A stretch of DNA of 64,000 bases, from NCBI GenBank assembly GCA_021825295.1, contig JAKAHV010000013.1:1-64000 (forward strand), written 5' to 3'. Below the pieces are notes generated by a model. That model did no database searches and was not told the origin of the DNA. It was given only the letters and a program-made list of their open reading frames with translations. The DNA is from Nitrospirota bacterium (lineage in GTDB: Bacteria; Nitrospirota; Thermodesulfovibrionia; Thermodesulfovibrionales; JdFR-88). How positions within the stretch are numbered: the first letter of the stretch is position 1; each line of letters opens with the position of its first letter. Shown piece by piece: positions 1 to 64,000 of this stretch. The position numbers and the translations under genes were made by a program.

Positions 1-99
1 TGTATGCGCAAGCTGTTAGGCATTCTTAATGCCATTGTTAAAAACCAGACTCCGTGGCAAGCTGATTTTTCAACTTGCTTAACCCCAAATAACCCTTGA
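1..99 (+). mobile_element. 3' end of an IS110-family transposase (partial)
   Basis: The window opens inside a reading frame that ends at TGA 97-99. The last 32 residues include MRKLLGILNAIVK followed by TPW, which resembles the C-terminal tail of IS110/IS1111-type transposases (a basic RKLL-ILNA helix and a T-P-W). The catalytic DEDD RuvC-like domain and the serine motif lie upstream of the window, so intactness cannot be judged. The element ends a few hundred bases before leuD, where leuC would be expected. The family assignment rests on a short tail only. Confidence 0.5.
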
Positions 100-110
100 C
101 AAAAATCACA
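95..110. promoter_or_regulatory. Possible Crp/Fnr-type site
   Basis: The sequence CTTGA-N6-TCACA has TGA and TCA half-sites with the 6-base spacing of Crp/Fnr operators. It shares the core TGACAAAAATCACA with the better site at 40154-40169. It overlaps the transposase stop codon and no strong -10 sits at a classical distance, so it may be chance or serve leuD weakly. Confidence 0.25.
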
Positions 111-138
111 GTTGCTCAAGGGGGAGGATAATTTAGAT

Positions 139-160
139 ACCCTGCAGCTTGCTGCAGGGT
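139..160. repeat. Perfect 10-bp hairpin after the IS110 tail
   Basis: ACCCTGCAGC at 139-148 and GCTGCAGGGT at 151-160 are perfectly complementary around a TT loop. There is no following T-run, so it is not a typical terminator. It may be part of the insertion-sequence end or an interspersed palindrome. Confidence 0.55.
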
Positions 161-167
161 GGTTCAT

Positions 168-258
168 TCCCGCCGCGGCGGGACCGTAGGTTTACGTCCG
201 GAATCTCGCCAAAGGCGGGACAGATGCCCCGCCCTGCCCCGCAAATCAGGCCCCGGAG
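168..258. repeat. Fragment of the dispersed structured repeat (family R1)
   Basis: This stretch carries the CCCGCC/GGCGGG hairpin, then GACCGT, TACGTCCGGAA and GCCCCGCC...CAAATC...AGGCCCC. The order and spacing are nearly those at 16228-16335. It is a one-sided fragment of R1: the other half, with the GCGAATGGCGAAAG block, is missing. Confidence 0.45.
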
Positions 259-270
259 GAAAATTATTCC

Positions 271-299
271 GTGAAATTTCCGGCCCTTCTGTTATAAAA
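271..299 (+). promoter_or_regulatory. Possible promoter of leuD-leuB
   Basis: GTGAAA (271-276) is followed after 17 bp by TATAAA (294-299), giving a predicted start near 306 and a leader of about 60 nt. The -35 matches only 4 of 6 consensus bases. A promoter here would drive leuD independently of the inserted mobile element. Confidence 0.3.
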
Positions 300-364
300 T
301 CTGACTCTGTTGAGGTTTTCTGGTCTTTCTTTTTATCTTTCGAATGAAAGGGGGCTTTTGCAAA

Positions 365-859
365 ATGATAATAAAGGGAAGGGTCTGGAAATTCGGGGAC
401 GACGTGGACACGGACGCGATAATCCCGGCAAGGTATCTTAACACCTCCGACCCCGCGGAGCTTGCAAAACATGTCATGGAGGATGCCGACCGGGACTTCC
501 CGAAGAAGGTGAAACCGGGCGACATAATCGTGGCTGGAAAGAATTTCGGCTGCGGCTCCTCCCGGGAGCACGCCCCGCTGGCGATAAAGGCCTCTGGCAT
601 AAGCACCGTGGTGGCCAAAAGCTTCGCCCGCATATTCTTCAGAAACGCTTTCAATATAGGGCTGCCCATATTCGAATGCCCAAAACTGCCTGAAAACGTG
701 CTCGAAGGCGACATAATCGAGATAGACACCGAAAGCGGCCGCATCCGCACCAACCAGGGGGAATTCGGCGCAAATCCCATCCCTCCTTTCATGCGCGAGC
801 TGATAGAGGCCGGGGGCCTGGTGGAATGGACCAGAAAAAAAATGGCGGCGCGCAAATAA
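365..859 (+). CDS. leuD: 3-isopropylmalate dehydratase small subunit (LeuD-type)
   Basis: Small subunit of the aconitase-like isomerase that converts 2- to 3-isopropylmalate in leucine synthesis; it forms a swivelling domain on the iron-sulfur subunit LeuC. The 164-residue protein has the family signature [14 protein letters not shown] at about residues 58-71 and the N-terminal [13 protein letters not shown]. The length is that of the short archaeal-like LeuD/HacB class rather than the roughly 200-residue enterobacterial form. ATG 365 was chosen because GAAAGGGGG lies just upstream; the frame is open from 344. leuB follows after 51 nt. No leuC lies next to it in the window. A homoaconitase-type role is a minor alternative because the short class is catalytically diverse. 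Confidence 0.88.
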
Positions 860-910
860 GCAAAAAGCCGGAAACAAATAAAAAAATCATTACTGGAGGA
901 CTGCTCTGAT

Positions 911-1981
911 ATGAAATCCTACAAGATCGCGGTGATACCCGGCGACGGGACCGGCCCCGAGGTGATAGCGGAAGGCATGAAGGTGCTCGATGCGGCAGCC
1001 GGCCGGTTCGGCTTCAAGCTGGACTACACCAATTACGATTTCGGTGGCGAGAGGTATCTGAAAACGGGCGAGATACTGCCTTCAGGCGCGATTGAGGAGC
1101 TGAAGCGCCATGACGCAATCTTCCTGGGAGCCATAGGACATCCGGACGTAAAACCCGGCATCCTCGAAAAGGGCATACTCCTTGAACTTCGCTTCAAGCT
1201 GGACCAGTACATCAACCTGCGCCCGATAAAACTCTACCCCGGCGTAGACTGCCCGCTGAAGGACAAGGGCCCCGGGGACATAGATTTCGTGGTCATAAGG
1301 GAAAACTCCGAGGGCCTCTACGCGGGGGCGGGTGGCACGCTCAAGAAAGGCACGCCAGACGAGGTGGCGATACAGGAGTCCATAAATACCAGGAAGGGTG
1401 TGGAGAGGTGCCTCAGGTACGCCTACGAACTGACGAGAAAAAGAAACATGCGCAAAAAACTCACCCTCTGCGGAAAAACAAACGTCCTCACATTCGCCTT
1501 CGACCTCTGGGAGAGGGCCTTCCGCGAGATTTCACCTGAATACCCGGACATAAAGATAGACTATGCCCATGTTGACGCCATCACGATGTGGTTTGTGAAA
1601 AACCCCGAGTGGTTCGACGTCGTCGTTACGGACAACATGTTCGGAGACATCATCACCGACCTTGGCGCGATGATCCAGGGCGGAATGGGAATCGCGGCCG
1701 GGGGCAACATCAACCCCGCCGGGGTCTCCATGTTCGAGCCGATCGGCGGCTCGGCCCCCAAGTACAAGGGGCAAAACGTCATAAACCCGCTGGCCGCGAT
1801 ATGCGCGGGCGGGATGATGCTTGAGCACCTGGGGGAGGGGGAGGCAGCCCGCGCGATAGAGGCGGCGGTGATGGAAGTGACCGGAAAACATATAAAAAGC
1901 CTTGCCGCCGGCCGGATGGGCATGGGCACCGGAGAGGTTGGAGACCTGACCGCAAAGATAACTGCCGGCATAGCTGTCTGA
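911..1981 (+). CDS. leuB: 3-isopropylmalate dehydrogenase (isocitrate/isopropylmalate dehydrogenase family)
   Basis: NAD-dependent oxidative decarboxylation of 3-isopropylmalate in leucine synthesis. The 356-residue protein starts with the nucleotide/substrate motif [11 protein letters not shown]. It has the arginine cluster around [16 protein letters not shown], then [19 protein letters not shown] and the metal-binding signature [19 protein letters not shown]. The [10 protein letters not shown] version is typical of the archaeal-like, homoisocitrate and tartrate dehydrogenase branch; canonical LeuB has VRELTGGIYFG. Leucine function is therefore inferred mainly from the adjacent leuD. A good Shine-Dalgarno (GGAGG) precedes ATG 911. 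A strong hairpin follows the gene. Confidence 0.83.
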
Positions 1982-1996
1982 AAGCTGGAAATAAAG

Positions 1997-2028
1997 TGGC
2001 CGGGCGCCTGGTCCAAAGCGCCCGGCCA
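1997..2028 (+). terminator. Strong hairpin after leuB
   Basis: TGGCCGGGCGC (1997-2007) pairs perfectly with GCGCCCGGCCA (2018-2028) around a 10-nt loop, 16 nt after the leuB stop. It lacks a T-run, so it may act in mRNA 3'-end protection or as a weak terminator. Apart from this, 1982-2394 holds a C-rich low-complexity stretch near 2128-2160, a repeat copy (2193-2263) and the terminator of the opposing operon; no gene is seen. Confidence 0.5.
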
Positions 2029-2192
2029 AAGTTAGGAGGAAAGAAGCTAAGCCAGCCTGTTCCTGACTATAAATATAAAAGAATAGTTTGAAGAAAAATT
2101 GAAGCGATAATGAATAGATTGTGAAAATCGCCCTCACCCCAACCCTTTCCCCCCGAAAAGACAAAATGGCCCTTCAGCAAAAAAACGGGCTC

Positions 2193-2263
2193 TTCCGGCT
2201 TTTGCTTGAGTGATTATGTCATATTCCCGGCTTGTTATGCCTGTTGGCTGGCCCTTTCACTCG
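2193..2263 (+). repeat. 71-bp block shared with the element at 24988-25371
   Basis: This block, TTCCGGCTTTTG through CCCTTTCACTCGG, is almost identical to 25012-25082, with only a few differences over 71 bp. It contains the left end of R1 copy E but not the rest of that element, so it is a truncated relic of the same composite mobile or structured sequence. Confidence 0.6.
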
Positions 2264-2274
2264 GGTTTAAGCCA

Positions 2275-2305
2275 ATAAAAAAGGCCGGGGAGGGTTTCCG
2301 GCCTT
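2275..2305 (-). terminator. Rho-independent terminator of the trehalose/lgt operon
   Basis: On the minus strand AAGGCCGG and CCGGCCTT (2281-2288 / 2298-2305) form an 8-bp stem followed by TTTTTT (2275-2280). It lies about 90 nt beyond the lgt stop codon and is the natural end of the long minus-strand operon. Confidence 0.7.
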
Positions 2306-2394
2306 GACTTGAAGAAAAGGGGGAAGCTTTTCTTTGTTTACGATAACAGTTTAGGCCGCCAGTTTGAAGGAAATTGGGAGAGAAGATGAATAAA

Positions 2395-3180
2395 TTATGA
2401 GGATTTGGACCTTCTTCGCCAGAGGGCAAGCGCCGCGCCGGCCAGGATCATCACGGAGCTGAGTATCTGCCCCATCGTGAAGGGGCCGATTATGAAGCCA
2501 AGCTGGGGGTCCGGCTGCCTCAGAAACTCCAGGGAAAACCTGAAAATCCCGTAAAGGATGAGGAAGACCGCCAGCAGCATCCCGCTTTTTTTCAGGCGGT
2601 CTTTCAAATTCCAGACAATGACGAAGAGCACCACCCCTTCAAAGAAAAATTCGTAAAGCTGGGACGGATGCCTCGGTATGTCGCCGCCCTGCGGGAAAAC
2701 CATGGCCCAGGGCAGGTTCGACGGCCGGCCGAAAAGCTCTCCGTTTATGAAATTGCCGAGCCTTCCAAAGCCGAGGCCGGGGGGCACCGTGGCGACAATG
2801 AGGTCCGCCACCTTCCAGAAATCGAGCCTGTTTTTCCGGCAAAAAAGGATGCCGCCGACAACCAGTCCCACAAGCCCGCCGTGAAAGGACATCCCGCCCT
2901 GCCAGACCGCAAAGACCCTGAGCGGGTTTTCCATGTAATAGGGCAGGTTGTAGAAGATCACGTAGCCCACCCTGGCCCCGACCACAAGGGACACTATGAG
3001 CCAGAAATACAGGTTCTCAACGACTTGCGCCGTGAGCCCCTTTATGTTCTTTTTTTTGACTTGGTATTGGAAAAGCAGGTATGAGGTCACGAAACCCAGT
3101 ATGTACATCACCCCGTACCACCTTACGGCAAACGGACCGGCCTTGACTATGGTGGGGCTTATGCGCGGATAGGGTATCAT
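2395..3180 (-). CDS. lgt: Prolipoprotein diacylglyceryl transferase
   Basis: Inner-membrane enzyme that transfers diacylglycerol from phosphatidylglycerol to the lipobox cysteine of preprolipoproteins. The 261-residue protein has about seven hydrophobic segments, the conserved HGGLVG (around residue 100) and the Lgt signature GRLGNFINGELFGR, followed by HPSQLYE. Length is normal. Its ATG overlaps the malQ stop in an ATGA tetranucleotide, so it is translationally coupled to a carbohydrate operon with which it has no obvious functional link. Several lipoproteins in this window (25419, 40101, 49291) would be its substrates. Confidence 0.96.
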   Translation of the reverse strand: MIPYPRISPTIVKAGPFAVRWYGVMYILGFVTSYLLFQYQVKKKNIKGLTAQVVENLYFWLIVSLVVGARVGYVIFYNLPYYMENPLRVFAVWQGGMSFHGGLVGLVVGGILFCRKNRLDFWKVADLIVATVPPGLGFGRLGNFINGELFGRPSNLPWAMVFPQGGDIPRHPSQLYEFFFEGVVLFVIVWNLKDRLKKSGMLLAVFLILYGIFRFSLEFLRQPDPQLGFIIGPFTMGQILSSVMILAGAALALWRRRSKSS

Positions 3181-5291
3181 CGTCCCCTGCCTTCCTCCCT
3201 GAACGCCCGGGCGAAAAACCCGCCCCCCCTGCCCAGGAAAGACTCAAGCGGGGCCGGGGCCTTGATCCTCCAGTTCGGATATGCGTCCGTCGTGCCGGGC
3301 ATGTTTGGCTGCTCTTCCGATCTCATCCAGTCTTCGATGCTCATCCCGACGAAAAGGCATGGCGTTCTGGCCAGGTGCCTGTATATGGCAAGCATGAGTT
3401 CCGCGTTCATCTTTCCGGGTATCATATAATTATCCGGGATCAGCCCCTCCCTTTTCAAGGTGCTTATGATTATTTCCCTGTCCCTCCCCCTTGCGGCGAG
3501 GTCGTCCGCGTGGGCCTGCTCCGAAGGGTACAGCGACAAGGAGCGTTTCACCTCGATGTCTTTTCCCGCCCAGTATCCGTAGAGGGTCGGCAGATCGTGC
3601 GTGTTGACGGCGCAAAAAGCGCTGGGCGGATATTGATGGGGCGGCACAAGCTCGCGCGACGGATAAAGCCTCTCGTAGTAAAAAAGCCTGTAAGAGAGCA
3701 TATTCCGGCCCATCAGGACCTCGCGCACTCCGGACTCGACCGTGCCAAGGTCCTCGGCTATGATGACGGCCTTCGCCCTTGTGCTTTCGATTTCCAGGAT
3801 GGCCAGAAGTTCCTCCGAAGGGTATTTCACATATGCGCCTTGCTGCGGCTTCATGCCCTCCGGTATCCAGAACAGCCGGAAGAGGCCGAGGGCATGGTCG
3901 ATCCTCAGCATGCCCGCGTGTTTCAGGTTTTTGCGGATAGTCTTAATGAAAATCCGGAACCCGTTTTCACGCATGTTTTCCGGCAGGAAGGGAGAAAAGC
4001 CCCAGTTCTGCCCACCCCTGCTGAATTCATCGGGCGGGGCGCCCGCGGCCGCCCCGCCCGCAAATGAATCCTTGAAACCCCATTCATCCGCCCCTCCGCC
4101 CACAACGCCCACGGCAAGGTCAAAGTAAAGCCCGGCCCGCATCCCTTTCGCGGCGGCGCGGCCCGCAAGCGCGTCCAACTGGCCGTCGATGAGCCACTGG
4201 ATATATACATGGAAGAGGACCTTTTCGCGCTCCTTCCTCCTGAATTTCCGGACCGCCGCAGCGCGCGGGTCTCTGAACTCGGGGGGCCAGTTCCTCCAGT
4301 CCCACCCGAAAACACCGCTTAAAGCCATAAAGGTGGCGTAGTCAAGCAGGTCCCGCCCCTCCCGTTTTTTGAATGCCAGAAAGGACCGGCCCCTTTCGGT
4401 GCGCGGGAGATAATGCCTCCTGTAAAACACCTGAAACATCTTCCCGAGAATGCGAAGCTTCAGGGCGTAAATTCCCGGATAATGCACGTATTTTCCACGC
4501 CTGTGCACTTCTATCTCCCGCCTGGGGGCGGCCTTTTTGACCGAAGCGAACTCCGGCACCCCTTCCAGGTCCAGAAGCAGGAAGTTCCGGTAAAGCCTGC
4601 TTATGGGCGAATATGGGCTTATCCCGCCGGGCAGCGGTATGTCGTGAAGAGGCAGCATGCCCACGAAATCCCCGCCAAGCCCGGCAATCCAGTCGATAAG
4701 CGCACCCAGGTCCTTGAAATCCCCGATGCCCCAGTTGCCGTTGGAAACGATCTCTTGCAGGGCAAGCGTCATCCCCCAGGTCCTGCCGTATCCATCCGGT
4801 AGAAAGCACCTGCCGGGGGAGACTATGAGGAAGGACCGCGCGTCCGTTTTCACGCCGCGGCAGCCTGCGGAGGCTAAAAGATCGTAATAGCCCGCTTTAA
4901 GCGGACTCAGCGGGATGACGTATTTGCCGTATTTCCCCCGTGGCGTCTCCAGCACCTCCGCGGGGGGCAACCGGAAGGAAAACTTTTCCACCTTCTTTTT
5001 TTCGTCTTCGAGGGCGAGGCAGAAATCGGCCTCATCCGTGCAGGGCAGTAAGACGGATATATTTACCGGGGTCCGCTCCCGCGCGACGATCGAGGGCTCG
5101 ATCACGGGAGGCAAAAGTCTTTTTTCGATCTCCCGTCTTAAATCAGCCTCGCAGCCCCCCCGAAAGCCCATGGCCTTCAGGAGGGCCCTCTTGGTCTCAA
5201 CCGAAACATCGTGGCGGTTGCCCCATATATCGAAATAATAGGGCACAATGCCCGCCAGCCGGGCAAGCTCATGGACCAGCGATTCTTCCAT
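3177..5291 (-). CDS. malQ: 4-alpha-glucanotransferase (amylomaltase, GH77)
   Basis: Transfers alpha-1,4-glucan segments between maltodextrins in the cytoplasm. At 704 residues it is the long MalQ form (E. coli-like, with an N-terminal extension) rather than the roughly 500-residue Thermus form. GH77/GH13 motifs are visible: RIDHALGLFRLFW (nucleophile Asp), VIIAEDLGTVE (acid/base Glu) and NTHDLPTLYGYW (third catalytic Asp). It sits 35 nt after treY and overlaps lgt by 4 nt. In this operon it would rebuild glucan chains left after TreY/TreZ remove terminal units. The start ATG 5291 has no clear Shine-Dalgarno. Confidence 0.93.
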   Translation of the reverse strand: MEESLVHELARLAGIVPYYFDIWGNRHDVSVETKRALLKAMGFRGGCEADLRREIEKRLLPPVIEPSIVARERTPVNISVLLPCTDEADFCLALEDEKKKVEKFSFRLPPAEVLETPRGKYGKYVIPLSPLKAGYYDLLASAGCRGVKTDARSFLIVSPGRCFLPDGYGRTWGMTLALQEIVSNGNWGIGDFKDLGALIDWIAGLGGDFVGMLPLHDIPLPGGISPYSPISRLYRNFLLLDLEGVPEFASVKKAAPRREIEVHRRGKYVHYPGIYALKLRILGKMFQVFYRRHYLPRTERGRSFLAFKKREGRDLLDYATFMALSGVFGWDWRNWPPEFRDPRAAAVRKFRRKEREKVLFHVYIQWLIDGQLDALAGRAAAKGMRAGLYFDLAVGVVGGGADEWGFKDSFAGGAAAGAPPDEFSRGGQNWGFSPFLPENMRENGFRIFIKTIRKNLKHAGMLRIDHALGLFRLFWIPEGMKPQQGAYVKYPSEELLAILEIESTRAKAVIIAEDLGTVESGVREVLMGRNMLSYRLFYYERLYPSRELVPPHQYPPSAFCAVNTHDLPTLYGYWAGKDIEVKRSLSLYPSEQAHADDLAARGRDREIIISTLKREGLIPDNYMIPGKMNAELMLAIYRHLARTPCLFVGMSIEDWMRSEEQPNMPGTTDAYPNWRIKAPAPLESFLGRGGGFFARAFREEGRGR

Positions 5292-5326
5292 TCCGGGTCT
5301 ATATTATCCCACAGATGAAGAATTAT

Positions 5327-8284
5327 TCATCCTTCCTCGCTGGCGAGAAACAGGGGGAAATCGCTGAATATCTCTTTTGCCGGCATCAGGTGCCTGCCGT
5401 TGCTCTCGTGTGAAACCACTATGTTGCCGGTAAAGACATCCTTGAACCTCATCGGGGCCGGCAGGACCACGCATGTGCCCCTCCAGGCGGCCTCGCCGGT
5501 CGGGGCGGCGCCCGGCGCTCCGAGACCGACAAAAAACCTTGGGGCGCAGGCCAGCACGCTGTGTCCGTTTCTCCTCAAGAAGGCGCACAGGTGCTGTCTC
5601 ATCTGCCCCTCGGACTCAAGCGGGACGTACTCGCCGCCTGAAAAAATGTCCCTGAAGGCCTTCCTGAAATTAAGCGCCTTCCAGGTGGCATAGAGTTTTA
5701 CCCTGGAATCCTGCATGCTGCCCAGCAGCTCCCGGCAAAGTGAAACCTTCCCAATGGAGCCCTCCATCGCCTTGAGCCCTTTTAGCGCCCTGGCCCTTGC
5801 CTCGTAGTCAACCTCGCGGCGGTTATCAGGGTCCACGAGCGAAAGCGTCCAGAATTCCGTGCCCTGGTAGAAATCGGGCACCCCGGGGCTTGCCGCCTTC
5901 AAGAGCACCTGGCTGAGGCCGTTCAGCATGCCGTACCAGGCGACCGTCCTCGCAAAGGCGTCGAACTCGCTCAAAAAGCTGTTCCCCTGGCCCTCGTCTT
6001 TATTCAGGATAAGCTCTATGAAGGTCTTCAGCGCGTCCTCATATTCCTTGTTCGGGCTTATCCAGCTCGAGTTGACCTTGGCCTCGCGTATGGCCTTCAG
6101 CATGTAATCCCCTATCCGCTGCCGCAGTCCGGCCAGCTCCTCCTTATCCGGGGGACCTGGCGGCCAGACGCCAATCATGATCTGGTAGAGATGGTACTCA
6201 TCGTTGCTGTCGGGGACGGGTTTGCCTTCAACGATCGGCCTTTTCCTCCTGTTCGCCCTTTTCCATCTGCCGGTCGCGTCCCGCCAGGCGCGGGGCATCT
6301 CGGTAAGCACGTTTATCCGCGCGCGCACGTCCTCGCTCCTCTTGGAATCGTGGGTGGATGTGGCGGTCAGCGAGAAAGGCCAGTACTTGTTCCTCTCGAT
6401 GTTCTGACCGTGGAAGGTTTCAATCGGCGTTCCGAAGCGGTCCGGCGCGCCCCCCACCTCGTTCAGCGAAAGCAGCCTGTTATACACGTAAAAGGCCGTG
6501 TCCTCGATCCCCTTCGCCATTACCGGCCCCGTCTGCTGCTGGAACCTCATTGCGAAATCAAACCACCCCGCCTTCTCGTCGGGCGAAAGCTCCTCGGCGT
6601 ATTCAAGCGCAAGCACCTGCCTTATGAAATTGAATATCTGGCTGCTCACGCTCGGGTTCAGTCTCCGGGCCTTGCTTACCGCCTGCTCTATGTAACGCCT
6701 GTCCCTGTCCGTCACCCCGGAGGAGCTTATGTAGGTCCTGTAAACCGGGAAGCAGGCTATCACCTCCGAAAGGGCCTTTGTGAGAGACATGAAGGTGAAA
6801 TCCCTTGTGAGCCTCGATTTCTGAGCCAGCATGTGGAGCCTGTGGCCCAGGATGTTTACTTCCCCGGACATGGAAGACTCCAGTATGAGTTTTTTGGCCT
6901 GGTATTGGAGCCCGGCAAAATTTACCTTCTGCCCCGTAAAACGGGAATATATGTCGTCCATGAGTTTCGCGTTGTCTTCCCTTACGAAAAGCCCGTTCAG
7001 GGAATTCATGAAAGAGTAGCCGGTAGTGCCGAATATGGGCCAGTCCTCCGGTATCCGCTCCCCCTTTTGAAGTATCTTTTCCCCAACTATATAAAACGGG
7101 ATGGCCGGGGGGGTCTTCATAAGCTCCTTTTCAACGGTCTGGGCCAGGGCCTGCCTTTCGGCCTCCGTGGTATCCTCCGGGATGCGGGCGAGGAATGCCT
7201 TTTCCTGCAGGGTCCTGAGGTATTCCGCGGGGTTGTAGAGGCCGTCCAGGTGGTCCACCCTCAGGCCGTTCACCTTGCCCTGCCTTATAAGCTCCAGGAC
7301 GAGCCGGTGGCTCTCGTTGAACACCTCCGGCTGCTCCACCCTGACCGCCGCCAGTTCGTTTATGTCAAAGAACCTGCGATAATTTATCTCATCGGTGGCG
7401 ACCATCCAGAATGAGAGCCTGTAGGGCTGTCCCGAAATAAGCCCGTCAAGGAGATCGAAACTGCGCCGGTCCGCCTTCGTGCCGTTAAAAACCCTTATAT
7501 TTTCCTCCAGGAACCGCCTGATGTCTTCCGAGGACTCATGAAGGGCCGCAAGCCGCCGCTTTATGACCTCCTTTTCCCTGTTACGTTCCCTCCTTTTTTC
7601 CGGGTCCGTCTCGGCGGCCTCGGGGAGGTGGCCAAGGGCGGTAATTATGCTCATCAGCTCCTGGAATTCCGCGCTCTCTGGAATTTCCTTTTCAAGCTCC
7701 TCCAGCCTCTGCCTCAGGACGAGCTCGTAGGACCGGGGCTCGACCGGCAGGCGGTTATCGCCATAGATAATGAAAAAAGACCCGTCCCTGAAATCCAGGG
7801 TGATTTCTCCGGATTCAAGCGCCTTCCCGTACTGGTCCGCCAGGATCGGCAGAAGCACCTTCCCCTTCAGTATCTCGAGCGGGGGCGACCAGTCTATGTC
7901 GAAAAAAGAGGCGAACGGAGAGCTTTGGCCGTTTTCAAGGACGCTCTGCCACCAGGGATTTTCGCCCAGGATGCACATGTGGTGGGGCACTATATCCAGA
8001 ATCTGCTGCATCCCCCTCCTGGCCAGCTCCCCCGTGAAAAGCCCGTACTCCCCGGCCGTGCCCACCTCCGGGTTCAGCTCATCGTACCGGGTTATGTCAT
8101 AGCCGTGCAGGCTGCCGGGCATGGACCTGAAGTACGGCGAGCAGTACACGCAGGTGATCCCCAACTCGTCCAGGTACGGCACAACCCGCCTGGCCTTCTC
8201 GAAAGTCAGCAGGCGGTTGAACTGGAGCCTGTAGGTGCTGGCCGGTATGGCGGCAGTGACAGGGGGGGCTTCAGTGTTTTTCAT
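5327..8284 (-). CDS. treY: Malto-oligosyltrehalose synthase (GH13_26)
   Basis: Isomerises the reducing-end alpha-1,4 link of a maltodextrin to an alpha,alpha-1,1 link, giving maltooligosyl-trehalose, the substrate of TreZ. The 985-residue protein begins with PASTYRLQF, the typical TreY N-terminus. It shows GH13 regions DIVPHHM, GLRVDHLDGLYNP (nucleophile), FYIVGEKIL (acid/base) and TSTHDSKRSEDVRAR. ATG 8284 was chosen by homology: it lies inside the 3' end of the upstream GH57 gene (14-nt overlap), although the frame is open further upstream. The C-terminal third is long for the family. Acts with TreZ (10705-12621). Confidence 0.94.
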   Translation of the reverse strand: MKNTEAPPVTAAIPASTYRLQFNRLLTFEKARRVVPYLDELGITCVYCSPYFRSMPGSLHGYDITRYDELNPEVGTAGEYGLFTGELARRGMQQILDIVPHHMCILGENPWWQSVLENGQSSPFASFFDIDWSPPLEILKGKVLLPILADQYGKALESGEITLDFRDGSFFIIYGDNRLPVEPRSYELVLRQRLEELEKEIPESAEFQELMSIITALGHLPEAAETDPEKRRERNREKEVIKRRLAALHESSEDIRRFLEENIRVFNGTKADRRSFDLLDGLISGQPYRLSFWMVATDEINYRRFFDINELAAVRVEQPEVFNESHRLVLELIRQGKVNGLRVDHLDGLYNPAEYLRTLQEKAFLARIPEDTTEAERQALAQTVEKELMKTPPAIPFYIVGEKILQKGERIPEDWPIFGTTGYSFMNSLNGLFVREDNAKLMDDIYSRFTGQKVNFAGLQYQAKKLILESSMSGEVNILGHRLHMLAQKSRLTRDFTFMSLTKALSEVIACFPVYRTYISSSGVTDRDRRYIEQAVSKARRLNPSVSSQIFNFIRQVLALEYAEELSPDEKAGWFDFAMRFQQQTGPVMAKGIEDTAFYVYNRLLSLNEVGGAPDRFGTPIETFHGQNIERNKYWPFSLTATSTHDSKRSEDVRARINVLTEMPRAWRDATGRWKRANRRKRPIVEGKPVPDSNDEYHLYQIMIGVWPPGPPDKEELAGLRQRIGDYMLKAIREAKVNSSWISPNKEYEDALKTFIELILNKDEGQGNSFLSEFDAFARTVAWYGMLNGLSQVLLKAASPGVPDFYQGTEFWTLSLVDPDNRREVDYEARARALKGLKAMEGSIGKVSLCRELLGSMQDSRVKLYATWKALNFRKAFRDIFSGGEYVPLESEGQMRQHLCAFLRRNGHSVLACAPRFFVGLGAPGAAPTGEAAWRGTCVVLPAPMRFKDVFTGNIVVSHESNGRHLMPAKEIFSDFPLFLASEEG

Positions 8285-10712
8285 GCAGCACCTCATCGGT
8301 ATTGAAGTAGAGGTCCTTGCCCAGCTCCCTGAACTCCGCGGTCCACCTGGCAGCCTCCTCATCCCGCCGCCCGGCCATATTCCGGTAAATCGAGCCCGCT
8401 TCAAAATACCTGTTCTGGACTTCCCAGAGATTGACCGAAAAAGGCAGGAGGGAGGCGAATTTCAGGAGCGCCCGCAGCCCCACCACGCCGTCCAGGTCCG
8501 GTTTCTTTTCCAGTTCATCAAACGAGGCGAGAAGTTTCTTCCGCAGGCTTCGTTCAAGCTCCACCTGGCCTGGCTGAAGCCCCCAGTCCTCCATCTCGCG
8601 GTAGGTCTCCATGGCCCTCTCCATATTCGCCGGCTCCTCTTCAATGGCCTTCATAAGCTCGTCGCCAAGGGCGAATTCGGCCGTGGAGAGGAAAATCTTC
8701 GGGATGGGCGCGTTGAAATCCCTTAGAAGCGCCATCAGGAAGCGTCCCTGCCCGTACATCCGCCCGTAGACGCGCCTGGCCTCTTCGATCCCCTCCTTCA
8801 TCGTTATGTTCAGGATTTCTCTCTGCTTGTCCCTGAAGAGGTCTTTCAGGGAATATATGACGCCTCCCGAATACCTCTGCATCATATCAAGTGTCCCGGC
8901 GAAGTCCCCTTTCAGGAACCGGCCGGAAATGGCCTTTTTGAATTCGTCGAACTGCCCCTCATTGTCAGGCGGGAAAAGCCCGCAGCTTATATCGTAGCTT
9001 CCCGTCTTCACGGCGGCAAAACGGTTCGTGCCACCCTCTCCGGTTATCCTGCAGCGGATCCCTATCCTGCCCACCGCAAGCCTTGCCTGGTCCTCCCCGA
9101 ATTTCTTGTAGTCCTGCCTTGTCACGTCGTAGCAGTAAAGGCCCTGTATCTGCGCGTAATCCTCATAGAGCGAGCTTATGGCGTAGTGGACCGAGACCTT
9201 GTCCAGATCTACGGTCTTTGTCTTCACCTGGCTCCGGTAAAGTCCGGCCCCGTCCCCGGCCCCTTTAACGTTGCTTTTTGCCTTTGAAAGTATCCGCAGA
9301 AAAGGCTCCTCGAGTTTTCCCCCGCGCAGGTCCTCGTGGAGCTGGATGGCCCTGCACGCGTACTGCAGCACCTGCAGGCTCTCTATGCCCGAGATGTCAT
9401 CGAAGAACCATCCGCAGCTTGTGAACATGAGCATGCCATGCCTCTGCATCTCCAGGAGTTTAATGGCCGTTATCCGCTCTTCCGGGGACAATTCTTTCGT
9501 GGCATGCTCACTCATGAATCTGGACACATTTTCATCGGAGCGGTTCAGGATCACCTCTATGTACCGGTCCCTGGCAAGCCATGGGTCCTTGAAAAGGGCC
9601 CCGCCCTTTTTCTCGAAGGTCCCGGCCATCTGCCCGGCAAGCCAGTCCAGGGCCTCTCTTAAAGGCGCCCTCCACTGCTGGTTCCAGCCCGGATGGCCGC
9701 CCGTGTTGCAGCCGCAGTCCGCGCGCCAGCGCTCCACCCCGTGAAAGCAGCTCCACGAGGTGTTTTCTTTTATCCTGGCCTCCCAGACGGCGGGGTTTTT
9801 CTCCAGGAACTCGCCGTAATTCGTTATCCTCGCCTGGTTGTTCTTCTCAATGAAGTAGAGGCAGTAGGCAAGGGCCATCTCCCCGAAACGGCTGTGGTGC
9901 CCGTACGATTCCCCATCCGTGGCGATATGGGCCAGCTCCGGCGCGCCCGATCCACCCTCTCCGGAAAAAATTCCCATGAGCCGCTCCGCGAATTTGACGC
10001 CGTTTCTCAAAAGTCCCTCGAACGCGACCCCCCTGGCCACCGGGCCGTCATAGAAGAAAACCGTTATGCCCGCCCCGGAAGGCAGCCGGACCATGTACGG
10101 AATTTTTGTATTCAGCGTGTGCTCATCCACGTGTGTCCAATCCGCGCTGCCGGGGGCCTTTACAAAATGCGCCTGGCCGGGGGCCAATATGGTGAATTTG
10201 ATGCCGTTTGCGGCAAGTATCTCAAGGGTCTCGGCGTCTACGGCGGTCTCCGGAAGCCACATGCCCTCCGGGGGCCTGGAAAAACGGCGGGTAAAATCTT
10301 CGATGCCCCAGATGACCTGTGTCCTCTTGTCCCGCCCGTTGGCAAGGGGCATTATGATGTGGTTGTAGCACTGGGCGATGGCGTTTCCGTGACCGGAACG
10401 CTCCTTGATGCTTGCCCTGTCGGCCTCAAGGACCGCGCTGTAAAGGGCTTTCGAGTGCGCCTCCAGCCAGCCAAGGAGGGTTGGGCCGAAGTTGAAGCTT
10501 ATCTTCCTGTAATTGTTCGCTATGCGGATTATCTTCTGCTGCTCATCCAGTATGCGCGCATAGGCGTTCGGGGCGTAGCTTTCCGCCGTAACGCGCTCGT
10601 TCCAGTCGTGATAGGGATAGGCGCCGTCCTGAATCTCCACGTCCTCGAGCCAGGGGTTTTCCCTTGGCGGCTGGTACATATGGGCGTGTATGACCAGATA
10701 CCGGTTATTCAT
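8271..10712 (-). CDS. GH57-family glycoside hydrolase with DUF3536 region
   Basis: A predicted alpha-glucan-active GH57 enzyme of 813 residues. The N-terminal (beta/alpha)7 barrel begins MNNRYLVIHAHMYQPPREN. The GH57 nucleophile motif is GMWLPETAVD and the acid/base region ATDGESYGHH. The C-terminal half, with WSCFHGVERWRADCGC and long helices, matches the DUF3536 arrangement. Known GH57 members include amylopullulanases, branching enzymes and 4-alpha-glucanotransferases; the exact reaction here cannot be read from sequence. Placement between treZ and treY suggests debranching or branching of the glucan used for trehalose. ATG 10712 is preceded by a G-rich stretch and overlaps treZ by 8 nt. 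Confidence 0.85.
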   Translation of the reverse strand: MNNRYLVIHAHMYQPPRENPWLEDVEIQDGAYPYHDWNERVTAESYAPNAYARILDEQQKIIRIANNYRKISFNFGPTLLGWLEAHSKALYSAVLEADRASIKERSGHGNAIAQCYNHIIMPLANGRDKRTQVIWGIEDFTRRFSRPPEGMWLPETAVDAETLEILAANGIKFTILAPGQAHFVKAPGSADWTHVDEHTLNTKIPYMVRLPSGAGITVFFYDGPVARGVAFEGLLRNGVKFAERLMGIFSGEGGSGAPELAHIATDGESYGHHSRFGEMALAYCLYFIEKNNQARITNYGEFLEKNPAVWEARIKENTSWSCFHGVERWRADCGCNTGGHPGWNQQWRAPLREALDWLAGQMAGTFEKKGGALFKDPWLARDRYIEVILNRSDENVSRFMSEHATKELSPEERITAIKLLEMQRHGMLMFTSCGWFFDDISGIESLQVLQYACRAIQLHEDLRGGKLEEPFLRILSKAKSNVKGAGDGAGLYRSQVKTKTVDLDKVSVHYAISSLYEDYAQIQGLYCYDVTRQDYKKFGEDQARLAVGRIGIRCRITGEGGTNRFAAVKTGSYDISCGLFPPDNEGQFDEFKKAISGRFLKGDFAGTLDMMQRYSGGVIYSLKDLFRDKQREILNITMKEGIEEARRVYGRMYGQGRFLMALLRDFNAPIPKIFLSTAEFALGDELMKAIEEEPANMERAMETYREMEDWGLQPGQVELERSLRKKLLASFDELEKKPDLDGVVGLRALLKFASLLPFSVNLWEVQNRYFEAGSIYRNMAGRRDEEAARWTAEFRELGKDLYFNTDEVLHEKH

Positions 10713-12621
10713 GGATGCCCCCCGGAACATGTCTCAGGAGGACCGTCTCATAGGGGCCAAGCCTCACCTGGCCCGCATCCGCCTCCTGGCCCGCATCCGC
10801 CCCCTGGATTGTCCCCGGCGCGCCGCCCAATAAAACCCTCCACCCTCCCGTCCCCCCCGCGGCCGGAAGCGCAATCTCCTCAGCCCGGCCGGAGAGATTG
10901 AAGGCGGCAAGCAGCAGCCCGTAGCCAGGCGGGGCATCATTGAAGCGTCTCGTCATGACCAGTATGTCCTCCTGAAGGCAGACCGTCACGCCTTCCCTGG
11001 AATATGCCCTCAAAACGGGTATCTCGCGTCTCAGACGGATGAGCTTCTTATAGAAACCGAACAATTCCGCGTGCGCCGGTTCGCCTCTCAACTCCGGATT
11101 TATCCTGGAGCCCAGAAAGGCCCCCTCGCCCTGGGGGTCGGGGACCTCCCCCTTCCAGCCGAAAGCGGCAAATTCCCTGCGCCTGCCCTCCCTGACCGCC
11201 CGAATGAGCCCTTCATCCGAGTGGCTTATGAAGTACATGAAAGGCGCCTTTTCCCCATACTCCTCACCCATGAACAAGAGGGGGATATACGGGCCCAGAA
11301 GCACCAGGGCGGCGGCCAGCCTGAGTTTTTCCGGCGGCAGGCTTTGCGAGAGCCTGTCTCCCCGAAGCCTGTTTCCCACCTGGTCGTGGTTCTGGCTGAA
11401 TGACACGAATTTACCCGGCGGGATGTCCGCCGAGGGGCTGCCGTGCCTTTTCCCCCTGTATACGGAGCGCTGCCCCGTATAAACGAAACCCTCCGCAAAG
11501 GATTTTAACAGATCGCCCGCCCCGGAGAAATCCATGTAGTAGCCGTCTCTCTCGCCGGTAAGAACAACATGCAGGGCATGATGAAAATCCTCGTTCCAGT
11601 GGGCGTCCACGCCAAACCCCCCGAGCGCCCCCGGCCTTATGAACCGGGTGTCGTTCCTGTCGGATTCCATGAAGAGGTAAAGCGGTCTGCCCAACTGCCG
11701 CTGGAGCGCGCCGGTCTTCTCCTTAAGCTCCTCGATTATGTGTTTCGGTCCCGAATCGAATATGCCATGGACGGCGTCCAGCCGGAGCGCGTCCATGTGA
11801 AATTCCCTGAACCAGTAGAGGGCGTTGCCGGTGAAATACCGGCGCACGCTGTCGCTAAAAAAACCGTCATAGTTGATCGCCGCCCCCCAGGGCGTCTTGT
11901 AGGTATCGGTAAAATACGGGCCATAATCGGCCATGTAGCTGCCCTCGGGGCCCAGGTGGTTGTACACCACGTCCAGTATGACGGCAATGCCGGCCGCGTG
12001 CAAAGCGTCTATCAGGGATTTAAACCCCTCCGGCCCGCCGTACGAGTTATGGGGGGCATAAGGATATGCGCCGTCATAGCCCCAGTTCCTGCCGCCGGGG
12101 AACTGTGCCACGGGCATTATCTCCACCGCCGTGACGCCCAGTTCCCTCAGGTACGGGATGCGTTTCCCCGCGGCCGCAAAAGTGCCCTCGGGAGTGAATG
12201 CGCCTATATGAAGCTCGTAAATGATGTACTCCTCAATGGGCAGGTTCTTCCAGCCTCCGTCCAGCCACTCATGGCCTGCCGGGTCCACAACCTCCGAGGG
12301 GCCGTGAACGCCTTCCGGCTGAAACCGGGAGGCCGGGTCCGGCCTCTGTTTTTCGCCGTCAAGCAGATAAAAATACCTTGCCCCAGGCCTTAAGCCGGCG
12401 GCGCCTGTCTCGAAAAAGCCATCCCCCGCCGGCCTCATCGGCAAAACGCTTCCCCCCTTTCCGGGCTGGACAATCTTCAGCGAGACCTCGCGGCAGTTGG
12501 GCGCCCATACACGGAAGAAAGCGCCTTCCCGGCCGGCGAAGGCGCCCTGGAGGCAGTCATCCCACTGGGGAGAATGGTCCCACCCGGTGGGGTAATCCGG
12601 GGCCTGCCATTTCTCAGCCAA
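10705..12621 (-). CDS. treZ: Malto-oligosyltrehalose trehalohydrolase
   Basis: Hydrolyses maltooligosyl-trehalose to release free trehalose. The 638-residue protein has an N-terminal CBM48-like sandwich (FRVWAPNCREVSLKI), then the GH13 barrel with DVVYNHLGPEGSY, ALRLDAVHGIFD (nucleophile), LYLFMESDRND (acid/base) and SFSQNHDQVGNR, and a C-terminal beta domain. The start is TTG at 12621 with GGAG immediately upstream, overlapping the treT stop by 8 nt. That fits translational coupling in the operon DUF5752-treT-treZ-GH57-treY-malQ. Confidence 0.95.
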   Translation of the reverse strand: MAEKWQAPDYPTGWDHSPQWDDCLQGAFAGREGAFFRVWAPNCREVSLKIVQPGKGGSVLPMRPAGDGFFETGAAGLRPGARYFYLLDGEKQRPDPASRFQPEGVHGPSEVVDPAGHEWLDGGWKNLPIEEYIIYELHIGAFTPEGTFAAAGKRIPYLRELGVTAVEIMPVAQFPGGRNWGYDGAYPYAPHNSYGGPEGFKSLIDALHAAGIAVILDVVYNHLGPEGSYMADYGPYFTDTYKTPWGAAINYDGFFSDSVRRYFTGNALYWFREFHMDALRLDAVHGIFDSGPKHIIEELKEKTGALQRQLGRPLYLFMESDRNDTRFIRPGALGGFGVDAHWNEDFHHALHVVLTGERDGYYMDFSGAGDLLKSFAEGFVYTGQRSVYRGKRHGSPSADIPPGKFVSFSQNHDQVGNRLRGDRLSQSLPPEKLRLAAALVLLGPYIPLLFMGEEYGEKAPFMYFISHSDEGLIRAVREGRRREFAAFGWKGEVPDPQGEGAFLGSRINPELRGEPAHAELFGFYKKLIRLRREIPVLRAYSREGVTVCLQEDILVMTRRFNDAPPGYGLLLAAFNLSGRAEEIALPAAGGTGGWRVLLGGAPGTIQGADAGQEADAGQVRLGPYETVLLRHVPGGIHE

Positions 12622-13828
12622 TCTCCATTACCGTCTTGCCGGCGTTTTCGGCTCCCAGGCAGATGGACAGGTAGTCGCCGACTTGCCTTGTAATGAGAAA
12701 ATTGTTCCTTACGTGTTCGCGCGCGGCCTCTCCCATCCTCTTCAGCATCTCGTCATTGTTCAGATACTGTCTCGCCCTGAAAGCGCCCCCTTCTTCCGAA
12801 TAAACGAGAAAACCGTTGACCCCGTGGACAATCTGGTGGGGTATGCCGCCGACGGCCCCGCCGATCACGGGCTTGCCCTTCCACATCGCCTCCGAGACGG
12901 TAAGGCCGAAACCCTCCCGCAGCGACTTCTGGAATATAACGGTGGCCAGTCTCTGCAGCGCGTTGATCTCCTTGTCGCTGAACGGGGGAAGAAGCAATAT
13001 CCTTATGTCCGGGTCGCCATCCGCGAAATTTTGCACCTCGGCCAGCACGGCTTCTCCCTCCGGGTCGTCCCTTGCGGGGCTCCCCGCAAGCACAAGGATG
13101 CAGTCGTTGTATTTTTTTATCATCCGGTAGGCCTTTATCACTCCGACGGGGTCTTTGAAGCGGTCGAACCTGGAGACCTGCAGCACCATCGGCCTGTCGG
13201 GAGGGATGTTGAATTTACTGGCGGTCTCTTCTATCTCCGCCGGCGTGAGCTCGCGGTTTTTGTCGCTCAAAGGGTCTATGGAGGGAAGCACTATGAATTC
13301 CGGTATAGGCAGCAGCATGGCAAATTTCGCCACGCTGAAGACCGCCGCCTCGTACTGGCGCGCATAGTCCATTATGCGCCCGGCCACATCCTGCTGGGGG
13401 GTGGACATGTCTATATGGCAGCGCCATATCCAGTGCCCCCTTTTTCTAAACCTTACGAGCGGCGCGGGCTGAGGGTCGTGGATAAATACGAAGTCCGCTT
13501 CCAGATCGATGTTTTCCGCGTTCCGGCAGTTTATCTCGAAGTGGTGGTCCCACATGTCGTCCGTAAAACTCTCAAGATTGCCCTGCAGGGCGTTATGTAT
13601 CTTTTTTGTGATGTCGAAAAAGCGGTCGTCACCCTCAATGACCTCCCAGTGCGCGTCTATGCCCATGCTGGTGAGGATCGGCATTATCCGGTGCAGTAGC
13701 TCCGCCACTCCGCCGCCCGCCCTGGTGGAATTCACGTTAAGGATGCTCCTGCCGGCGAATTTGTCTCCCAGGATTTTCAGCAGTTCCAGTTGTCCCTTCG
13801 GGGCAATGCCCCGGTACTGGCTTATCAT
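12614..13828 (-). CDS. treT: Trehalose glycosyltransferring synthase (GT4, TreT-type)
   Basis: Predicted to make trehalose from a nucleotide-glucose donor and glucose in one step. The 404-residue GT-B protein has the N-terminal loop NVNSTRAGGGVAELL, FVFIHDPQPAPLV, VLQVSRFDRFKDPVGVI and the retaining-GT E-x7-E region SLREGFGLTVSEAMWKGKPV. ATG 13828 overlaps the upstream stop as ATGA; the much longer open frame upstream is antisense noise from DUF5752. It gives the operon a second, NDP-sugar-dependent route to trehalose beside TreY/TreZ. A general trehalose-phosphorylase-like GT4 activity is the main alternative. Confidence 0.88.
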   Translation of the reverse strand: MISQYRGIAPKGQLELLKILGDKFAGRSILNVNSTRAGGGVAELLHRIMPILTSMGIDAHWEVIEGDDRFFDITKKIHNALQGNLESFTDDMWDHHFEINCRNAENIDLEADFVFIHDPQPAPLVRFRKRGHWIWRCHIDMSTPQQDVAGRIMDYARQYEAAVFSVAKFAMLLPIPEFIVLPSIDPLSDKNRELTPAEIEETASKFNIPPDRPMVLQVSRFDRFKDPVGVIKAYRMIKKYNDCILVLAGSPARDDPEGEAVLAEVQNFADGDPDIRILLLPPFSDKEINALQRLATVIFQKSLREGFGLTVSEAMWKGKPVIGGAVGGIPHQIVHGVNGFLVYSEEGGAFRARQYLNNDEMLKRMGEAAREHVRNNFLITRQVGDYLSICLGAENAGKTVMEIG

Positions 13829-14514
13829 ATGCCGCTTACCTCGATCTCTTCCTTGAGGGCCTCCTCGACCATGCTGACGATATGCTCTCTTACTCCCTCT
13901 ATGCTGTGCATGAAGGGGTCTATGGCCCTGATGGAGAGGGCCAGGTCCCTCAGGCCGAGCGTCGCCTCGATCCATTTGGAGAAATCGTCCACCCCCTCCA
14001 GCCTCCTTCTGCCCTCGTAAAAATGGTAGTAGATGGATTGGGGATCCACAAAGCGCATCGCCATCAGGAACTCGGCGAGGTTCAGAGCCCGGAAGCCGGC
14101 CGGAAAGACTATCGTGACGGATTCCTGGAAATAAAACTCGTCGCCGGGCAGGACGTTGCCTGGGGCGCCGTACTTCTCCAGGTACCTGGATATCGAATTT
14201 GCAAGCTCGCCGCGAAGCCCTTCGGCCGATGCCTGCCGGAAGGGGTCTATGTTCGATAGGTTTTCGGAAAGCACCCTCGCCTCCAGGACGGAGCCCGCCC
14301 ACTGGGCGAAATCGTTCGTGTATTCGACTATGTGCCCCTTGAAAAAGTATTCCTGGGTGTGATGGTAAATAGAGGCATCGCTTGCGCTGCGGATAAGCTC
14401 CATAAGCTCCGCAAGGTTCCTCGCCTTGTTGCCGGTCGCCTTGATGATTTTCCTGCACTCCCTGAATTCAAAGCGCCCGCCCCCTGCGCCAGGCTTGACC
14501 ACCTCAGGCCTCAT
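13825..14514 (-). CDS. DUF5752 family protein with internal duplication
   Basis: A 229-residue protein without signal peptide or membrane segment; I assign it to DUF5752 from context and recall, and its function is unknown. It consists of two similar halves of about 100 residues. Each half shows F-x-F-x-E, then A-x-NLAE, SIY-x-H-x2-E, DF-x2-W and an IDPF motif followed by EG-x-R, from roughly residues 14-115 and 120-225. ATG 14514 has a perfect AAGGAGG upstream. It is the first gene of the trehalose operon and its stop overlaps the treT start as ATGA, so a role coupled to TreT (regulation or partner) is plausible. Confidence 0.75.
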   Translation of the reverse strand: MRPEVVKPGAGGGRFEFRECRKIIKATGNKARNLAELMELIRSASDASIYHHTQEYFFKGHIVEYTNDFAQWAGSVLEARVLSENLSNIDPFRQASAEGLRGELANSISRYLEKYGAPGNVLPGDEFYFQESVTIVFPAGFRALNLAEFLMAMRFVDPQSIYYHFYEGRRRLEGVDDFSKWIEATLGLRDLALSIRAIDPFMHSIEGVREHIVSMVEEALKEEIEVSGI

Positions 14515-14565
14515 GCCGCCGCAAACCTCCTTATGCCAGGGCCCCCGGAGATTTCGCCGCCCCTG

Positions 14566-14588
14566 AAACATCGTCTCCGGAGATGTTT
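14566..14588. repeat. Inverted repeat in the divergent promoter region
   Basis: AAACATC (14566-14572) and GATGTTT (14582-14588) flank a 9-bp spacer between the trehalose operon and the divergent DUF1460 gene. It could be an operator or an mRNA leader hairpin for DUF5752-treT. No factor can be assigned. Confidence 0.3.
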
Positions 14589-14685
14589 TACCCCCGCACT
14601 CCCTGCTCGGATGTGCAAGGTCCCTCTATAGAAATAGTACTATGAGAACGGGGATTTTGAAATGGGATTTTCCGGGTGCAAAGGT

Positions 14686-14691
14686 TATAAT
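14686..14691 (+). promoter_or_regulatory. -10 box 5 nt before the DUF1460 start
   Basis: A consensus TATAAT lies only 5 nt before ATG 14697 and no Shine-Dalgarno is present. A start site 7 nt after the box would fall on the ATG, implying a leaderless mRNA. The -35 region is weak: TTGAAA at 14657 is 23 bp away. Confidence 0.45.
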
Positions 14692-14696
14692 AGCTG

Positions 14697-15515
14697 ATGG
14701 GCCGTTATTCCTTGAGGCTGGTCTTCGTTTTTTGCGCGCTTTTTCTGTCCGTATTGCCCTCCCGTGGTTACGCCATCGACGGAAAAGCGCTTGATGTGGC
14801 CGGCCTTCAGGCCCGGGCGGACAGCATGTCCGTCGGCCAGAGGATAGCCTTTTTTGCGGACCAGTTCGTGGGCGTCCCGTACGATACCGACCCGGCCGGA
14901 CTGTACGTCACCAGAGACGCGATAGTGGCCGACGACCGGGTTGACTGCATGTACCTGGTCTTCCGCTCGGTCGAGCTCGCGCTTTCATCCACACCCGCCG
15001 GGGCGCAGAACATCGCCCTGCTCATGAGGTTCAGGACGATGGGCAGGCTGGGCCCGGACGGAAAGGTCCTAAATTATAATGACCGGTTCCGGTACGGGCT
15101 GGACATGATACTGAGCGGCAAATGGGGCAGAAATATCACGGCCTCTCTTGGAAAGACGGTGCCGGTGGTCACAAGCAGACGGTTTCAGAAAATGGGGGTG
15201 GATGAGGTCCAGATCCTTCCCCGCGCCGAAATCGATGGCGCGCTTCCCTCATTTAAAAGCGGCGATATAGTGTTTTTTGTCAAGGACCCGGCCAGAAGGG
15301 TGGCCCAGGAAGTTATAGGCCACATGGGGATACTGGACGTCGAGGGCGGGAAGGTCTACCTGATCCACGCCCACGGCGAGAAGGCAGTCCCCAGTCTTGC
15401 GGGAAGCGATGGCGGTTTTGAAGGAAACAAGGCAGGCGCGGTAGCAAAAATCCCGTTTTCGGATTACGCGGAAAAGATGCCCTTCATGGGCATAATGGTC
15501 ACCCGTTTCGATTAG
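14697..15515 (+). CDS. Secreted DUF1460 (NlpC/P60-like) protein
   Basis: A 272-residue exported protein with a signal peptide (hydrophobic 7-20, cleavage near SRGYA). The mature part resembles the DUF1460 branch of NlpC/P60 cysteine peptidases/amidases: VDCMYLVFRSVELAL supplies a Cys at a helix start and VIGHMGILDVEGGKVYLIHA a His, as in peptidoglycan-amidase folds. A periplasmic cell-wall or amide-hydrolysing role is inferred. It is a single gene, divergent from the trehalose operon, with a -10 box immediately before ATG 14697. Confidence 0.72.
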   Translation: MGRYSLRLVFVFCALFLSVLPSRGYAIDGKALDVAGLQARADSMSVGQRIAFFADQFVGVPYDTDPAGLYVTRDAIVADDRVDCMYLVFRSVELALSSTPAGAQNIALLMRFRTMGRLGPDGKVLNYNDRFRYGLDMILSGKWGRNITASLGKTVPVVTSRRFQKMGVDEVQILPRAEIDGALPSFKSGDIVFFVKDPARRVAQEVIGHMGILDVEGGKVYLIHAHGEKAVPSLAGSDGGFEGNKAGAVAKIPFSDYAEKMPFMGIMVTRFD

Positions 15516-15570
15516 GTTTTCCCCTGGGACCCGTCCTCGTTTTTTCTTCCGCGTAAAAAAACAACAGCTC

Positions 15571-15780
15571 TTACGAACGGAGCTTCTCGATTATCTCCGG
15601 ATATTCTTTTTTGAACTCGGGATAGCGCCTTCCAAGGAAGAGTTTCAGGGCCTTCAGCTCTTTTCCAATATCTTCCAGCCCCTTCATGGACTTTTCAAAC
15701 CCGCCAAGCTTTTCAGCCAGGGTTCCAAGCTCTCTTTGAAGCAGTCCAATCTTTTCGCTGAGGATAATGTCTTCCTTCAA
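15571..15780 (-). CDS. Small coiled-coil protein, function unknown
   Basis: A 69-residue charged helical protein with heptad-like leucines (IGLLQRELGTLAEKLGGF) and a C-terminal YPEF-x4-YPEI pair. No family recognised. The start is TTG 15780, preceded by AGAAGGAGC about 9 nt upstream. It follows the 31-residue COX24-type gene by only 3 nt and is probably co-transcribed with it from the promoter at 15954-15982. Confidence 0.65.
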   Translation of the reverse strand: MKEDIILSEKIGLLQRELGTLAEKLGGFEKSMKGLEDIGKELKALKLFLGRRYPEFKKEYPEIIEKLRS

Positions 15781-15783
15781 TTT

Positions 15784-15879
15784 TTACTTGCTCCTTCTGG
15801 AGAATTTCATCTTCTTCCTGAGCTTGCTGTGTTTGTGTTTGGACATTTTTTTCTTGCGCCACTTGACAACACTTCCCAC
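15784..15879 (-). CDS. AURKAIP1/COX24-domain small basic protein
   Basis: A 31-residue gene read directly from the sequence: GTG GGA AGT GTT GTC AAG TGG to TAA. The product starts (M/V)GSVVKWRKKKMSKHKHSK and is extremely basic. This is the pattern of bacterial AURKAIP1/COX24-domain peptides (GSV-x-K-RRK-x-M-x-KHK), which are related to mitochondrial ribosome-associated proteins. A ribosome-associated role is therefore likely but not shown here. A very strong Shine-Dalgarno GGAGGTGAT ends 4 nt before GTG 15879. Promoter TTGAAA-N17-TATAAT lies upstream. Confidence 0.82.
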   Translation of the reverse strand: MGSVVKWRKKKMSKHKHSKLRKKMKFSRRSK

Positions 15880-15953
15880 TTCATCACCTCCTTCAGATTA
15901 AATCCGCTCTGATTTCAGGGGTTGTCAACATCTGATTCCCCCCCGGGACTTAA

Positions 15954-15982
15954 ATTATACCCTGCCCCGGGGAAAGTTTCAA
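15954..15982 (-). promoter_or_regulatory. Sigma-70 promoter of the COX24/coiled-coil pair
   Basis: On the minus strand TTGAAA (15977-15982) and TATAAT (15954-15959) are separated by exactly 17 bp. Predicted start is about 15947, giving a leader of some 68 nt to GTG 15879. Confidence 0.7.
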
Positions 15983-16121
15983 TTTTTTACCGCGGGGCCT
16001 GTATTTGTCTGTTCCCGGAGAAAAAAGCATCTGCCTGTTCATGCCCGTCTGTTCCTGGAAAGAGCGAAGAGCAGGCCGCATCTGGCGTCCTGTCCCGGAA
16101 ATTCCCGTTAAGATTATCGGC

Positions 16122-16335
16122 ATGGGAGGACATCCGCCCGGTCCTTGAGTGAGGAGAAAAGCGGACGGATCACGACGCGCCGCATCTTGCCAACCTTTCG
16201 CCATTCGCCCTGGAAGGCGCACTAAATCCCGCCCTGGCGGGACCGTTTGTATACGTCCGGAACCGCGCGACGAACGAAAGGCCGGGCGGATAGCGCAGAC
16301 ACGCCCCGCCAGCCCCATAAATCTGCCGCAGGCCC
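16122..16335 (-). repeat. Dispersed structured repeat R1, copy C
   Basis: Core is 16122-16301. Its ends pair with each other (ATCCGCCCGG / CCGGGCGGAT, with small bulges) and its central hairpin is CCCGCC (16228-16233) / GGCGGG (16236-16241). Conserved blocks are GCGGTTCCGGACGTA, GGCGAATGGCGAAAG and GATCCGTCCGC, read on the minus strand. The extension to 16335 (CCCCGCCAGCCCC...AGGCCC) is shared with the fragments at 168-258 and 36066-36107 and with copy D. The rest of 15880-16121 has no gene; 16010-16120 carries decayed sequence related to the repeat. Confidence 0.7.
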
Positions 16336-16337
16336 TT

Positions 16338-19300
16338 TTAATGCCCGTTGCGGCCCTGCGCCCTGTCCTTTGCCTGGTCCATGAAGGCCTCAAGCTGGAG
16401 CATCGTCGTGGCGGACTCGGTGCCCTCATACGGGATGCTTATCGCCGGGACCCCGAAATCCCTGCTTACGCCCCGCATGAGCGCGGTCACAATGGTGCCC
16501 GGCATGCACCCAAACGGCATGGCGTTCACTATCCCGGCCACCCCCTTTTCGGCCAGGTCCACGGCCTTGCCTATGCTGAGCACGGTCTCCCCCTCGAAAG
16601 AATCATGCACATACGGACGGGCCTTTTCAAGGATTTTCGCCGTCTCCGGCTCCGGCAGGCTTTTCAGCATCCCCCTGAAGGGGTTTTGGAACCTGTGCTC
16701 TATCCTCTTCTGGAAGAAAAGCTTCAGGGCGATCTGCATGAGCGAGCGCATGTCGCCTCCCGCGCGCGCCTTCCGCATGCCGGTCAGGTTCAGATAATAT
16801 ATCCACTCCTCCACCGGCGCCAGCCATACCTCCCCGCCCAGGGCCTCGATCTTCCGTACCAAATCCTCGTTGGAAAACCGGTTGGAGCGGACAAATATCT
16901 CGCCCACCACACCTACAAGCGGACGGCGGCCCGTGTCTTTTCGCGGCAGCGCGGCGAAATCCTCCTTCATCTGGAGGAGCACGCTTTCAAGCCTCCCGTT
17001 TGCCCCTCTAACCGCGTCTTCGATGCTGCGCAGGTAGCCGGCGTAGAGCCCATCCGCGGCCCCTTCCCTCCGCTCATAGGGCCTCGTCTCATGCAGGCAT
17101 TTTATCAGCAGCTCGATGGCCACAATCCCCTTCCAGGCCGTAAGAGCGAAGTCCCTGCCCATTATGCCCAGGTCCTCATATAAGCCCGCGTCCTGGTTCG
17201 GGGCGAAGATCGGCACCTGGGACAGCCCGATGGCCTCCAGCACCTGTTTGTGAAAGACGTTATACTGGCCGAACCGGCAGGGGCCCGTCCCGGAAGGCAT
17301 GAAGAAAGCCGATTCCCCGGGCCTGAAATCCCCGGAATAGACCTTCTTCAACATGTCGCCGGTAGTGACCATGTAGGGGTAGCATTCCTTACCGGAGACG
17401 AAGCGCGCGCCGTATTCGAGGGTCTTTGAGTCGGACGGGGGCAGCACTTCCGCCCGCGCCCCCGAGTGCTCCAGCGCGGCCTTTAGCGCAAAGGCGTGGT
17501 CCGACATCCTGGGCAGAAATATCGTCCTGCCCGCGTGCCTGCCTTTGCGCGGCGCATGGGGAGAAAGCCGGAACGCTTCCGCCGCAGGCTGAATGCGCCC
17601 GCGGGATTTTTCCCATCCCTCCACGCTGTCCAGAAAGGCCTCAAGCCGCGTCAGGGCCCCCGCGTCTGCGCTGTGTTCGTCTATCTCTATATGCAGGTAG
17701 GGCTTTTTGCCTTCCAGCTCCTGCTTGAGATATTTCAGGACGAAGGAGTCCGGCCCGCAGGAGAAATTGCCGAGGAAAACGGGGAAGAGATGCGGGTTTT
17801 CCCCCGCGAACCTCGCGGCCTTCAGGATCCTCTGCCCGCTTCGCCAGTACACTTGCGGCCAGCTTCCGGCTATCGACACTTCATCCAGCGGCAGAAAATC
17901 CATGGGGATGGAGGGCACCCCGAGCGCCGCGAGCTTCTCCGGTATCTCAAGGTTCATGCCGGGGTCAAACGCGTTATAACTCCTGCCCATGACAACGACC
18001 GTTTTTTGGGTGAGCGCGGACAGCGCCTGCCGTCCCGCCTCGGCAAGCGCCCGCTCGAAGCCGGCCTGCGCCTCCTGCGCCTCATTAAACGCCTTCCTCA
18101 AGACGCCGCCCTTGATGCCGAAGCGCCGCCCGATTGCCTCCTTAAGCGTGCGGAACAAGTGGTCCCGCCCGCGGCTGAAATCAAGCGGAGGGCTTATGAG
18201 TTTCTGCCTGAGGCCCTCTATCGCCGTCGCGGCCACATAGGGTATCGTCTGGGTCTCCGGGCATGCCTGCCCGCTTGAAAATTCCTCTCCCCGATGGTTC
18301 ATGTTTATGAAGCTAGGGATGAATATGGCGTCGAATCCCTTGCGGGAAAGGTACCTGATATGCCCGTGCGCCACTTTCACCGGGAAGCACCCCTCCGAAA
18401 GCACGCTCTCAAGCCCAAGATTGATTATCTCCCGGTTCGTCTTCGGGGAGACCTCCACGTTGAAGCCGCACTCCCGGAAGAAAACGCTCCAGAAGGGGAG
18501 CTGGTCCTCGAAATAAAAGATATAGGGCAGCCCGATCGAGGGCCTGCCGGGCGAAGGGGAATGCTCCAGGTGTGGCTTCCACAAAAGCTCCTCACGCAGC
18601 TTGAAGAGATTTTGATTTTGCAGCCCATGCCCCTCCGCCTTTTTCCGCCTTATGTCATACTTTTCGCACCTTCCGCCGTAATAGAGGTGGTCATCCTCGC
18701 CCTCTATCTTCACCCTGTTTATCTCGCAGACGTTCGGGCAACCCTTGCACTGGAAGGAGGAGATGCGGTAGCTTCTCTCCGACAGTTCAAAACCCTTGAA
18801 CCGCGTCTTCGTGTTTTGCGCGGCGCTTCTTTGCGAAAACTCCTTTTTGGCAATCAGCGCCATGCCGATTGCCCCGGTGACGTCATGGTGCGGAGGCACC
18901 ACAATCTCCTGTCCCAGGTATTTCTCGAAGGCGGCGACGACCGCCTTGTTGAAGGCCACACCCCCCTGGAAGAGGACTTTTTTGCCGATGGGTTTCGCCG
19001 CGACCACGCGGTTTATATAGTTCTGGACGATGGAGTAGGCAAGCCCGGCCAGCAGGTCGTCTTTTTGCGCCCCGCGGCCCAGGTTCGCCATGAGGGAGTT
19101 TTCCATGAAGACGGTGCAGCGCTCGCCCAGCTTGAGTGGGTTTTGGGATTTGAAGGCGCACTCCGCGTACTCGCCCTTTACGGAGATGCTCAGTTTCTCG
19201 GCCTGCTCCTCCAGGAACGAGCCCGTCCCCGCGGCACAAGCCTTGTTCATCTCGAAATCCACGATCACGCCGTCCCGGAGGCTTATGTATTTCGAGTCCT

Positions 19301-20618
19301 GCCCGCCTATCTCGAAGATGGTGTCCACCTCCGGCACGATAAAGGCGGCTGCGGTGGCCTGGGCGGTGATCTCGTTTTTCACGACATCGGCCCCCACGTA
19401 GTCGGCTATCATGTACCGGCCGGAGCCGGTCGTGCCCACCCCCGCTATGAAGATGCCCCCGCCTATCCCGGAGTCTATTCCCCTAAACCCCTCGCGCACC
19501 GCCTCTATGGGCCTGCCCGCCGTCATGAGATACCTCTTGGCAAGGACACGTCCGGAATCGTCGATGACGGCCAGGTTGGTGCTTATGGAGCCGACATCTA
19601 TGCCAAGCCATGCGCGGATTTTCTCCCCCTTCAAGGTGGAGGGTTTCACTGAATGGTCCGCATCGGGGGAGGGAGATGAGGATGTGGCCAGATGACGGCC
19701 TGCGAAACCGTCGCCCTCGAAGATGAGGGGGCGGTGGCCGGCCGCCTCTTTTTTCTCCTTTTTTATGAAATCCCGGAGTTTTTCCAGATTCAGCCTCCGG
19801 GGGCTTTGTTTCTCTTCCAGCGCCTTAAGCGCCGCTCCCCACGCCCCCATCAGGGCAAAATCCTCCGGCACGAACAGATTCTCTATTTCCAGCACCTCCC
19901 TGAAAGCCCTCACCATCCCCTGATTGGCCGCGACCCCTCCCTGGAACGATACCGGCCCCCGGAGCGTCCTGCCCCTCATTATGGAGCCCTTGAAATTTCT
20001 GGCCACGGCAAAGCAGAGGCCCGCCACTATGTCCTCCACGGGAGTCGCTATCTGCTGCAGGTGGATCATGTCCGATTTGGCGAAGACGCTGCACCTGCCG
20101 GCGATCCGCGGGGGCCTTTCACTCTTCAGGGCAAGGCTTGAAAATTCCTCTATCGTAAGGTTTAACCTCTCGGCCTGCTGGTCCAGGAAGGAGCCCGTCC
20201 CGGCCGCGCATACGGAGTTCATCGAAAAATCCGCGATGCCGCCTTTTTTGTCCCCTCCGCCGGTATTGTCGAGCCCGCCGGTATTACCAAGTACAATGAG
20301 TTTCGAGTCCTCGCCGCCAAGCTCTATGATGCTTTTGGCGTGCGGGTAAAATTTCAGCGTGGATACGGCCTGGGAGACGACTTCATTTAGGGGATCAAGC
20401 CCGAGTATTTTGGCGATGAGCCTTCCCACCCCGCCCGTTATCCTTAATAATGTATCATCGCCGGCCTCCTCAAGCCCGGCCCAACGCATAAGCTCCAGGG
20501 CGGCCTCAAGCGGCCTGCCCCTGTGTTTTTCGTAACGCGCCTTGAGCTTTGCGCCTTTTTCGTCCAGGACTACCAGTTTGACGCTTACAGACCCCGCGTC
20601 CAGACCCGCGTAAAACAT
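16338..20618 (-). CDS. Giant acyl-CoA dehydratase activase-related protein (two ASKHA domains + DUF2229 + HgdB-like region)
   Basis: A 1426-residue cytoplasmic protein. Domain 1 (about 1-280) and domain 2 (about 340-600) are BadF/BadG/BcrA-type ATPases. Each has a DxGS loop (GLDAGSVSVKL; GIDVGSISTNL), an Asp-Ser motif (GGEDSK; GGQDSK) and Cys-containing CAAGTGSF plus a second Cys (GRCSVF; ERCTVF). The last two match the [4Fe-4S] ligands known in 2-hydroxyglutaryl-CoA dehydratase activases. A DUF2229 region follows (SEGCFPVKVAHGHIRYL), then an HgdB-like C-terminus (SGKECYPYMVTTGD, GTGPCRFGQYNVF). Such fused proteins are common in anaerobes; the reductive target is unknown. No separate dehydratase or benzoyl-CoA reductase subunits are adjacent. 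GGAG precedes ATG 20618. Confidence 0.85.
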   Translation of the reverse strand: MFYAGLDAGSVSVKLVVLDEKGAKLKARYEKHRGRPLEAALELMRWAGLEEAGDDTLLRITGGVGRLIAKILGLDPLNEVVSQAVSTLKFYPHAKSIIELGGEDSKLIVLGNTGGLDNTGGGDKKGGIADFSMNSVCAAGTGSFLDQQAERLNLTIEEFSSLALKSERPPRIAGRCSVFAKSDMIHLQQIATPVEDIVAGLCFAVARNFKGSIMRGRTLRGPVSFQGGVAANQGMVRAFREVLEIENLFVPEDFALMGAWGAALKALEEKQSPRRLNLEKLRDFIKKEKKEAAGHRPLIFEGDGFAGRHLATSSSPSPDADHSVKPSTLKGEKIRAWLGIDVGSISTNLAVIDDSGRVLAKRYLMTAGRPIEAVREGFRGIDSGIGGGIFIAGVGTTGSGRYMIADYVGADVVKNEITAQATAAAFIVPEVDTIFEIGGQDSKYISLRDGVIVDFEMNKACAAGTGSFLEEQAEKLSISVKGEYAECAFKSQNPLKLGERCTVFMENSLMANLGRGAQKDDLLAGLAYSIVQNYINRVVAAKPIGKKVLFQGGVAFNKAVVAAFEKYLGQEIVVPPHHDVTGAIGMALIAKKEFSQRSAAQNTKTRFKGFELSERSYRISSFQCKGCPNVCEINRVKIEGEDDHLYYGGRCEKYDIRRKKAEGHGLQNQNLFKLREELLWKPHLEHSPSPGRPSIGLPYIFYFEDQLPFWSVFFRECGFNVEVSPKTNREIINLGLESVLSEGCFPVKVAHGHIRYLSRKGFDAIFIPSFINMNHRGEEFSSGQACPETQTIPYVAATAIEGLRQKLISPPLDFSRGRDHLFRTLKEAIGRRFGIKGGVLRKAFNEAQEAQAGFERALAEAGRQALSALTQKTVVVMGRSYNAFDPGMNLEIPEKLAALGVPSIPMDFLPLDEVSIAGSWPQVYWRSGQRILKAARFAGENPHLFPVFLGNFSCGPDSFVLKYLKQELEGKKPYLHIEIDEHSADAGALTRLEAFLDSVEGWEKSRGRIQPAAEAFRLSPHAPRKGRHAGRTIFLPRMSDHAFALKAALEHSGARAEVLPPSDSKTLEYGARFVSGKECYPYMVTTGDMLKKVYSGDFRPGESAFFMPSGTGPCRFGQYNVFHKQVLEAIGLSQVPIFAPNQDAGLYEDLGIMGRDFALTAWKGIVAIELLIKCLHETRPYERREGAADGLYAGYLRSIEDAVRGANGRLESVLLQMKEDFAALPRKDTGRRPLVGVVGEIFVRSNRFSNEDLVRKIEALGGEVWLAPVEEWIYYLNLTGMRKARAGGDMRSLMQIALKLFFQKRIEHRFQNPFRGMLKSLPEPETAKILEKARPYVHDSFEGETVLSIGKAVDLAEKGVAGIVNAMPFGCMPGTIVTALMRGVSRDFGVPAISIPYEGTESATTMLQLEAFMDQAKDRAQGRNGH

Positions 20619-21165
20619 GGCGCTCCGAAAAAACCTCCCTTTTTGCCCGCTTCACCCCGAAAAGACCTGGCAGGAAATTTAAATTCCCCTGGCCCCTTCC
20701 AAGCGGCGTTTTTTGCCATCCGTTTTCAGGAAAAACAATAGCTTTATAGAAAAAAGAATACCAGAATAGCCGGTTTATAACCACCCTTTCCCCTTCTGGC
20801 TCCCATAAACCGGATAATGTCCGGCTTCTTTAGGCTTGTGGAAATCGTTTTGTGAATGCAAACCGGGCAGAAGGCGGATGGGAGCACGGCCGGCATCATT
20901 CCTGCGAAGTGCGGCCGGCGGTCCGCTGCACGCCCAATGTGGGCCGCACACTCCACCCCGGCATTTACGCGGGTCCAAGGCAAGGCACATTAAAGCGCGG
21001 ACCAAGGCCCGCGTGGGCGGGCTTCCGCGTCGGCCCCCAGGGGCGTTTCGCTCGCCGCCAACCGCACTTCGCCCATGCCCCCCCCGAGCGCTTGCTCATA
21101 CCGGGGTTTGTTTGGAGCCTGCCCATGCAAATCGAACCGGGACGCTGCCGGAAATTGCCCCCAAG
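20619..21165. other. Long GC-rich spacer upstream of the pilin genes
   Basis: No supported gene. The overlapping open frames here are compositional. The stretch contains GTGCGGCC (20910 region) paired with GGCCGCAC about 25 nt on, CCGGATAATGTCCGG near 20812, and other imperfect palindromes, but no clear match to repeat families R1 or R2. It separates the activase gene from the pilin control region. Confidence 0.5.
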
Positions 21166-21218
21166 TGACGTTATCAGTCCCAATTCCTGACGTTTTTTGT
21201 CAAGTCCCCAAAATGACA
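21166..21218 (+). promoter_or_regulatory. Candidate enhancer-binding sites for the pilin promoter
   Basis: Two direct copies of TGACGTT (21166 and 21188) lie 22 bp, about two helical turns, apart. A dyad TGTCA-N11-TGACA follows at 21198-21218. The dyad ends 35 bp before the sigma-54 -24 box. TGTC-containing sites are what PilR-type activators use in other bacteria; assignment to PilR is inference. Confidence 0.4.
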
Positions 21219-21253
21219 TCCGGATAACCCATTGTAAATTCGATATTTTTTTC

Positions 21254-21270
21254 TGGCACGAACCCTGCTT
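21254..21270 (+). promoter_or_regulatory. Sigma-54 promoter of the pilin gene
   Basis: TGGCACG (21254-21260), then AACC, then CTGCTT (21265-21270) matches the -24/-12 consensus TGGCACG-N4-TTGCW, with GG and GC spaced correctly. It is 138 nt before ATG 21408. Major pilin genes are commonly sigma-54/PilR controlled, which supports the call. Confidence 0.75.
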
Positions 21271-21407
21271 TAAGAGAAGACAGGATTGAAAGACTAAAGA
21301 TTTAAAAGGAGGTGGATAGAAAGGAGATTTTCTGGCGGGGATTTTAAAGACAGGATTTTTCAAGCACCGGTAAAAATAAAAAAGAAAAAAGACACCAAGG
21401 AGGAGAT

Positions 21408-21899
21408 ATGTTGAAGGAGATGTTCAAGGCGATGAGCCGCAGGAAGAAGGACAACAAGGGTTTCACGCTTATCGAGTTGCTGGTCGTCATAGCCATCCTG
21501 GGCATCCTGGCCGCAATAGCCATACCTGCATATATGGGGTACCAGAAAAACGCCAAGGCGCGCGCGGCCTATGAGAACTGGGACGCGGCCGTGAGATACG
21601 TAAAGGCCGAGATGTCGAAGTATTCCTATGATGCGGCTGATGTGACAACGGTCGCCGCGGTCTCGATGAACGGGGGCAACCCGGCCCTGAAGCACGACCC
21701 CTGGGATTCCACCAAGGATGCCTTTGCTGCAGACGCTGGGGCAAACCCGCCTGTCGGACAGGTTAATATCGCTGACGGCAACGCTGGAAATATTAAAACC
21801 GACTGCTCCGGTACCGGGACCACGGCTGTGACTATCTCAGTGATTACGGACAATGGCGCCACCGCAGTAAGCACGTCATTTAAGTGCGGTGGACTGTAG
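21408..21899 (+). CDS. pilA: Type IV pilin, PilA-like (first copy)
   Basis: Structural pilin exported through the inner membrane and assembled into a type IV pilus. The 163-residue precursor has an 18-residue basic leader ending in KG, cleaved before FTLIELLVVIAILGILA; Glu5 of the mature protein is present. The globular part carries YMGYQKNAKARAAYENWDAA and two C-terminal cysteines (KTDCSG, SFKCGG) that could form a disulfide. Strong Shine-Dalgarno AAGGAGGAG. Preceded by a sigma-54 promoter and followed at once by a strong terminator, so it is probably transcribed alone at high level. Confidence 0.92.
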   Translation: MLKEMFKAMSRRKKDNKGFTLIELLVVIAILGILAAIAIPAYMGYQKNAKARAAYENWDAAVRYVKAEMSKYSYDAADVTTVAAVSMNGGNPALKHDPWDSTKDAFAADAGANPPVGQVNIADGNAGNIKTDCSGTGTTAVTISVITDNGATAVSTSFKCGGL

Positions 21900-21911
21900 G
21901 ATTCGGATGGG

Positions 21912-21943
21912 AAAGGGCGCGGCTTTTTCCGCGCCCTTTTTAT
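21912..21943 (+). terminator. Rho-independent terminator after pilA copy 1
   Basis: AAAGGGCGCGG (21912-21922) and CCGCGCCCTTT (21929-21939) form a perfect stem with a CTTTTT loop; with the following T it gives a U-run. It separates the two pilin copies transcriptionally. Confidence 0.88.
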
Positions 21944-21972
21944 TAACAATACTCATCGAATATCATGGAATT

Positions 21973-22440
21973 ATGAAAGCTTCCTCAAAAAATAAAGGCT
22001 TCACCCTGATAGAGCTGCTTGTGGTGATCGCCATCCTGGGAATACTTGCCGCAATCGCCATTCCGGCCTACATGGGCTATCAGGCCAACGCCAAGAAACG
22101 CGCAGCCTATAACAACTGGGACGCAGCCGTGAGGTACGTAAAGGCGGAGATGTCCAAATATAGTTACGACCAGGCCGAAGTGACAACCGCCGCCGTGGTT
22201 TCGATGAACGGGGGCACTCCGGCCCTGAAGCACGACCCATGGGACACAACCAAAGACGCATTCGGGACCGGCGTTCTGGCGGACGCCCAGGTCAACGCCG
22301 GGGAAGTCATGATAGATAACCCCGATATCAGCGCCGACTGCCAGAATAACGGCCAGACGGCAGTAAATATCACAGTGGCCACAGACGCCGGGAATGCAAA
22401 CAGCGTATTGACCGCGACCCTTGCCTGCTCAAGCTTATGA
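21973..22440 (+). CDS. Type IV pilin, second copy
   Basis: A 155-residue prepilin with a short 9-residue leader (MKASSKNKG) before FTLIELLVVIAILGILA. It is a close paralogue of the first pilin: YMGYQ-x-NAK, NWDAAVRYVKAEMSKYSYD, VSMNGG-x-PALKHDPWD and TKDAF are shared almost unchanged. The C-terminal third has diverged. Cysteines SADCQNN and ATLACSS are at equivalent places. ATG 21973 was chosen for the leader; no good Shine-Dalgarno precedes it, but TATCAT sits 6 nt upstream, so a weak leaderless promoter is possible. It lies behind the copy 1 terminator. Confidence 0.88.
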   Translation: MKASSKNKGFTLIELLVVIAILGILAAIAIPAYMGYQANAKKRAAYNNWDAAVRYVKAEMSKYSYDQAEVTTAAVVSMNGGTPALKHDPWDTTKDAFGTGVLADAQVNAGEVMIDNPDISADCQNNGQTAVNITVATDAGNANSVLTATLACSSL

Positions 22441-22490
22441 GGGGGAGGAAAGTTTCTTTTAACCACATTTATCGATTAAGATAAACCGCT

Positions 22491-22958
22491 ATGAAAATTA
22501 CCGCCAAAAACAAGGGCTTCACCTTAATAGAGATGATCGTGACGGTAGCCATCCTTGGCATTCTGGCCGCAATCGCCATCCCCGCCTATAATGGGTATAA
22601 GGTGGGCGCGGCCAGGCAGGAGGCCGTAACCAACCTGCAGGGGCTTTCACTTTGCCTGCAGCAGTATTACGCGGAAAACAACCAGTACACCCCTGCTGCG
22701 GGCCAGGCTTATAACTGGATACCGAACCCTCCGGGGCCGGCCACCAACGATTTCTCGGGCTGGCTTGCCTGCTTCAACCCGCAGGCCGCCGCGGGCTCAC
22801 AAAACAACTACAAATACACTGTCACGACACCAAACCCAACCCCAAATCCCCCGACCTTCACCGCCACAGCCACACCCGTAAGCGGCCCGATCATTAACGA
22901 CGGGGCCCTTACAATAGACCAGGCCGGGGATAAAACTCCGCCGAACAAGTGGCCGTAG
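22491..22958 (+). CDS. PilE-like minor pilin or pseudopilin
   Basis: A 155-residue prepilin: leader MKITAKNKG, then FTLIEMIVTVAILGILAAIA. After the N-terminal helix it differs from the two upstream pilins. It has ARQEAVTNLQGLSLCLQQYY, AENNQYTP and WLACFNPQ, with a C-terminus TIDQAGDKTPPNKWP, which resembles the PilE/ComP-type minor-pilin pattern (YY-x-NN-x-YT; G-x-KTP ending in W). Likely a pilus-priming or adhesive minor pilin. It overlaps the start of the DUF2723 gene by 10 nt, indicating co-translation. Confidence 0.82.
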   Translation: MKITAKNKGFTLIEMIVTVAILGILAAIAIPAYNGYKVGAARQEAVTNLQGLSLCLQQYYAENNQYTPAAGQAYNWIPNPPGPATNDFSGWLACFNPQAAAGSQNNYKYTVTTPNPTPNPPTFTATATPVSGPIINDGALTIDQAGDKTPPNKWP

Positions 22959-24988
22959 CCGGGGCCCTTATTGTCTTTGCCGTGCTGCTCTTCGGCCAGG
23001 CCCCCGTCATATACGTGGCCGACAGCCCGCTTTTCAGCACGGCAAGCTTTTACTTAAGCTCCGCCCAGCCGCCGGGCTATCCTCTCTTCATCACCCTGGG
23101 GAAGCTCTTCACTTTCCTGCCCGCCGGTCCGGTCGCCTTCCGGGTGGGGCTGCTTAGCGCCGCCAGTGCCAGCCTGGCATGGGTAATGCTGTTTAAGTTG
23201 ATTAAACGCCTGACCGGAAACGGCGCCCTGGCCTTTTCCTTCGCCTTTCTGCCGGTGTTCCTGCCGCTGGTATATCAGCAGTCGGTGGAGCAGAAAGGGG
23301 TCTATGCGCTGAATTCCTTTTTCGGCCTCCTCATCCTCTACCTTGGCGTGAGGGCCTGGGAGGAAGACGACGCCCGGCTCCTCTACGTAATCGCCTTTCT
23401 CTTCGGTCTTGGCTCCGGCAACCACCACACCCTTGCGCTCTTTCTCCTGCCCGCGCTTGTCCCCTTCTGGGCCGTGGCGGCCAGGAAAAAGAGATGGGGG
23501 GCAATGCTCTGGAGCGGCCTGTTTTTCGCCGGGGGCTTCCTCATCTACCTGCACCTCTATCTGCGGAGCCTCGTCCTGCCCCAAAAGGGTTTTATCTACA
23601 GCATCGCTACGGACCCGAGCAGTTTTTTATACGTTTTTTTCAGAAAGGTTTACCGGGTAGGCACCCTCGGTTCGCTAAAAAGCCTGGGGGTAGCCCCTGC
23701 GGCTTCGTATTTCAGCGGGGTGGAAAACGTAATCAGGTACGTCATCGCCTCCCAGTACGGCCTGGTGATGACGGGGATTTTCTTCCTCTCGCTCATTTTG
23801 CTTGCTTTCTCGCGGGAGAAAAAGATATTGAAGGCATACATGCTTCTGGCTGTCTCCCCATGGCTTGTGCTGCTGCCGGAGATGGCGTTTCCCGGCGCAC
23901 CTGGTGAAGCCGCCATCCAGATAGTGCGGCCGTATTTTCTGCCGGTACTTTTCCTGGCCGCGCTTGTGATGGCCCTGGCCGCAAACAGGCTCTGGCTTTT
24001 CCTGAAGGGGAAAAATTTAAGGACGCTGAAGGCTGCCCAGGTCTTACTCCTCATCCCGCTTATTTACCTGCCTGGGACGCTTAAACACTCGTTGAGCAAC
24101 AGCTTCATAGCATACGACTTCGCAAGGGACACATTAAGCGTACTGCCCGCGGGCAGCGTCCTTCTGCTCTACGGAGACAACCCCACGTTTGAGAATTACT
24201 ATATCCAGTGGGTCGAGAGATACAGGGAGGACGTCGTTGCGTTCTCAAAGATGCCCGACCGGGAGGCTTACTCGATAACAGGCAGGTCCGACTATCTTTT
24301 GAACAAGAACCTGTTCAGGGACTATTTTAACTCAACCGGCGGGGATGACCTGGAAACGAACTTCACAAAGCTTGATGCGCTCTCCAGCGAGGGCAGGTTT
24401 TTTATGATCCATCCCAATGCAATGACGCTGACATTAAAGACAAGGTACAAATACGACTTTTTGGCCCCTCTTGACTATATGCTTTTAGAGAAAGGGGCGC
24501 CAGAGGGGCCTGCAAATGAATTTCTCCTTGAAAACTATCCCAAGCTGAACTATGAGCGCGTGGAGACGGAATATTCCAGGGACAGCCTGGCGGGGGAGAT
24601 TAAAAACCTCTACGGGTTTTCATTGATTTCAGCGGCCACGGCAAGCAAGGACTCGCGTGCGAAGGACCGTCTTCTCGGCGCGGCGCTGAAACTCGTGAAC
24701 CCGGAAAATTTCCTCCCCTATTATACCGTCCCGATGGTTGAAAGGGGAGAGACGGCAGAGGCCCTCGATTTCCTGCGCCGGATGGAGGGCAGTCTGCCCG
24801 GCACGAAGATGGCCGCCATGGCCAATGTCATGGAGTATATCGTGCTGGCGGAAAACGGGGGGCCTGCCGCGGCGGCAAAATACGAGTACCTTAAGGAGCG
24901 CGGCCTTCTGGTCTACCTGCCCGATATAAGCGCGGTATGCCGCCAGATGGGTTTTCAGGTGCGAACTGGGAAGGCAGCTTCAGGGTAG
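22949..24988 (+). CDS. DUF2723-type polytopic membrane protein, candidate glycosyltransferase
   Basis: A 679-residue protein. About ten to twelve hydrophobic segments occupy the N-terminal 400 residues; a soluble helical C-terminal domain follows. The N-terminal loop VADSPLFSTASFYLSSAQPPGYPLF matches the DUF2723/TMEM260 pattern of a conserved acidic residue and PPGYPL, which are related to GT-C lipid-linked-sugar transferases. Start is GTG 22949 inside the end of the pilin-like gene. Genetic coupling to a pilin suggests pilin O-glycosylation, but this is inference. The TAG stop (24986-24988) is formed by the first bases of repeat R2. Confidence 0.75.
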   Translation: MAVAGALIVFAVLLFGQAPVIYVADSPLFSTASFYLSSAQPPGYPLFITLGKLFTFLPAGPVAFRVGLLSAASASLAWVMLFKLIKRLTGNGALAFSFAFLPVFLPLVYQQSVEQKGVYALNSFFGLLILYLGVRAWEEDDARLLYVIAFLFGLGSGNHHTLALFLLPALVPFWAVAARKKRWGAMLWSGLFFAGGFLIYLHLYLRSLVLPQKGFIYSIATDPSSFLYVFFRKVYRVGTLGSLKSLGVAPAASYFSGVENVIRYVIASQYGLVMTGIFFLSLILLAFSREKKILKAYMLLAVSPWLVLLPEMAFPGAPGEAAIQIVRPYFLPVLFLAALVMALAANRLWLFLKGKNLRTLKAAQVLLLIPLIYLPGTLKHSLSNSFIAYDFARDTLSVLPAGSVLLLYGDNPTFENYYIQWVERYREDVVAFSKMPDREAYSITGRSDYLLNKNLFRDYFNSTGGDDLETNFTKLDALSSEGRFFMIHPNAMTLTLKTRYKYDFLAPLDYMLLEKGAPEGPANEFLLENYPKLNYERVETEYSRDSLAGEIKNLYGFSLISAATASKDSRAKDRLLGAALKLVNPENFLPYYTVPMVERGETAEALDFLRRMEGSLPGTKMAAMANVMEYIVLAENGGPAAAAKYEYLKERGLLVYLPDISAVCRQMGFQVRTGKAASG

Positions 24989-25371
24989 AACCTGTCTAAA
25001 AATTGAGGCTATTCCGGCTTTTGCGTGGGTGATTATGTCATATTCCCGGCTTGTTATGCCTGTTGGCTGGCCCTTTCACTCGGAGCCGCGGTTCCGGGCG
25101 TAAGCAACATTTTGTTGCGAGTGTCTTCAGGGCGAAGCGCCGGGCGGTCAGCAGGATGCAGCACGTTGTATCCGTCCGCTTCATCCCTCTTTCAAGGACC
25201 AGCCAACAGCCCCCGATATGCGGCGATTTACTCACAGGAATCTGAAGAGCCAAAATTGATTTTGAAGAGAAAGAGAGAGGAAACCGTGGCAGATAAGGAA
25301 GAAAAGGGAAATCGCCCGGAGGCGCAGTCCCGTCATGGCGGGACTGCCAGAAGCGATTTTGAGATAGGTTC
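24988..25371. repeat. 384-bp composite element bounded by R2 inverted repeats
   Basis: The left end GAACCTGTCTAAAAATTG (24988-25005) and right end (25354-25371, reverse complement GAACCTATCTCAAAATCG) match at 15 of 18 positions. Inside are the 71-bp block shared with 2193-2263, a complete R1 copy (25061-25208) and a hairpin GCAGTCCCG / CGGGACTGC (25325-25348). No transposase is encoded, so this is a non-autonomous, MITE-like arrangement. The frame open at 25025-25387 inside it is not considered a gene. Confidence 0.6.
25061..25208 (+). repeat. Dispersed structured repeat R1, copy E
   Basis: Ends TGTTGGCTGG (25061-25070) and CCAGCCAACA (25199-25208) are perfect complements. The central hairpin is GCAACA / TGTTGC (25104-25109 / 25113-25118), where other copies have CCCGCC / GGCGGG. 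The conserved blocks GCGGTTCCGGGCGTAA and ATCCGTCCGC are retained. Confidence 0.7.
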
Positions 25372-25418
25372 CAGCTTCTATTTTTGATGGCGCCCGACCG
25401 GGCACCCGGATTTCAGTC

Positions 25419-25772
25419 TCAGCCGCAGGGGAAGTAGTTTATCTCGTAACCCTCGGCCACGAAAGCGGACCTTATGCTCTCCCGCTGCTCGGGGGTAAGC
25501 GAGACAAAGAGCGCCTGAACCTTGTCCGCGGAAGGCTCCACGCAGTTGTAGCGGAACAGGTCCCGCTTCGCGGCGGGCGGCACCGTGGAGCGGTCTAGCA
25601 CCCGCTTGAAATCCCCGCTTTCGCAGAGCATCTTGTAAAGCCCTTTCCTCTTGCTCGCGAAGTAGTAGGCCTTCCCGCCCTTATAGATTATAAACCGGTT
25701 GGTGCTGCACCCAAGGAAGGAGGCCGACGCCAGAAGCAGCACGGCCAAAGACAAAAAACCCTTCAATTTCAT
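25419..25772 (-). CDS. Small hypothetical lipoprotein
   Basis: A 117-residue protein with a lipoprotein signal peptide (KLKGFLSLAVLLLASASFLGC; lipobox SFLGC, Cys about 22). The mature 95 residues contain YYFASKRKGLYKMLCESGDF and a C-terminal NYFPCG, with three further cysteines. No family recognised. Its ATG overlaps the tlpA-like stop as ATGA, so the two are translationally coupled; a shared periplasmic redox or outer-membrane role is possible. Confidence 0.72.
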   Translation of the reverse strand: MKLKGFLSLAVLLLASASFLGCSTNRFIIYKGGKAYYFASKRKGLYKMLCESGDFKRVLDRSTVPPAAKRDLFRYNCVEPSADKVQALFVSLTPEQRESIRSAFVAEGYEINYFPCG

Positions 25773-26299
25773 TTCATAAGCTCCTCTACCTTGCTGATCA
25801 TCCGGGGCGAGGTCCAGTCCTGCGCTCCGTAGTACTTGCCGGCCAGGTCCCCGTTTTTATCGACAAAAAAGGTGACTGGAAGAGCAAAGACCGCATAGAG
25901 GTCGAATGACACCTTACGGTCCGGGTCTTCGAGGACGGGATAAGGCAGGGGGTCTTTGCTCAGGAATTCCTTCACCGCGCGCTCCGAGCCGTCAATGGAG
26001 ACCGAAATTATCTGCAATTTCCCCTTGTATCTCTGGGCCAGGGCCTTCAGCGAGGGGATTTCCTCGACGCAGGCGGGGCACCAGGTGGCCCAGAAATTCA
26101 GGAGCACGGCCTTCCCCCTGTAGGCGGAAAGGCTGTATACCTTCCCGTCGGCGGCCTTCAGGCTGAAATCCGGGGCCTTGCGGGGCGCGGCCCCTGCCAG
26201 ACGGGGGGATAAAACCGCGGCCAGGCAAAAAACCGACAGACTGAAGACCAGAACGGGCAGGAAACGCGCTAGGTTTACGTGTTTAGAATCTAATAGCAT
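25769..26299 (-). CDS. TlpA/ResA-like periplasmic thioredoxin
   Basis: A 176-residue exported thiol-disulfide oxidoreductase. An N-terminal hydrophobic signal/anchor (about residues 12-36) precedes a TlpA-like domain APDFSLKAADGKVYSLSAY. The active site is NFWATWCPACVEEIPSL and the cis-Pro segment ALPVTFFVDKNG. CPAC is an unusual variant of the WCxxC motif. It could reduce cytochrome c apoproteins or other periplasmic disulfides; the haem c kinase at 57117-59219 is one protein in the window that would need such maturation. No Shine-Dalgarno; a TATTAT lies 9 nt before ATG 26299. Confidence 0.88.
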   Translation of the reverse strand: MLLDSKHVNLARFLPVLVFSLSVFCLAAVLSPRLAGAAPRKAPDFSLKAADGKVYSLSAYRGKAVLLNFWATWCPACVEEIPSLKALAQRYKGKLQIISVSIDGSERAVKEFLSKDPLPYPVLEDPDRKVSFDLYAVFALPVTFFVDKNGDLAGKYYGAQDWTSPRMISKVEELMK

Positions 26300-26419
26300 A
26301 TTGTGTAGATAATAACATAAAGACCCGATAACTTAAAGAGGATGAAAAAGGAAGGGCCCTGCCTGAGGGAGGTTAGGAGGGCCCCAGAGGGGATGAGAGC
26401 TTGTTTGCGCAAATAAACC

Positions 26420-26830
26420 TTATATGAAGAGGCTGCTGCCGGCCTCCTGCGCGAACTCTATGAACTTGTCCGCATCGGCCACCTCGACATTGTCGATGAG
26501 GTCTTCCTTCTTGTAGCCGAACATCTGCATGGTCGCCGAGCAGGCGATGAATTTCACGCCGGCGTCCTGGCACATCTGGATCATGCCCGGTATGTCCGCC
26601 CAGTTTACCGCGGCGGCCAGCTTCGGGAGCGCCTCCATCCCGGGGGGCGGCGGTATCTGCTTGTTTTTCTCCCTGTGGAGGATGTTCAGGCCGCCAAAGG
26701 CGAAGAAGACCCTTACGTCGGTGTCCAGGGCGGCGGCGGTCGCCGAAAGCACAAGCGGCGCATACGCCATGTCGAGCGTCCCCTTGCTCGCTATTATTGC
26801 CATCCTTTTCGAATTACCGTTTCCTGCCAT
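26420..26830 (-). CDS. DsrE/DsrF/DrsH-like protein
   Basis: A 136-residue cytoplasmic protein of the DsrE superfamily (peroxiredoxin-like DsrE/F/H fold, linked to sulfur-transfer systems). N-terminus KRMAIIASKGTLDMAYAPLVL, then VRVFFAFGGLNIL, and Cys-bearing segments MIQMCQDAGVKFIACSATMQMFG; the Cys in IACSATMQ is at the position used by DsrE-type sulfur carriers. A perfect AAGGAGGT precedes ATG 26830. A consensus promoter at 26876-26904 drives it as a single gene. Sulfur relay or redox sensing is a family-based inference. Confidence 0.85.
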   Translation of the reverse strand: MAGNGNSKRMAIIASKGTLDMAYAPLVLSATAAALDTDVRVFFAFGGLNILHREKNKQIPPPPGMEALPKLAAAVNWADIPGMIQMCQDAGVKFIACSATMQMFGYKKEDLIDNVEVADADKFIEFAQEAGSSLFI

Positions 26831-26857
26831 CTATGCCGAACCTCCTTAACGGTTTTT

Positions 26858-26904
26858 CATCAACAAGATGTTTTCATATTACAAAATCCGGATATATTTG
26901 TCAA
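26858..26904 (-). promoter_or_regulatory. Sigma-70 promoter of the DsrE-like gene with a dyad at the start site
   Basis: Minus strand: TTGACA (26899-26904), 17 bp, TAATAT (26876-26881); predicted start is about 26869. The dyad CATC-AACAA-GATG (26858-26870) overlaps that start and could be an operator or a leader hairpin. Confidence 0.7.
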
Positions 26905-26965
26905 GAAAAATCGAAACTATAATCCGCCCGCCACTGGAGTGACGGACTGGCCTGCGTCAGACGGG

Positions 26966-27131
26966 GCCGGCATCTGCCCGCTCCTTCCGTTCAGCGCGCG
27001 GTTCCGGGCGTAAGTCCCGCCGCGGGGGGATTTACGTTGCAGTTAAGGGCGAATGTCAGGCCATTGTCAAGATGCGGTCCGCCGTGATCCGTCCGCTCTT
27101 CGCTTCTCTCCAGGAACAGGCAGATGCCGGC
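26966..27131 (+). repeat. Dispersed structured repeat R1, copy D
   Basis: Ends GCCGGCATCTGC (26966-26977) and GCAGATGCCGGC (27120-27131) are perfect 12-bp complements. The inner stem GTAA-x-TCCC / GGGA-x-TTAC is around 27010-27034. Conserved blocks GCGGTTCCGGGCGTAA, GGGCGAATG and GTGATCCGTCCGC are present. The flank to about 27170 (CCCCGCAAATC...GCAGGCCC) is shared with copies at 168 and 16300. It fills most of the 26905-27243 spacer. Confidence 0.72.
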
Positions 27132-27243
27132 CCCGCAAATCCGGCGCAGGCCCGTGCCGGGCCGCGGGGCCCGCTGCCTCACGTAAAAATCCAAACGGAA
27201 TGCTTGTGCGGCGGGGGAGGTTTTTATTATCCTAATAGCTGAA

Positions 27244-27906
27244 ATGCTCGAAAAGATAGGCATATTCAGCGGCCTCTCCCGCCAGGAGGCGGAATCCCTG
27301 GAGCCCTTCTTCAAACAGGAGCGGCGCAGGAAAAGAGACGTCATCTTCTCCGAAGGAGACCCCTCGCAATGGTTCTATGCCGTTTTGGAGGGGAAGGTCA
27401 AGATCACCAAGCTCTCCCAGGAGGGAAAGGAGCTGATACTGGAGATGATAGGGCCCGGCGAGGTATTCGGCGGGGTTGCCGCGATAAGGGGGCTGCCCTA
27501 TCCGGCGAATGCCCTGGCCATGGAGGACTGCCTGCTCCTGAAGGTCTCGAGTGAAGACCTGCTTGGCATACTCGGACGCTTCCCTGTCCTCACCATGGCC
27601 ATCTTCCAGGACCTGGGCGGAAGGCTGCAGCGCTCGCACGAAAGCGTGAAGCTGATGGCGCTTGAGAAGGTGATGGCGCGCGTGGCCGCTCTGCTTGTAA
27701 AGCTTGCCGGGAAGGACGGAAGGCAGACCCCCGAGGGGACCCTCATCGATATGAGGCTCACCAAGCAGGAGATAGCCGAGATGGTCGGCACCACCGTGGA
27801 GACGTCCATAAGGACGATGAGCCGCCTCAAAAAAGACGGCATCATCGCGGAAAAAAACGGCGGCATCCTGATAAAGGACATGGAGCGCCTCAAGGAACTG
27901 ATATGA
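27244..27906 (+). CDS. Crp/Fnr-family transcriptional regulator
   Basis: A 220-residue regulator. The cyclic-nucleotide-like beta-roll (about 8-120) contains KRDVIFSEGDPSQWFYAVLEGKVKI and MIGPGEVFGGVAAI. A dimer helix and a winged HTH follow (LTKQEIAEMVGTTVETSIRTMSRLKKDG, about 168-195). There is no N-terminal cysteine cluster, so it is not an oxygen-sensing [4Fe-4S] Fnr; ligand or redox input (cNMP, NO-haem) is unknown. The recognition helix VETSIRTMSRL matches the Crp/Fnr class that reads TGA-N6-TCA sites, found at 28575-28588 and 40154-40169. ATG 27244 lacks a Shine-Dalgarno. Confidence 0.92.
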   Translation: MLEKIGIFSGLSRQEAESLEPFFKQERRRKRDVIFSEGDPSQWFYAVLEGKVKITKLSQEGKELILEMIGPGEVFGGVAAIRGLPYPANALAMEDCLLLKVSSEDLLGILGRFPVLTMAIFQDLGGRLQRSHESVKLMALEKVMARVAALLVKLAGKDGRQTPEGTLIDMRLTKQEIAEMVGTTVETSIRTMSRLKKDGIIAEKNGGILIKDMERLKELI

Positions 27907-27982
27907 ATCCCTGGAGGGCCTGAAATCTACCCTAATGCCGGTAAAATGAGCCGTTTGCCGTTATTTGGGGGCCGGGGGCGAG

Positions 27983-28008
27983 GCCACCCGCCCTTAAGGG
28001 CGGGTGGC
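27983..28008. terminator. Hairpin between convergent crp and oxidase-like genes
   Basis: GCCACCCGCCC (27983-27993) and GGGCGGGTGGC (27998-28008) form a perfect 11-bp stem with a TTAA loop between two convergent genes. T-rich tracts are weak on both sides, so termination is likely but not textbook. Confidence 0.5.
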
Positions 28009-28024
28009 TCTGGGTTATAAAAAA

Positions 28025-28432
28025 TCATTCGGGCGCCTTCGAGTAGATAGTGGCCAGCATGTTGTAGAAAAAAAGCGCAATCGAGACCACCTCCACCGCG
28101 CCAAAGAGGGTTGAAAGCGTCCTCCAGGCCGGGGTCCCAGGGTCGTAAAACGCGGCCAGATAAAAGCCGAGCATCCCTAGAAGGCCCGCGTTCGCCAGCC
28201 AGAACTGGAGCACAGCCATAGTCTTGCTCTTTAAAAACCTGCCGGCGAATTTGGGCAGTATGTGATAGCCCACGCCGTAGATCATCATCGAAACCCAGCC
28301 CAGCAGCATCAGGTGCGCGTGCACGAACACCAGCTCCCCGTGCCGCCCGCCGAGCATCAGCACCCCCAGCACCGATGCCGCCATCAGATAGATGATGCTC
28401 ATGAGGATGAAATTCTTGACGAATCTGTCCAT
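28025..28432 (-). CDS. Short haem-copper-oxidase-like (CcoN/NorB-like) membrane protein
   Basis: A 135-residue protein with four predicted transmembrane helices (about 8-28, 35-56, 71-92, 104-126). VFVHAHLMLLGW and YGVGYHILPKF place histidines 38, 40 and 57 as in the first helices of subunit I of cbb3 oxidases and NO reductases. The remaining metal-binding helices of a full oxidase (450+ residues) are absent. It could bind one haem or act as an accessory or sensor protein; it is not a complete terminal oxidase. AGGAGG precedes ATG 28432; the open frame upstream is not used. Divergent from the DUF1858 gene across an Fnr-type site. Confidence 0.75.
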   Translation of the reverse strand: MDRFVKNFILMSIIYLMAASVLGVLMLGGRHGELVFVHAHLMLLGWVSMMIYGVGYHILPKFAGRFLKSKTMAVLQFWLANAGLLGMLGFYLAAFYDPGTPAWRTLSTLFGAVEVVSIALFFYNMLATIYSKAPE

Positions 28433-28574
28433 CCGGAAAATCCTCCTTCCCCTGTCTCTTGTATAATTCCTGTTACATAATATCGGGACCCGGACGGCTG
28501 CGGCAATGACGGCCGTCATAAATGGAGGGGGCCAGGCAGACATCGCCCTGCACGGGAGAAGGGGCGGCCGCGTT

Positions 28575-28616
28575 ATGACATATATCATGGCGGCAGGAAA
28601 GGCCGCGCGGTATCAT
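28575..28616 (+). promoter_or_regulatory. Class II Crp/Fnr-type promoter for DUF1858
   Basis: ATGAC-ATAT-ATCAT (28575-28588) fits TTGA(T/C)-N4-ATCAA at all but the outermost bases. TATCAT at 28611-28616 predicts a start at 28623, so the operator is centred exactly at -41.5, the classical class II activator position. No -35 hexamer is needed in this arrangement. The Crp/Fnr gene 700 bp away is the obvious candidate regulator. Confidence 0.6.
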
Positions 28617-28664
28617 CAGGACAGAAGAGATGAACAACCCGCAGTGATAAAGGAGGTATGAAAG

Positions 28665-28916
28665 ATGGCGGCGGACGCGAAAAACAAAGACGGCTTGATT
28701 ATTAAAGACGGCGTAACTGGGGACTCCCTTATCGGGGACGTGATAAACCGGAGCCCCGAGGCGAAGAGGATCGTGGAGAAATATTTCGGAAACGGCTGTT
28801 TCACCTGCCCGGGAATAAAGGTGGAAACGCTGGCCTTCGGCGCGATGATGCACAACGTGGACCCGGCCAGGCTCATTAACGAGATAAACGGCGCGGAGGT
28901 GAAAAATGAAGGTTAG
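28665..28916 (+). CDS. DUF1858 domain protein
   Basis: An 83-residue cytoplasmic protein. VTGDSLIGDVINRSPEAKRIVEKYF, GNGCFTCPG and ETLAFGAMMHNVDPARLINEIN give the compact helical DUF1858 fold, with the two conserved cysteines C45 and C48 in CFTC. DUF1858 modules often accompany hybrid-cluster and other redox proteins; a metal, haem or persulfide-related role is inferred. GGAGG precedes ATG 28665. The stop overlaps a 42-residue zinc-ribbon gene by 11 nt, and expression is probably from the Fnr-type promoter upstream. Confidence 0.88.
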   Translation: MAADAKNKDGLIIKDGVTGDSLIGDVINRSPEAKRIVEKYFGNGCFTCPGIKVETLAFGAMMHNVDPARLINEINGAEVKNEG

Positions 28917-29034
28917 GTGCTTTGTATGCGGCGCCCAGGAGGCAGACAGGGTCTATCTGCACTGCGTGCACGAGGGCGAGGAAAAGCTGGTATGCGCGCG
29001 CTGCCTGCCCGTACTCATACACGGGGCGCATTAG
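28906..29034 (+). CDS. 42-residue zinc-ribbon protein
   Basis: A small gene read directly: ATG AAG GTT AGG TGC to TAG. The product has two CxxC pairs, RCFVCGAQ (C5, C8) and LVCARCLP (C30, C33), 21 residues apart, plus YLHCVHEGEE between them and a C-terminal LIHGAH. This is the geometry of a treble-clef or rubredoxin-like zinc ribbon. The coding frame overlaps the DUF1858 stop, so it is translationally coupled to it. No named family is claimed. Confidence 0.75.
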   Translation: MKVRCFVCGAQEADRVYLHCVHEGEEKLVCARCLPVLIHGAH

Positions 29035-29070
29035 TGTAGCGTCCCGGGAATTCGCGTTAAAATTATCAGC

Positions 29071-29231
29071 ATGGGAGGATGTCCGCCTGGCCCTTGAGAG
29101 AGCGAGCAGGCTGACGGATCACGGCGCGCCGCATCCTGCCAATCTTTCGCCATTCGCGCTGAAAAACGCCCTAAACAAAGTTTTTATACGCCCGGAGCTT
29201 CAGACGAAAGGACTGGGCGGACATCAGGCAT
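29071..29231 (-). repeat. Dispersed structured repeat R1, copy B
   Basis: Ends GATGTCCGCC and GGGCGGACATC pair. On the minus strand it carries CTCCGGGCGTATAAAAAC, GCGAATGGCGAAAGATTGGCA and GCGCCGTGATCCGTC. The central CCCGCC hairpin is replaced by a weak AAAC/GTTT stem (29173-29183). The 30 bp before it (CCCGGGAATTCGCG and on) is also shared with the flank of copy C. It fills the space between the zinc-ribbon and metallophosphoesterase genes. Confidence 0.72.
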
Positions 29232-29253
29232 AGTCAGAGGAATTACGGGCCTG

Positions 29254-30003
29254 CTACAGCCCCCGCGAAAGCCTCTCGATAAGCGGCAGGGGCAGCCCCG
29301 CGGCGCCCATCTTCTCCTGTGTCTTGCGGATGTCGTAAGGCACGCGGACGAACCGGGCCTCCTCATCGCTTAAAAGCAGGTAGCATGCGCGGGGGTCCCC
29401 GTCCCTTGGCTGCCCGACGCTGCCCGCGTTTATGATGTAACGGCAGCTCCTGTCGAGCGCCGCCGCCTTTTGCCCTTTCGATGCCGTGATCTCGCCCGTG
29501 GGCATCCGCTCCATGACGAAGGGCAGATGGCTGTGCCCTATCAGGCATATCCACTCCTTGAAATGCTCGAAATTCACCTGGGCCTCGGAAAAATACAGCA
29601 GGTAGTGCCACTCCTCGGGCTCGTATGGGCTCCCGTGGACGAGGAACAGGCTGTCCTTCTCCAGCCGCTTCACAAGCGGCAGGGCCTCAAGCGCCGCCCT
29701 GCTTTCGGGCGTGAGAGTCTCGTCCGTCCATCTTATGGCCGCCCTTGCGTTTGGGTTGAAGAAGGTCACGTCGGTCAGCCCCAGGACGGCCCAGTCGTGG
29801 TTGCCGGCGACCCCCTGGAAGGCGTGCTTTCTGATGGCGGCAACGCACGCGTTGGGGTCCGGCCCATAACCGACGGCATCGCCCAGAAAAAGGATTTTTG
29901 CCCTCCGGCCGCCGGACTGCCCGGCCCGCGCCGAGATATCCGCCAGCACGGCGTCAAGGGCCTCCAGGTTGCCGTGGACATCGGAGATGACGGCATAGTT
30001 CAT
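29254..30003 (-). CDS. Calcineurin-like metallophosphoesterase
   Basis: A 249-residue cytoplasmic phosphoesterase of the YfcE/MPP family. All metal motifs are present: ISDVHGN (near residue 6), LGDAVGYGP, GVAGNHDW and LIGHSHLP, with a final NAGSVGQPRDGDP block typical of this subgroup. Likely substrates are phosphodiesters or nucleotides; these enzymes are not predictable further. Start ATG 30003 has no Shine-Dalgarno but an extended -10 element 6 nt upstream, suggesting a leaderless transcript. It is flanked on both sides by R1 copies. Confidence 0.9.
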   Translation of the reverse strand: MNYAVISDVHGNLEALDAVLADISARAGQSGGRRAKILFLGDAVGYGPDPNACVAAIRKHAFQGVAGNHDWAVLGLTDVTFFNPNARAAIRWTDETLTPESRAALEALPLVKRLEKDSLFLVHGSPYEPEEWHYLLYFSEAQVNFEHFKEWICLIGHSHLPFVMERMPTGEITASKGQKAAALDRSCRYIINAGSVGQPRDGDPRACYLLLSDEEARFVRVPYDIRKTQEKMGAAGLPLPLIERLSRGL

Positions 30004-30009
30004 GCCTAG

Positions 30010-30018
30010 ATTTTAGCA
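30010..30018 (-). promoter_or_regulatory. Extended -10 element at the metallophosphoesterase start
   Basis: On the minus strand TGC-TAAAAT, then 6 nt, then ATG 30003. The TGN extension compensates for a missing -35. A start 7 nt after the hexamer falls on the ATG itself. Confidence 0.5.
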
Positions 30019-30029
30019 GGTTGCAGGGC

Positions 30030-30210
30030 ATGGGCTGATATCCGCCTGGCCTTTCGTTCGGCTCGCGCGGTTCCGGGCGTATATAAACGGTCCCGCCGAG
30101 GCGGGATTTAGTTCGTCTTTCATGGCGAATGGCGAAAGATTGGCAAGATGCGGCGCGTCGTGATCCGTCCGCCTGCTCGCTCTCTCAAGGGCCAGGCGGA
30201 TATCAGGCAT
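30030..30210 (+). repeat. Dispersed structured repeat R1, copy A (best preserved)
   Basis: Imperfect 20-bp ends: CTGATATCCGCCTGGCC at the left and GGCCAGGCGGATATCAG at the right. The central hairpin is CCCGCC (30092-30097) / GGCGGG (30100-30105). Blocks GCGGTTCCGGGCGTATA, GGCGAATGGCGAAAG and GTGATCCGTCCGCC are conserved. It lies between the metallophosphoesterase and nusB. Confidence 0.75.
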
Positions 30211-30247
30211 AAGGCAGGGAAAGGGGCGTTTCCTGGATGATGCCGGC

Positions 30248-30658
30248 TTAATGTATTTTGGCTGACTTTGCTATCTTGTCAAGGATGCCGTTTATGAAAG
30301 CCGAGGACTCCTTCATCGAGAATTTCTTTGCCACCTCGAGGGCCTCGTTTATGACGACTGCCGGCGGGGTGTTGCTCTCGTAAAGAAGCTCGTAGGCGGC
30401 GGCCCTGAGGATATTCCTGTCCACCATGGCCATGCGCTCAAGGACCCAGTTTTCGGCGTATTTTCGTATGGCGGAATCGATCTCTTCCATGTGCTCGACA
30501 GCCCCTTTTACAATGCGCTCGGCAAACGCCCTGACCTCCGGGGGCTCGTCGAGGGGCTGCCAGAAAGAGGCGAAAAAAGCCCCATCCGGCTTTTCGGCGT
30601 TAAAATCGAGCTGAAAAAGCATCTGGAGAGCATACTCTCTGGCTTTTCTGCGTTTCAT
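30248..30658 (-). CDS. nusB: Transcription antitermination factor NusB
   Basis: RNA-binding partner of NusE/S10 in rRNA transcription antitermination. The 136-residue all-helical protein has the signature KRRKAREYALQMLFQLDFN at the N-terminus, then IDSAIRKYAENWVLERMAMVDRNILR and INEALEVAKKFSMKESSAFINGILD, all typical. The pair ribH-nusB is a widespread arrangement. Here they are separated by 101 bp carrying an R2 repeat end (30743-30760) and a duplicated GGTTCTTTTATGGG stretch. The start lacks a clear Shine-Dalgarno. Confidence 0.96.
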   Translation of the reverse strand: MKRRKAREYALQMLFQLDFNAEKPDGAFFASFWQPLDEPPEVRAFAERIVKGAVEHMEEIDSAIRKYAENWVLERMAMVDRNILRAAAYELLYESNTPPAVVINEALEVAKKFSMKESSAFINGILDKIAKSAKIH

Positions 30659-30742
30659 TTTTTATGGGTTCTTTTATGGGTTCCCAAAGACCGGGAAACT
30701 CCCCCGGAATCCGGGGATTTCCCTGGCTTACAAGTTCAAAAT

Positions 30743-30760
30743 CAGTTTTGAGACAGGTTC
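30743..30760 (-). repeat. Solitary R2 repeat end abutting ribH
   Basis: Minus strand: GAACCTGTCTCAAAACTG, immediately after TA. The ribH stop TAG (30762-30760) is made of TA plus the first base of the repeat, just as for the DUF2723 gene at 24986-24988. No partner end was found in the ribH-nusB gap. Confidence 0.6.
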
Positions 30761-31224
30761 TAGCGAAGCTTGTTCAGGAGCCTCGCCATTTCTATCGCGG
30801 TGATGGCGGCGTCAAACCCCTTGTTGCCGCTTTTGGTGCCCGCCCGCTCGACCGCCTGCTCTATGGTGTCCGACGTGATGACGCCAAAGGCCATGGGCAC
30901 GCCGGTCTCCAGCATCGCCTGGGCCACGCCCTTTGAGACCTCGGCCGCCACGTAGTCGAAATGCGGGGTCGCGCCCCTTATGACCGCGCCAAGGCAGATG
31001 ACCGCGTCGCAGCCCCCTTTTTTGGCGAGCAGTTTTGCGGCAAGGGGGATCTCGAAGGCGCCCGGCACTTTAACAACGTTTATATCGGCCTCGGAGGCGC
31101 CGTGCCGCAGAAGGGCGTCCCTGGCCCCATCCAGCAGTTTCCCCGTGATGAAGTCGTTGAAGCGGCTGACGATTACCGCGAATTTCAGGCCCTCCGCCCT
31201 CAGCTCTCCCTCGATGTATTTCAT
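30760..31224 (-). CDS. ribH: 6,7-dimethyl-8-ribityllumazine synthase
   Basis: Condenses 5-amino-6-ribitylaminouracil with 3,4-dihydroxybutanone phosphate, the penultimate riboflavin step; forms icosahedral or pentameric shells. The 154-residue protein has [49 protein letters not shown] and the C-terminal [12 protein letters not shown] 31224 was chosen over the longer frame because the protein then matches the family length and GGAGG lies upstream. Last rib gene of lepA-lepB-hyp-ribE-ribBA-ribH. Confidence 0.96.
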
Positions 31225-31354
31225 GGCCCTTGCCACCTCCAGGCAGTTTCTTTGAATAAACAAAGGCTTATTTTACGACATTTGAAAAGAAGGCACAAGC
31301 GGCCGGATAAATCCGCCGCCAGTGGCGAGGTTTACCTGCCGCGGTTCCGGCCCC

Positions 31355-32566
31355 CTACACGTTGTCCAGCATGTGCCCGAGTTTTTTCTTCTTGGTCTGC
31401 AGATAGACGACGTTTTTCTCGTGCGGCTTCATCTGGATGGGGACCCGCTCGACGACGGTAAGGCCGTAGCCCTCAAGGCCGACGATCTTTTTCGGATTGT
31501 TCGTCATGAGGCGCATGTTGCGCACCCCGAGGTTTACGAGTATCTGAGCCCCTATGCCGTAGTCCCTGAGGTCGGGCTTGAAACCCAGCTTCAGATTGGC
31601 CTCAACGGTGTCCAGCCCCTTTTCCTGCAGCTCGTAGGCCTTCAGCTTGGCCTCCAGCCCGATCCCCCTGCCCTCCTGCCTCATGTACAGTATGACGCCC
31701 TTCCCTTCCTTCTCGATCATCCTCATGGCCGCGTGGAGCTGCCAGCCGCAGTCGCACCTCCTCGAACCAAAGACGTCCCCGGTCAGACACTCCGAGTGCA
31801 CGCGGACGAGCACCTTGTCCTCCGGTTTCAGCTCTCCCTTGACGAGGGCCAGGTGGATGTTGTCATCGACGGCGTTGGAATAGGCTATGGCCCTGAACTC
31901 TCCGTATTCGGTCGGCAGCGCGACGCTGGCGGCCTGGCTTACGAACCTCTCGTTGCGCATGCGGTAGTTGATGAGGTCCTTGATTGTGACAAGCTTGATG
32001 CCGTGTTTTTTCGCGAACTGCGATAGCTCCGGCACCCTGGCCATCGTGCCGTCGTCGCTCATCACTTCGCAGATGACGCCCGCCGGGTAGAGGCCGGCCA
32101 TACGGGCCAGGTCCACCGAGCCCTCCGTCTGTCCGGCGCGCTGAAGGACCCCGCCCGGCTTCGACCTCAGGGGGAACACGTGTCCAGGTCTCGCGAGGTC
32201 GTCGGGCCTGGTCTTCGGATCGATGGCGGTTTTTATGGTGACCGCCCTGTCATGGGCCGAGATGCCGGTGGTGACCCCTTTTTTGGCCTCAATCGATACC
32301 GTAAAGGCCGTGCCGAATGAAGATGTGTTGACGTCGGTCATCATCCGGAGATTGAGTTCCTTCACGCGCTCCGGGGTCAGCGTAAGGCAGATAAGCCCCC
32401 TGCCGTGCTTGGCCATGAAATTTATGTCCGCCGCCGTCACCTTCCCGGCGGCCATGCAGAGGTCGCCCTCGTTCTCCCTGTCCTCGTCGTCCACGAGGAT
32501 GACCATCCTGCCCTGGGCGATCTCCTTTATGGCATCTTCTATCGGATCGATTGAACCCTTTTCCAT
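31355..32566 (-). CDS. ribBA: Bifunctional 3,4-dihydroxy-2-butanone-4-phosphate synthase / GTP cyclohydrolase II
   Basis: Provides both precursors of riboflavin. The N-terminal RibB domain (about 1-205) has the acidic active-site loop [30 protein letters not shown] and [22 protein letters not shown]. The C-terminal RibA domain (about 206-403) has [20 protein letters not shown], with the zinc cysteines, and [16 protein letters not shown]. The C-terminus [16 protein letters not shown] is the usual end. Length 403 is standard. Lies 6 nt after ribE and upstream of ribH. No FMN riboswitch is visible in the operon. Confidence 0.97.
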
Positions 32567-32572
32567 TCCCGC

Positions 32573-33250
32573 CTATCCCCGCCTTTCCTGTCCGTTTATA
32601 AATCCCGATTCCATCAGCGATTCCATCGTAAGTCCGCCACGCCCGCCCGGTTTTCCTCCAGCCGCCTTGCCAAGGAATTTCGCAACGTACTTTCCTATTA
32701 TATCCGCCTCAAGATTTACAGGCGAGGACGGGGCCTTGAAGCCTATGGTGGTGTTCCGGGCCGTATGGGGTATTATGACTACCGTGAAGGCGTCCGCAAG
32801 CACATCCACCACGGTCAGGCTTATGCCGTCCACCGCCACGGAGCCCTTCTCGACAAGATAGCGGAGGACCGGAGGGGGCGCCTCTATCTCCAGTTTCCAG
32901 GCCTCGCCCGTCTCCGTTTTCGAGCGTATCCTGCCGGCCCCGTCCACATGCCCGCTCACAAGATGCCCCCCGAGCGCGTCCTGGGCCAGGAGGGCCGGCT
33001 CCAGGTTCACCTTTTCGCCGGGATTAAGCCCCCCAAGAACGGTGCTCCTCAGGGTTTCGGACGAGATATCGAATTCCAGGACGTCCCCTTTCGCGGCCGT
33101 CACGGTAAGGCATGCCCCGTTTATGGCGATGCTGGCCCCGAGCGCGGCCCCACGCGATACAAGAGGCGCCGAAACGGCGAGTTTGGCCCCCGATGCCCCG
33201 CGCCTCAGATGGACGACCGCGCCAAGTTCCCTTACGAGCCCGGTGAACAT
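32573..33250 (-). CDS. ribE: Riboflavin synthase alpha chain
   Basis: Dismutates two lumazine molecules to riboflavin. The 225-residue protein begins MFTGLVRELGAV and has two lumazine-binding repeats: INGACLTVTAAKGDVLEFDIS and VDGISLTVVDVLADAFTVVI. Also visible are GGHLVSGHVDGAGRI and a C-terminal VNLEADIIGKYVAKFL. ATG 33250 shares one base with the TGA of the upstream small gene (TGATG), so the two are coupled; the longer upstream frame is rejected. Confidence 0.96.
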   Translation of the reverse strand: MFTGLVRELGAVVHLRRGASGAKLAVSAPLVSRGAALGASIAINGACLTVTAAKGDVLEFDISSETLRSTVLGGLNPGEKVNLEPALLAQDALGGHLVSGHVDGAGRIRSKTETGEAWKLEIEAPPPVLRYLVEKGSVAVDGISLTVVDVLADAFTVVIIPHTARNTTIGFKAPSSPVNLEADIIGKYVAKFLGKAAGGKPGGRGGLTMESLMESGFINGQERRG

Positions 33251-33588
33251 CAGGGCGCCTCCGCGTTTTCGTCGAAGGAAAAATTGAATTGGCGCCGGTA
33301 ATGGCCGAAGATATCCGCGGAGTCGCTCCAGCTTGCCACCGCCCTGAAATGCCACTGCCTGCCGGAAACGGAGAGGTTTTCAGGTGAGAGGGGGACGTGG
33401 TCCTTCGCTGCCTTCTCCAGTATCTCGGCCTTGAGCGTGCCGGCGTCCTGGGCGGGGAACCTCACCATCCCTGTGACGTCCGACTTGAAGAGGTAGTACC
33501 TGAACCATGGCCTTCCGTACTGGAGGGCGGCGTAAATCAGCAACCCCGTGACAAGCAGGCAGAAAAGCCGCTTAATAGAGCTTAACAC
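33250..33588 (-). CDS. Membrane-anchored hypothetical protein between lepB and ribE
   Basis: A 112-residue protein with one N-terminal membrane segment (about 7-24, LFCLLVTGLLIYAAL) and a periplasmic domain of about 85 residues ending in RRQFNFSFDENAEAP. The architecture recalls the short DUF4845-like proteins that follow lepB in many bacteria, but no signature secures it. It overlaps lepB by 17 nt and ribE by 1 nt, so it is embedded in the operon and surely expressed. Confidence 0.65.
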   Translation of the reverse strand: MLSSIKRLFCLLVTGLLIYAALQYGRPWFRYYLFKSDVTGMVRFPAQDAGTLKAEILEKAAKDHVPLSPENLSVSGRQWHFRAVASWSDSADIFGHYRRQFNFSFDENAEAP

Positions 33589-34219
33589 TATGGATGATCT
33601 TCCCCGTGCGGCCCAGCCTCGGCTCGCCGTCCCTGCCGTCCCAGGACCAGTAGATTATGAAAGCCTCACCCCTGATATTGTCCATCGGGACGAACCCCCA
33701 ATACCGGCTGTCGTAGCTTTCATCGCGGTTGTCACCCATCACAAAATAATTCCCAGGCGGCACGACGACCGGACCGAAATTGTCCCTGGGGTCTATGTCC
33801 CCCGGCTTTACGTCCGGGTCCACATGCTGGGTAAAGAATGCTCGCGTGCGCTCCCCGTTTACATAGACCACCTTGTTCTTCTCGGTTATGACGTCCCCGG
33901 GTATCCCAACGACCCTCTTGATGAAATCCCTTGACGGGTCCTTGGGGTAGCGGAAGACTATCACATCGCCCCTCTGCGGCTTCCTGTCGACCAGTATCCT
34001 CTTGTCAGTGAAGGGGATGTCCGTGCCGTAGATGAACTTGTTTACAAGGATGTGGTCCCCCACGAGGAGTGTGGGCTTCATGGAACCCGAGGGTATCTTG
34101 AACGCCTGCACTATATAGGCCCGCACAAAGAGCGCCAGTATCAGGGCCGTGATTATGGCCTCGGCGTACTCCCATATGACCTTTTTTACGCTTTTTGTAT
34201 GTTCCGGCTGAGGCATCAA
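33572..34219 (-). CDS. lepB: Signal peptidase I
   Basis: Inner-membrane serine/lysine peptidase that removes Sec and Tat signal peptides. The 215-residue protein has one N-terminal membrane segment (about 17-37) followed by the catalytic Ser box FKIPSGSMKPTLLVGD. The Lys box is RGDVIVFRYP...FIKRVVGIPGD and box E is YFVMGDNRDESYDSRYWG. Size and motifs are standard. It lies 13 nt downstream of lepA, a classic pair. Confidence 0.97.
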   Translation of the reverse strand: MMPQPEHTKSVKKVIWEYAEAIITALILALFVRAYIVQAFKIPSGSMKPTLLVGDHILVNKFIYGTDIPFTDKRILVDRKPQRGDVIVFRYPKDPSRDFIKRVVGIPGDVITEKNKVVYVNGERTRAFFTQHVDPDVKPGDIDPRDNFGPVVVPPGNYFVMGDNRDESYDSRYWGFVPMDNIRGEAFIIYWSWDGRDGEPRLGRTGKIIHSVKLY

Positions 34220-34232
34220 TTCTTATGATAAA

Positions 34233-36026
34233 CTATTTGTCTTCGAGTTGTAAAACCGCGAGGAAGGCCTCCTGGGGCACCTCGACCCTGCCCACCTGCT
34301 TCATCTTCCTCTTGCCTTCCCTCTGCTTTTCAAGGAGCTTGCGTTTTCTGGTTATGTCGCCGCCGTAGCACTTGGCGGTAACGTCCTTCCTGAGCGCCCG
34401 GACGCTCTCCCTCGCTATGATGCGGCCGCCGATGGCCGCCTGGATGGCCACCTCGAAGAGGTGCCTGGGGATGACGCTGCGGAGTTTTTCCACTATCTGC
34501 CTGGCAAGGAAGTAGGATTTCTCCCTTGGCACGATGAGCGACAGCGCGTCGACGGGCTCGCCGTTTAAAAGTATGTCCACCCTCGCCAGGTCCGCGTCGC
34601 GGTATCCGATAAACTCGTAATCCAGGGAGGCATACCCCTTGGTCATCGATTTAAGCCTGTCGAAGAAGTCCCATAGTATCTCGTTCATCGGAAGCTCATA
34701 GGCAAGCATCACCCTGTCTTTCCCTATGTAGGTGAATTCCTTCTGGACGCCCCTTCTTGCGCGGCACAGCTCGAAGACCGCGCCCAGGTAGGTTTCGGGC
34801 ACGAAGATCACGGCCTTCACATAGGGCTCCTGGACGTGCTTGTCGGAGTTGTCCCATTTCGAGGGGCTGTCTATGAGCCGCTCCGCGCCCTCGGGATCGA
34901 TGGCCTTGTAGATGACGGTCGGCGTAGTGCTTATAAGGGCCAGGCCGAACTCCCGTTCAAGCCTCTCCCTGATTATCTCCATGTGCAGCAGCCCCAGGAA
35001 ACCGCACCTGAAGCCGAAGCCCAGGGCCTGCGAGCTTTCCGGCTCGTAGGTGAAGGAGGCGTCGTTGAGCTTCAGCTTCTCCAGGGAGGCCTTCAGCGCC
35101 TCATACTGGTGGTGCTCCGTCGGGTAGAGCCCGCAGTAGACCATTGGGCGGGCCTCCCTGTAGCCGGGCAGCTTCGCGGCGGCCGGATTGTCCGCGCCGG
35201 TGATCGTGTCGCCTATGCGCGTGTCCGCCACGTTTTTTATCCCCGCGATGATATAGCCCACCTCGCCCGCCCCGAGGCTGTCCGTGGGCAGTATCTTCGG
35301 CGTAAAGACGCCCACTTCGCTGACTTCGTAGTCCCTGCCCACGCTCATGAGCCTTATCTTCATCCCCGCCTTTACCGTGCCGTCAAAGACCCTCACCAGC
35401 GTGACAACCCCGCGGTAGGAATCGAACCACGAATCGAATATGAGCGCCTTCAGGGGGGCCGCGTCATCGCCCTTTGGCGGCGGGACCCTCGACACCACCG
35501 CCTCCAGTATCTCCTCGATCCCGATGCCCGCCTTCGCGCTTGCTATTATCGGGTTTGAGGCGTCAATCGGGATGGTTTCCTCGATCTGGGCGATGACCCT
35601 CTCCGGGTCCGCCTGGGGCAGGTCTATCTTGTTTATGACCGGGATGATCTCCAGGTCGTTTTCTATGGCCAGGTAGGCATTGGCTATCGTCTGCGCCTCC
35701 ACCCCCTGGGTGGCGTCTATCACCAGGAGGGCGCCCTCACAGGATGCGAGGCTCCTGGAGACCTCATAGGAGAAATCGACGTGGCCGGGGGTGTCTATCA
35801 GGTTGAGCATGTACCGCTGCCCGTCTTTGGCCTTGTAGGTAAGGCGAACCGCGTGGGCCTTTATGGTGATGCCGCGCTCCCTCTCCAGGTCCATCGAATC
35901 CAGCACCTGCGCGGTCATCTCCCTTACGGAGAGGGCGCCGGTGAACTCCAGCAGCCTGTCGGCGATGGTCGACTTGCCGTGGTCTATATGGGCGACGATG
36001 GAAAAATTCCTGATATTGCCGGGCAT
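34233..36026 (-). CDS. lepA: Elongation factor 4 (LepA)
   Basis: Ribosome-associated GTPase involved in elongation or initiation fidelity. The 597-residue protein has G1 [16 protein letters not shown], the switch region [14 protein letters not shown]3 [12 protein letters not shown] and G4 [11 protein letters not shown]. The LepA-specific C-terminal domain is present ([20 protein letters not shown]). ATG 36026 was chosen because it gives the invariant start [18 protein letters not shown]. The frame is open a further 200 nt upstream but without homology. An extended -10 element lies 6 nt before the ATG and there is no Shine-Dalgarno. Confidence 0.97.
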
Positions 36027-36032
36027 CAAACT

Positions 36033-36041
36033 ATTATAACA
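36033..36041 (-). promoter_or_regulatory. Extended -10 element at the lepA start
   Basis: Minus strand TGT-TATAAT, then AGTTTG, then ATG 36026. It is a perfect -10 hexamer with a TGN extension; no -35 match is seen at 16-18 bp. A start on the lepA ATG, that is a leaderless mRNA for the lepA-lepB-rib operon, is predicted. Confidence 0.55.
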
Positions 36042-36065
36042 TTCAAAATCGCGCGGATTTCCCCG

Positions 36066-36107
36066 GCCCGCATCAGATTGGCGGGGCTGGCATCCGCCTG
36101 TTCCTGG
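36066..36107 (-). repeat. Fragment of R1 flank
   Basis: Read on the minus strand, CCAGGAACAGGCGGATGCC then AGCCCCGCCAATC matches the right end and flank of R1 copy D (27109-27145). It is a remnant only. The rest of 36108-36256 is low-complexity purine-rich sequence upstream of a DUF559 relic; no gene is seen. Confidence 0.5.
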
Positions 36108-36256
36108 TTTTGTGGCTCTTCCATACAAGGGTTTAGTATGGGTTAAAATAATTTTTCCTGAGGAAGATGGCAGGGGCACAGGGTTGAGAGGGCGGGGAAG
36201 GCCGTTATCTCCTCTCCTATCATACAAGGGGAGAGGCAGGGAGAGGGTGCTTAATA

Positions 36257-36432
36257 ATGACTGACAGACTGATTGGTTATGCTAAAGAGCTGAGAACCCA
36301 TTCCACGGATGCTGAGCGATTATTATGGCGTCATTTAGGGCAAAGCGCATGGATGGTTTAAAATTCAGACGTCAGCATCCGATGGGGAAATATATCGTTG
36401 ATTTTGTATGCCTTGAAAAGAAGATTGTAATC
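36257..36432 (+). pseudogene. Decayed DUF559 (Vsr-like) endonuclease fragment
   Basis: The frame from ATG 36257 reads [20 protein letters not shown] then RLLWRHLGQSAW, and hits TAA at 36359. Shifted by one base at about 36350, it continues DGLKFRRQHPMGKYIVDF then VCLEKKIVI. This is the conserved RRQHP-x-G-x-YIVDFVC-x-EKK core of DUF559 proteins. The C-terminal half, including the expected ELDG, is replaced by pyrimidine-rich sequence. One frameshift plus truncation mark it as dead. Confidence 0.8.
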
Positions 36433-36552
36433 CCTCCCCTTCATCCCCTCCCTCAAGGGAGAGGGAAATACCCACAGAAAACCCGGTAGAGCCGTTTTTG
36501 TTTTATGGGGTCCGGGGCGCAGCCCCGGCCTTGAAGGGTGGGGGGCTCGAAC

Positions 36553-37485
36553 CTATTTCCCCGCGTTGAATACGAGGCTTGCGGCCCCGACGGCGCCCGC
36601 TTCGTCCCCGAGGCTTGCCGGAATGATGCTCACCTCCTGAAACAGGCTCTTGAAGGCCCGTTTGGAGGCCTCCTTTATCGCTTCGTCCACATATATGTTC
36701 CAGGAGCCCACGAGCCCGCCGGCAAGGATTACGGCCTCCGGACTCATGATGTTTATGATATTGGAGATGCCGACGCCCAGGTACCTGCCCGCTTCCTTCA
36801 GCACCTCCCTTGAAAGGATGTCGCCCTCCTCGAAGGCGGCCTTGTAAACGTCCTCGGGCGTGATGCGGTAAATCTTGCCCTGGCAGCATTCCCTCAATAT
36901 GCTCTCCGCCCCGCCCTCCAGGGCCTCGACGGCGGCCGCGATTATCGCGCGCGCCGAAGCGAAAAGCTCAAGGCACCCGTTGTTGCCGCAAAAACATTTC
37001 TTGCCGTCCGCCACGATGCTCATATGCCCAACCTCGGCGGCGATCTTCAAAAGCTCCCCGCCGTAAATGATCCCGCCGCCTATGCCCGTGCCCAGCGTCA
37101 GGAGGACGAAATTCCTGAAATTCCTCCCCGCCCCCGCGCGGGCCTCGCCCAGCGCGGCCGCGTTGGCGTCGTTTTCGACATATACGGGGACGGGATAATC
37201 GAGGTCGTTAAAGGAATAGCCGGTGAGGGGGGGGATGTTCGGGGAGATGGTTATCCTTTTTTCCCCGCGGTCGAGCACACCCGCAACGCCGATCCCGATG
37301 CCTTCCACCTCCGGGGACATAAGCTCGTCGATTGCCGCCTTCATGAGCTTGATGACATCGCCCCCGGCGGATAGGCCCGTGGAGGGCTCCTTTATCTTCT
37401 TTACCACTTCCCATTCGCGGGAGACGAGCGCCACCCGGAGGTTCGTCCCCCCTAAATCGATGCCTATGGCGTATGGCTTTGTCAT
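36553..37485 (-). CDS. ROK-family sugar kinase (glucokinase-like)
   Basis: Predicted cytoplasmic ATP-dependent hexose kinase. The 310-residue protein has IGIDLGGTNLRVALVS at the N-terminus, VYVENDANAAALGEARAGAG, LTLGTGIGGGIIYGGEL and the ROK zinc motif CFCGNNGCLE (near residue 170). A C-terminal phosphate-loop region follows (PEAVILAGGLVGSW). No HTH domain precedes it, so it is an enzyme rather than a NagC-type repressor. Glucose is the likely substrate given the glucan and trehalose genes elsewhere in the window, but this is inference. ATG 37485 is preceded by a TTTACA-N17-TAGAAT promoter. Confidence 0.9.
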   Translation of the reverse strand: MTKPYAIGIDLGGTNLRVALVSREWEVVKKIKEPSTGLSAGGDVIKLMKAAIDELMSPEVEGIGIGVAGVLDRGEKRITISPNIPPLTGYSFNDLDYPVPVYVENDANAAALGEARAGAGRNFRNFVLLTLGTGIGGGIIYGGELLKIAAEVGHMSIVADGKKCFCGNNGCLELFASARAIIAAAVEALEGGAESILRECCQGKIYRITPEDVYKAAFEEGDILSREVLKEAGRYLGVGISNIINIMSPEAVILAGGLVGSWNIYVDEAIKEASKRAFKSLFQEVSIIPASLGDEAGAVGAASLVFNAGK

Positions 37486-37495
37486 GTGAACTAAA

Positions 37496-37524
37496 ATTCT
37501 ATCATAATGGCCGGGGACTGTAAA
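37496..37524 (-). promoter_or_regulatory. Promoter of the ROK kinase
   Basis: Minus strand TTTACA (37519-37524), 17 bp, TAGAAT (37496-37501). The predicted start is about 4 nt before ATG 37485, leaving no room for a Shine-Dalgarno. Confidence 0.6.
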
Positions 37525-37580
37525 GGAAGCGGCCCTGCCGCCGGAGAGCATGAAGCACAGTTAGGCCCGAGGTCCGCTTC

Positions 37581-38477
37581 ATGGTAATCTTTTTCAGGGA
37601 CATGGAACAACAGGAAGAGAGGGAAGAACTCGAGATGCTGCGGCAGGACGTGAAGCGCCTGAGAAGAAGGCTTGCCCTCTGCACCCCGTCGTTGGCGGCG
37701 CTCCTCAGGAGAAAGGGCCTGGACATCTTCAGGGAAGGGCCGGCCGGCGACCTGCTGATACCTGAAGAAGGCTCCGTGGATGAGTGGTACGAGCATATGA
37801 AACGCTATTCCTTCAGGCTCTATCTGAGGGACGTCATAAAGCAGCAGGAGCGCTTCACGGTCGGGAGCCTCACCCGCTACGCCACCGCGGACGTGACCGC
37901 CGGGTATACGCAATACCTGCTTGAGGCCGGCGTCATCGAGGAGGCGGACGGGGCATATAGACTGAAGGGGCGGCGCATAAGGAGTTTCGGGGAGACCCTC
38001 GAATGGTTCGCCGCACAAATCCTCAGCCGGGAGTTCCAGGCCGAGGCGATATGGGGCGTCAAGCTCAAAAGGAGACGCAGATCGGGGAGGCCGCGGACGG
38101 GGGGAGATTACGACGTCGTGGCGAAGATAGACGGCGGGATACTCTACATGGAGGTGAAATCCTCGCCGCCCAAGCAGATATACCCGAACGAGATAACCGC
38201 CTTCCTTGAAAGGACAGGGGAGCTGGCGCCCGAAATAGCCGTCTTCTTCATGGACACGGAACTCAGGATGAAGGACAAGATAGTGCCCATGTTCGAGGAG
38301 GCCCTGCCCGGTTTTTTCCCCGCTGCCGGGGCGCCCGCCCCCGTGAGGCTCCACAGGGAGCTTTTCCGGATAGGCGACAAGATGTTCATCATAAACGCCA
38401 AGGGCTCGGTGGCCATGAACATCGAAAGGGTTTTATGCCACTACTTCAGCGCCCCTTCTAGGTCAGCTTGGCCTTGA
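37581..38477 (+). CDS. Uncharacterised protein with PD-(D/E)XK nuclease-like core
   Basis: A 298-residue cytoplasmic protein (291 if the second ATG, 37602, is used; CAGGGAC precedes it). The N-terminal 30 residues are a charged coiled coil. A helical region follows (YLRDVIKQQERFTVGSLTRY, then a winged-helix-like LLEAGVIEEADGAYRLKG). The central GGDYDVVAKIDGGILYMEVK has the D-x(n)-E-x-K spacing of restriction-endonuclease-like folds. No neighbouring modification enzyme exists, so a classical restriction role is unlikely. A conserved but unnamed family is probable. Confidence 0.65.
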   Translation: MVIFFRDMEQQEEREELEMLRQDVKRLRRRLALCTPSLAALLRRKGLDIFREGPAGDLLIPEEGSVDEWYEHMKRYSFRLYLRDVIKQQERFTVGSLTRYATADVTAGYTQYLLEAGVIEEADGAYRLKGRRIRSFGETLEWFAAQILSREFQAEAIWGVKLKRRRRSGRPRTGGDYDVVAKIDGGILYMEVKSSPPKQIYPNEITAFLERTGELAPEIAVFFMDTELRMKDKIVPMFEEALPGFFPAAGAPAPVRLHRELFRIGDKMFIINAKGSVAMNIERVLCHYFSAPSRSAWP

Positions 38478-38646
38478 CGCGGTCGGCATAGTCCGAGATT
38501 TCCTCCTTCGCGTCGTCTATGGCCTCCATGATTTTCCTTCTGGTCTTTTCGCCAGAATGGGGAGCGAAGATAAGAGCAAGTCCGGCGCCCAGCAGGCCGC
38601 CAATCGTAAAGGACAGGACCATGTTGGAAGTGCTGTTTCTCATCAT
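38458..38646 (-). CDS. YtxH domain protein
   Basis: A 62-residue membrane-associated protein. The N-terminal glycine-rich hydrophobic segment FTIGGLLGAGLALIFAPHSG is followed by EKTRRKIMEAIDDAKEEISD, the YtxH pattern (APxSGxETR-like). Function is unknown; such proteins are envelope- or stress-associated. AAGGAGG precedes ATG 38646. Its 3' end overlaps the convergent PD-(D/E)XK-like gene by 20 bp. Confidence 0.85.
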   Translation of the reverse strand: MMRNSTSNMVLSFTIGGLLGAGLALIFAPHSGEKTRRKIMEAIDDAKEEISDYADRVKAKLT

Positions 38647-38701
38647 GCCGGTTCCTCCTTGGAATTTTTTCCGCTTGAAATCGAAAGCCCTTTGCGGACA
38701 G

Positions 38702-39319
38702 TCATGAATCCTTGATCAGTTCCGCCGGCGATTTGATCCCCCCGGCCCTTATAGTCCTGATTATATCATCCGATGCCATGCTCTTGAAGAGCTTTCTTCT
38801 CTGCCCGGGGGGCAGTTGCCTCATGGCCTTTTCCCTCAGCCTGGAAAGCGCCCTCAAGTAGCCGGCAAATTGCCTGCCGTAGAGTTTTTCAAGCTCAAGC
38901 CTTATGGCGCGGCTCATCGCGGGGCTTGCGCCCGAGGTCGACACCGCTATCAGAAGCGGCCCTCTCTCCACCACCGAGGGCACGATGAAACTGCAAAGCT
39001 CCGGAAGGTCGGCCACATTCACCGGGATGTTCAGCCTTCGGGCGGCGCTGGCGACACGCTCGTTTTCGGCAGGCTGGTCCGTGGCGGAAAAGACGAGAAA
39101 GGCCCCTCTCAGGCGGCCAGGCGCAAATCTCCCCCGCACATGGGTTATCAATCCCCTGTCTTTGAGCCGGGAAAGGGTGGGAGCCAGCTCGGGGCTTATG
39201 ACCGTGACCATCGCCCCGGCCTTCAAAAGGGAACTTACCTTTCTGCTTGCGACCTTGCCGCCGCCGACAACGACGCACCTGCGGCCATTCAGATCGAGGA
39301 AAGCCGGATAATAGCGCAT
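38702..39319 (-). CDS. sirC: Precorrin-2 dehydrogenase / sirohydrochlorin ferrochelatase
   Basis: Converts precorrin-2 to sirohydrochlorin and inserts iron to make siroheme (CysG N-terminal half / Met8 family). The 205-residue protein starts MRYYPAFLDLNGRRCVVVGG, with the NAD-binding GGGKVASRK loop. Family motifs include FSATDQPAENERVA, NVADLPELCSF and STSGASPAMSRAIRLELE. Siroheme serves sulfite and nitrite reductases, or is a branch point to haem d1 and alternative haem in many anaerobes. ATG 39319 was picked by homology; the upstream open frame is antisense to bamD. It follows bamD by 32 nt. Confidence 0.94.
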   Translation of the reverse strand: MRYYPAFLDLNGRRCVVVGGGKVASRKVSSLLKAGAMVTVISPELAPTLSRLKDRGLITHVRGRFAPGRLRGAFLVFSATDQPAENERVASAARRLNIPVNVADLPELCSFIVPSVVERGPLLIAVSTSGASPAMSRAIRLELEKLYGRQFAGYLRALSRLREKAMRQLPPGQRRKLFKSMASDDIIRTIRAGGIKSPAELIKDS

Positions 39320-39351
39320 CGGTCTTTTCAAGCGGGCGGGATGTCTTGTTT

Positions 39352-40101
39352 CTATCTCTTCGCCAGTTCTTTTCTTGCCCTGGCGGCGTAGAGACTGTCG
39401 GGATATTGCCGTTGGAGCTGATCGAGATAGAGCCCGGCCTTGTCTTTGTGGCCAAGCGCCCTCGCCGAGCCGGCCGCAAGATAAAGCACCTCGTCGGTGC
39501 GCCTGAAATCCGGGTAATTCGCCAGTATCCCCTCGAAACGGCCCAGGGCGCCCCTGTAGGCCTTTTTCTTGTAGTAGAAGTCCCCCACCATGAACTCGTA
39601 GCTGGCCATTATGTACCTGCACCTGCTTATGTGCATCGAGACGGAGTCCTTGTACGGGTTCCTCGGATACAGGTCTCTCAGCTTCTCGAACTCCCGGAGG
39701 GCCTTCTGGGCGGCCCCGAATCCCCTGTCATAGCCTTCTATCTGGCTGAAATAGATCATCGCTACCTGGTACTGGGCGTAAGAGGCGAACCTGTGGTCCG
39801 GGTAGACCTGCAGGAATTTCCTGTATTCATTGATGGCGGAATCCGGCTCGCCCTGCTTTTGATAGATGTCCGCAATCCTGAGCTGCGCGAGCGGGGCCAC
39901 GGCGCCGGTCGTGTCCCTCGTCCTGATCTGCTCGAACAGATTCCGCGCCTTGTCGTAATCCTTGTGCTCGAAAAGGGCGTTGGCCTTCGTAAATGACGCC
40001 ACCGCGTTGTAGGGACCTTCGGGCTTTATCGTCTGTTTCTTTGCGCATGCGGAGAAAACAAGCAATGACATAAGGAAAATATGAAAGGCGGATTTTCGCA
40101 T
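39352..40101 (-). CDS. bamD: Outer-membrane assembly lipoprotein BamD (TPR)
   Basis: Lipoprotein subunit of the beta-barrel assembly machine. The 249-residue precursor has a lipobox LLVFSAC (Cys19) and tandem TPR-like helical repeats: ALFEHKDYDKARNLFEQI, LRIADIYQKQGEPDSAINEY, KALREFEKLRDLYPRNPYKD and RGALGRFEGILANYPDF. CRYIMASYEFMVGDFYYKK is characteristic of BamD/YfiO. ATG 40101 replaces the longer frame because a promoter (TTGACT-N18-TTTAAT) ends 6 nt before it; the mRNA is predicted leaderless. A CRP-like site lies about 60 bp upstream. Divergent from pilM. Confidence 0.92.
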   Translation of the reverse strand: MRKSAFHIFLMSLLVFSACAKKQTIKPEGPYNAVASFTKANALFEHKDYDKARNLFEQIRTRDTTGAVAPLAQLRIADIYQKQGEPDSAINEYRKFLQVYPDHRFASYAQYQVAMIYFSQIEGYDRGFGAAQKALREFEKLRDLYPRNPYKDSVSMHISRCRYIMASYEFMVGDFYYKKKAYRGALGRFEGILANYPDFRRTDEVLYLAAGSARALGHKDKAGLYLDQLQRQYPDSLYAARARKELAKR

Positions 40102-40107
40102 CAACCT

Positions 40108-40137
40108 ATTAAAACCCGGCAAGGTGCAAAGAGTCAA
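40108..40137 (-). promoter_or_regulatory. bamD promoter, leaderless
   Basis: Minus strand TTGACT (40132-40137), 18 bp, TTTAAT (40108-40113), then AGGTTG and ATG 40101. The start site is predicted on or next to the ATG. Confidence 0.7.
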
Positions 40138-40153
40138 GTTTTCCGGGCAATAA

Positions 40154-40169
40154 CGTGACAAAAATCACA
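40154..40169. promoter_or_regulatory. CRP-like operator between bamD and pilM
   Basis: CGTGA-CAAAAA-TCACA matches the palindromic TGTGA-N6-TCACA consensus at 9 of 10 half-site bases. Its centre (40161.5) is about 60.5 bp upstream of the predicted bamD start, the class I activator distance, and about 123 bp upstream of the predicted pilM start. Confidence 0.6.
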
Positions 40170-40249
40170 AAAAAATAGCGCCTTTCTTCCCTGTTTTAAA
40201 CCAAAGCCTTAAGTTATGCCTTTAAGGGCACTAAATATATTCAAAAAAC

Positions 40250-40278
40250 TTGACTTTTATTATTTGTTCTGCAAATAT
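40250..40278 (+). promoter_or_regulatory. pilM promoter, leaderless
   Basis: TTGACT (40250-40255), 17 bp, AAATAT (40273-40278), then 6 nt, then ATG 40285. No Shine-Dalgarno lies before ATG 40279 or 40285, so the transcript probably begins at the pilM start codon. Confidence 0.65.
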
Positions 40279-40284
40279 ATGCAC

Positions 40285-41337
40285 ATGTTTTTTGGGGGCA
40301 GGACATCGTTCGGGCTCGACATCGGCTCAAGCTGTATCAAGGCAGTGCAACTGAAGGAGAAACGGGGCGGGTACGAGCTTGAGTTCTTCGAGGTAGTCCA
40401 GTTGCCCCCGGAGCTGATAGTGGACGGCTCCATCATCGATTCCATACGGCTGGCCGAGGCCCTGAAACAACTCGTAAAAAAAGCCCGGATAAGGACAAAA
40501 AACGTCGCCATTGGCCTGGCCGGCCACGCCAGCGTTATCATAAAGCGCATATCCCTGCCGGAGATGGCCGAGGAGGAGCTGCAGGAATCCATAAAGTTCG
40601 AAGCGGAGCAGTACGTGCCTTTTGACATCGAGGATGTGAACGTCGATTTCCAGATACTGGGCCCAAAGGAAGAGCCCGGCCAGATGGACGTGATGCTTGT
40701 GGCCGTCAAAAAAGACGTCATCAACGAATACGTGTCGGTCGTGAAAGAGGCGGGGCTGGTGCCGGCCGTCGTTGACGTGGACGCCTTCGCGCTGAGCAAC
40801 ATGCACGAAATTAATTATGAGATAGAGTCCGGAAAGAACATCGCGCTCGTAAATGTGGGCGCTCACACCATCAATTTAAACGTGGTTAAAAACGGCGTCT
40901 CCGTATTTACCAGGGACAGCGCCATCGGGACGTCGGGGGTGACCGAGACCCTGCAGAAGGAATTCCACCTGCCGTATGAAAGCGCGGAGAAGCTCCAGCG
41001 GGGCGAGGCGGTCGAAGGCATCGGCGCAGCCGCGGCATTCGAGGCCATGTCCAGGGCCTACGAGGATATCGTGGCGGAGGTTGCGCGCTCCCTGGAGTAT
41101 TTTCATGGCTCAACCATGCACGAGGAGACCAGCAAGGTGATCCTCTCCGGTGGCGGCGCGCTCCTGAAAGACTTCCCCAATGCCCTGGCGAAGAAGACCG
41201 GGCTTGTGGTGAGCCTGGCCGAGCCGTTCAGGAACATCTCCATCCCCAGGCGCTTCGACAGGGCCTACACGGAGGAGATCGCCCCGATTGCCGCCGTGGC
41301 CGTTGGCCTGGCGCTGAGAAGGCCGGACGACAGATGA
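40285..41337 (+). CDS. pilM: Type IV pilus assembly ATPase-like PilM
   Basis: Cytoplasmic actin-like (ASKHA) protein that binds the PilN N-terminus and nucleates the inner-membrane alignment complex. The 350-residue protein begins MFFGGRTSFGLDIGSSCIKA. It has VDVDAFALSN, the phosphate loop NVGAHTINLNVVKNG and VILSGGGALLKDF. ATG 40285 rather than the upstream starts is supported by promoter position and by the usual F-x2-GLDIGSS start of the family. Its stop overlaps pilN as ATGA; first gene of pilMNOPQ. Confidence 0.94.
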   Translation: MFFGGRTSFGLDIGSSCIKAVQLKEKRGGYELEFFEVVQLPPELIVDGSIIDSIRLAEALKQLVKKARIRTKNVAIGLAGHASVIIKRISLPEMAEEELQESIKFEAEQYVPFDIEDVNVDFQILGPKEEPGQMDVMLVAVKKDVINEYVSVVKEAGLVPAVVDVDAFALSNMHEINYEIESGKNIALVNVGAHTINLNVVKNGVSVFTRDSAIGTSGVTETLQKEFHLPYESAEKLQRGEAVEGIGAAAAFEAMSRAYEDIVAEVARSLEYFHGSTMHEETSKVILSGGGALLKDFPNALAKKTGLVVSLAEPFRNISIPRRFDRAYTEEIAPIAAVAVGLALRRPDDR

Positions 41338-41870
41338 TCAGGATAAACCTTCTCGCCAGGAAGAGGAAAAAACCCAGGCCGGTGCCGGCCTTCATATCGG
41401 CGGGGGGGATAGTGCTTGCCCTTGCCGTTATCGTCACCTTCTATTTCAATTACTTCATGAAGGGGAAGATGGCGTCTCTCGCGCGCCAGAAAAGCGACAA
41501 CGATGCGAAGATAGCGCTGCTTAAATCAAAAATCGAAGACGTCAAGAATTACGAGCGGCTCAACAGGGAATTCACCGAGAGAAAACAGATAATCGAGCAG
41601 TTGAGGCAAAACCAGGCCCTCCCGGTAAAGGTGCTGGACGAGATAAGCGCAAGGCTCACCGATGGCGTATGGCTCACCTCGCTCAACCTCACCCAGGACG
41701 ACATACAGATGGAGGGCATCGGTTACACTAACGACGACGTGGTGGCGTTCGTGCAAAGCCTGAAGGGCTCGCCGCTTTTCACCGACGTGTATCTTGTGGG
41801 CACCAGCCAGACATCGGACGAAGGGGTTGACGTTTACCATTTCAGCCTGACCATGAAGGTGAAGGCATGA
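41334..41870 (+). CDS. pilN: Type IV pilus inner-membrane protein PilN
   Basis: Bitopic partner of PilM and PilO. The 178-residue protein has the conserved PilM-binding N-terminus MIRINLLARKRKKPRP, a single transmembrane helix (about 20-40), a periplasmic coiled coil and a C-terminal ferredoxin-like fold (LTSLNLTQDDIQMEGIGYTN). Overlaps by ATGA on both sides (pilM, pilO). Confidence 0.95.
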   Translation: MIRINLLARKRKKPRPVPAFISAGGIVLALAVIVTFYFNYFMKGKMASLARQKSDNDAKIALLKSKIEDVKNYERLNREFTERKQIIEQLRQNQALPVKVLDEISARLTDGVWLTSLNLTQDDIQMEGIGYTNDDVVAFVQSLKGSPLFTDVYLVGTSQTSDEGVDVYHFSLTMKVKA

Positions 41871-42490
41871 AGGGGATAAATTTCGAGAAGGTGGGGAAAC
41901 CGGCGCGCGTGGCCATCGCTGTCCTTCCGGCCCTGATATATACCGCCGTCTTCACACTGCTCCTGCTGATGCCGAAGAGCAAGGCCATAAAGGCCGAGAT
42001 AGCGCAGATATCCTCCCAGCAAAACGATATAGCCAACACCCAGAGCATGGCGTCCAGGCTGGACCTGCTGAAGGACGAAAACGCCAGGCTCAAGGCCAGG
42101 CTCGCTGAGCTGAACGAACAGCTCCCCGAAGAAAAAGAGGTCTCGCAGCTCCTGAGGCAGGTGTCGGACGCGGGCACGCGGGCCGGTCTCCAGATAATCT
42201 CCTGGAAGCCCGGTCCCAGGAAACTCCACAAGAGCAAGATAGTCTATGAGGTGCCGGTCGACGTCACCCTCTCCGGCAGTTACCACAGGTTTGGAATCTT
42301 CCTGGGCTCGCTGACCATGCTTAAACGCATCGTGAACATCTCGGACATAAAGATGAGCGCCCCCAAGCCCAGCGGAAACGAGGCCCAATTGAGCATAAGT
42401 TTTACGGCGCAGACCTTCACCTCCGCTGAGGCCGGAGGGCTGACAAATACTGCCGGCGCCGCCGGCAAACCGGGGGCTTCAGCGAAATGA
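41867..42490 (+). CDS. pilO: Type IV pilus inner-membrane protein PilO
   Basis: Bitopic protein that pairs with PilN in the periplasm. The 207-residue protein has a TM helix at about 20-38, a coiled coil (about 45-95, rich in LKDENARLKARLAELNEQLP) and a C-terminal PilO domain with YHRFGIFLGSLTMLKRIVNI. The final 30 residues are low-complexity Gly/Ala. Overlaps pilP by ATGA. Confidence 0.94.
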   Translation: MKGINFEKVGKPARVAIAVLPALIYTAVFTLLLLMPKSKAIKAEIAQISSQQNDIANTQSMASRLDLLKDENARLKARLAELNEQLPEEKEVSQLLRQVSDAGTRAGLQIISWKPGPRKLHKSKIVYEVPVDVTLSGSYHRFGIFLGSLTMLKRIVNISDIKMSAPKPSGNEAQLSISFTAQTFTSAEAGGLTNTAGAAGKPGASAK

Positions 42491-43050
42491 CCCTGAAAAC
42501 GCATATAATCCCTGCCGTCTGCGCCGCCCTGCTTTCTCTCGCGCCGGCCGGCGCCCAGGCGGCGGCTGCGCAGGCTCCGGCTGTCAAGCCCGCACAGGCC
42601 CCGTCCGCCATGGCGCAAAAGGGGGAGGGCAATGGGCTGCCGCAGGCCCCAAACGGCCAGGCAGCCGCAGGCGCCCAAAAACCCGGGGATGAGGCCTATA
42701 CCTATCAATCGGCCGGCAGGCGCGACCCTTTCCTCTCGCTTATCTACGTGGCCAAGGAAGCCAGGAAAAAAGAGAAAAGCCGGCTGCGCATACCGCTTGA
42801 GCAATACCCGGTGGACCAGATGGTGATTGAGGCGATCATAACCGGCCCGGGGATCCCTTCCTATGCCCTTGTGAGGCTGCCAAACGGGAAGCACTACAAC
42901 CTGCGCATTGGCACGGTGGCCGGTGTAAACAGGGGGAGGGTTATAAGGATCACGCCGGGACGCGTGGTGGTGCGCGAGACCGTTACCGATTTGACGGGCA
43001 AAAAAAGCACCCATGAGATCACTTTAAAGCTCCGCAAGGAGGAGGAATAA
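42487..43050 (+). CDS. pilP: Type IV pilus assembly lipoprotein-like PilP
   Basis: Periplasmic linker between PilN/O and the PilQ secretin. The 187-residue protein has an N-terminal signal (about 1-25, ending AQAAA), an unstructured Ala/Pro-rich linker, the typical GRRDPFLSLIY motif and a beta-domain (YALVRLPNGKHYNLRIGT, VNRGRVIRITPGRVVV). No lipobox cysteine follows the signal, so it is secreted or anchored by the signal rather than lipidated. Two nt separate it from pilQ. Confidence 0.92.
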   Translation: MTLKTHIIPAVCAALLSLAPAGAQAAAAQAPAVKPAQAPSAMAQKGEGNGLPQAPNGQAAAGAQKPGDEAYTYQSAGRRDPFLSLIYVAKEARKKEKSRLRIPLEQYPVDQMVIEAIITGPGIPSYALVRLPNGKHYNLRIGTVAGVNRGRVIRITPGRVVVRETVTDLTGKKSTHEITLKLRKEEE

Positions 43051-43052
43051 AG

Positions 43053-45245
43053 ATGAGATCCATCAAACATTTCAAGCACCTGCTTATTCTGATAGTCTTT
43101 TTCCTTGCCGCGGGGTTTGTGCCCGCCAAGCCGGCCTCAGCGAAAAGCCCCACGATAAAAAAGCTCGAAGTGAAGGACGACCTTGTCCGGATCGAGATAG
43201 ACGGCGCCTTCACCTACACGGTTTACAATCCCGACCCGTTTAATGTGGCCGTCGAGTTCCCGGGGATATCGGCCGGCAGCTTCGCCGGAAAGATAAGCCC
43301 GAAGGCAAAGGGCATAACCTCGGTCAAGGTCGTCAACGGCCGCAAGGGGGCGAAGGTCGAGGTGCTCCTTGACAGCCCGGCCGGCATCAAACCTTCGGTT
43401 AGGGCGAATACCTTCAGTCTCGACATAGTGCCGCCCGCGCCCGGCCAGGCGGAAAACAATAAAAACGCGCAGACCGGCCCTCAAGTGCAAGCCGGCAATA
43501 GTGAAAACGCGGCCTCCGCAAAGACAATGGCAGGCGGGGGACAGACTTTCGCCGCCGGTAAAGACCCCGCGGACCATCAGGCCGCGGCCGCAAAGGCCAC
43601 CGAGATAACCGGAATAAAATTCACTCGTGGCGAGGATAACGTTTCGCTTGTAATCACCGGAAACGGGGTGCTGAAACCGGGCATCTTCTCACTGACCGAC
43701 CGCATAGTCATCGATTTTCACGGCGTAACACTTGCCGCGAGCCTGCCCGAACAGACGATGCCTCCTGTGGCCGCCATCAGAAGCGGCTCGTATCCGGGCA
43801 AGGTGAGGCTGGTGATAGACATCCGGAAAAACACCAGTTACGAGACGCTTGCCACCGGCAACACCGTGAGGGTCGTCATGCCCCTGGCCGCAGAGGGCCA
43901 GGCGGACCAGTCCGCGGTCCAGGCAGGCCAGCCCACGGGCGCGGCCGCCCAGGTGACCCCCGCCCCGCCGGCAAGCGGGCCCGTCCCGAGACCCCGGCAG
44001 AAGATATCTCTTGATTTCGAAAACGCGCAGATAGTGCCGATCTTCATGCTGCTGGGGCAGGTGGGTGGCTATAACGTGGTGGTGCACCCGAGCGTGAGCG
44101 GGACCATCACGCTGAAGCTGAAGGACGTCCCCTGGGAACAGGCCCTGAAGATACTGCTTGACACCTTCAGCCTCGGCGAGAAGATAACCGGCAACGTAAT
44201 GACAATCGCGCCCCTGTCCCAGTTCGAGAAATGGGCGCAGGAGAAGGAAAGACTCAAGGAGGCGACCCAGACAAGCGAGGAACTGGCCCAGGCGGTCATA
44301 AAACTCAATTACGCGTCCGCCTCGGACGTCACCAACTATATAAACAACGCGAAGCTCCTCTCCCCGCGGGGCACCATCACCACCGACACTCGCATGAACA
44401 CGCTCATAATCAAGGACATCCCCTCGCAGATAGAGAAGGTCAAGAAGCTCGTCTCCATAATAGACGTGGCGAAACCCCAGGTCATGATAGAGGCGCAGAT
44501 CGTGGAGGTAGGCAGCACTTACACCCAGAACCTGGGCATCAGGTGGGGAGGCACGGCCTCTTTTGCCGATGCCGGCACGGCAAACCCGCAGAAATTCGAT
44601 TTCTCCGTAAACACGCCCGTGGCAAACGCGGGACCGGGGGTGAGCGGCGGCGCCACAGTCGCCGGCACCACCGCTACCACCACCACTACGACCGCCGGCC
44701 TGCCTCAAGGCGCAGGGATGTTCACGCTTGGCACCGCCAACGCGCTTTCGCTGCAGCTTTCAATCGAGGCCCTGGAGCAGCTTAACGAGTCCAAGACCAT
44801 AGCGAACCCCAAGGTCCTGACCATAGACAACGAGTCCGCCACCATCATGTCCGGCCAGAGCATCCCGGTGCAGACCACAACGGCGGCCGGCACAACCACC
44901 CAGTTCGTCAACGCGAACCTGAACCTGACCGTGACGCCCAGGATAACGCCCAATGGATACGTGCTGCTGCAGGTCAATGCCTCAAACGACAACCTGGGCA
45001 CGCTCACCCCGCAGGGTTACGCGATAGACAAAAAGAACGTCACCACCCAGGCGCTCGTGAAAAACGGCGAGACTCTGGTGCTTGGCGGCATTTTCAAAAA
45101 CAGCACAAACACCTCGACGTCCGGAATCCCGCTTCTGAGCAAAATCCCAATCCTGGGATGGCTCTTTAAGACCAGGCAGATAAACGGGCCGAACCGGGAC
45201 GAGCTTCTGATACTGATCACGCCGCGGATCGTGAAAAGCTCGTAG
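43053..45245 (+). CDS. pilQ: Type IV pilus secretin PilQ
   Basis: Outer-membrane ring through which the pilus passes. The 730-residue precursor has a signal peptide (about 1-33), two AMIN peptidoglycan-binding domains (about 40-125 and 185-275) and an STN domain beginning QKISLDFENAQIVPIF (about 310). A secretin-N domain (VIKLNYASASDVTNYI), then the secretin barrel with VLTIDNESATIMSGQSIPVQ and the signature GIPLLSKIPILGWLFK complete it. Domain order is canonical. A Thr-rich loop (TTATTTTTTAG) is inserted near residue 545. AGGAGGAATAAAG lies before ATG 43053. Confidence 0.97.
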   Translation: MRSIKHFKHLLILIVFFLAAGFVPAKPASAKSPTIKKLEVKDDLVRIEIDGAFTYTVYNPDPFNVAVEFPGISAGSFAGKISPKAKGITSVKVVNGRKGAKVEVLLDSPAGIKPSVRANTFSLDIVPPAPGQAENNKNAQTGPQVQAGNSENAASAKTMAGGGQTFAAGKDPADHQAAAAKATEITGIKFTRGEDNVSLVITGNGVLKPGIFSLTDRIVIDFHGVTLAASLPEQTMPPVAAIRSGSYPGKVRLVIDIRKNTSYETLATGNTVRVVMPLAAEGQADQSAVQAGQPTGAAAQVTPAPPASGPVPRPRQKISLDFENAQIVPIFMLLGQVGGYNVVVHPSVSGTITLKLKDVPWEQALKILLDTFSLGEKITGNVMTIAPLSQFEKWAQEKERLKEATQTSEELAQAVIKLNYASASDVTNYINNAKLLSPRGTITTDTRMNTLIIKDIPSQIEKVKKLVSIIDVAKPQVMIEAQIVEVGSTYTQNLGIRWGGTASFADAGTANPQKFDFSVNTPVANAGPGVSGGATVAGTTATTTTTTAGLPQGAGMFTLGTANALSLQLSIEALEQLNESKTIANPKVLTIDNESATIMSGQSIPVQTTTAAGTTTQFVNANLNLTVTPRITPNGYVLLQVNASNDNLGTLTPQGYAIDKKNVTTQALVKNGETLVLGGIFKNSTNTSTSGIPLLSKIPILGWLFKTRQINGPNRDELLILITPRIVKSS

Positions 45246-45268
45246 GCCGGAGAGTTGCTCAAACGGGG

Positions 45269-45294
45269 GGAAGGCTGAAGCCCTTCCGGTTTTT
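45269..45294 (+). terminator. Terminator after pilQ
   Basis: GGAAGG (45269-45274) and CCTTCC (45282-45287) form a short stem followed by GGTTTTT, 23 nt after the pilQ stop. The stem is short, so moderate confidence. Confidence 0.5.
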
Positions 45295-45352
45295 GCGGTG
45301 CCGTTGTAGCGCTGCCGCTATTCGGGCACTCTCCATCAGTTGCCGGCCGCAT

Positions 45353-45382
45353 TTGAAAAAACCCCGCTCGAGCACATATAAT
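45353..45382 (+). promoter_or_regulatory. Sigma-70 promoter of aroC-aroK-aroB
   Basis: TTGAAA (45353-45358), 18 bp, TATAAT (45377-45382). The predicted start is about 5 nt before ATG 45394, so the leader is too short for a Shine-Dalgarno. Confidence 0.72.
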
Positions 45383-45393
45383 AACTCATTGAA

Positions 45394-46584
45394 ATGTTGA
45401 GATTTTATACGGCAGGGGAGTCACACGGAAAGGGCCTTACCGGAATCATCGAGGCGATACCCTCCGGGCTTGCCCTCTGCGAAGCCGACATAGACCGGGA
45501 GCTTAAAAGAAGACAGGGCGGCCACGGCAGGGGCGGACGGATGAAGATAGAGTCCGACCATGCCGGGATCATCTCCGGCGTGCGCTGGGGGATGACGACC
45601 GGCGCGCCCATCAGTCTGTTCATTGAAAACCGGGACTGGGCCAACTGGCAGCAGGCCATGTCGGCCGACCCGGCGTTTCGGGGCTCCGCCCCCGCGGTTA
45701 CAAGGCCCAGGCCTGGGCATGCCGACCTGCCTGGCGCCCTGAAATACGACCAAAAAGACATCAGAAACATACTCGAACGCTCCAGCGCCCGGGAAACCGC
45801 CATGAGGGTGGCCCTCGGCGCGGTCGCAAAAAAATTCCTTGCGGAATTCGGCATACGGGTGGGCAGCTTCGTATTCCAGATTGGCACGGCGGCAATGGAA
45901 ATGGCCTCAAGCCCGAACGCCACCGCGCTCGCGGCCCTCGCAAGCAAGGCAGAGTCCTCGGATGTCAGGTGCCCCGGGAAGAAAACGGCTGAAAAAATGA
46001 AATCGCTCATCGACGACGCCGCACGGGCGGGCGACACACTTGGCGGCAGGTTCACCGTATTTGTCCTCGGGCTTCCACCCGGGCTTGGAAGCCACGTCCA
46101 GTGGGACAGGCGGCTGGACGGGCGGCTTGCCCAGGCGCTCATGTCCATCCAGGCCATAAAGGCCGTGGAGGTGGGTGACGGGGCAGGCCTTGCCGGAAGG
46201 CCGGGCTCCGAGGTAATGGATGAGATATTTTATTCAAAGGGCAAGGGGGGCAAGGGGGCAAGGGGATTTTACCGCAGGACGAACCATATGGGCGGGGTCG
46301 AGGGCGGCATGACGACCGGCGGGCCTCTGGTTGCGCATGCCGCGATGAAGCCGATCCCGACGCTGAAAAAACCCCTGCGCTCGGTCGATATAGTGACGAA
46401 AAAGACTTTCCGGGCGGCCTACGAGCGTTCGGACGTCTGCGCCGTGCCGGCCGCCTCCGTCATCGCGGAGGCGATGGCGGCGCTTACCTGCGCCTCCGCC
46501 TTCCTTGAGAAGATGGGCGGCGACAGCATGGATGAAACCCGCAGAAACTACGATGCCTATACAAAATACCTCGCCCGGTTCTGA
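45394..46584 (+). CDS. aroC: Chorismate synthase
   Basis: Last shikimate-pathway step: EPSP to chorismate with reduced FMN. The 396-residue protein has GESHGKGLTGIIEAIPSGL, KRRQGGHGRGGRM, RPGHADLPGALKY and the FMN-site RTNHMGGVEGGMTTGGPL, followed by SIKP-like KPIPTLKKPL. Length and motifs are normal. The aroC-aroK-aroB block immediately after pilMNOPQ is a conserved order in several Gram-negative anaerobe lineages. Confidence 0.97.
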   Translation: MLRFYTAGESHGKGLTGIIEAIPSGLALCEADIDRELKRRQGGHGRGGRMKIESDHAGIISGVRWGMTTGAPISLFIENRDWANWQQAMSADPAFRGSAPAVTRPRPGHADLPGALKYDQKDIRNILERSSARETAMRVALGAVAKKFLAEFGIRVGSFVFQIGTAAMEMASSPNATALAALASKAESSDVRCPGKKTAEKMKSLIDDAARAGDTLGGRFTVFVLGLPPGLGSHVQWDRRLDGRLAQALMSIQAIKAVEVGDGAGLAGRPGSEVMDEIFYSKGKGGKGARGFYRRTNHMGGVEGGMTTGGPLVAHAAMKPIPTLKKPLRSVDIVTKKTFRAAYERSDVCAVPAASVIAEAMAALTCASAFLEKMGGDSMDETRRNYDAYTKYLARF

Positions 46585-47092
46585 GCGGAACATCGTGCTT
46601 ACAGGCTTCATGGGGACAGGCAAAAGTTCCGTGGCCCGCGAACTGGCCCATATGCTTGGCCGCGAGGTCATCGACCTGGACACGGAGATCGAAAAAAATG
46701 CCGGCATGTCCATCACCTCCATATTCGCCACATTCGGCGAGCCCCGGTTCCGCGAGCTTGAGACCGATGCCGCAAGACAGGCGGCGCAAAAACGGGGCGC
46801 GATAATCTCCACCGGCGGAGGCGTGGTGCTCAGGAGAGAGAACGTCGAAGCTCTGAAGGCCTCCGGCATCATTTTCTGCCTGGCGGCAAGTCCTGAGACC
46901 ATCCTCAAGCGGACATCGGCTAACCGGGAAAGGCCACTCTTGCAGGTGCCGGACCCCCTCGCCAAAATCACGGAGATGCTGAATGCCCGCGGACCCTGTT
47001 ACATGGAGAGCTGCGATTACATGATAGACACCGGGGGCAAGACGCCAAAAGAGGTGGCGCAGGAAATCCAGGGGAAATTGAAGATTGGCTGA
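46553..47092 (+). CDS. aroK: Shikimate kinase
   Basis: Phosphorylates shikimate. The 179-residue protein has Walker A GFMGTGKSS, IDLDTEIEKNAGMSI, FGEPRFRELE with the shikimate-binding Arg, STGGGVVLR (Walker B region) and the lid NRERPLL. ATG 46553 gives the usual short N-terminus and lies inside the 3' end of aroC (32-bp overlap). Upstream ATGs at 46505 or 46532 would add residues without homology. Confidence 0.94.
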   Translation: MPIQNTSPGSERNIVLTGFMGTGKSSVARELAHMLGREVIDLDTEIEKNAGMSITSIFATFGEPRFRELETDAARQAAQKRGAIISTGGGVVLRRENVEALKASGIIFCLAASPETILKRTSANRERPLLQVPDPLAKITEMLNARGPCYMESCDYMIDTGGKTPKEVAQEIQGKLKIG

Positions 47093-48215
47093 GACCGGGC
47101 AAAAGATAACTGAGATAGTGGTCGCCCTGGGCGAGCGGAGTTATCCTATCCGCATAGGAGACGGCATACTCTCCGGGCTGGGCCATGCCCTCGCGCGGCT
47201 CGATTCAGAAAAAAAGCTGGGCCTGGACAGGAAAATTGCCCTCATCAGCAATCCCACGGTCTACGCCCTCTATGGAGACACGGTCCTCTCCTCGCTCGAA
47301 GAGGCCGGCTTCGGCGTAACCGTCATAAATATCCCGGATGGGGAGGAATACAAAAACCTCCTCTGGGTGGAGTTCATCTACGGCGAGCTGCTGAAGGCCC
47401 GGCTTGAGAGGGGCTCCTGCCTGGTTGCCCTCGGCGGGGGCGTCGTGGGAGACATAACGGGGTTTGCGGCCTCAACGTACATGCGCGGCATACGCTTCGT
47501 TCAGGTGCCCACGACGCTGCTTGCCCAAGTGGACAGCTCCGTAGGCGGCAAGACAGGGGTCAATCACGCACTGGGGAAAAACATGATCGGCGCCTTCTGG
47601 CAGCCCTCGATGGTCTGGATAGACACCTCAACGCTGAAGACCCTGCCGCCCGCCCAGTTCGCGGCCGGGATGGCCGAGGTCATCAAATACGGAGTGATAA
47701 GGGACAAGGCCTTTTTTGAATGCCTGGAAAAGGATAAAGACAGGATAATGGGTCTCGATCCCGGCAGCCTGGCGCATATCATCGGCAGAAGCTGCGGGCT
47801 CAAGGCGGAGGTCGTAAGCCTCGATGAAAGGGAGGCCGGCCTTCGCGCAATACTCAATTACGGGCACACGGTCGGCCACGCCCTGGAGACCCTCACAAAA
47901 TACAAAAAATACCTTCACGGGGAAGCCGTGGCCATAGGCATGTGCATCGAGGCGGAGCTTGCGGAAAAAAAGGGCCTTCTGAAACCGGGCATCCATGAGC
48001 GGATTAAAACCCTCGTCTCCTCATACGGCCTTCCGGCAGAAATACCGGCCGGCCTGATCGGGGAAGAGGAGATGTTCAAGGCCATGCTCCTCGACAAAAA
48101 AGTAAAGGGCGGGCGGATAAGGATGGCGCTGCCCGTGGACATCGGCGAAGCGCGAATCGAAACCATCTCCGATTTCCGTCCTCCCGCGGACCAGTCCGCA
48201 GACCAGTCTGCTTGA
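47085..48215 (+). CDS. aroB: 3-dehydroquinate synthase
   Basis: NAD- and metal-dependent cyclisation of DAHP. The 376-residue protein has IPDGEEYKNL, GGGVVGDITGFAASTYMRG, QVPTTLLAQVDSSVGGKTGV and metal ligands in MAEVIKYG, NYGHTVGHALE and HGEAVAIGM. Start is TTG 47085, overlapping the aroK stop by 8 nt. The C-terminus ends in a small tandem repeat (DQSADQSA) from a duplicated 12-bp unit. Confidence 0.96.
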   Translation: MAETGQKITEIVVALGERSYPIRIGDGILSGLGHALARLDSEKKLGLDRKIALISNPTVYALYGDTVLSSLEEAGFGVTVINIPDGEEYKNLLWVEFIYGELLKARLERGSCLVALGGGVVGDITGFAASTYMRGIRFVQVPTTLLAQVDSSVGGKTGVNHALGKNMIGAFWQPSMVWIDTSTLKTLPPAQFAAGMAEVIKYGVIRDKAFFECLEKDKDRIMGLDPGSLAHIIGRSCGLKAEVVSLDEREAGLRAILNYGHTVGHALETLTKYKKYLHGEAVAIGMCIEAELAEKKGLLKPGIHERIKTLVSSYGLPAEIPAGLIGEEEMFKAMLLDKKVKGGRIRMALPVDIGEARIETISDFRPPADQSADQSA

Positions 48216-48340
48216 CTTGGGCCAGCCTACTTGACTTGAGAGTGTATCGCCAAGTATCTTTTTGAGAGGAACATTGCGACAGGGTTCTTTTGGCTGAAGC
48301 ATGCTCGCCGGACCTTTAAAAAACTGGAGGCTGATGGAAA

Positions 48341-48772
48341 ATGTCTGAAAAAGCGGCAGCAGAGTTCAAACGCGGTGGACTCCGGGTGGGGGACATCATG
48401 ACGAAAGGCGTGATCACCGGAAGGGCCGATGACACCCTGCCGGATATCGCGAAAATCATGGCCGACAAGGGCATATCCTCCCTCATAATCGTCAATCATG
48501 AGGACAAGGCCGTAGGCATAATCTCTTCCCTGGATGTCGTAAAGGCATTCGGCTGCCGGTCGGAGGAGCAGATAAAAACCACAAAGGCCTCCGAGGTGAT
48601 GACCCACCCCGTCTATGACGTGAACGCGGAGATGACGCTGGACAAGGTGGCCAACATAATGGTCATCAAAAATATCCACCGGGTGGTGGTGTTGTCCTCC
48701 GACAAGAGCAGGAAACCCGTGGGCATCCTTTCGGCCACCGACATAGTAAAAGTGGTCACGCGGCTCAAATAA
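48341..48772 (+). CDS. Paired CBS-domain protein
   Basis: A 143-residue stand-alone CBS (Bateman) module. The first CBS has VGDIMTKGVITGRADDTL then IVNHEDKAVGIISSLDVVKA, the second SEVMTHPVYDVNAEMTL then PVGILSATDIVKV. Such modules bind adenine nucleotides and regulate partners. No partner is fused; it is 125 nt after aroB and may be in the same transcript. Shine-Dalgarno TGGAGG upstream of ATG 48341. Confidence 0.92.
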   Translation: MSEKAAAEFKRGGLRVGDIMTKGVITGRADDTLPDIAKIMADKGISSLIIVNHEDKAVGIISSLDVVKAFGCRSEEQIKTTKASEVMTHPVYDVNAEMTLDKVANIMVIKNIHRVVVLSSDKSRKPVGILSATDIVKVVTRLK

Positions 48773-49190
48773 GCGCATTTTTTTTGCCGCACCCCGGATG
48801 GCAGTCCGGCCATCCGCCGGAGCGATAGCGATCGTTTTTCCCCGACATGCGCCCGCCCCCGCCGCGCTTTTGCCATTCAGCAGCATGTATCAAAAGGGGA
48901 CAAATCCATGTTTCCTTCCTACACAACCAGGCGAATGAACGGGAGAGGGCTTTTGCCAGACAAACGCGAGGCGATAGTCATTTAGACGGCGGCCCGCAAG
49001 TTCCGCCCATGCCACCTGCACGGCAAAAAAGAACTTAAAATCAATGGCTTGCGGGTTATCAATCATGCCCGGGAAGCGCCTGCCCCCTTTTCAGGATTTC
49101 CTCGCCGGCCCTTCAGGGCCGGGATTGTCTTGCCAAACATATCCAGGCACATAGATTGCACTGTCATGGATGAGCAGGCCGAAACTCTGG
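48773..49190. other. Spacer with terminator-like hairpin; no gene seen
   Basis: CGGATGGC (48795-48802) and GCCATCCG (48809-48816) form an 8-bp hairpin, followed at 48835-48839 by TTTTT after a small CGAT-AGCG-ATCG stem, a plausible end for the CBS transcript. The rest, to 49190, contains no supportable open frame, RNA gene or riboswitch that I can recognise. Confidence 0.45.
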
Positions 49191-49264
49191 AACCTATCCT
49201 CAAAATTGATTCTTGAGAAAAAGAGAGAGACCCCTTGCAGCAAGAACAATTTTGAGGATAGGTT
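49191..49264. repeat. Perfect 18-bp inverted repeat (R2 family) before a lipoprotein gene
   Basis: AACCTATCCTCAAAATTG (49191-49208) and CAATTTTGAGGATAGGTT (49247-49264) are perfect complements separated by 38 nt. The ends are of the R2 type (GAACCTRTC). It ends 26 bp before ATG 49291, so if transcribed it would form a strong hairpin in the leader. A minimal, 74-bp R2 element. Confidence 0.65.
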
Positions 49265-49290
49265 TTAATCACATCTTGAAGGAGGGGCAT

Positions 49291-50556
49291 ATGAAGGTTC
49301 TCCGGGTGATTTCGATACTGGCTCTTTGTACGGCGCTGGCTGCCGGCTTCGCAGGCTGCGGGGGGGGTGGCGGAGGAGGATCTTCGGACAGCGGCAGCGC
49401 CAATTCTCCGGCCCAGTCCCAGCCCGCGCAGGGCGGCCCTCCCCCGGTCGTCACAAGTGTGGGGAATTTGGGAATCGCTCTTGTCCCCAGCGATCCCCAG
49501 GAAGACAACGCCGCCGGGGGAAACCCGACGAGCGTGCTGCAGGTCGTTCATCTTTTCGATGCAAACGGCAATCCCCTGGCGAGACCTACGGTGTCGTCCA
49601 TGGTCTACAACGGGGTGGGAGATCTTGACGGCGCGGCCATGACGCCGGGCGGGGCTTACGGCGTCATGGTGGACGGCGCCAACGATAACCTGTTTTTCTT
49701 TCTTGTGCAAAACGGCAGGGCCTCGGCATTTGACGCGCCCCTTGGGGTCGGCACATACGGCAGGGACGGCGACTCCATTGTGATCACAAGCAGCGGCGAT
49801 GAGGCAATCGTCTCGCTGGATGACAACGTCCATCTCCTCCTGGTCTCCGGGATAGCTTCAGGCAACCCCAAGCCGGCCGCATACATCATGATTCCGGACT
49901 ATCGCGACGGCGTTGTGCTCTCCGCTGACGACAAGGTGCTCCTGGCGCGCGGCCCAGGCGGGCTTACCGTTTTTGCCGTCAATCCGGCTTCGCCGGCGCA
50001 GGGTCCGCTCGGCGGCACTGTCTCTCATAACTTTACCCAAACTGCCGATATCCCCGCGCTTGGGACTTCGTCCGCCGAGGGACAGGGGCGGGACGGCATG
50101 GCCATCAGCCCGGCCGATTCCAGCCGCGCCGTAATCATAACAAACGGCACCAGCAGCACCGTTCAGCTCCTGACCGGGCTGCCCGGCAACCCCACCCAGT
50201 CGGAGCCGGTCAGCGTGAACCAGCATGTCTATTCGGTGGCGGTCGGGCCGGCCCCCGGCGACCTTGCGATCGTCGGCACGGACAAGGGGCTGTTAATGTT
50301 TTCGGGCGTTGCGTCCGGCACGCTGACGCAGGTTGGGCCGCTATACGCGCCGGCCTATTCGCTGAATGGCAGGAACGTGACACTGGGCATGATAACGACT
50401 CTGGGGCTCACCCTAGACGGCAAGTATGCCGTGGTCTGCGACTTTACCAACAGCGCCCTGCTCATAATCCCGGTAAGCGCAAAGGGCTTCGGAGCGCCGG
50501 CAGGCATATTGCCGGGCATTTCCGTGCCTTGGAGCGATGAAATGCTGGTGCATTAG
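49291..50556 (+). CDS. Large lipoprotein, beta-propeller-like
   Basis: A 421-residue exported lipoprotein: signal MKVLRVISILALCTALAAGF, lipobox GFAGC (Cys23), then a poly-Gly linker and Ser/Pro-rich region. The mature protein has repeated beta-type segments such as GAAMTPGGAYGVMVDG, VLSADDKVLLARGPGG, VAVGPAPGDLAIVGTDKG and GLTLDGKYAVVCDF, as in YVTN/NHL-like propellers. No catalytic motif was seen; it is a surface-binding or structural candidate. ATG 49291 has GAAGGAGG upstream; the open frame from 49213 is not used. A strong terminator follows. Confidence 0.75.
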   Translation: MKVLRVISILALCTALAAGFAGCGGGGGGGSSDSGSANSPAQSQPAQGGPPPVVTSVGNLGIALVPSDPQEDNAAGGNPTSVLQVVHLFDANGNPLARPTVSSMVYNGVGDLDGAAMTPGGAYGVMVDGANDNLFFFLVQNGRASAFDAPLGVGTYGRDGDSIVITSSGDEAIVSLDDNVHLLLVSGIASGNPKPAAYIMIPDYRDGVVLSADDKVLLARGPGGLTVFAVNPASPAQGPLGGTVSHNFTQTADIPALGTSSAEGQGRDGMAISPADSSRAVIITNGTSSTVQLLTGLPGNPTQSEPVSVNQHVYSVAVGPAPGDLAIVGTDKGLLMFSGVASGTLTQVGPLYAPAYSLNGRNVTLGMITTLGLTLDGKYAVVCDFTNSALLIIPVSAKGFGAPAGILPGISVPWSDEMLVH

Positions 50557-50596
50557 GAGCTGTTTAGCTCGAAATCGAAATTTTTCCAGGCCGCCG

Positions 50597-50627
50597 GGAA
50601 GGGCCCCCTCTGGGGCCCTTCCTTTTT
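50597..50627 (+). terminator. Rho-independent terminator after the lipoprotein gene
   Basis: GGAAGGGCCCC (50597-50607) and GGGGCCCTTCC (50612-50622) form an 11-bp stem with a CTCT loop, followed by TTTTT (50623-50627). Confidence 0.92.
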
Positions 50628-50732
50628 AACCGCATCAGGATTAATGAACTCCCGGTTTTGTGACGATATAAAGAAAAAAATACGTCTTATCAGCCTGATA
50701 ATTTGGGGGATGGCATCAACGAGGAGGAATCC

Positions 50733-52325
50733 ATGAACATCAAGAAACTGCTGCTGACCGTGGGTATTACCAACGCCATAATCATGGGCGTTATCCTTGC
50801 CATATTCATCATTCAGACTGGCAAGGCCAAGGCAAGGACGGCGAAGATGATACACGTGGACCAGGCCCTGCTGCTCGACCTGGAGGACATGTATGCGCAG
50901 GGCCTCCAGTCGGGCCAGGCGACGAGGAACGTGCTTATAAATCCGGATGACAACAAGGCCAAGGACAATTACAACGATGCCGATACGAATTTCCAGAAGG
51001 CGAATGCGGACTCGTTGAACCTCTCCTCGGACGATATGAGGGACGAGCTTCAGCAGATAAAATCGCTCTGGGCGACGGACGGCGGGATGAAGCTCCAGGT
51101 ACAGCAGCTTGCCGGGGAAGGCAAAAAGGCCGATGCGATAAAGCTGCTGGTGAAGACCGAAACCCCCGAGTGGAGACAGATACGAAGCGGCCTGCTTGGC
51201 ATGATTAAGCAGCAGAAGAAGGTCTTCGAAAAAGGCCTCGATGGTTATGAAAGTGAGGCCGCCTCCGGCACCAGGCTTATGGTGATCGTGATGGTCTTCT
51301 CGCTTGCGGGCTTTTCGGCCTTTCTTTTCCTCATCAACAAGACCACACAGAGAAACATGTCCAGCGCCCTGCAATGCCTGGATACGCTCGAACGGGGAGA
51401 CCTGGAAGAGAAAAACAAGATAACCGACAAGGGGAACTTCCTCAGGGACATCTACAACAGGATCCTCGACACGCTGCGGGGGACCGTCCTGAATATCAAA
51501 AATGTCGCGAAGGTTGTCGAGGCGGACCTTGGGACCCTGCTTGGAAAGATCAACGAAATCGGCGGCAGCGCGAATGAGCAGATGTCCAAGATGGACCAGG
51601 CGGCCTCCGCGGCAACCGAGATATCCCAGACGATAATGGACGTGGCTAACAACGCCTCAAGCGCCTCGGAAGCGGCCAGGGAGACCACCAGCATAGCGGA
51701 AAACGGCAAGGACGCCGTCAAAAAGGCCGCTCAGGCCATGACCGGGCTGGCGGATTCGGTAAAGGAGTCCGCCGCGACGATAAGGGAGCTGGGCAACAGT
51801 TCCCAGGAGATTGGAAACATCATTGCCGTCATCAATGATATAGCGGACCAGACCAACCTGCTCGCCCTCAACGCCGCCATAGAGGCGGCAAGGGCCGGGG
51901 AGCAGGGCAGGGGTTTTGCGGTTGTCGCCGAGGAGGTAAGGAAACTGGCCGAAAAGACCTCCAGGGCCACCGGGGAGATAACCGGAAAGATAGAGGCCAT
52001 TCAGGCCAAGTCCGCGGCCTCGGTTGACGCAATGGAGAAAAGCACCCGGGACGCCGAGGAGGGCGTCGGCGTCGCAAGCGCGGCGCTGTCCGCCCTGGAC
52101 GAGATGGTGGCCGCCACCCAGAAGGCCATGGACATGATACAGCGTATAGCGGCGGCCACGGAACAGCAGTCGCAGGCCTCCGAGGAGGTCGCGAAGAACA
52201 TGGAAAACGTCACCGGCCTCGTCAACAGGACAAACCGCATGCTCGAAGAGGCGAAGGAGATAATGAACAGGCTGGACGGGCAGTCAAAGGCGCTCGGCCA
52301 GAGCATAAGCTGGTTCAGCGTATAG
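50733..52325 (+). CDS. Methyl-accepting chemotaxis protein
   Basis: A 530-residue transmembrane chemoreceptor. TM1 is at about 7-27, a helical periplasmic four-helix-bundle-like sensor domain at about 30-185 and TM2 at about 188-208. A HAMP-like linker follows, then a long signalling coiled coil. Its tip is the invariant [32 protein letters not shown] region (about 365-400). GAGGAGG precedes ATG 50733. No che or flagellar genes are nearby; it may serve type IV pilus motility, since pil genes are abundant here, but that is inference. Confidence 0.93.
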
Positions 52326-52402
52326 GGATGCCGGGGGCTGAATCCGCGCAGACGGCAAGAAAGTCATGGCAATCTGTCCGGGCTATTGCTAAACTTTTTC
52401 CC

Positions 52403-53917
52403 ATGAAGCGCGCGCGGCTGTCTTTTCCGCATCCATATTTCTCTTCGCGTCCGGGATGGAGGTGGTTGATCCTGGCGACCGTTCTCATAGGCGCCACCAT
52501 GTCCGCGCTGGACGTGAGTATCGTTAATATCGCCATGCCGACCCTGAAGACCGACTTCAATGTTTCGCTGGGGACAATCGAGTGGGTCGCAATGGCCTAC
52601 ATGCTTGCGCTTACCATATTTTTGCCTCTCTTCGGAAGGCTGGCCGACATGTACGGCCGGTCGCGGCTCTATAATGCCGGGTTCGTGGTCTTTACCATCG
52701 GATCCGCCCTTTGCGGCATGTCCCCCACGGCAAACTTCATGATCGGCTCGCGCACCCTTCAGGCGATAGGGGCCGGCCTCCTGCAGGCAAATTCCATCGC
52801 GATAATCACAGCTGCCTTTCCCTCCAATGAGAGGGGAAAGGCAATCGGCTTCCAGGGCTCCGTCCAGGCAGTCGCCATGTCCGTCGGCCCGCTGGCCGGC
52901 GGCCTGCTCATATCATTGATAGGCTGGCGCGCCATATTCTATATCAACGTGCCGATAGGCGCTCTCGGCACGCTGGCCGCCCTGCTCATCCTGCCTCGCG
53001 ACGGGGTGAAAAAGGAGGAGGAGAAAGTGGACTGGCCCGGCGCTCTTTTTTTCTCCTCCGGCCTTCTGCTGCTGGTGCTGGCCTTCAACGAGATGTTCAG
53101 GCTGGGCCTGGCTTCCCTCAGGATAGAGTTATACCTTCTGCTGGCCGCCGTCCTGCTCGGCCTCTTCATCATTACCGAACTCAGGGTCAGATACCCCCTT
53201 GTAGACCTGACGATGTTCAGGGACTTCACGTTCTCCGCGGGTAATCTCACGGGTATGCTGTCCTATTACGTGCTCTTTGCGGTCATGTTCCTGATACCAT
53301 TTTATCTGGAAAGGGTGGTCGGCTACAGCGTGGTCCTCACGGGCGGCCTTCTGACGCCGATACCCCTTGCCATGGCGGTCGCGGCCCCCTGGGCCGGCAG
53401 CGTCTCGGACAGGCGCGGCCCGAGGCTGATGACCACAACGGGCATGCTCCTCTGCGCCCTGGCCTGTTTCCTGCTGATGCTGCTTGGCGAGTCTTCCCAC
53501 CTTGCCGTGCTTGTGGGCATACTGATAATGCTCGGCGCAGGGATAGGGCTCTTTACCCCGCCCAATAACAGCGCGATAATGGGCGCCGCCCCCAGGGATA
53601 AACTGAGCGTGGCCGGAGGCCTCCTGAACATGATGCGCTCCCTGGGGCTCATATTCGGAGTGGATGTCTCCGGCCTCATATTCATCAGCCTGGAGGACAA
53701 ATATATCGTGGAAAAGGGGTTTTACGACGTCCGGCACATATTCCACAACAGGCTGATACCTGTTTCGGTAAAGGATAAAGCCTTCATGAGGGGATACCTC
53801 GCCGTGCTGGGAGTGCTTGTGGCCCTCAGCCTTCTCTCGGCGTTCCTGTCGGCCTTGAGAAATGAGAGGCCCGGAGAAGATGCCATCTCCGCGGCAAAGG
53901 AACTGGAGAGGGCCTGA
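52403..53917 (+). CDS. DHA2-family (EmrB/QacA) MFS exporter
   Basis: A 504-residue, 14-TM proton-coupled exporter. Motif LDVSIVNIAMPTLKTDFN in TM1 and the loop motif GRLADMYGRSRLYNAG are visible. The motif-C-like antiporter segment is GSVQAVAMSVGPLAGGLLI, and GWRAIFYINVPIG follows as in DHA2 drug exporters. The second half has WAGSVSDRRGPRLM. Start ATG 52403 is chosen because the hydrophobic protein begins shortly after; an upstream frame from 52328 is also open. No EmrA-like partner is adjacent, so it probably acts alone in the inner membrane. Confidence 0.92.
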   Translation: MKRARLSFPHPYFSSRPGWRWLILATVLIGATMSALDVSIVNIAMPTLKTDFNVSLGTIEWVAMAYMLALTIFLPLFGRLADMYGRSRLYNAGFVVFTIGSALCGMSPTANFMIGSRTLQAIGAGLLQANSIAIITAAFPSNERGKAIGFQGSVQAVAMSVGPLAGGLLISLIGWRAIFYINVPIGALGTLAALLILPRDGVKKEEEKVDWPGALFFSSGLLLLVLAFNEMFRLGLASLRIELYLLLAAVLLGLFIITELRVRYPLVDLTMFRDFTFSAGNLTGMLSYYVLFAVMFLIPFYLERVVGYSVVLTGGLLTPIPLAMAVAAPWAGSVSDRRGPRLMTTTGMLLCALACFLLMLLGESSHLAVLVGILIMLGAGIGLFTPPNNSAIMGAAPRDKLSVAGGLLNMMRSLGLIFGVDVSGLIFISLEDKYIVEKGFYDVRHIFHNRLIPVSVKDKAFMRGYLAVLGVLVALSLLSAFLSALRNERPGEDAISAAKELERA

Positions 53918-54026
53918 TCATGACGCCGCCCGTTTGCCGCCAATCCAATCATTATCAAAACTTTTAAACTTCATTTTGGTTTGACACTCCCAAGCGGTAG
54001 TGCATCAGTTTGAGCAATTCGGGCGG

Positions 54027-54165
54027 GGCGGAAGGCGGAGAGGACATGGCTCGCATCATTCTCGGCGGCCGTCCATGGCCGCCTCCGAGGGTTTTTGCCC
54101 GTCCGGACGTCCTGTCCGGTCTTGGGCAAAAAAATCCGTTCGCATACCCTCATCCGCCTTCCGCC
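54027..54165. repeat. Nested multi-stem inverted-repeat structure
   Basis: The outer stem GGCGGAAGGCGGA (54027-54039) / TCCGCCTTCCGCC (54153-54165) is a perfect 13 bp. Inside, hairpin 1 is GGCGGCC (54064-54070) / GGCCGCC (54077-54083). Hairpin 2 is TTTGCCC (54094-54100) / GGGCAAA (54124-54130), enclosing CCGGAC / GTCCGG. The layout is a three-way-junction-like fold of about 140 nt. It resembles neither R1 nor R2. No gene is seen in 53918-54408; a TATAAA (54377-54382) with TTGCAA 19 bp upstream precedes the pseudogene. Confidence 0.6.
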
Positions 54166-54408
54166 TCACGCACGTTTGCCCAGACTGGCGTTGTTTGAGA
54201 AACCGGGCAATGCCGGATTGAGAGCGACAGACTACTAACATTGACCGTAAAGCTTTTTTTCGCCGCCGGTGCCGGCGAAGCGCCCGCAGCTCCGGCCCGG
54301 CGAGTTTCGGAGATACAGCAAAGCGACCCCCAATATTACCTTGAAATTGTCTTGCAATTGTGCGTAGTAATTATGGTATAAAGAATAGAGCCGGTTGTTT
54401 TCGCACGC

Positions 54409-55197
54409 ATGGAAACAGTCTTTTTATTTTTATAGTTGCAAATTGATAATTTGACTCGGGGGAGGCGGCGGCTCCTCCAATCAAACCGCCAAATCCATCG
54501 CCCCGGCCCCGGCCCCGGCCCTGAAATTCGTAGATGGCGATGACCCAAACGGTATCAATTATGATACCGCCCAAAACGCCGGTGACTCCCGATTCGCCGT
54601 TTTTAACAATATCCTCTATGTAATATTGAGGATAACGGGATCGCCTCCCAGGTGCGCGTAAGGGCATACGATGGCTCCAAATGGACATGGGCGGGCGGAG
54701 GCTCTGTTACAGGAATAAATTATGATCCGGCGCGGCCCGCAGATTTACCTCAACTGGCTGTTTTCGATGGCAAGCTCTACGCGGCATGGAGGGAATTTAA
54801 CGGCACCGCTTCTCAGATACGCTTAAGGGCGTATGATGGCTCCAAATGGACATGGGCGGATGGAGGCACTGGCAGGGGTATAAATTACGACAGCTCAAAA
54901 AGCGGATATGTTCCCGCCCTGGCTGTCTTTAACGGCAAACTCTATGCAGCATGGGAGGAATGGAACGGCCCCAACGCCTCCAGGTCTTTTTCCACCACGG
55001 GTCTTCAGATACGCGTGAAGGCATACGATGGTTCCGGGTGGTCCTGGGCGGACGGCGGCGCGTCAAACGGGATAAATCATGATGTCTCAAAAAGCGCTTT
55101 TGGACCCGAACTGGCCGCGTTCAATAACAGGCTCTATTTCACGTGGGATGAGTATAATGGCTCCACGTATCAGATACGCGTAGCCTCCGGTTTTTAG
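54409..55197 (+). pseudogene. Decayed lipoprotein with tandem propeller-like repeats
   Basis: Four units of about 60 residues are recognisable, each with A-x-DG-x-GINYD, then LAVFNGKLYAAW-x-E-x-NG, then QIRVRAYDGSKWTWA. Unit 1 is in one frame and ends at a stop in VILRITG; units 2-4 are intact in another frame from about 54630 to TAG 55197. The frames rejoin if one base is restored near 54624-54630 (ILYV-x-W-E-D-N-G). Upstream, GGGGSSNQTAKS looks like a lipoprotein linker, but the signal peptide is broken by stops. From 54652 a 181-residue fragment could still be translated (GTG). Confidence 0.72.
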
Positions 55198-55414
55198 GTT
55201 TCATAATTGCGAGCCCCGGCGGCCTTGTATCCGCCTTGCTCATCTCCTGCCGGCCAGAAAATCCGGCAAGCGCTCTTTTCCGGGGGGATTACCTAAAGTA
55301 AGTAATTATGGCAATTTCTTTACTAAGGCGGCCATAAGTCAAGCAAAACCCGGGCTTCTTAACTGCGCCTTAGTATTGTAATCGTCTGTGCTGCACGATT
55401 TCCTTTTCAAGAAG
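55198..55414. other. Spacer without recognisable gene
   Basis: Between the decayed lipoprotein and cspA. More AT-rich than the surroundings; I see no open frame, RNA gene or repeat shared with the rest of the window. Confidence 0.4.
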
Positions 55415-55442
55415 GGAGGGCCCGCTCCAAGAGGGACCCTCC
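55415..55442 (-). terminator. Probable terminator of cspA
   Basis: On the minus strand GGAGGG-T-CCC pairs with GGG-CCCTCC (one bulged base), 8 nt after the cspA stop, followed by TTCTTG. The T-run is imperfect. Confidence 0.5.
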
Positions 55443-55449
55443 ATGGTGA

Positions 55450-55650
55450 TCAGAGTTTTACGACGTTAATAGCTTTTGGGCCTTTGGGGCCTTTTTCGGT
55501 TTCGAAGCTTACCGGCTCACCCTCGGCAAGGGACTTGAATCCGTTGTCTTGGATGGAACTGTAATGCACGAAGTAGTCATTGCCGTCTTCGCCCGATATA
55601 AAGCCGAAGCCCTTTGACTCATTGAACCACTTGACTGTTCCTTTAGCCAT
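55450..55650 (-). CDS. cspA: Cold-shock domain protein
   Basis: A 66-residue single-stranded nucleic-acid-binding RNA chaperone. RNP1 is [11 protein letters not shown] and RNP2 DYFVHYSSI, starting [21 protein letters not shown] precedes ATG 55650. The promoter (55763-55792) predicts a leader of about 105 nt, consistent with the structured, temperature-responsive leaders of csp genes. It lies directly downstream of the response regulator but has its own promoter. Confidence 0.97.
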
Positions 55651-55762
55651 CTGTTTTCCCTCCTTATTTAGAACTAGAGATTCAGATGACCATCAACGAG
55701 AGCACAAAGCTAAAAGTCCTTGTGGCTGGCGGTACAAAAAGCTTTCTGAAAACTCCATCTGT

Positions 55763-55792
55763 ATAATAACATTGATCCCACTGTAAATCCAA
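55763..55792 (-). promoter_or_regulatory. cspA promoter
   Basis: Minus strand TTGGAT (55787-55792), 18 bp, TATTAT (55763-55768). Predicted start about 55756, right after the response-regulator stop codon (55799). Confidence 0.6.
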
Positions 55793-55798
55793 GGCCCC

Positions 55799-57145
55799 CT
55801 ACCCCTCTATGCCCAGCTTCTTCATCTTCCTGTACAGGGTGACCAGGTCGATGCCAAGGCACTGGGCGGTGGCCTCCTTGTTCCTGTTTTTCATGTTGAA
55901 GGTCCTGATGAGAAGCCCCCGTTCGTATTCGTTCATCGCCTCCCGCAGCGAGCAGTTTTTTTCATCCATCTGGAAGCGGACCTTCTCCGGCAGATGGCCC
56001 GCGCCTATCAGGTCCCCGGCCACCAGCACCACGGCCCGCTCGATCACGTTGCTGAGCTCCCTCACGTTGCCGGGCCAGCGGTATGCGCCCAGGGCATCCA
56101 GGGCGTCCTCCGCAAGGCCCCTCACGGACTTCCCGTTTTCCGCCGAATATTTCTTTATGAAGAAATCAGCAAGCGCGGGTATGTCCTCGGTCCTCTCCCT
56201 CAGGGACGGGATCCTGATCTCGAATACCGCGAGCCTGTAGTAGAGGTCTTCCCGGAAGCCGCCCTCAGCGATCATCTTCTCCAGGTCCCGGTTGGTGGCG
56301 CTTATGAGCCTGGAGTCCACCCTCCTTGCCCTGGTGTCGCCCAGCGGCATGACCTCGCCCGTCTCGAGCACCTTCAGGAGTTTCGCCTGCAGCGCCGGGG
56401 GCATGTCGCCTATCTCGTCCAGAAAGAGGCTGCCCTCGTGGGCAAGCTCGATGAGCCCCTTTTTGTCCGTGTTCGCGCCGGTGAAAGCGCCGCGCCTGTA
56501 CCCGAAAAGCTCGGACTCCAAAAGCCCCTCGGGGATGGCCGAGCAGTTGATGGAGATGAAGGGCTTGTCCGAGCGCGGAGAGCTGCAGTGGATCAGCGAG
56601 GCGATCAGGCCCTTGCCGGTGCCGGACTCGCCCGTCAGCAGGATGTTGCTCTTGGTCGGGGTGACGCTGTCCAGCAGCTCGAAGACCGCGCTCATCGCGT
56701 CGGATATGAAGATTATCTCCTTGCACCTGCGCCTGTGCTGCGAGAGCTCCCGCCGGAGGGCCTGGTTCTCGGAGCGCAGTTTTTCCTGTTCCATGAGCCT
56801 GCGCACCGTGAACCGGATGTCGTCGTTCATGAAGGGTTTCACGATGTAGTCGGCCGCGCCCTTCTTCATCGCCTCCACCGCGCCCTCCACGGTGGCGTAG
56901 GCGCTCATCATGACGACCGTCATGCCCGGGGCGGTCCTCTTTGCCTCCTCCAGGAGCTTCAGGCCGTCCATGCCGGGCATCTTGAGGTCCGTCATCATTA
57001 TGTCGAAGCTCTCACTAGCCAGCATGGAGAGCGCCTTCTCCCCGCTCAGGGCGGTAGCCACCGCGTGGCCGTCCGCCCTCAGCAGAAATTCGAGCGCCCG
57101 GACTATGTCCTTTTCGTCATCGACTATCAGTATCCGCGTCTGCAT
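55799..57145 (-). CDS. NtrC-family sigma-54 response regulator
   Basis: A 448-residue enhancer-binding protein. The receiver domain (1-120) has phosphoacceptor D53 in MMTDLKMPG. The AAA+ domain (about 145-375) has Walker A GESGTGKG, the sigma-54-contacting loop GAFTGAN and Walker B SLFLDEIGDMP. A Fis-type HTH ends the protein (ATAQCLGIDLVTLYRKMKKL). All residues needed to activate sigma-54 are present. It overlaps the histidine-kinase gene by 29 nt, making a clear pair. Targets are unknown; the only sigma-54 promoter I see in the window is the pilin one at 21254. Confidence 0.95.
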   Translation of the reverse strand: MQTRILIVDDEKDIVRALEFLLRADGHAVATALSGEKALSMLASESFDIMMTDLKMPGMDGLKLLEEAKRTAPGMTVVMMSAYATVEGAVEAMKKGAADYIVKPFMNDDIRFTVRRLMEQEKLRSENQALRRELSQHRRRCKEIIFISDAMSAVFELLDSVTPTKSNILLTGESGTGKGLIASLIHCSSPRSDKPFISINCSAIPEGLLESELFGYRRGAFTGANTDKKGLIELAHEGSLFLDEIGDMPPALQAKLLKVLETGEVMPLGDTRARRVDSRLISATNRDLEKMIAEGGFREDLYYRLAVFEIRIPSLRERTEDIPALADFFIKKYSAENGKSVRGLAEDALDALGAYRWPGNVRELSNVIERAVVLVAGDLIGAGHLPEKVRFQMDEKNCSLREAMNEYERGLLIRTFNMKNRNKEATAQCLGIDLVTLYRKMKKLGIEG

Positions 57146-59219
57146 CGGTCAATTTCCTCCCGGCCGGTATTATCACCGTGAATTTTGAGCCGGCCCCCGG
57201 CCTGCTGTCCACCCGCAGTTCGCCGCCCAGGCTACGCATGATGCCGTAGCTCACCGACAGCCCAAGCCCCGTGCCCTTCTCCTTGGTCGTGAAGAAGGGG
57301 TCGAATATGCGGGGCATGTCCTCCTTTGAAATCCCGATGCCGGTGTCTTCTATCTCGACGGCCACCCTGCCCACAAGCGTCTTGCTCCTCACCGTGAGCG
57401 TGCCGCCCTCCGGCATCGCGTCCACCGCGTTTAATATCAGGTTTATGAAGACCTGGGATATCTGGTTCTCGTCCGTCACCACTTCAGCGGGCTCCTCGAA
57501 CTCGTCCCTGAAATCTATCTGCCGCGCCCGCTTGTCGTATTTCATCAGGTCCAGGGCCTGCCCGAGTATCCGGTTTACATTCACCTTCTTAAGCTCCGGG
57601 GGCGCCACCTTGGAGAGACTCGAAAGCTGCCTCACGATCTCCGCGATCCGGTTTATGTGGAAGAGCACGGTCTCCAGGCTCTCCTTCTTGAACGATTCCT
57701 GCTCCATGTCCCTGAGTATCTGGAGGAAGGAAAAGACCGCCGTCAGCGGGTTTCCTATCTCGTGGGCTATCCCCGCCGTGAGCCTGCCCACGGAGGAGAG
57801 TTTCTCCGAGTGCAGCATCTGCTCCTCCATCTTCTTCATCTCGGTCACGTCCTGCACAAGCCTTATGAAACCTATGATGCCCTCCTCCGACCTTACCGGC
57901 GCCGATGTGACCTGGAAATACCTGCCCTTCCGCCCGAAGAGGCCCTCGTAGAAATTCGTCTCGATGCCGTCGGATATCTGGGAGCTGATCGGCGGACAGT
58001 CGGGAGTGAAGTTGTGGCAGGACTGGCCCTCCACGGCGACGCCCGCCATCTCGGAAAACTGCTTGTTCGCCCAGATTATCCTGTCGTCGAGGCCGGCAAG
58101 CGCAAGCCCCCCGCCCACGGCGTTTACGATGCTGTTTAGCTTCTCCTTCTCCGTAAAAAGCTCCTTCGTCCTTTCGCCGACGGTCTTCTCCAGCAGGGCC
58201 GCGTACTTCTCAAGCTCATCCTCGTGTTTTGCCTTTTCCTCCGCCTTTATCCTCTTCATGTTCATGACGACGAGCATTATCGCGCCCAGAAATGTCGCCC
58301 CGAACATGGTAAGAATGAGTATGGAGTGCAGCTTCAGGCTCTCCCTGAGGCTCCTCGTCACCTCGGAGTAGGGTATCGTGCAGCAGACGATCCACTTCCT
58401 GCCGAACATGGAGAGCTTGGAAAAGGCGATGAGCTTGTCCTCGCCGAAGGGCGCGACATAGGAGCTTGCGCCGGTCCGGCCGCCCCTGAGTATCCAGCGC
58501 TCCGTATTGAAGGACTTGTGGCAGACGAAACAGGACCTGCTGGCCCGGTAGAGGTTCCTGCCTATCATGCCGGGCTGGCTGGGATGATACAGGAGCGTGC
58601 CGTCATCGCTCATCATCCAGGCGTAGCCCTTTTTGCCGGAGCGGATGGGCGCGAGGAATTTGCGGTTTATGGAGTCCAGCGATATGTCCAGCTCTACCGC
58701 GCCGATCGCCCTGCCGCCCGAGACGACGGGCGTGCAGAGCTTTATTGTCCCGTTTTTGATTATGTTGTCATCGTTGTAGATCGTCTTCTGTCTTTTGTCC
58801 GCAAGCGCCATGGTGCGGCCGGCCAGCTTCAGATCGAGCGGGGAGACGTCCGGAGGGGACATGCTGCTCCATACGGGGCGCTCCGCCCCCGGCCCTTCGC
58901 GCGCGCCCCGCCCGTAGACGACAAGGCCAATCTGCGCTTCCTTCCTCATCATGTTGAAAGAGGTCCTTATGATGTTACCAAGCCCCTGCCCCTCCAGGCG
59001 CTTCCCGCCCAGGGCGCCGGCCAGCTGGGTCAGCTCGTCCGTAAGACGCCCGAAGCAGCCCGCGATGTTCTGGGATGTGGTGTTCGCCAGCAACAACTGC
59101 TGCTTGTTGAACTGCTCGGCCATCTGCGAAAGGTAGTTCTGCTGGAGGAAGAGATTCAGGGTGATTATAAGGGAGACGACGAAAACGGCGACGATTATGA
59201 GAAGTACGTTTTGCCTCAT
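57117..59219 (-). CDS. Sensor histidine kinase with periplasmic haem c motif
   Basis: A 700-residue membrane kinase. TM1 (about 4-25), a periplasmic Cache-like sensor domain (26-297) and TM2 (about 298-320) are followed by a coiled linker, PAS (about 360-460), HisKA with SVGRLTAGIAHEIGNPLTA (His486) and HATPase (NLILNAVDAMPEGG, DTGIGIS, GTGLGLSVSYGI). Within the sensor domain, SCFVCHKSF (C230-x2-C233-H234) is a CxxCH haem c attachment site. That suggests redox, NO, CO or O2 sensing outside the cytoplasm. The PAS also has two cysteines (CHNFTPDC). ATG 59219 is preferred as it places TM1 at the N-terminus. Confidence 0.9.
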   Translation of the reverse strand: MRQNVLLIIVAVFVVSLIITLNLFLQQNYLSQMAEQFNKQQLLLANTTSQNIAGCFGRLTDELTQLAGALGGKRLEGQGLGNIIRTSFNMMRKEAQIGLVVYGRGAREGPGAERPVWSSMSPPDVSPLDLKLAGRTMALADKRQKTIYNDDNIIKNGTIKLCTPVVSGGRAIGAVELDISLDSINRKFLAPIRSGKKGYAWMMSDDGTLLYHPSQPGMIGRNLYRASRSCFVCHKSFNTERWILRGGRTGASSYVAPFGEDKLIAFSKLSMFGRKWIVCCTIPYSEVTRSLRESLKLHSILILTMFGATFLGAIMLVVMNMKRIKAEEKAKHEDELEKYAALLEKTVGERTKELFTEKEKLNSIVNAVGGGLALAGLDDRIIWANKQFSEMAGVAVEGQSCHNFTPDCPPISSQISDGIETNFYEGLFGRKGRYFQVTSAPVRSEEGIIGFIRLVQDVTEMKKMEEQMLHSEKLSSVGRLTAGIAHEIGNPLTAVFSFLQILRDMEQESFKKESLETVLFHINRIAEIVRQLSSLSKVAPPELKKVNVNRILGQALDLMKYDKRARQIDFRDEFEEPAEVVTDENQISQVFINLILNAVDAMPEGGTLTVRSKTLVGRVAVEIEDTGIGISKEDMPRIFDPFFTTKEKGTGLGLSVSYGIMRSLGGELRVDSRPGAGSKFTVIIPAGRKLTDADADTDSR

Positions 59220-59232
59220 CGGCAGGCCTTCA

Positions 59233-60231
59233 TCAGGTCCGTCCCCTGGCCCTCTCCTCAAGCACCTTGAGTTTGGAGGACTCTCCAAGGGCTATGAGCA
59301 CGGTGCCCGCGCTCAGCACCGAGCGCGACGTGGGGTTGAACTTCATGCCGTTGCGGCTGTCCCTCATGCCTACAACGATTATACCCAAATCCCTGCCCAG
59401 TCCGCACTGGTCCAGGGTCTGGCCGACCAGCCCGGAGTCCGGGCCGATGCGGACCTCCTCCAGTTGCAGCTCCAGGTTGCCGGACTTGGTGGCAAATTCG
59501 ATGAAGTCCACGACGTTCGGCTTCAGTATGGTATGGGCGATCCTGAGCCCCCCTATGTAATAGGGGGAGACCACCCTGTCGGCGCCCGCGCGCAGGAGTT
59601 TCTGCTCCGAGCCCTCCTCCCCCGCCCTGGCGACCACCGTCAACTGAGGGTTCAGCCCCTTTGCCGTAAGCACCACGTACAGGTTTTCCGCGTCGGTGGG
59701 CAGGGCGCTCACCAGGCCCGCCGCATGTTCTATGCCGGCCTCCCTGAGGACCTCGTCCCTTGTCGCGTCCCCCCTGATGAAGAGCACGCCCTCAAGGTCC
59801 GCCTCGAGCAGGGCCGCCTCCTTCTCTATGACGACGAATTCGGTCCCGTACGCCTGGAATTCCCTGGAGATTATCCTGCCCATCCGGCCGTAGCCGCATA
59901 TTATGTAGTGGGATTTCAGTCTCCTGATCCTCTTTTCCAATTTCCTCCTCCCCAGAAGCTGCGCAAATTCGCCCTCGATGATTATCTTCGCCCCGGTGTT
60001 AAGTATATACAAAATGATGCCCAGGCCGAAGAATATCAGGAATATTGTAAACACCCTGCCCGGAACGTCCAGGGGGTGGATCTCCCCGTAGCCGACGGTG
60101 GTGATGGTGATGACCGTCATGTACAGCGAATCCAGAAAGCCCCATCCCTCCAGGAGGCTGTAGCCGGCCGTGCCCGCGGCTATCACCAGGAACACGAGAA
60201 GCGCGCTATATAGGACCTGCCGCCAGTGCAT
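59233..60231 (-). CDS. Potassium channel with RCK domains
   Basis: A 332-residue K+ channel subunit. Two TM helices (about 8-28 and 58-80) flank a pore loop with the selectivity filter TTVGYGE. Then comes a cytoplasmic RCK/TrkA-N Rossmann domain (HYIICGYGRMGRIISREF) and a TrkA-C domain (about 250-330). This is the MthK/GsuK-like layout. It starts 1 nt from the Mut7-C stop region and ends 13 nt before the kinase gene, so it is part of a minus-strand operon reading from rpoC. Confidence 0.94.
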   Translation of the reverse strand: MHWRQVLYSALLVFLVIAAGTAGYSLLEGWGFLDSLYMTVITITTVGYGEIHPLDVPGRVFTIFLIFFGLGIILYILNTGAKIIIEGEFAQLLGRRKLEKRIRRLKSHYIICGYGRMGRIISREFQAYGTEFVVIEKEAALLEADLEGVLFIRGDATRDEVLREAGIEHAAGLVSALPTDAENLYVVLTAKGLNPQLTVVARAGEEGSEQKLLRAGADRVVSPYYIGGLRIAHTILKPNVVDFIEFATKSGNLELQLEEVRIGPDSGLVGQTLDQCGLGRDLGIIVVGMRDSRNGMKFNPTSRSVLSAGTVLIALGESSKLKVLEERARGRT

Positions 60232-60708
60232 TTACTCCTTTTTTATTATATCATCCATCAGTTTTTTGAATTTTTCGACGTGGGAGCCCTCCCAGTAGAC
60301 GCGGCCGCAGCCGGCGCACATGTAAAACTCTCTCTTGTTCAGGAAGACGTGTTCGGGTACGAGGTCCCGGACAAGGCCCTTGTCCTTGACCTTGTCCAGC
60401 GCGCCGTTGCAGACGGAGCACCTGCCGATGAAGCGTTTTTTCCCGCTTGGAGGTTCGAGCGAAAAGTGTTCCAGCACCTCTTTGAGCTGGCTGGCGGGGT
60501 CGTCCGAGGCGACGAGGAAGGCCCGCCCGTGGGACAAGGCCTTCCTCGCTGCAAACCTCGTGTCTCTGGTAAGCACCGTCCGCCCTTCCTTAAGCGCCCT
60601 GGCAAGGAGGGCGGCGTCCGTTATGTCGCGTTCATACGCGGTGTCATAGCCCAGGAGCCTCAGGCGCTTTGCCAGGCGCCCGAGCATCGCATCGGCTATG
60701 AACCTCAC
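60232..60708 (-). CDS. Mut7-C RNase-domain protein
   Basis: A 158-residue protein of the Mut7-C (DUF82) family: an N-terminal PIN-like nuclease fold ([20 protein letters not shown], then VLTRDTRFA) followed by a zinc ribbon (RCSVCNGAL...[10 protein letters not shown]). Predicted RNase; cellular substrate unknown. Start is GTG 60708, overlapping the rpoC stop as GTGA, so it is translationally coupled to RNA polymerase. Confidence 0.9.
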
Positions 60709-63700
60709 ACCTCGGGCGGGAGCGCCTCGCTTTCAGCGGCGACCGGCGCCTCCTCGATGAGCGGGGGCGGCAGCTCGCGCTTCACGAAGGTGTTGCGGTA
60801 ACGGAGCATGCCTGTGCCCGCGGGTATCATCTTGCCCATTATCACGTTTTCCTTGAGCCCCCGGAGGTCGTCCACCTGGCCGCGGATGGCCGCCTCGGTG
60901 AGGACCCTCGTGGTCTCCTGGAACGATGCGGCCGACACAAAGCTCTCGGTCGTAAGGGAGGCCTTGGTGATGCCCAGCAGCATGGGCCTACCCATGGCCG
61001 GCTTGCCGCCCTTCGCCTTCACCTGCTCGTTGGCCTCGATAAAGGGTATCCTGTCGATCTGGTCGCCGACCAGGAACTCCGTGTCGCCCGGGTCGTCTAT
61101 CCTTATCTTGCGCATCATCTGCCTGACGATGACCTCGATGTGCTTGTCGTTTATCGAGACGCCCTGCAGCCTGTAGACCTTCTGCACCTCGTCGACCAGG
61201 TAGCGCTGAAGCTCCTTCGGCCCGAGGATGTCAAGTATGTTATGGGGGTTGACGGAGCCGTCCATGAGGGCCTCGCCCGCGCGCACCCAGTCGCCCTCGT
61301 GCACGCTGACGTGCTTGCCCCTCGGGATCAGGTACTCCCTGGACTCCGTGCCGCCCCTCACGACGACCACGCGCATGCCCTTGTGGGCGCCCTTGAACTC
61401 GACAATGCCGTCTATCTCGCTGACGATCGCCTGCTCCTTCGGCTTCCTCGCCTCGAAGAGCTCGGCAACCCTGGGCAGACCGCCCGTGATGTCCTTGGTC
61501 TTGGTCGTCTCGCGCGGTATCTTCGCCAGGATGTCGCCCGGGAATACGGTGTCGGTCTTCTCCACCAGTATATGCGCGCCGGCCGGCAGCAGATACCTGG
61601 CAAGGGTGTTTGCGCCCTTGATCTTCAGCGTCCTGCCGTGCTCGTCCTTTATCGAGATCCTCGGCCTGAGATTGCCGGGGTACTCGATGATGACCTTCCT
61701 CGACAGTCCGGTCACCTCGTCCAGCTCCTCCTTGACGGTCACGCCCTCAAGGATGTCGCCGAAGGCGGCCTTGCCGCCCACCTCGGATATGATGGGGGTG
61801 GAGTAAGGGTCCCATTCGACCAGCCGCTGGCCCGCTTCCACCTTGCGCCCGTCCTCCACGAGGAGTTTCGCGCCGTAGACGATGGTGTATTTCTCCTTCT
61901 CGCGGCCCCTGGAGTCCACGACGGCGATGACGCCGTTTCTGTTCATCACGATGAGCATGCCCTCGCGGCTCCTGACGGTATTGAGGTTGATGAATTTTAC
62001 CGTGCCGGAGTTCTTGGCCTCAAGCGCGGTCTGCTCGACCACCTTGGAGGCCGCGCCGCCGATATGGAACGTCCTCATCGTAAGCTGCGTGCCAGGCTCG
62101 CCGATGGACTGGGCCGCCACGATGCCTATGGACTCCCCGATCTCCACATGGTCGCTCCTCGCCAGGTCCCTGCCGTAGCACTTGGCGCAGACGCCGTACT
62201 TGCTCTGGCAGGTGAGCACGGAGCGTATCTTCATCCGGTCTATGCCGGCATCGATTATCCTCTGCACCGCCTCCTCGTCCAGCTCCTCGTTGCGCCTGAC
62301 GACGATCTCCTTGGTAATGGGGTCCTTTATCTCCTCGGCGGAGTACCTGCCCAGGAGCCTTTCGTCGAACCCCTGGATGATCTCGCCGCCCTCAATGAGC
62401 GCGGTCATGAGGATGCCGTCCGGCGTCCTGCAGTCGTCCTCCTGGATTATCACGTCCTGGGCCACGTCCACGAGCCTCCTGGTGAGGTAACCGGAGTTGG
62501 CCGTCTTCAGGGCGGTGTCGGCCAGTCCCTTGCGGGCGCCGTGGGTGGAGATGAAGTACTGAAGCGGCGTGAGACCCTCCCTGAAGTTCGCGGTGATCGG
62601 GGTCTCGATGATCTCGCCCGAGGGTTTCGCCATGAGGCCCCTCATGCCGGCAAGCTGCCTTATCTGCGCGGTAGAGCCCCTGGCCCCGGAGTCGGCCATC
62701 ATGAAGACGCTGTTGAAGGCCCTCGCCTCCTGCAGGTCCTGGCCTGCGGCCGCCTTGCCGTTTTCCTCGGCGCCCAGCTCCTTCATCATCTCCTCGGCCA
62801 CCTTCTCGGTGACGTTGGCCCATATGTCGATGACCTTGTTGTAGCGCTCGCCCTGGGTAATGAGGCCGTCCGCGTACTGGTTCTGTATCTCCATCACCTC
62901 GTGCTCGGCCTGCTGTATGAGGGCCGCCTTGGTGGACGGCACGTGCATGTCCGATATGCATATGGACATGCCGGAGCGCGTTGCGTTGGCGAACCCCAGC
63001 TTTTCCAGGTTGTCCAGGAACACGACGGTCTCGCGCCGCCCGATCCTCTTGTATATGTAATCTATGAGCTTTTGCAGCTCCTTTTTCGTCAGCTCCCTGT
63101 TGACCATCGAAAACGGGATGCCCTCCGGCAGTATCTCGCCGAAGATGACCCTGCCCGCGGTCGTCTCCACCATCTGCCCGTCCATCCGGACCTTTATCCT
63201 GGCGTGCGCCTCGACGATGCCCGCGTCATAGGCGCTCCTTACGTCCTCCGGGTCGCTGAAGTATTTGCCCGAGCCCGTCGCGTCCGACTTCTCCTTCGTC
63301 ATGTAGTAGATGCCCAGGACCATGTCCTGCGTGGGGGTCACTATGGGCCTCCCGTTTGCCGGAGACATAAGGTTGTTGACGCTCATCATGAGCGTCCTGG
63401 CCTCCACCTGCGCCTCGATAGACAGCGGAACGTGGACGGCCATCTGATCGCCGTCAAAGTCCGCGTTGAAGGCGGTGCAGACAAGCGGGTGCAGCTTTAT
63501 GGCCTTGCCCTCCACAAGCAGCGGGTCGAAGGCCTGGATGCCCAGCCTGTGCAGCGTGGGGGCGCGGTTGAGGAGCACCGGGTGTTCGGAGATGACCTCC
63601 TCAAGGGCGTCCCAGACCTCGGGGACCTCCTTCTCGACGAGCTTCTTCGCCTGCTTGATCGTCGTTGCGAAACCCTTTTCCTCGAGCTTGTTGAAGATGA

Positions 63701-64000
63701 AGGGCTTGAAAAGCTCCAGGGCCATCCGCTTTGGCAGACCGCACTGGTGGAGTTTCAGCTCCGGACCCACGACGATAACGGAACGGCCGGAGTAGTCGAC
63801 CCTCTTTCCAAGCAGGTTCTGCCTGAAACGGCCCTGCTTGCCCTTTATCATGTCGCTTAAGGATTTCAGGGGCCTCTTCGTGGCGGCCTTCAGCACGCGC
63901 GAGCGCCTGCCGTTGTCGAACAGGGCGTCCACGGCCTCCTGGAGCATCCTCTTCTCGTTCCTGATTATCACGGATGGGGCCTTCAGCTCCATAAGGCGCT
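60705..64000 (-). CDS. rpoC: RNA polymerase beta' subunit (5' end beyond the window)
   Basis: About 1095 residues of RpoC are visible; the N-terminal zinc ribbon and clamp lie outside. The frame is open to the window edge. Visible landmarks are [20 protein letters not shown], the catalytic Mg site [14 protein letters not shown], the trigger-loop region [20 protein letters not shown], the second zinc site [18 protein letters not shown] and [15 protein letters not shown]. The C-terminus ends with a short acidic tail ([15 protein letters not shown]). Instead of rpsL, the next gene is a Mut7-C RNase. Confidence 0.98.

Follow-up and report, generated by a model that had tools for sequence, protein, structure and literature searches.

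Within a 64,000-nucleotide stretch of a Nitrospirota contig (hereafter the window), a Crp/Fnr-type regulator lies close to genes for a short oxidase-like membrane protein, a DUF1858 protein and a 42-residue zinc-ribbon-like protein, raising the question of whether these genes form a functional unit and to which signal such a unit would respond. Nitrospirota play a major part in nitrogen and sulfur cycling, and the short COX1-like proteins, DUF1858 and the 42-aa zinc ribbon are three uncharacterised families for which the analysis below offers a hypothesis of function.

Organisation and conservation of the module

The gene calls of the initial annotation (a Crp/Fnr regulator, a short CcoN/NorB-like protein, a DUF1858 protein and a 42-residue protein) match Pfam assignments and ORF positions, and its TGAC-N4-ATCA site, TATCAT hexamer and -41.5 centring all lie exactly where it had placed them. 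It had recognised one operator only, overlooking a second site that faces the membrane protein gene. The features of the locus are as follows.

25769-26299: TlpA-like gene near the module
26420-26830: DsrE-like gene near the module
27244..27906, plus strand: REG, Crp/Fnr-type regulator of 220 aa (PF00027, PF13545)
28025..28432, minus strand: MEM, 135-aa COX1-like four-helix membrane protein (PF00115, E 2e-9)
28477..28482, minus strand: predicted -10 of the MEM promoter, TATTAT, spacer of 23 from operator 1
28506..28519, minus strand: operator 1 (predicted), ATGACGGCCGTCAT, a perfect palindrome facing MEM
28575..28588, plus strand: operator 2 (predicted), ATGACATATATCAT, facing DUF1858 and centred at -41.5
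28611..28616, plus strand: predicted -10 of the DUF1858 promoter, TATCAT, spacer of 22, the conserved spacing
28665..28916, plus strand: DUF1858 protein of 83 aa with a CFTCPG motif (PF08984, E 2e-11)
28906..29034, plus strand: ZR, 42-aa Cys/His zinc-ribbon-like protein, CxxC...C...CxRC...H..H

The palindrome of operator 2 is centred at 28581.5, 41.5 bp from the predicted start at 28623. The start of the ZR gene overlaps the end of the DUF1858 gene by 11 nt, and ZR has no significant Pfam family. The DUF1858 protein scored 44.4 bits against PF08984, above the cut-off of 32.2, and 43.4 against TIGR03980, the hybrid cluster protein-associated redox disulfide domain, just under the cut-off of 44.95.

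REG, MEM, DUF1858 and ZR constitute a conserved module in Nitrospirota. In a sample of 101 genomes spanning the organism's own genome, genus, family and order, MEM and DUF1858 occurred together in 62, singly in two and three respectively, and neither was found in 34 (Fisher 5e-21, from counts uncorrected for phylogeny). The two genes formed divergent pairs in 37 of the 38 genomes carrying both on one contig, most of them less than 1 kb apart. ZR directly follows DUF1858 in nearly all loci, even where DUF1858 lies far from MEM, and REG adjoins MEM in convergent orientation in most. The neighbourhood check thus revealed strong linkage and co-occurrence across the order, reaching other classes of the phylum: more divergent MEM proteins in other families, orders and classes often have DUF1858 (and ZR) alongside in codirectional arrangement, with ATGAY sites upstream of or between the genes. 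A search for MEM across 84,980 species genomes yielded 249 loci, the best 80 of which were examined and are mostly titled Nitrospirae, Nitrospirota or Thermodesulfovibrionales; because these are the best 80 of 249, phyla beyond Nitrospirota may also hold MEM. The DsrE- and TlpA-like genes do lie near REG in the window as first described, and we rejected them as core members since their linkage is hardly conserved outside the same family.

Several intergenic copies of a repeat of approximately 90-190 bp also lie close to the module. Scored copies across the genome, from 86 candidates, number at least 40 and are approximately 72-93 % identical, those in the window being at 29060-29245, 30107-30204, 27014-27096 and 16113-16226. 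The repeat is possibly an element of the MITE or REP kind.

A shared operator and its associated genes

The exact motif ATGAY-N4-RTCAT was present within 300 bp of the start of 73 of 80 MEM genes and 58 of 62 DUF1858 genes, while a reversed control pattern gave no matches upstream of either. A T precedes the motif in 98 % of cases and an A follows it in 87 %, extending the operator to TATGAY-N4-RTCATA. In 98 of 131 cases the distance from the site to the start of a TANNNT hexamer is exactly 22 bp, with few at most other spacings; this 22-bp spacing is the geometry predicted for class II activation and recurs across the phylum. Genome-wide, the exact motif occurred 20 times in this genome against two for the reversed control, well above chance, 13-22 times against 2-6 in five relatives, and eight times against seven in the smallest genome scanned. 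Several matches fall inside genes and are probably due to chance. The alternative pattern TTGAC-N4-ATCAA was discarded as an operator, its matches in this genome being mostly scattered, apart from a repeat at contig ends. The 14-mer TTGACAAAAATCAC, at window positions 96-109, recurs near the ends of many contigs of this genome (G000), including C28, C30, C35, C36, C46 and C63, which suggests that a repetitive element interrupts the assembly.

Intergenic ATGAY sites precede hcp in four scanned genomes, this one included. Further genes with an upstream site encode flavodiiron NO reductase-like, NrfA-like cytochrome, NapH-like, NifU/NfuA-like, HAO-like multiheme, NorC-like cytochrome c, CopD-like, cupin and NIR_SIR proteins, and a -10 lies at 22-23 bp in 19 of 31 gene-facing site orientations. 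Among 22 MEM-bearing genomes in which hcp was inspected, 18 had the exact ATGAY site, one had a single mismatch, and three had a TTGAY site with a second Crp/Fnr paralog alongside. Eight hcp-bearing genomes without MEM comprised four with TTGAY and no close REG ortholog, two with ATGAY and REG, and two (G003 and G008) with an ATGAY operator upstream of hcp (L313, L315) in which neither REG nor MEM was detected. Of 64 MEM-bearing genomes only 25 have hcp, so the link between the module and Hcp is not a strict one; co-occurrence of hcp and MEM (Fisher p 0.3) is uninformative on function, the informative feature being the operator at hcp.

The occurrence of the same site before hcp, flavodiiron NO reductase, NrfA-like and NifU-like genes points most probably to an HcpR-like regulon of altered DNA specificity, and strengthens the NO side of the initial proposal of a compact redox- or NO-response module, a proposal which the conserved linkage and the shared operator at NO-related genes both support. 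We consider it likely that the module is the core of a Nitrospirota nitrosative-stress regulon, responding to NO, hydroxylamine or nitrite, with REG an HcpR/NnrR-like regulator that reads ATGAY-N4-RTCAT. Assignment of the genes to this regulon is well supported. For the signal, the sensor cofactor and the biochemical roles of DUF1858, ZR and MEM we advance hypotheses. NO or a related nitrogen oxide would turn REG into its DNA-binding form. REG would then occupy both operators of the divergent intergenic region and, contacting RNA polymerase in the class II manner, switch on MEM to one side and DUF1858-ZR to the other; elsewhere in the genome it would activate hcp, the NfuA/NifU-like gene and other redox genes. 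DUF1858, a relative of the ScdA_N domain found in proteins that repair iron centres, would most likely act with ZR as a thiol/metal pair that protects or repairs NO-damaged Fe-S proteins.

Two other assignments of the regulon were weighed. REG could instead be a general anaerobiosis or redox regulator of FNR- or FixK-like type and the module an oxygen or redox adaptation set, as oxygen regulation typically works through FNR-type sites in a class II arrangement, and a number of the candidate targets, among them multiheme cytochromes and NapH-like and CBS proteins, have generic redox functions. However, REG lacks an N-terminal cysteine cluster and its sole cysteine, C96, is not conserved among 55 orthologs, giving no support to FNR-type oxygen sensing, while the targets include hcp and flavodiiron NO reductase-like, NrfA-like and HAO-like genes, and the Thermus and Bradyrhizobium cases described below are tied to NO or nitrite respiration; we regard this assignment as decidedly unlikely. 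A role in sulfur redox metabolism, with DUF1858 as a sulfur carrier or disulfide protein, is highly improbable. It would accommodate the DsrE- and TlpA-like genes that adjoin REG in the window, as well as a regulon candidate of this genome encoding a 275-aa NIR_SIR protein with distant similarity to DsrB, but the DsrE/TlpA linkage is almost confined to one family whereas the operator is shared with hcp and further nitrogen-oxide genes in several families. The NIR_SIR gene itself (contig C56, L160:2555, G000) is preceded by an ATGAY site with a -10 at 22 bp; its product is also distantly similar to NirB, making it a candidate siroheme enzyme of the nitrosative-stress regulon.

The sequence of REG contains no recognisable sensor cofactor motif, and its PDB matches are generic Crp/Fnr proteins. 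Sensing of cAMP likewise finds no support in the residues, the Arg-Ser pair of the cAMP pocket being replaced by P-Y-P-A-N-A, conserved in orthologs, at a position assigned by eye from what is known of the family. Autoregulation was rejected, no operator lying within 300 bp upstream of any of 55 REG genes.

The recognition helix of REG is VGTTVETSIRTMSRL; VGTTVETSIRT is shared among its orthologs, 54-55 of 55 of which retain E186, I189 and R190. Another family has REG orthologs that, in five genomes, lie approximately 0.1-2.3 kb from hcp, a co-location absent from the window, and combine T-T/V-E-T-A/T-I/F-R with ATGAT-N4-ATCAT sites. The Crp/Fnr paralogs beside TTGAY hcp genes carry IPETISR or IPETLSR instead. 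The position equivalent to FNR Ser-212, one of three residues reported to make the major contacts to the FNR box (PMC4505428), is I/F in the REG clade versus S in the TTGAY paralogs, and position 185 also differs, V/T against P. The correlation suggests that the residue equivalent to FNR Ser212 may set the first base of the half-site; since the comparison is between two deep clades, one evolutionary event may account for it. Beyond this natural Ile-versus-Ser correlation, the predicted Crp/Fnr DNA specificity is one that we did not find in the literature searched, word searches having returned no prior description of an ATGAY-N4-RTCAT operator.

MEM and the heme-copper oxidase fold

MEM scored 37.1 bits against PF00115 (cut-off 34.8), and its profile matched the cbb3 CcoN chains in the PDB with an E-value of 2e-9, while PHROGs gave no match. 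An AlphaFold2 model (pLDDT 83) has four long helices, against 12 in subunit I. Foldseek ranked cbb3 and cNOR structures at the top, but with weak E-values of approximately 0.4, and we do not take the structure search as proof of a heme-copper oxidase fold. Aligned with 13 CcoN-like proteins of the phylum, MEM matched the first part (approximately residues 10-149) and the last (approximately 300-455), with weak alignment to the middle (approximately 206-242), and hence corresponds to one four-helix repeat. Word searches of the literature found no prior description of a single-repeat oxidase, and such a relative could allow direct study of the internal threefold repeat of the fold.

H38, H40 and H57 are the only invariant histidines among 79 MEM sequences. 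H38 aligns with the helix II histidine of CcoN, and H38/H40 with the His-x-His of helix X. In heme-copper oxidases the low-spin heme is ligated by the helix II histidine together with the second histidine of helix X, whose first histidine binds the high-spin heme. Known heme ligands and the alignment of H38/H40 together lead to a model of heme at oligomer interfaces. We propose that MEM most likely binds b-type heme through the invariant H-x-H, probably at the interfaces of a homo-oligomer, and would handle NO or electrons in the membrane. In its most specific form, which we hold to be doubtful, MEM would be a homo-oligomer, possibly a trimer mimicking the 12-helix subunit, with b-hemes between H38 and the H40 of a neighbour, acting on NO. 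Were the oligomer reading true, stages by which the oxidase fold arose would survive in the proteins of one, two and three repeats.

Other families of the phylum have proteins of 281-290 aa that comprise two MEM units. Loci of this eight-helix form include L297:566-1411, L292:288-1157, L296:3608-4453 and L298:2861-3733. In two tandem examples that were aligned, one unit retains the His-x-His and the other has a changed version of it.

MEM spans one of the three repeats of the heme-copper oxidases, lacking the CuB ligands and the full set of conserved histidines of subunit I, as might an oxidase subunit that had decayed or been truncated, or a structural protein free of cofactor, carried along with a DUF1858 repair function. 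We judge this unlikely, given a mean column identity of 71 % (32 sequences), the invariance of the three histidines, an operator of its own at 73 of 80 loci, the tandem two-repeat forms and a stand-alone homolog in another phylum.

Comparison with known systems

The stand-alone homolog, a distant one of 125 aa (E 3e-21), is found in Thermus thermophilus, where its gene overlaps the end of nsrT in the cluster nsrR-nsrS-nsrT, beside norCBH and nirS. It is the fourth small gene there (L402:8977-9354, plasmid pTHTHE1601) and is annotated as hypothetical. NorH, with a weak E-value of 0.03, was rejected as the Thermus homolog of MEM. NsrS matches ScdA_N, DUF1858 falling below the cut-off, and a cupin is also encoded in this nic cluster. 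As in the Nitrospirota module, a small ScdA_N/DUF1858-like protein and a MEM homolog lie by nitric oxide and nitrite genes with an NO-type regulator; the regulator is, however, the Rrf2-type NsrR and the 42-aa ZR is absent. NsrR controls nor and nir in T. thermophilus, and the main text of the report contains no mention that we found of the 125-aa gene after nsrT (PMC5748679).

Haloarchaeal plasmids encode proteins of 445-455 aa whose N-terminal unit resembles MEM. DUF2249 genes lie nearby, joined at some loci by a multicopper oxidase, a long COX1-like gene or DUF542-hemerythrin genes. As a homolog of ZR, a 41-aa archaeal zinc-binding gene was rejected. Like MEM, CcoN and NorB are built of four-helix repeats, those at both ends of CcoN matching MEM; unlike it, they have 12 helices rather than four and CuB histidines, and MEM has no catalytic subunit partners nearby.

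In Bradyrhizobium diazoefficiens, NnrR strongly activates the DUF1858 gene bsl7085, which adjoins nnrR (PMC6710368). There too a DUF1858 gene stands beside, and is activated by, an NO-type Crp/Fnr activator, but the half-site differs, and in the portions of that report consulted neither MEM nor ZR is mentioned. This case and the Thermus cluster both lend independent support to the nitrosative-stress reading.

The closest regulatory parallels are the HcpR regulons (Rodionov et al. 2005, PMC1274295; Desulfovibrio HcpR1/HcpR2, PMC5701242), which likewise combine a Crp/Fnr regulator with an hcp target and nrf-like, ferredoxin-like and cytochrome c-like members, and in which the motif co-varies with recognition-helix residues. 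The HcpR motifs are TTGAC-N4-GTCAA, GTAAC-N4-GTTAC and TGTGA-N6-TCACA (PMC1274295), and the predicted REG operator, ATGAY-N4-RTCAT, is none of these. MEM and DUF1858-ZR are the targets most consistently associated with REG, as against hcp and frdX for HcpR, and the REG module, unlike HcpR regulons, is present in many genomes without a close hcp. Set beside these systems, the MEM, DUF1858 and ZR genes with their regulator look like a previously undescribed nitrosative-stress response.
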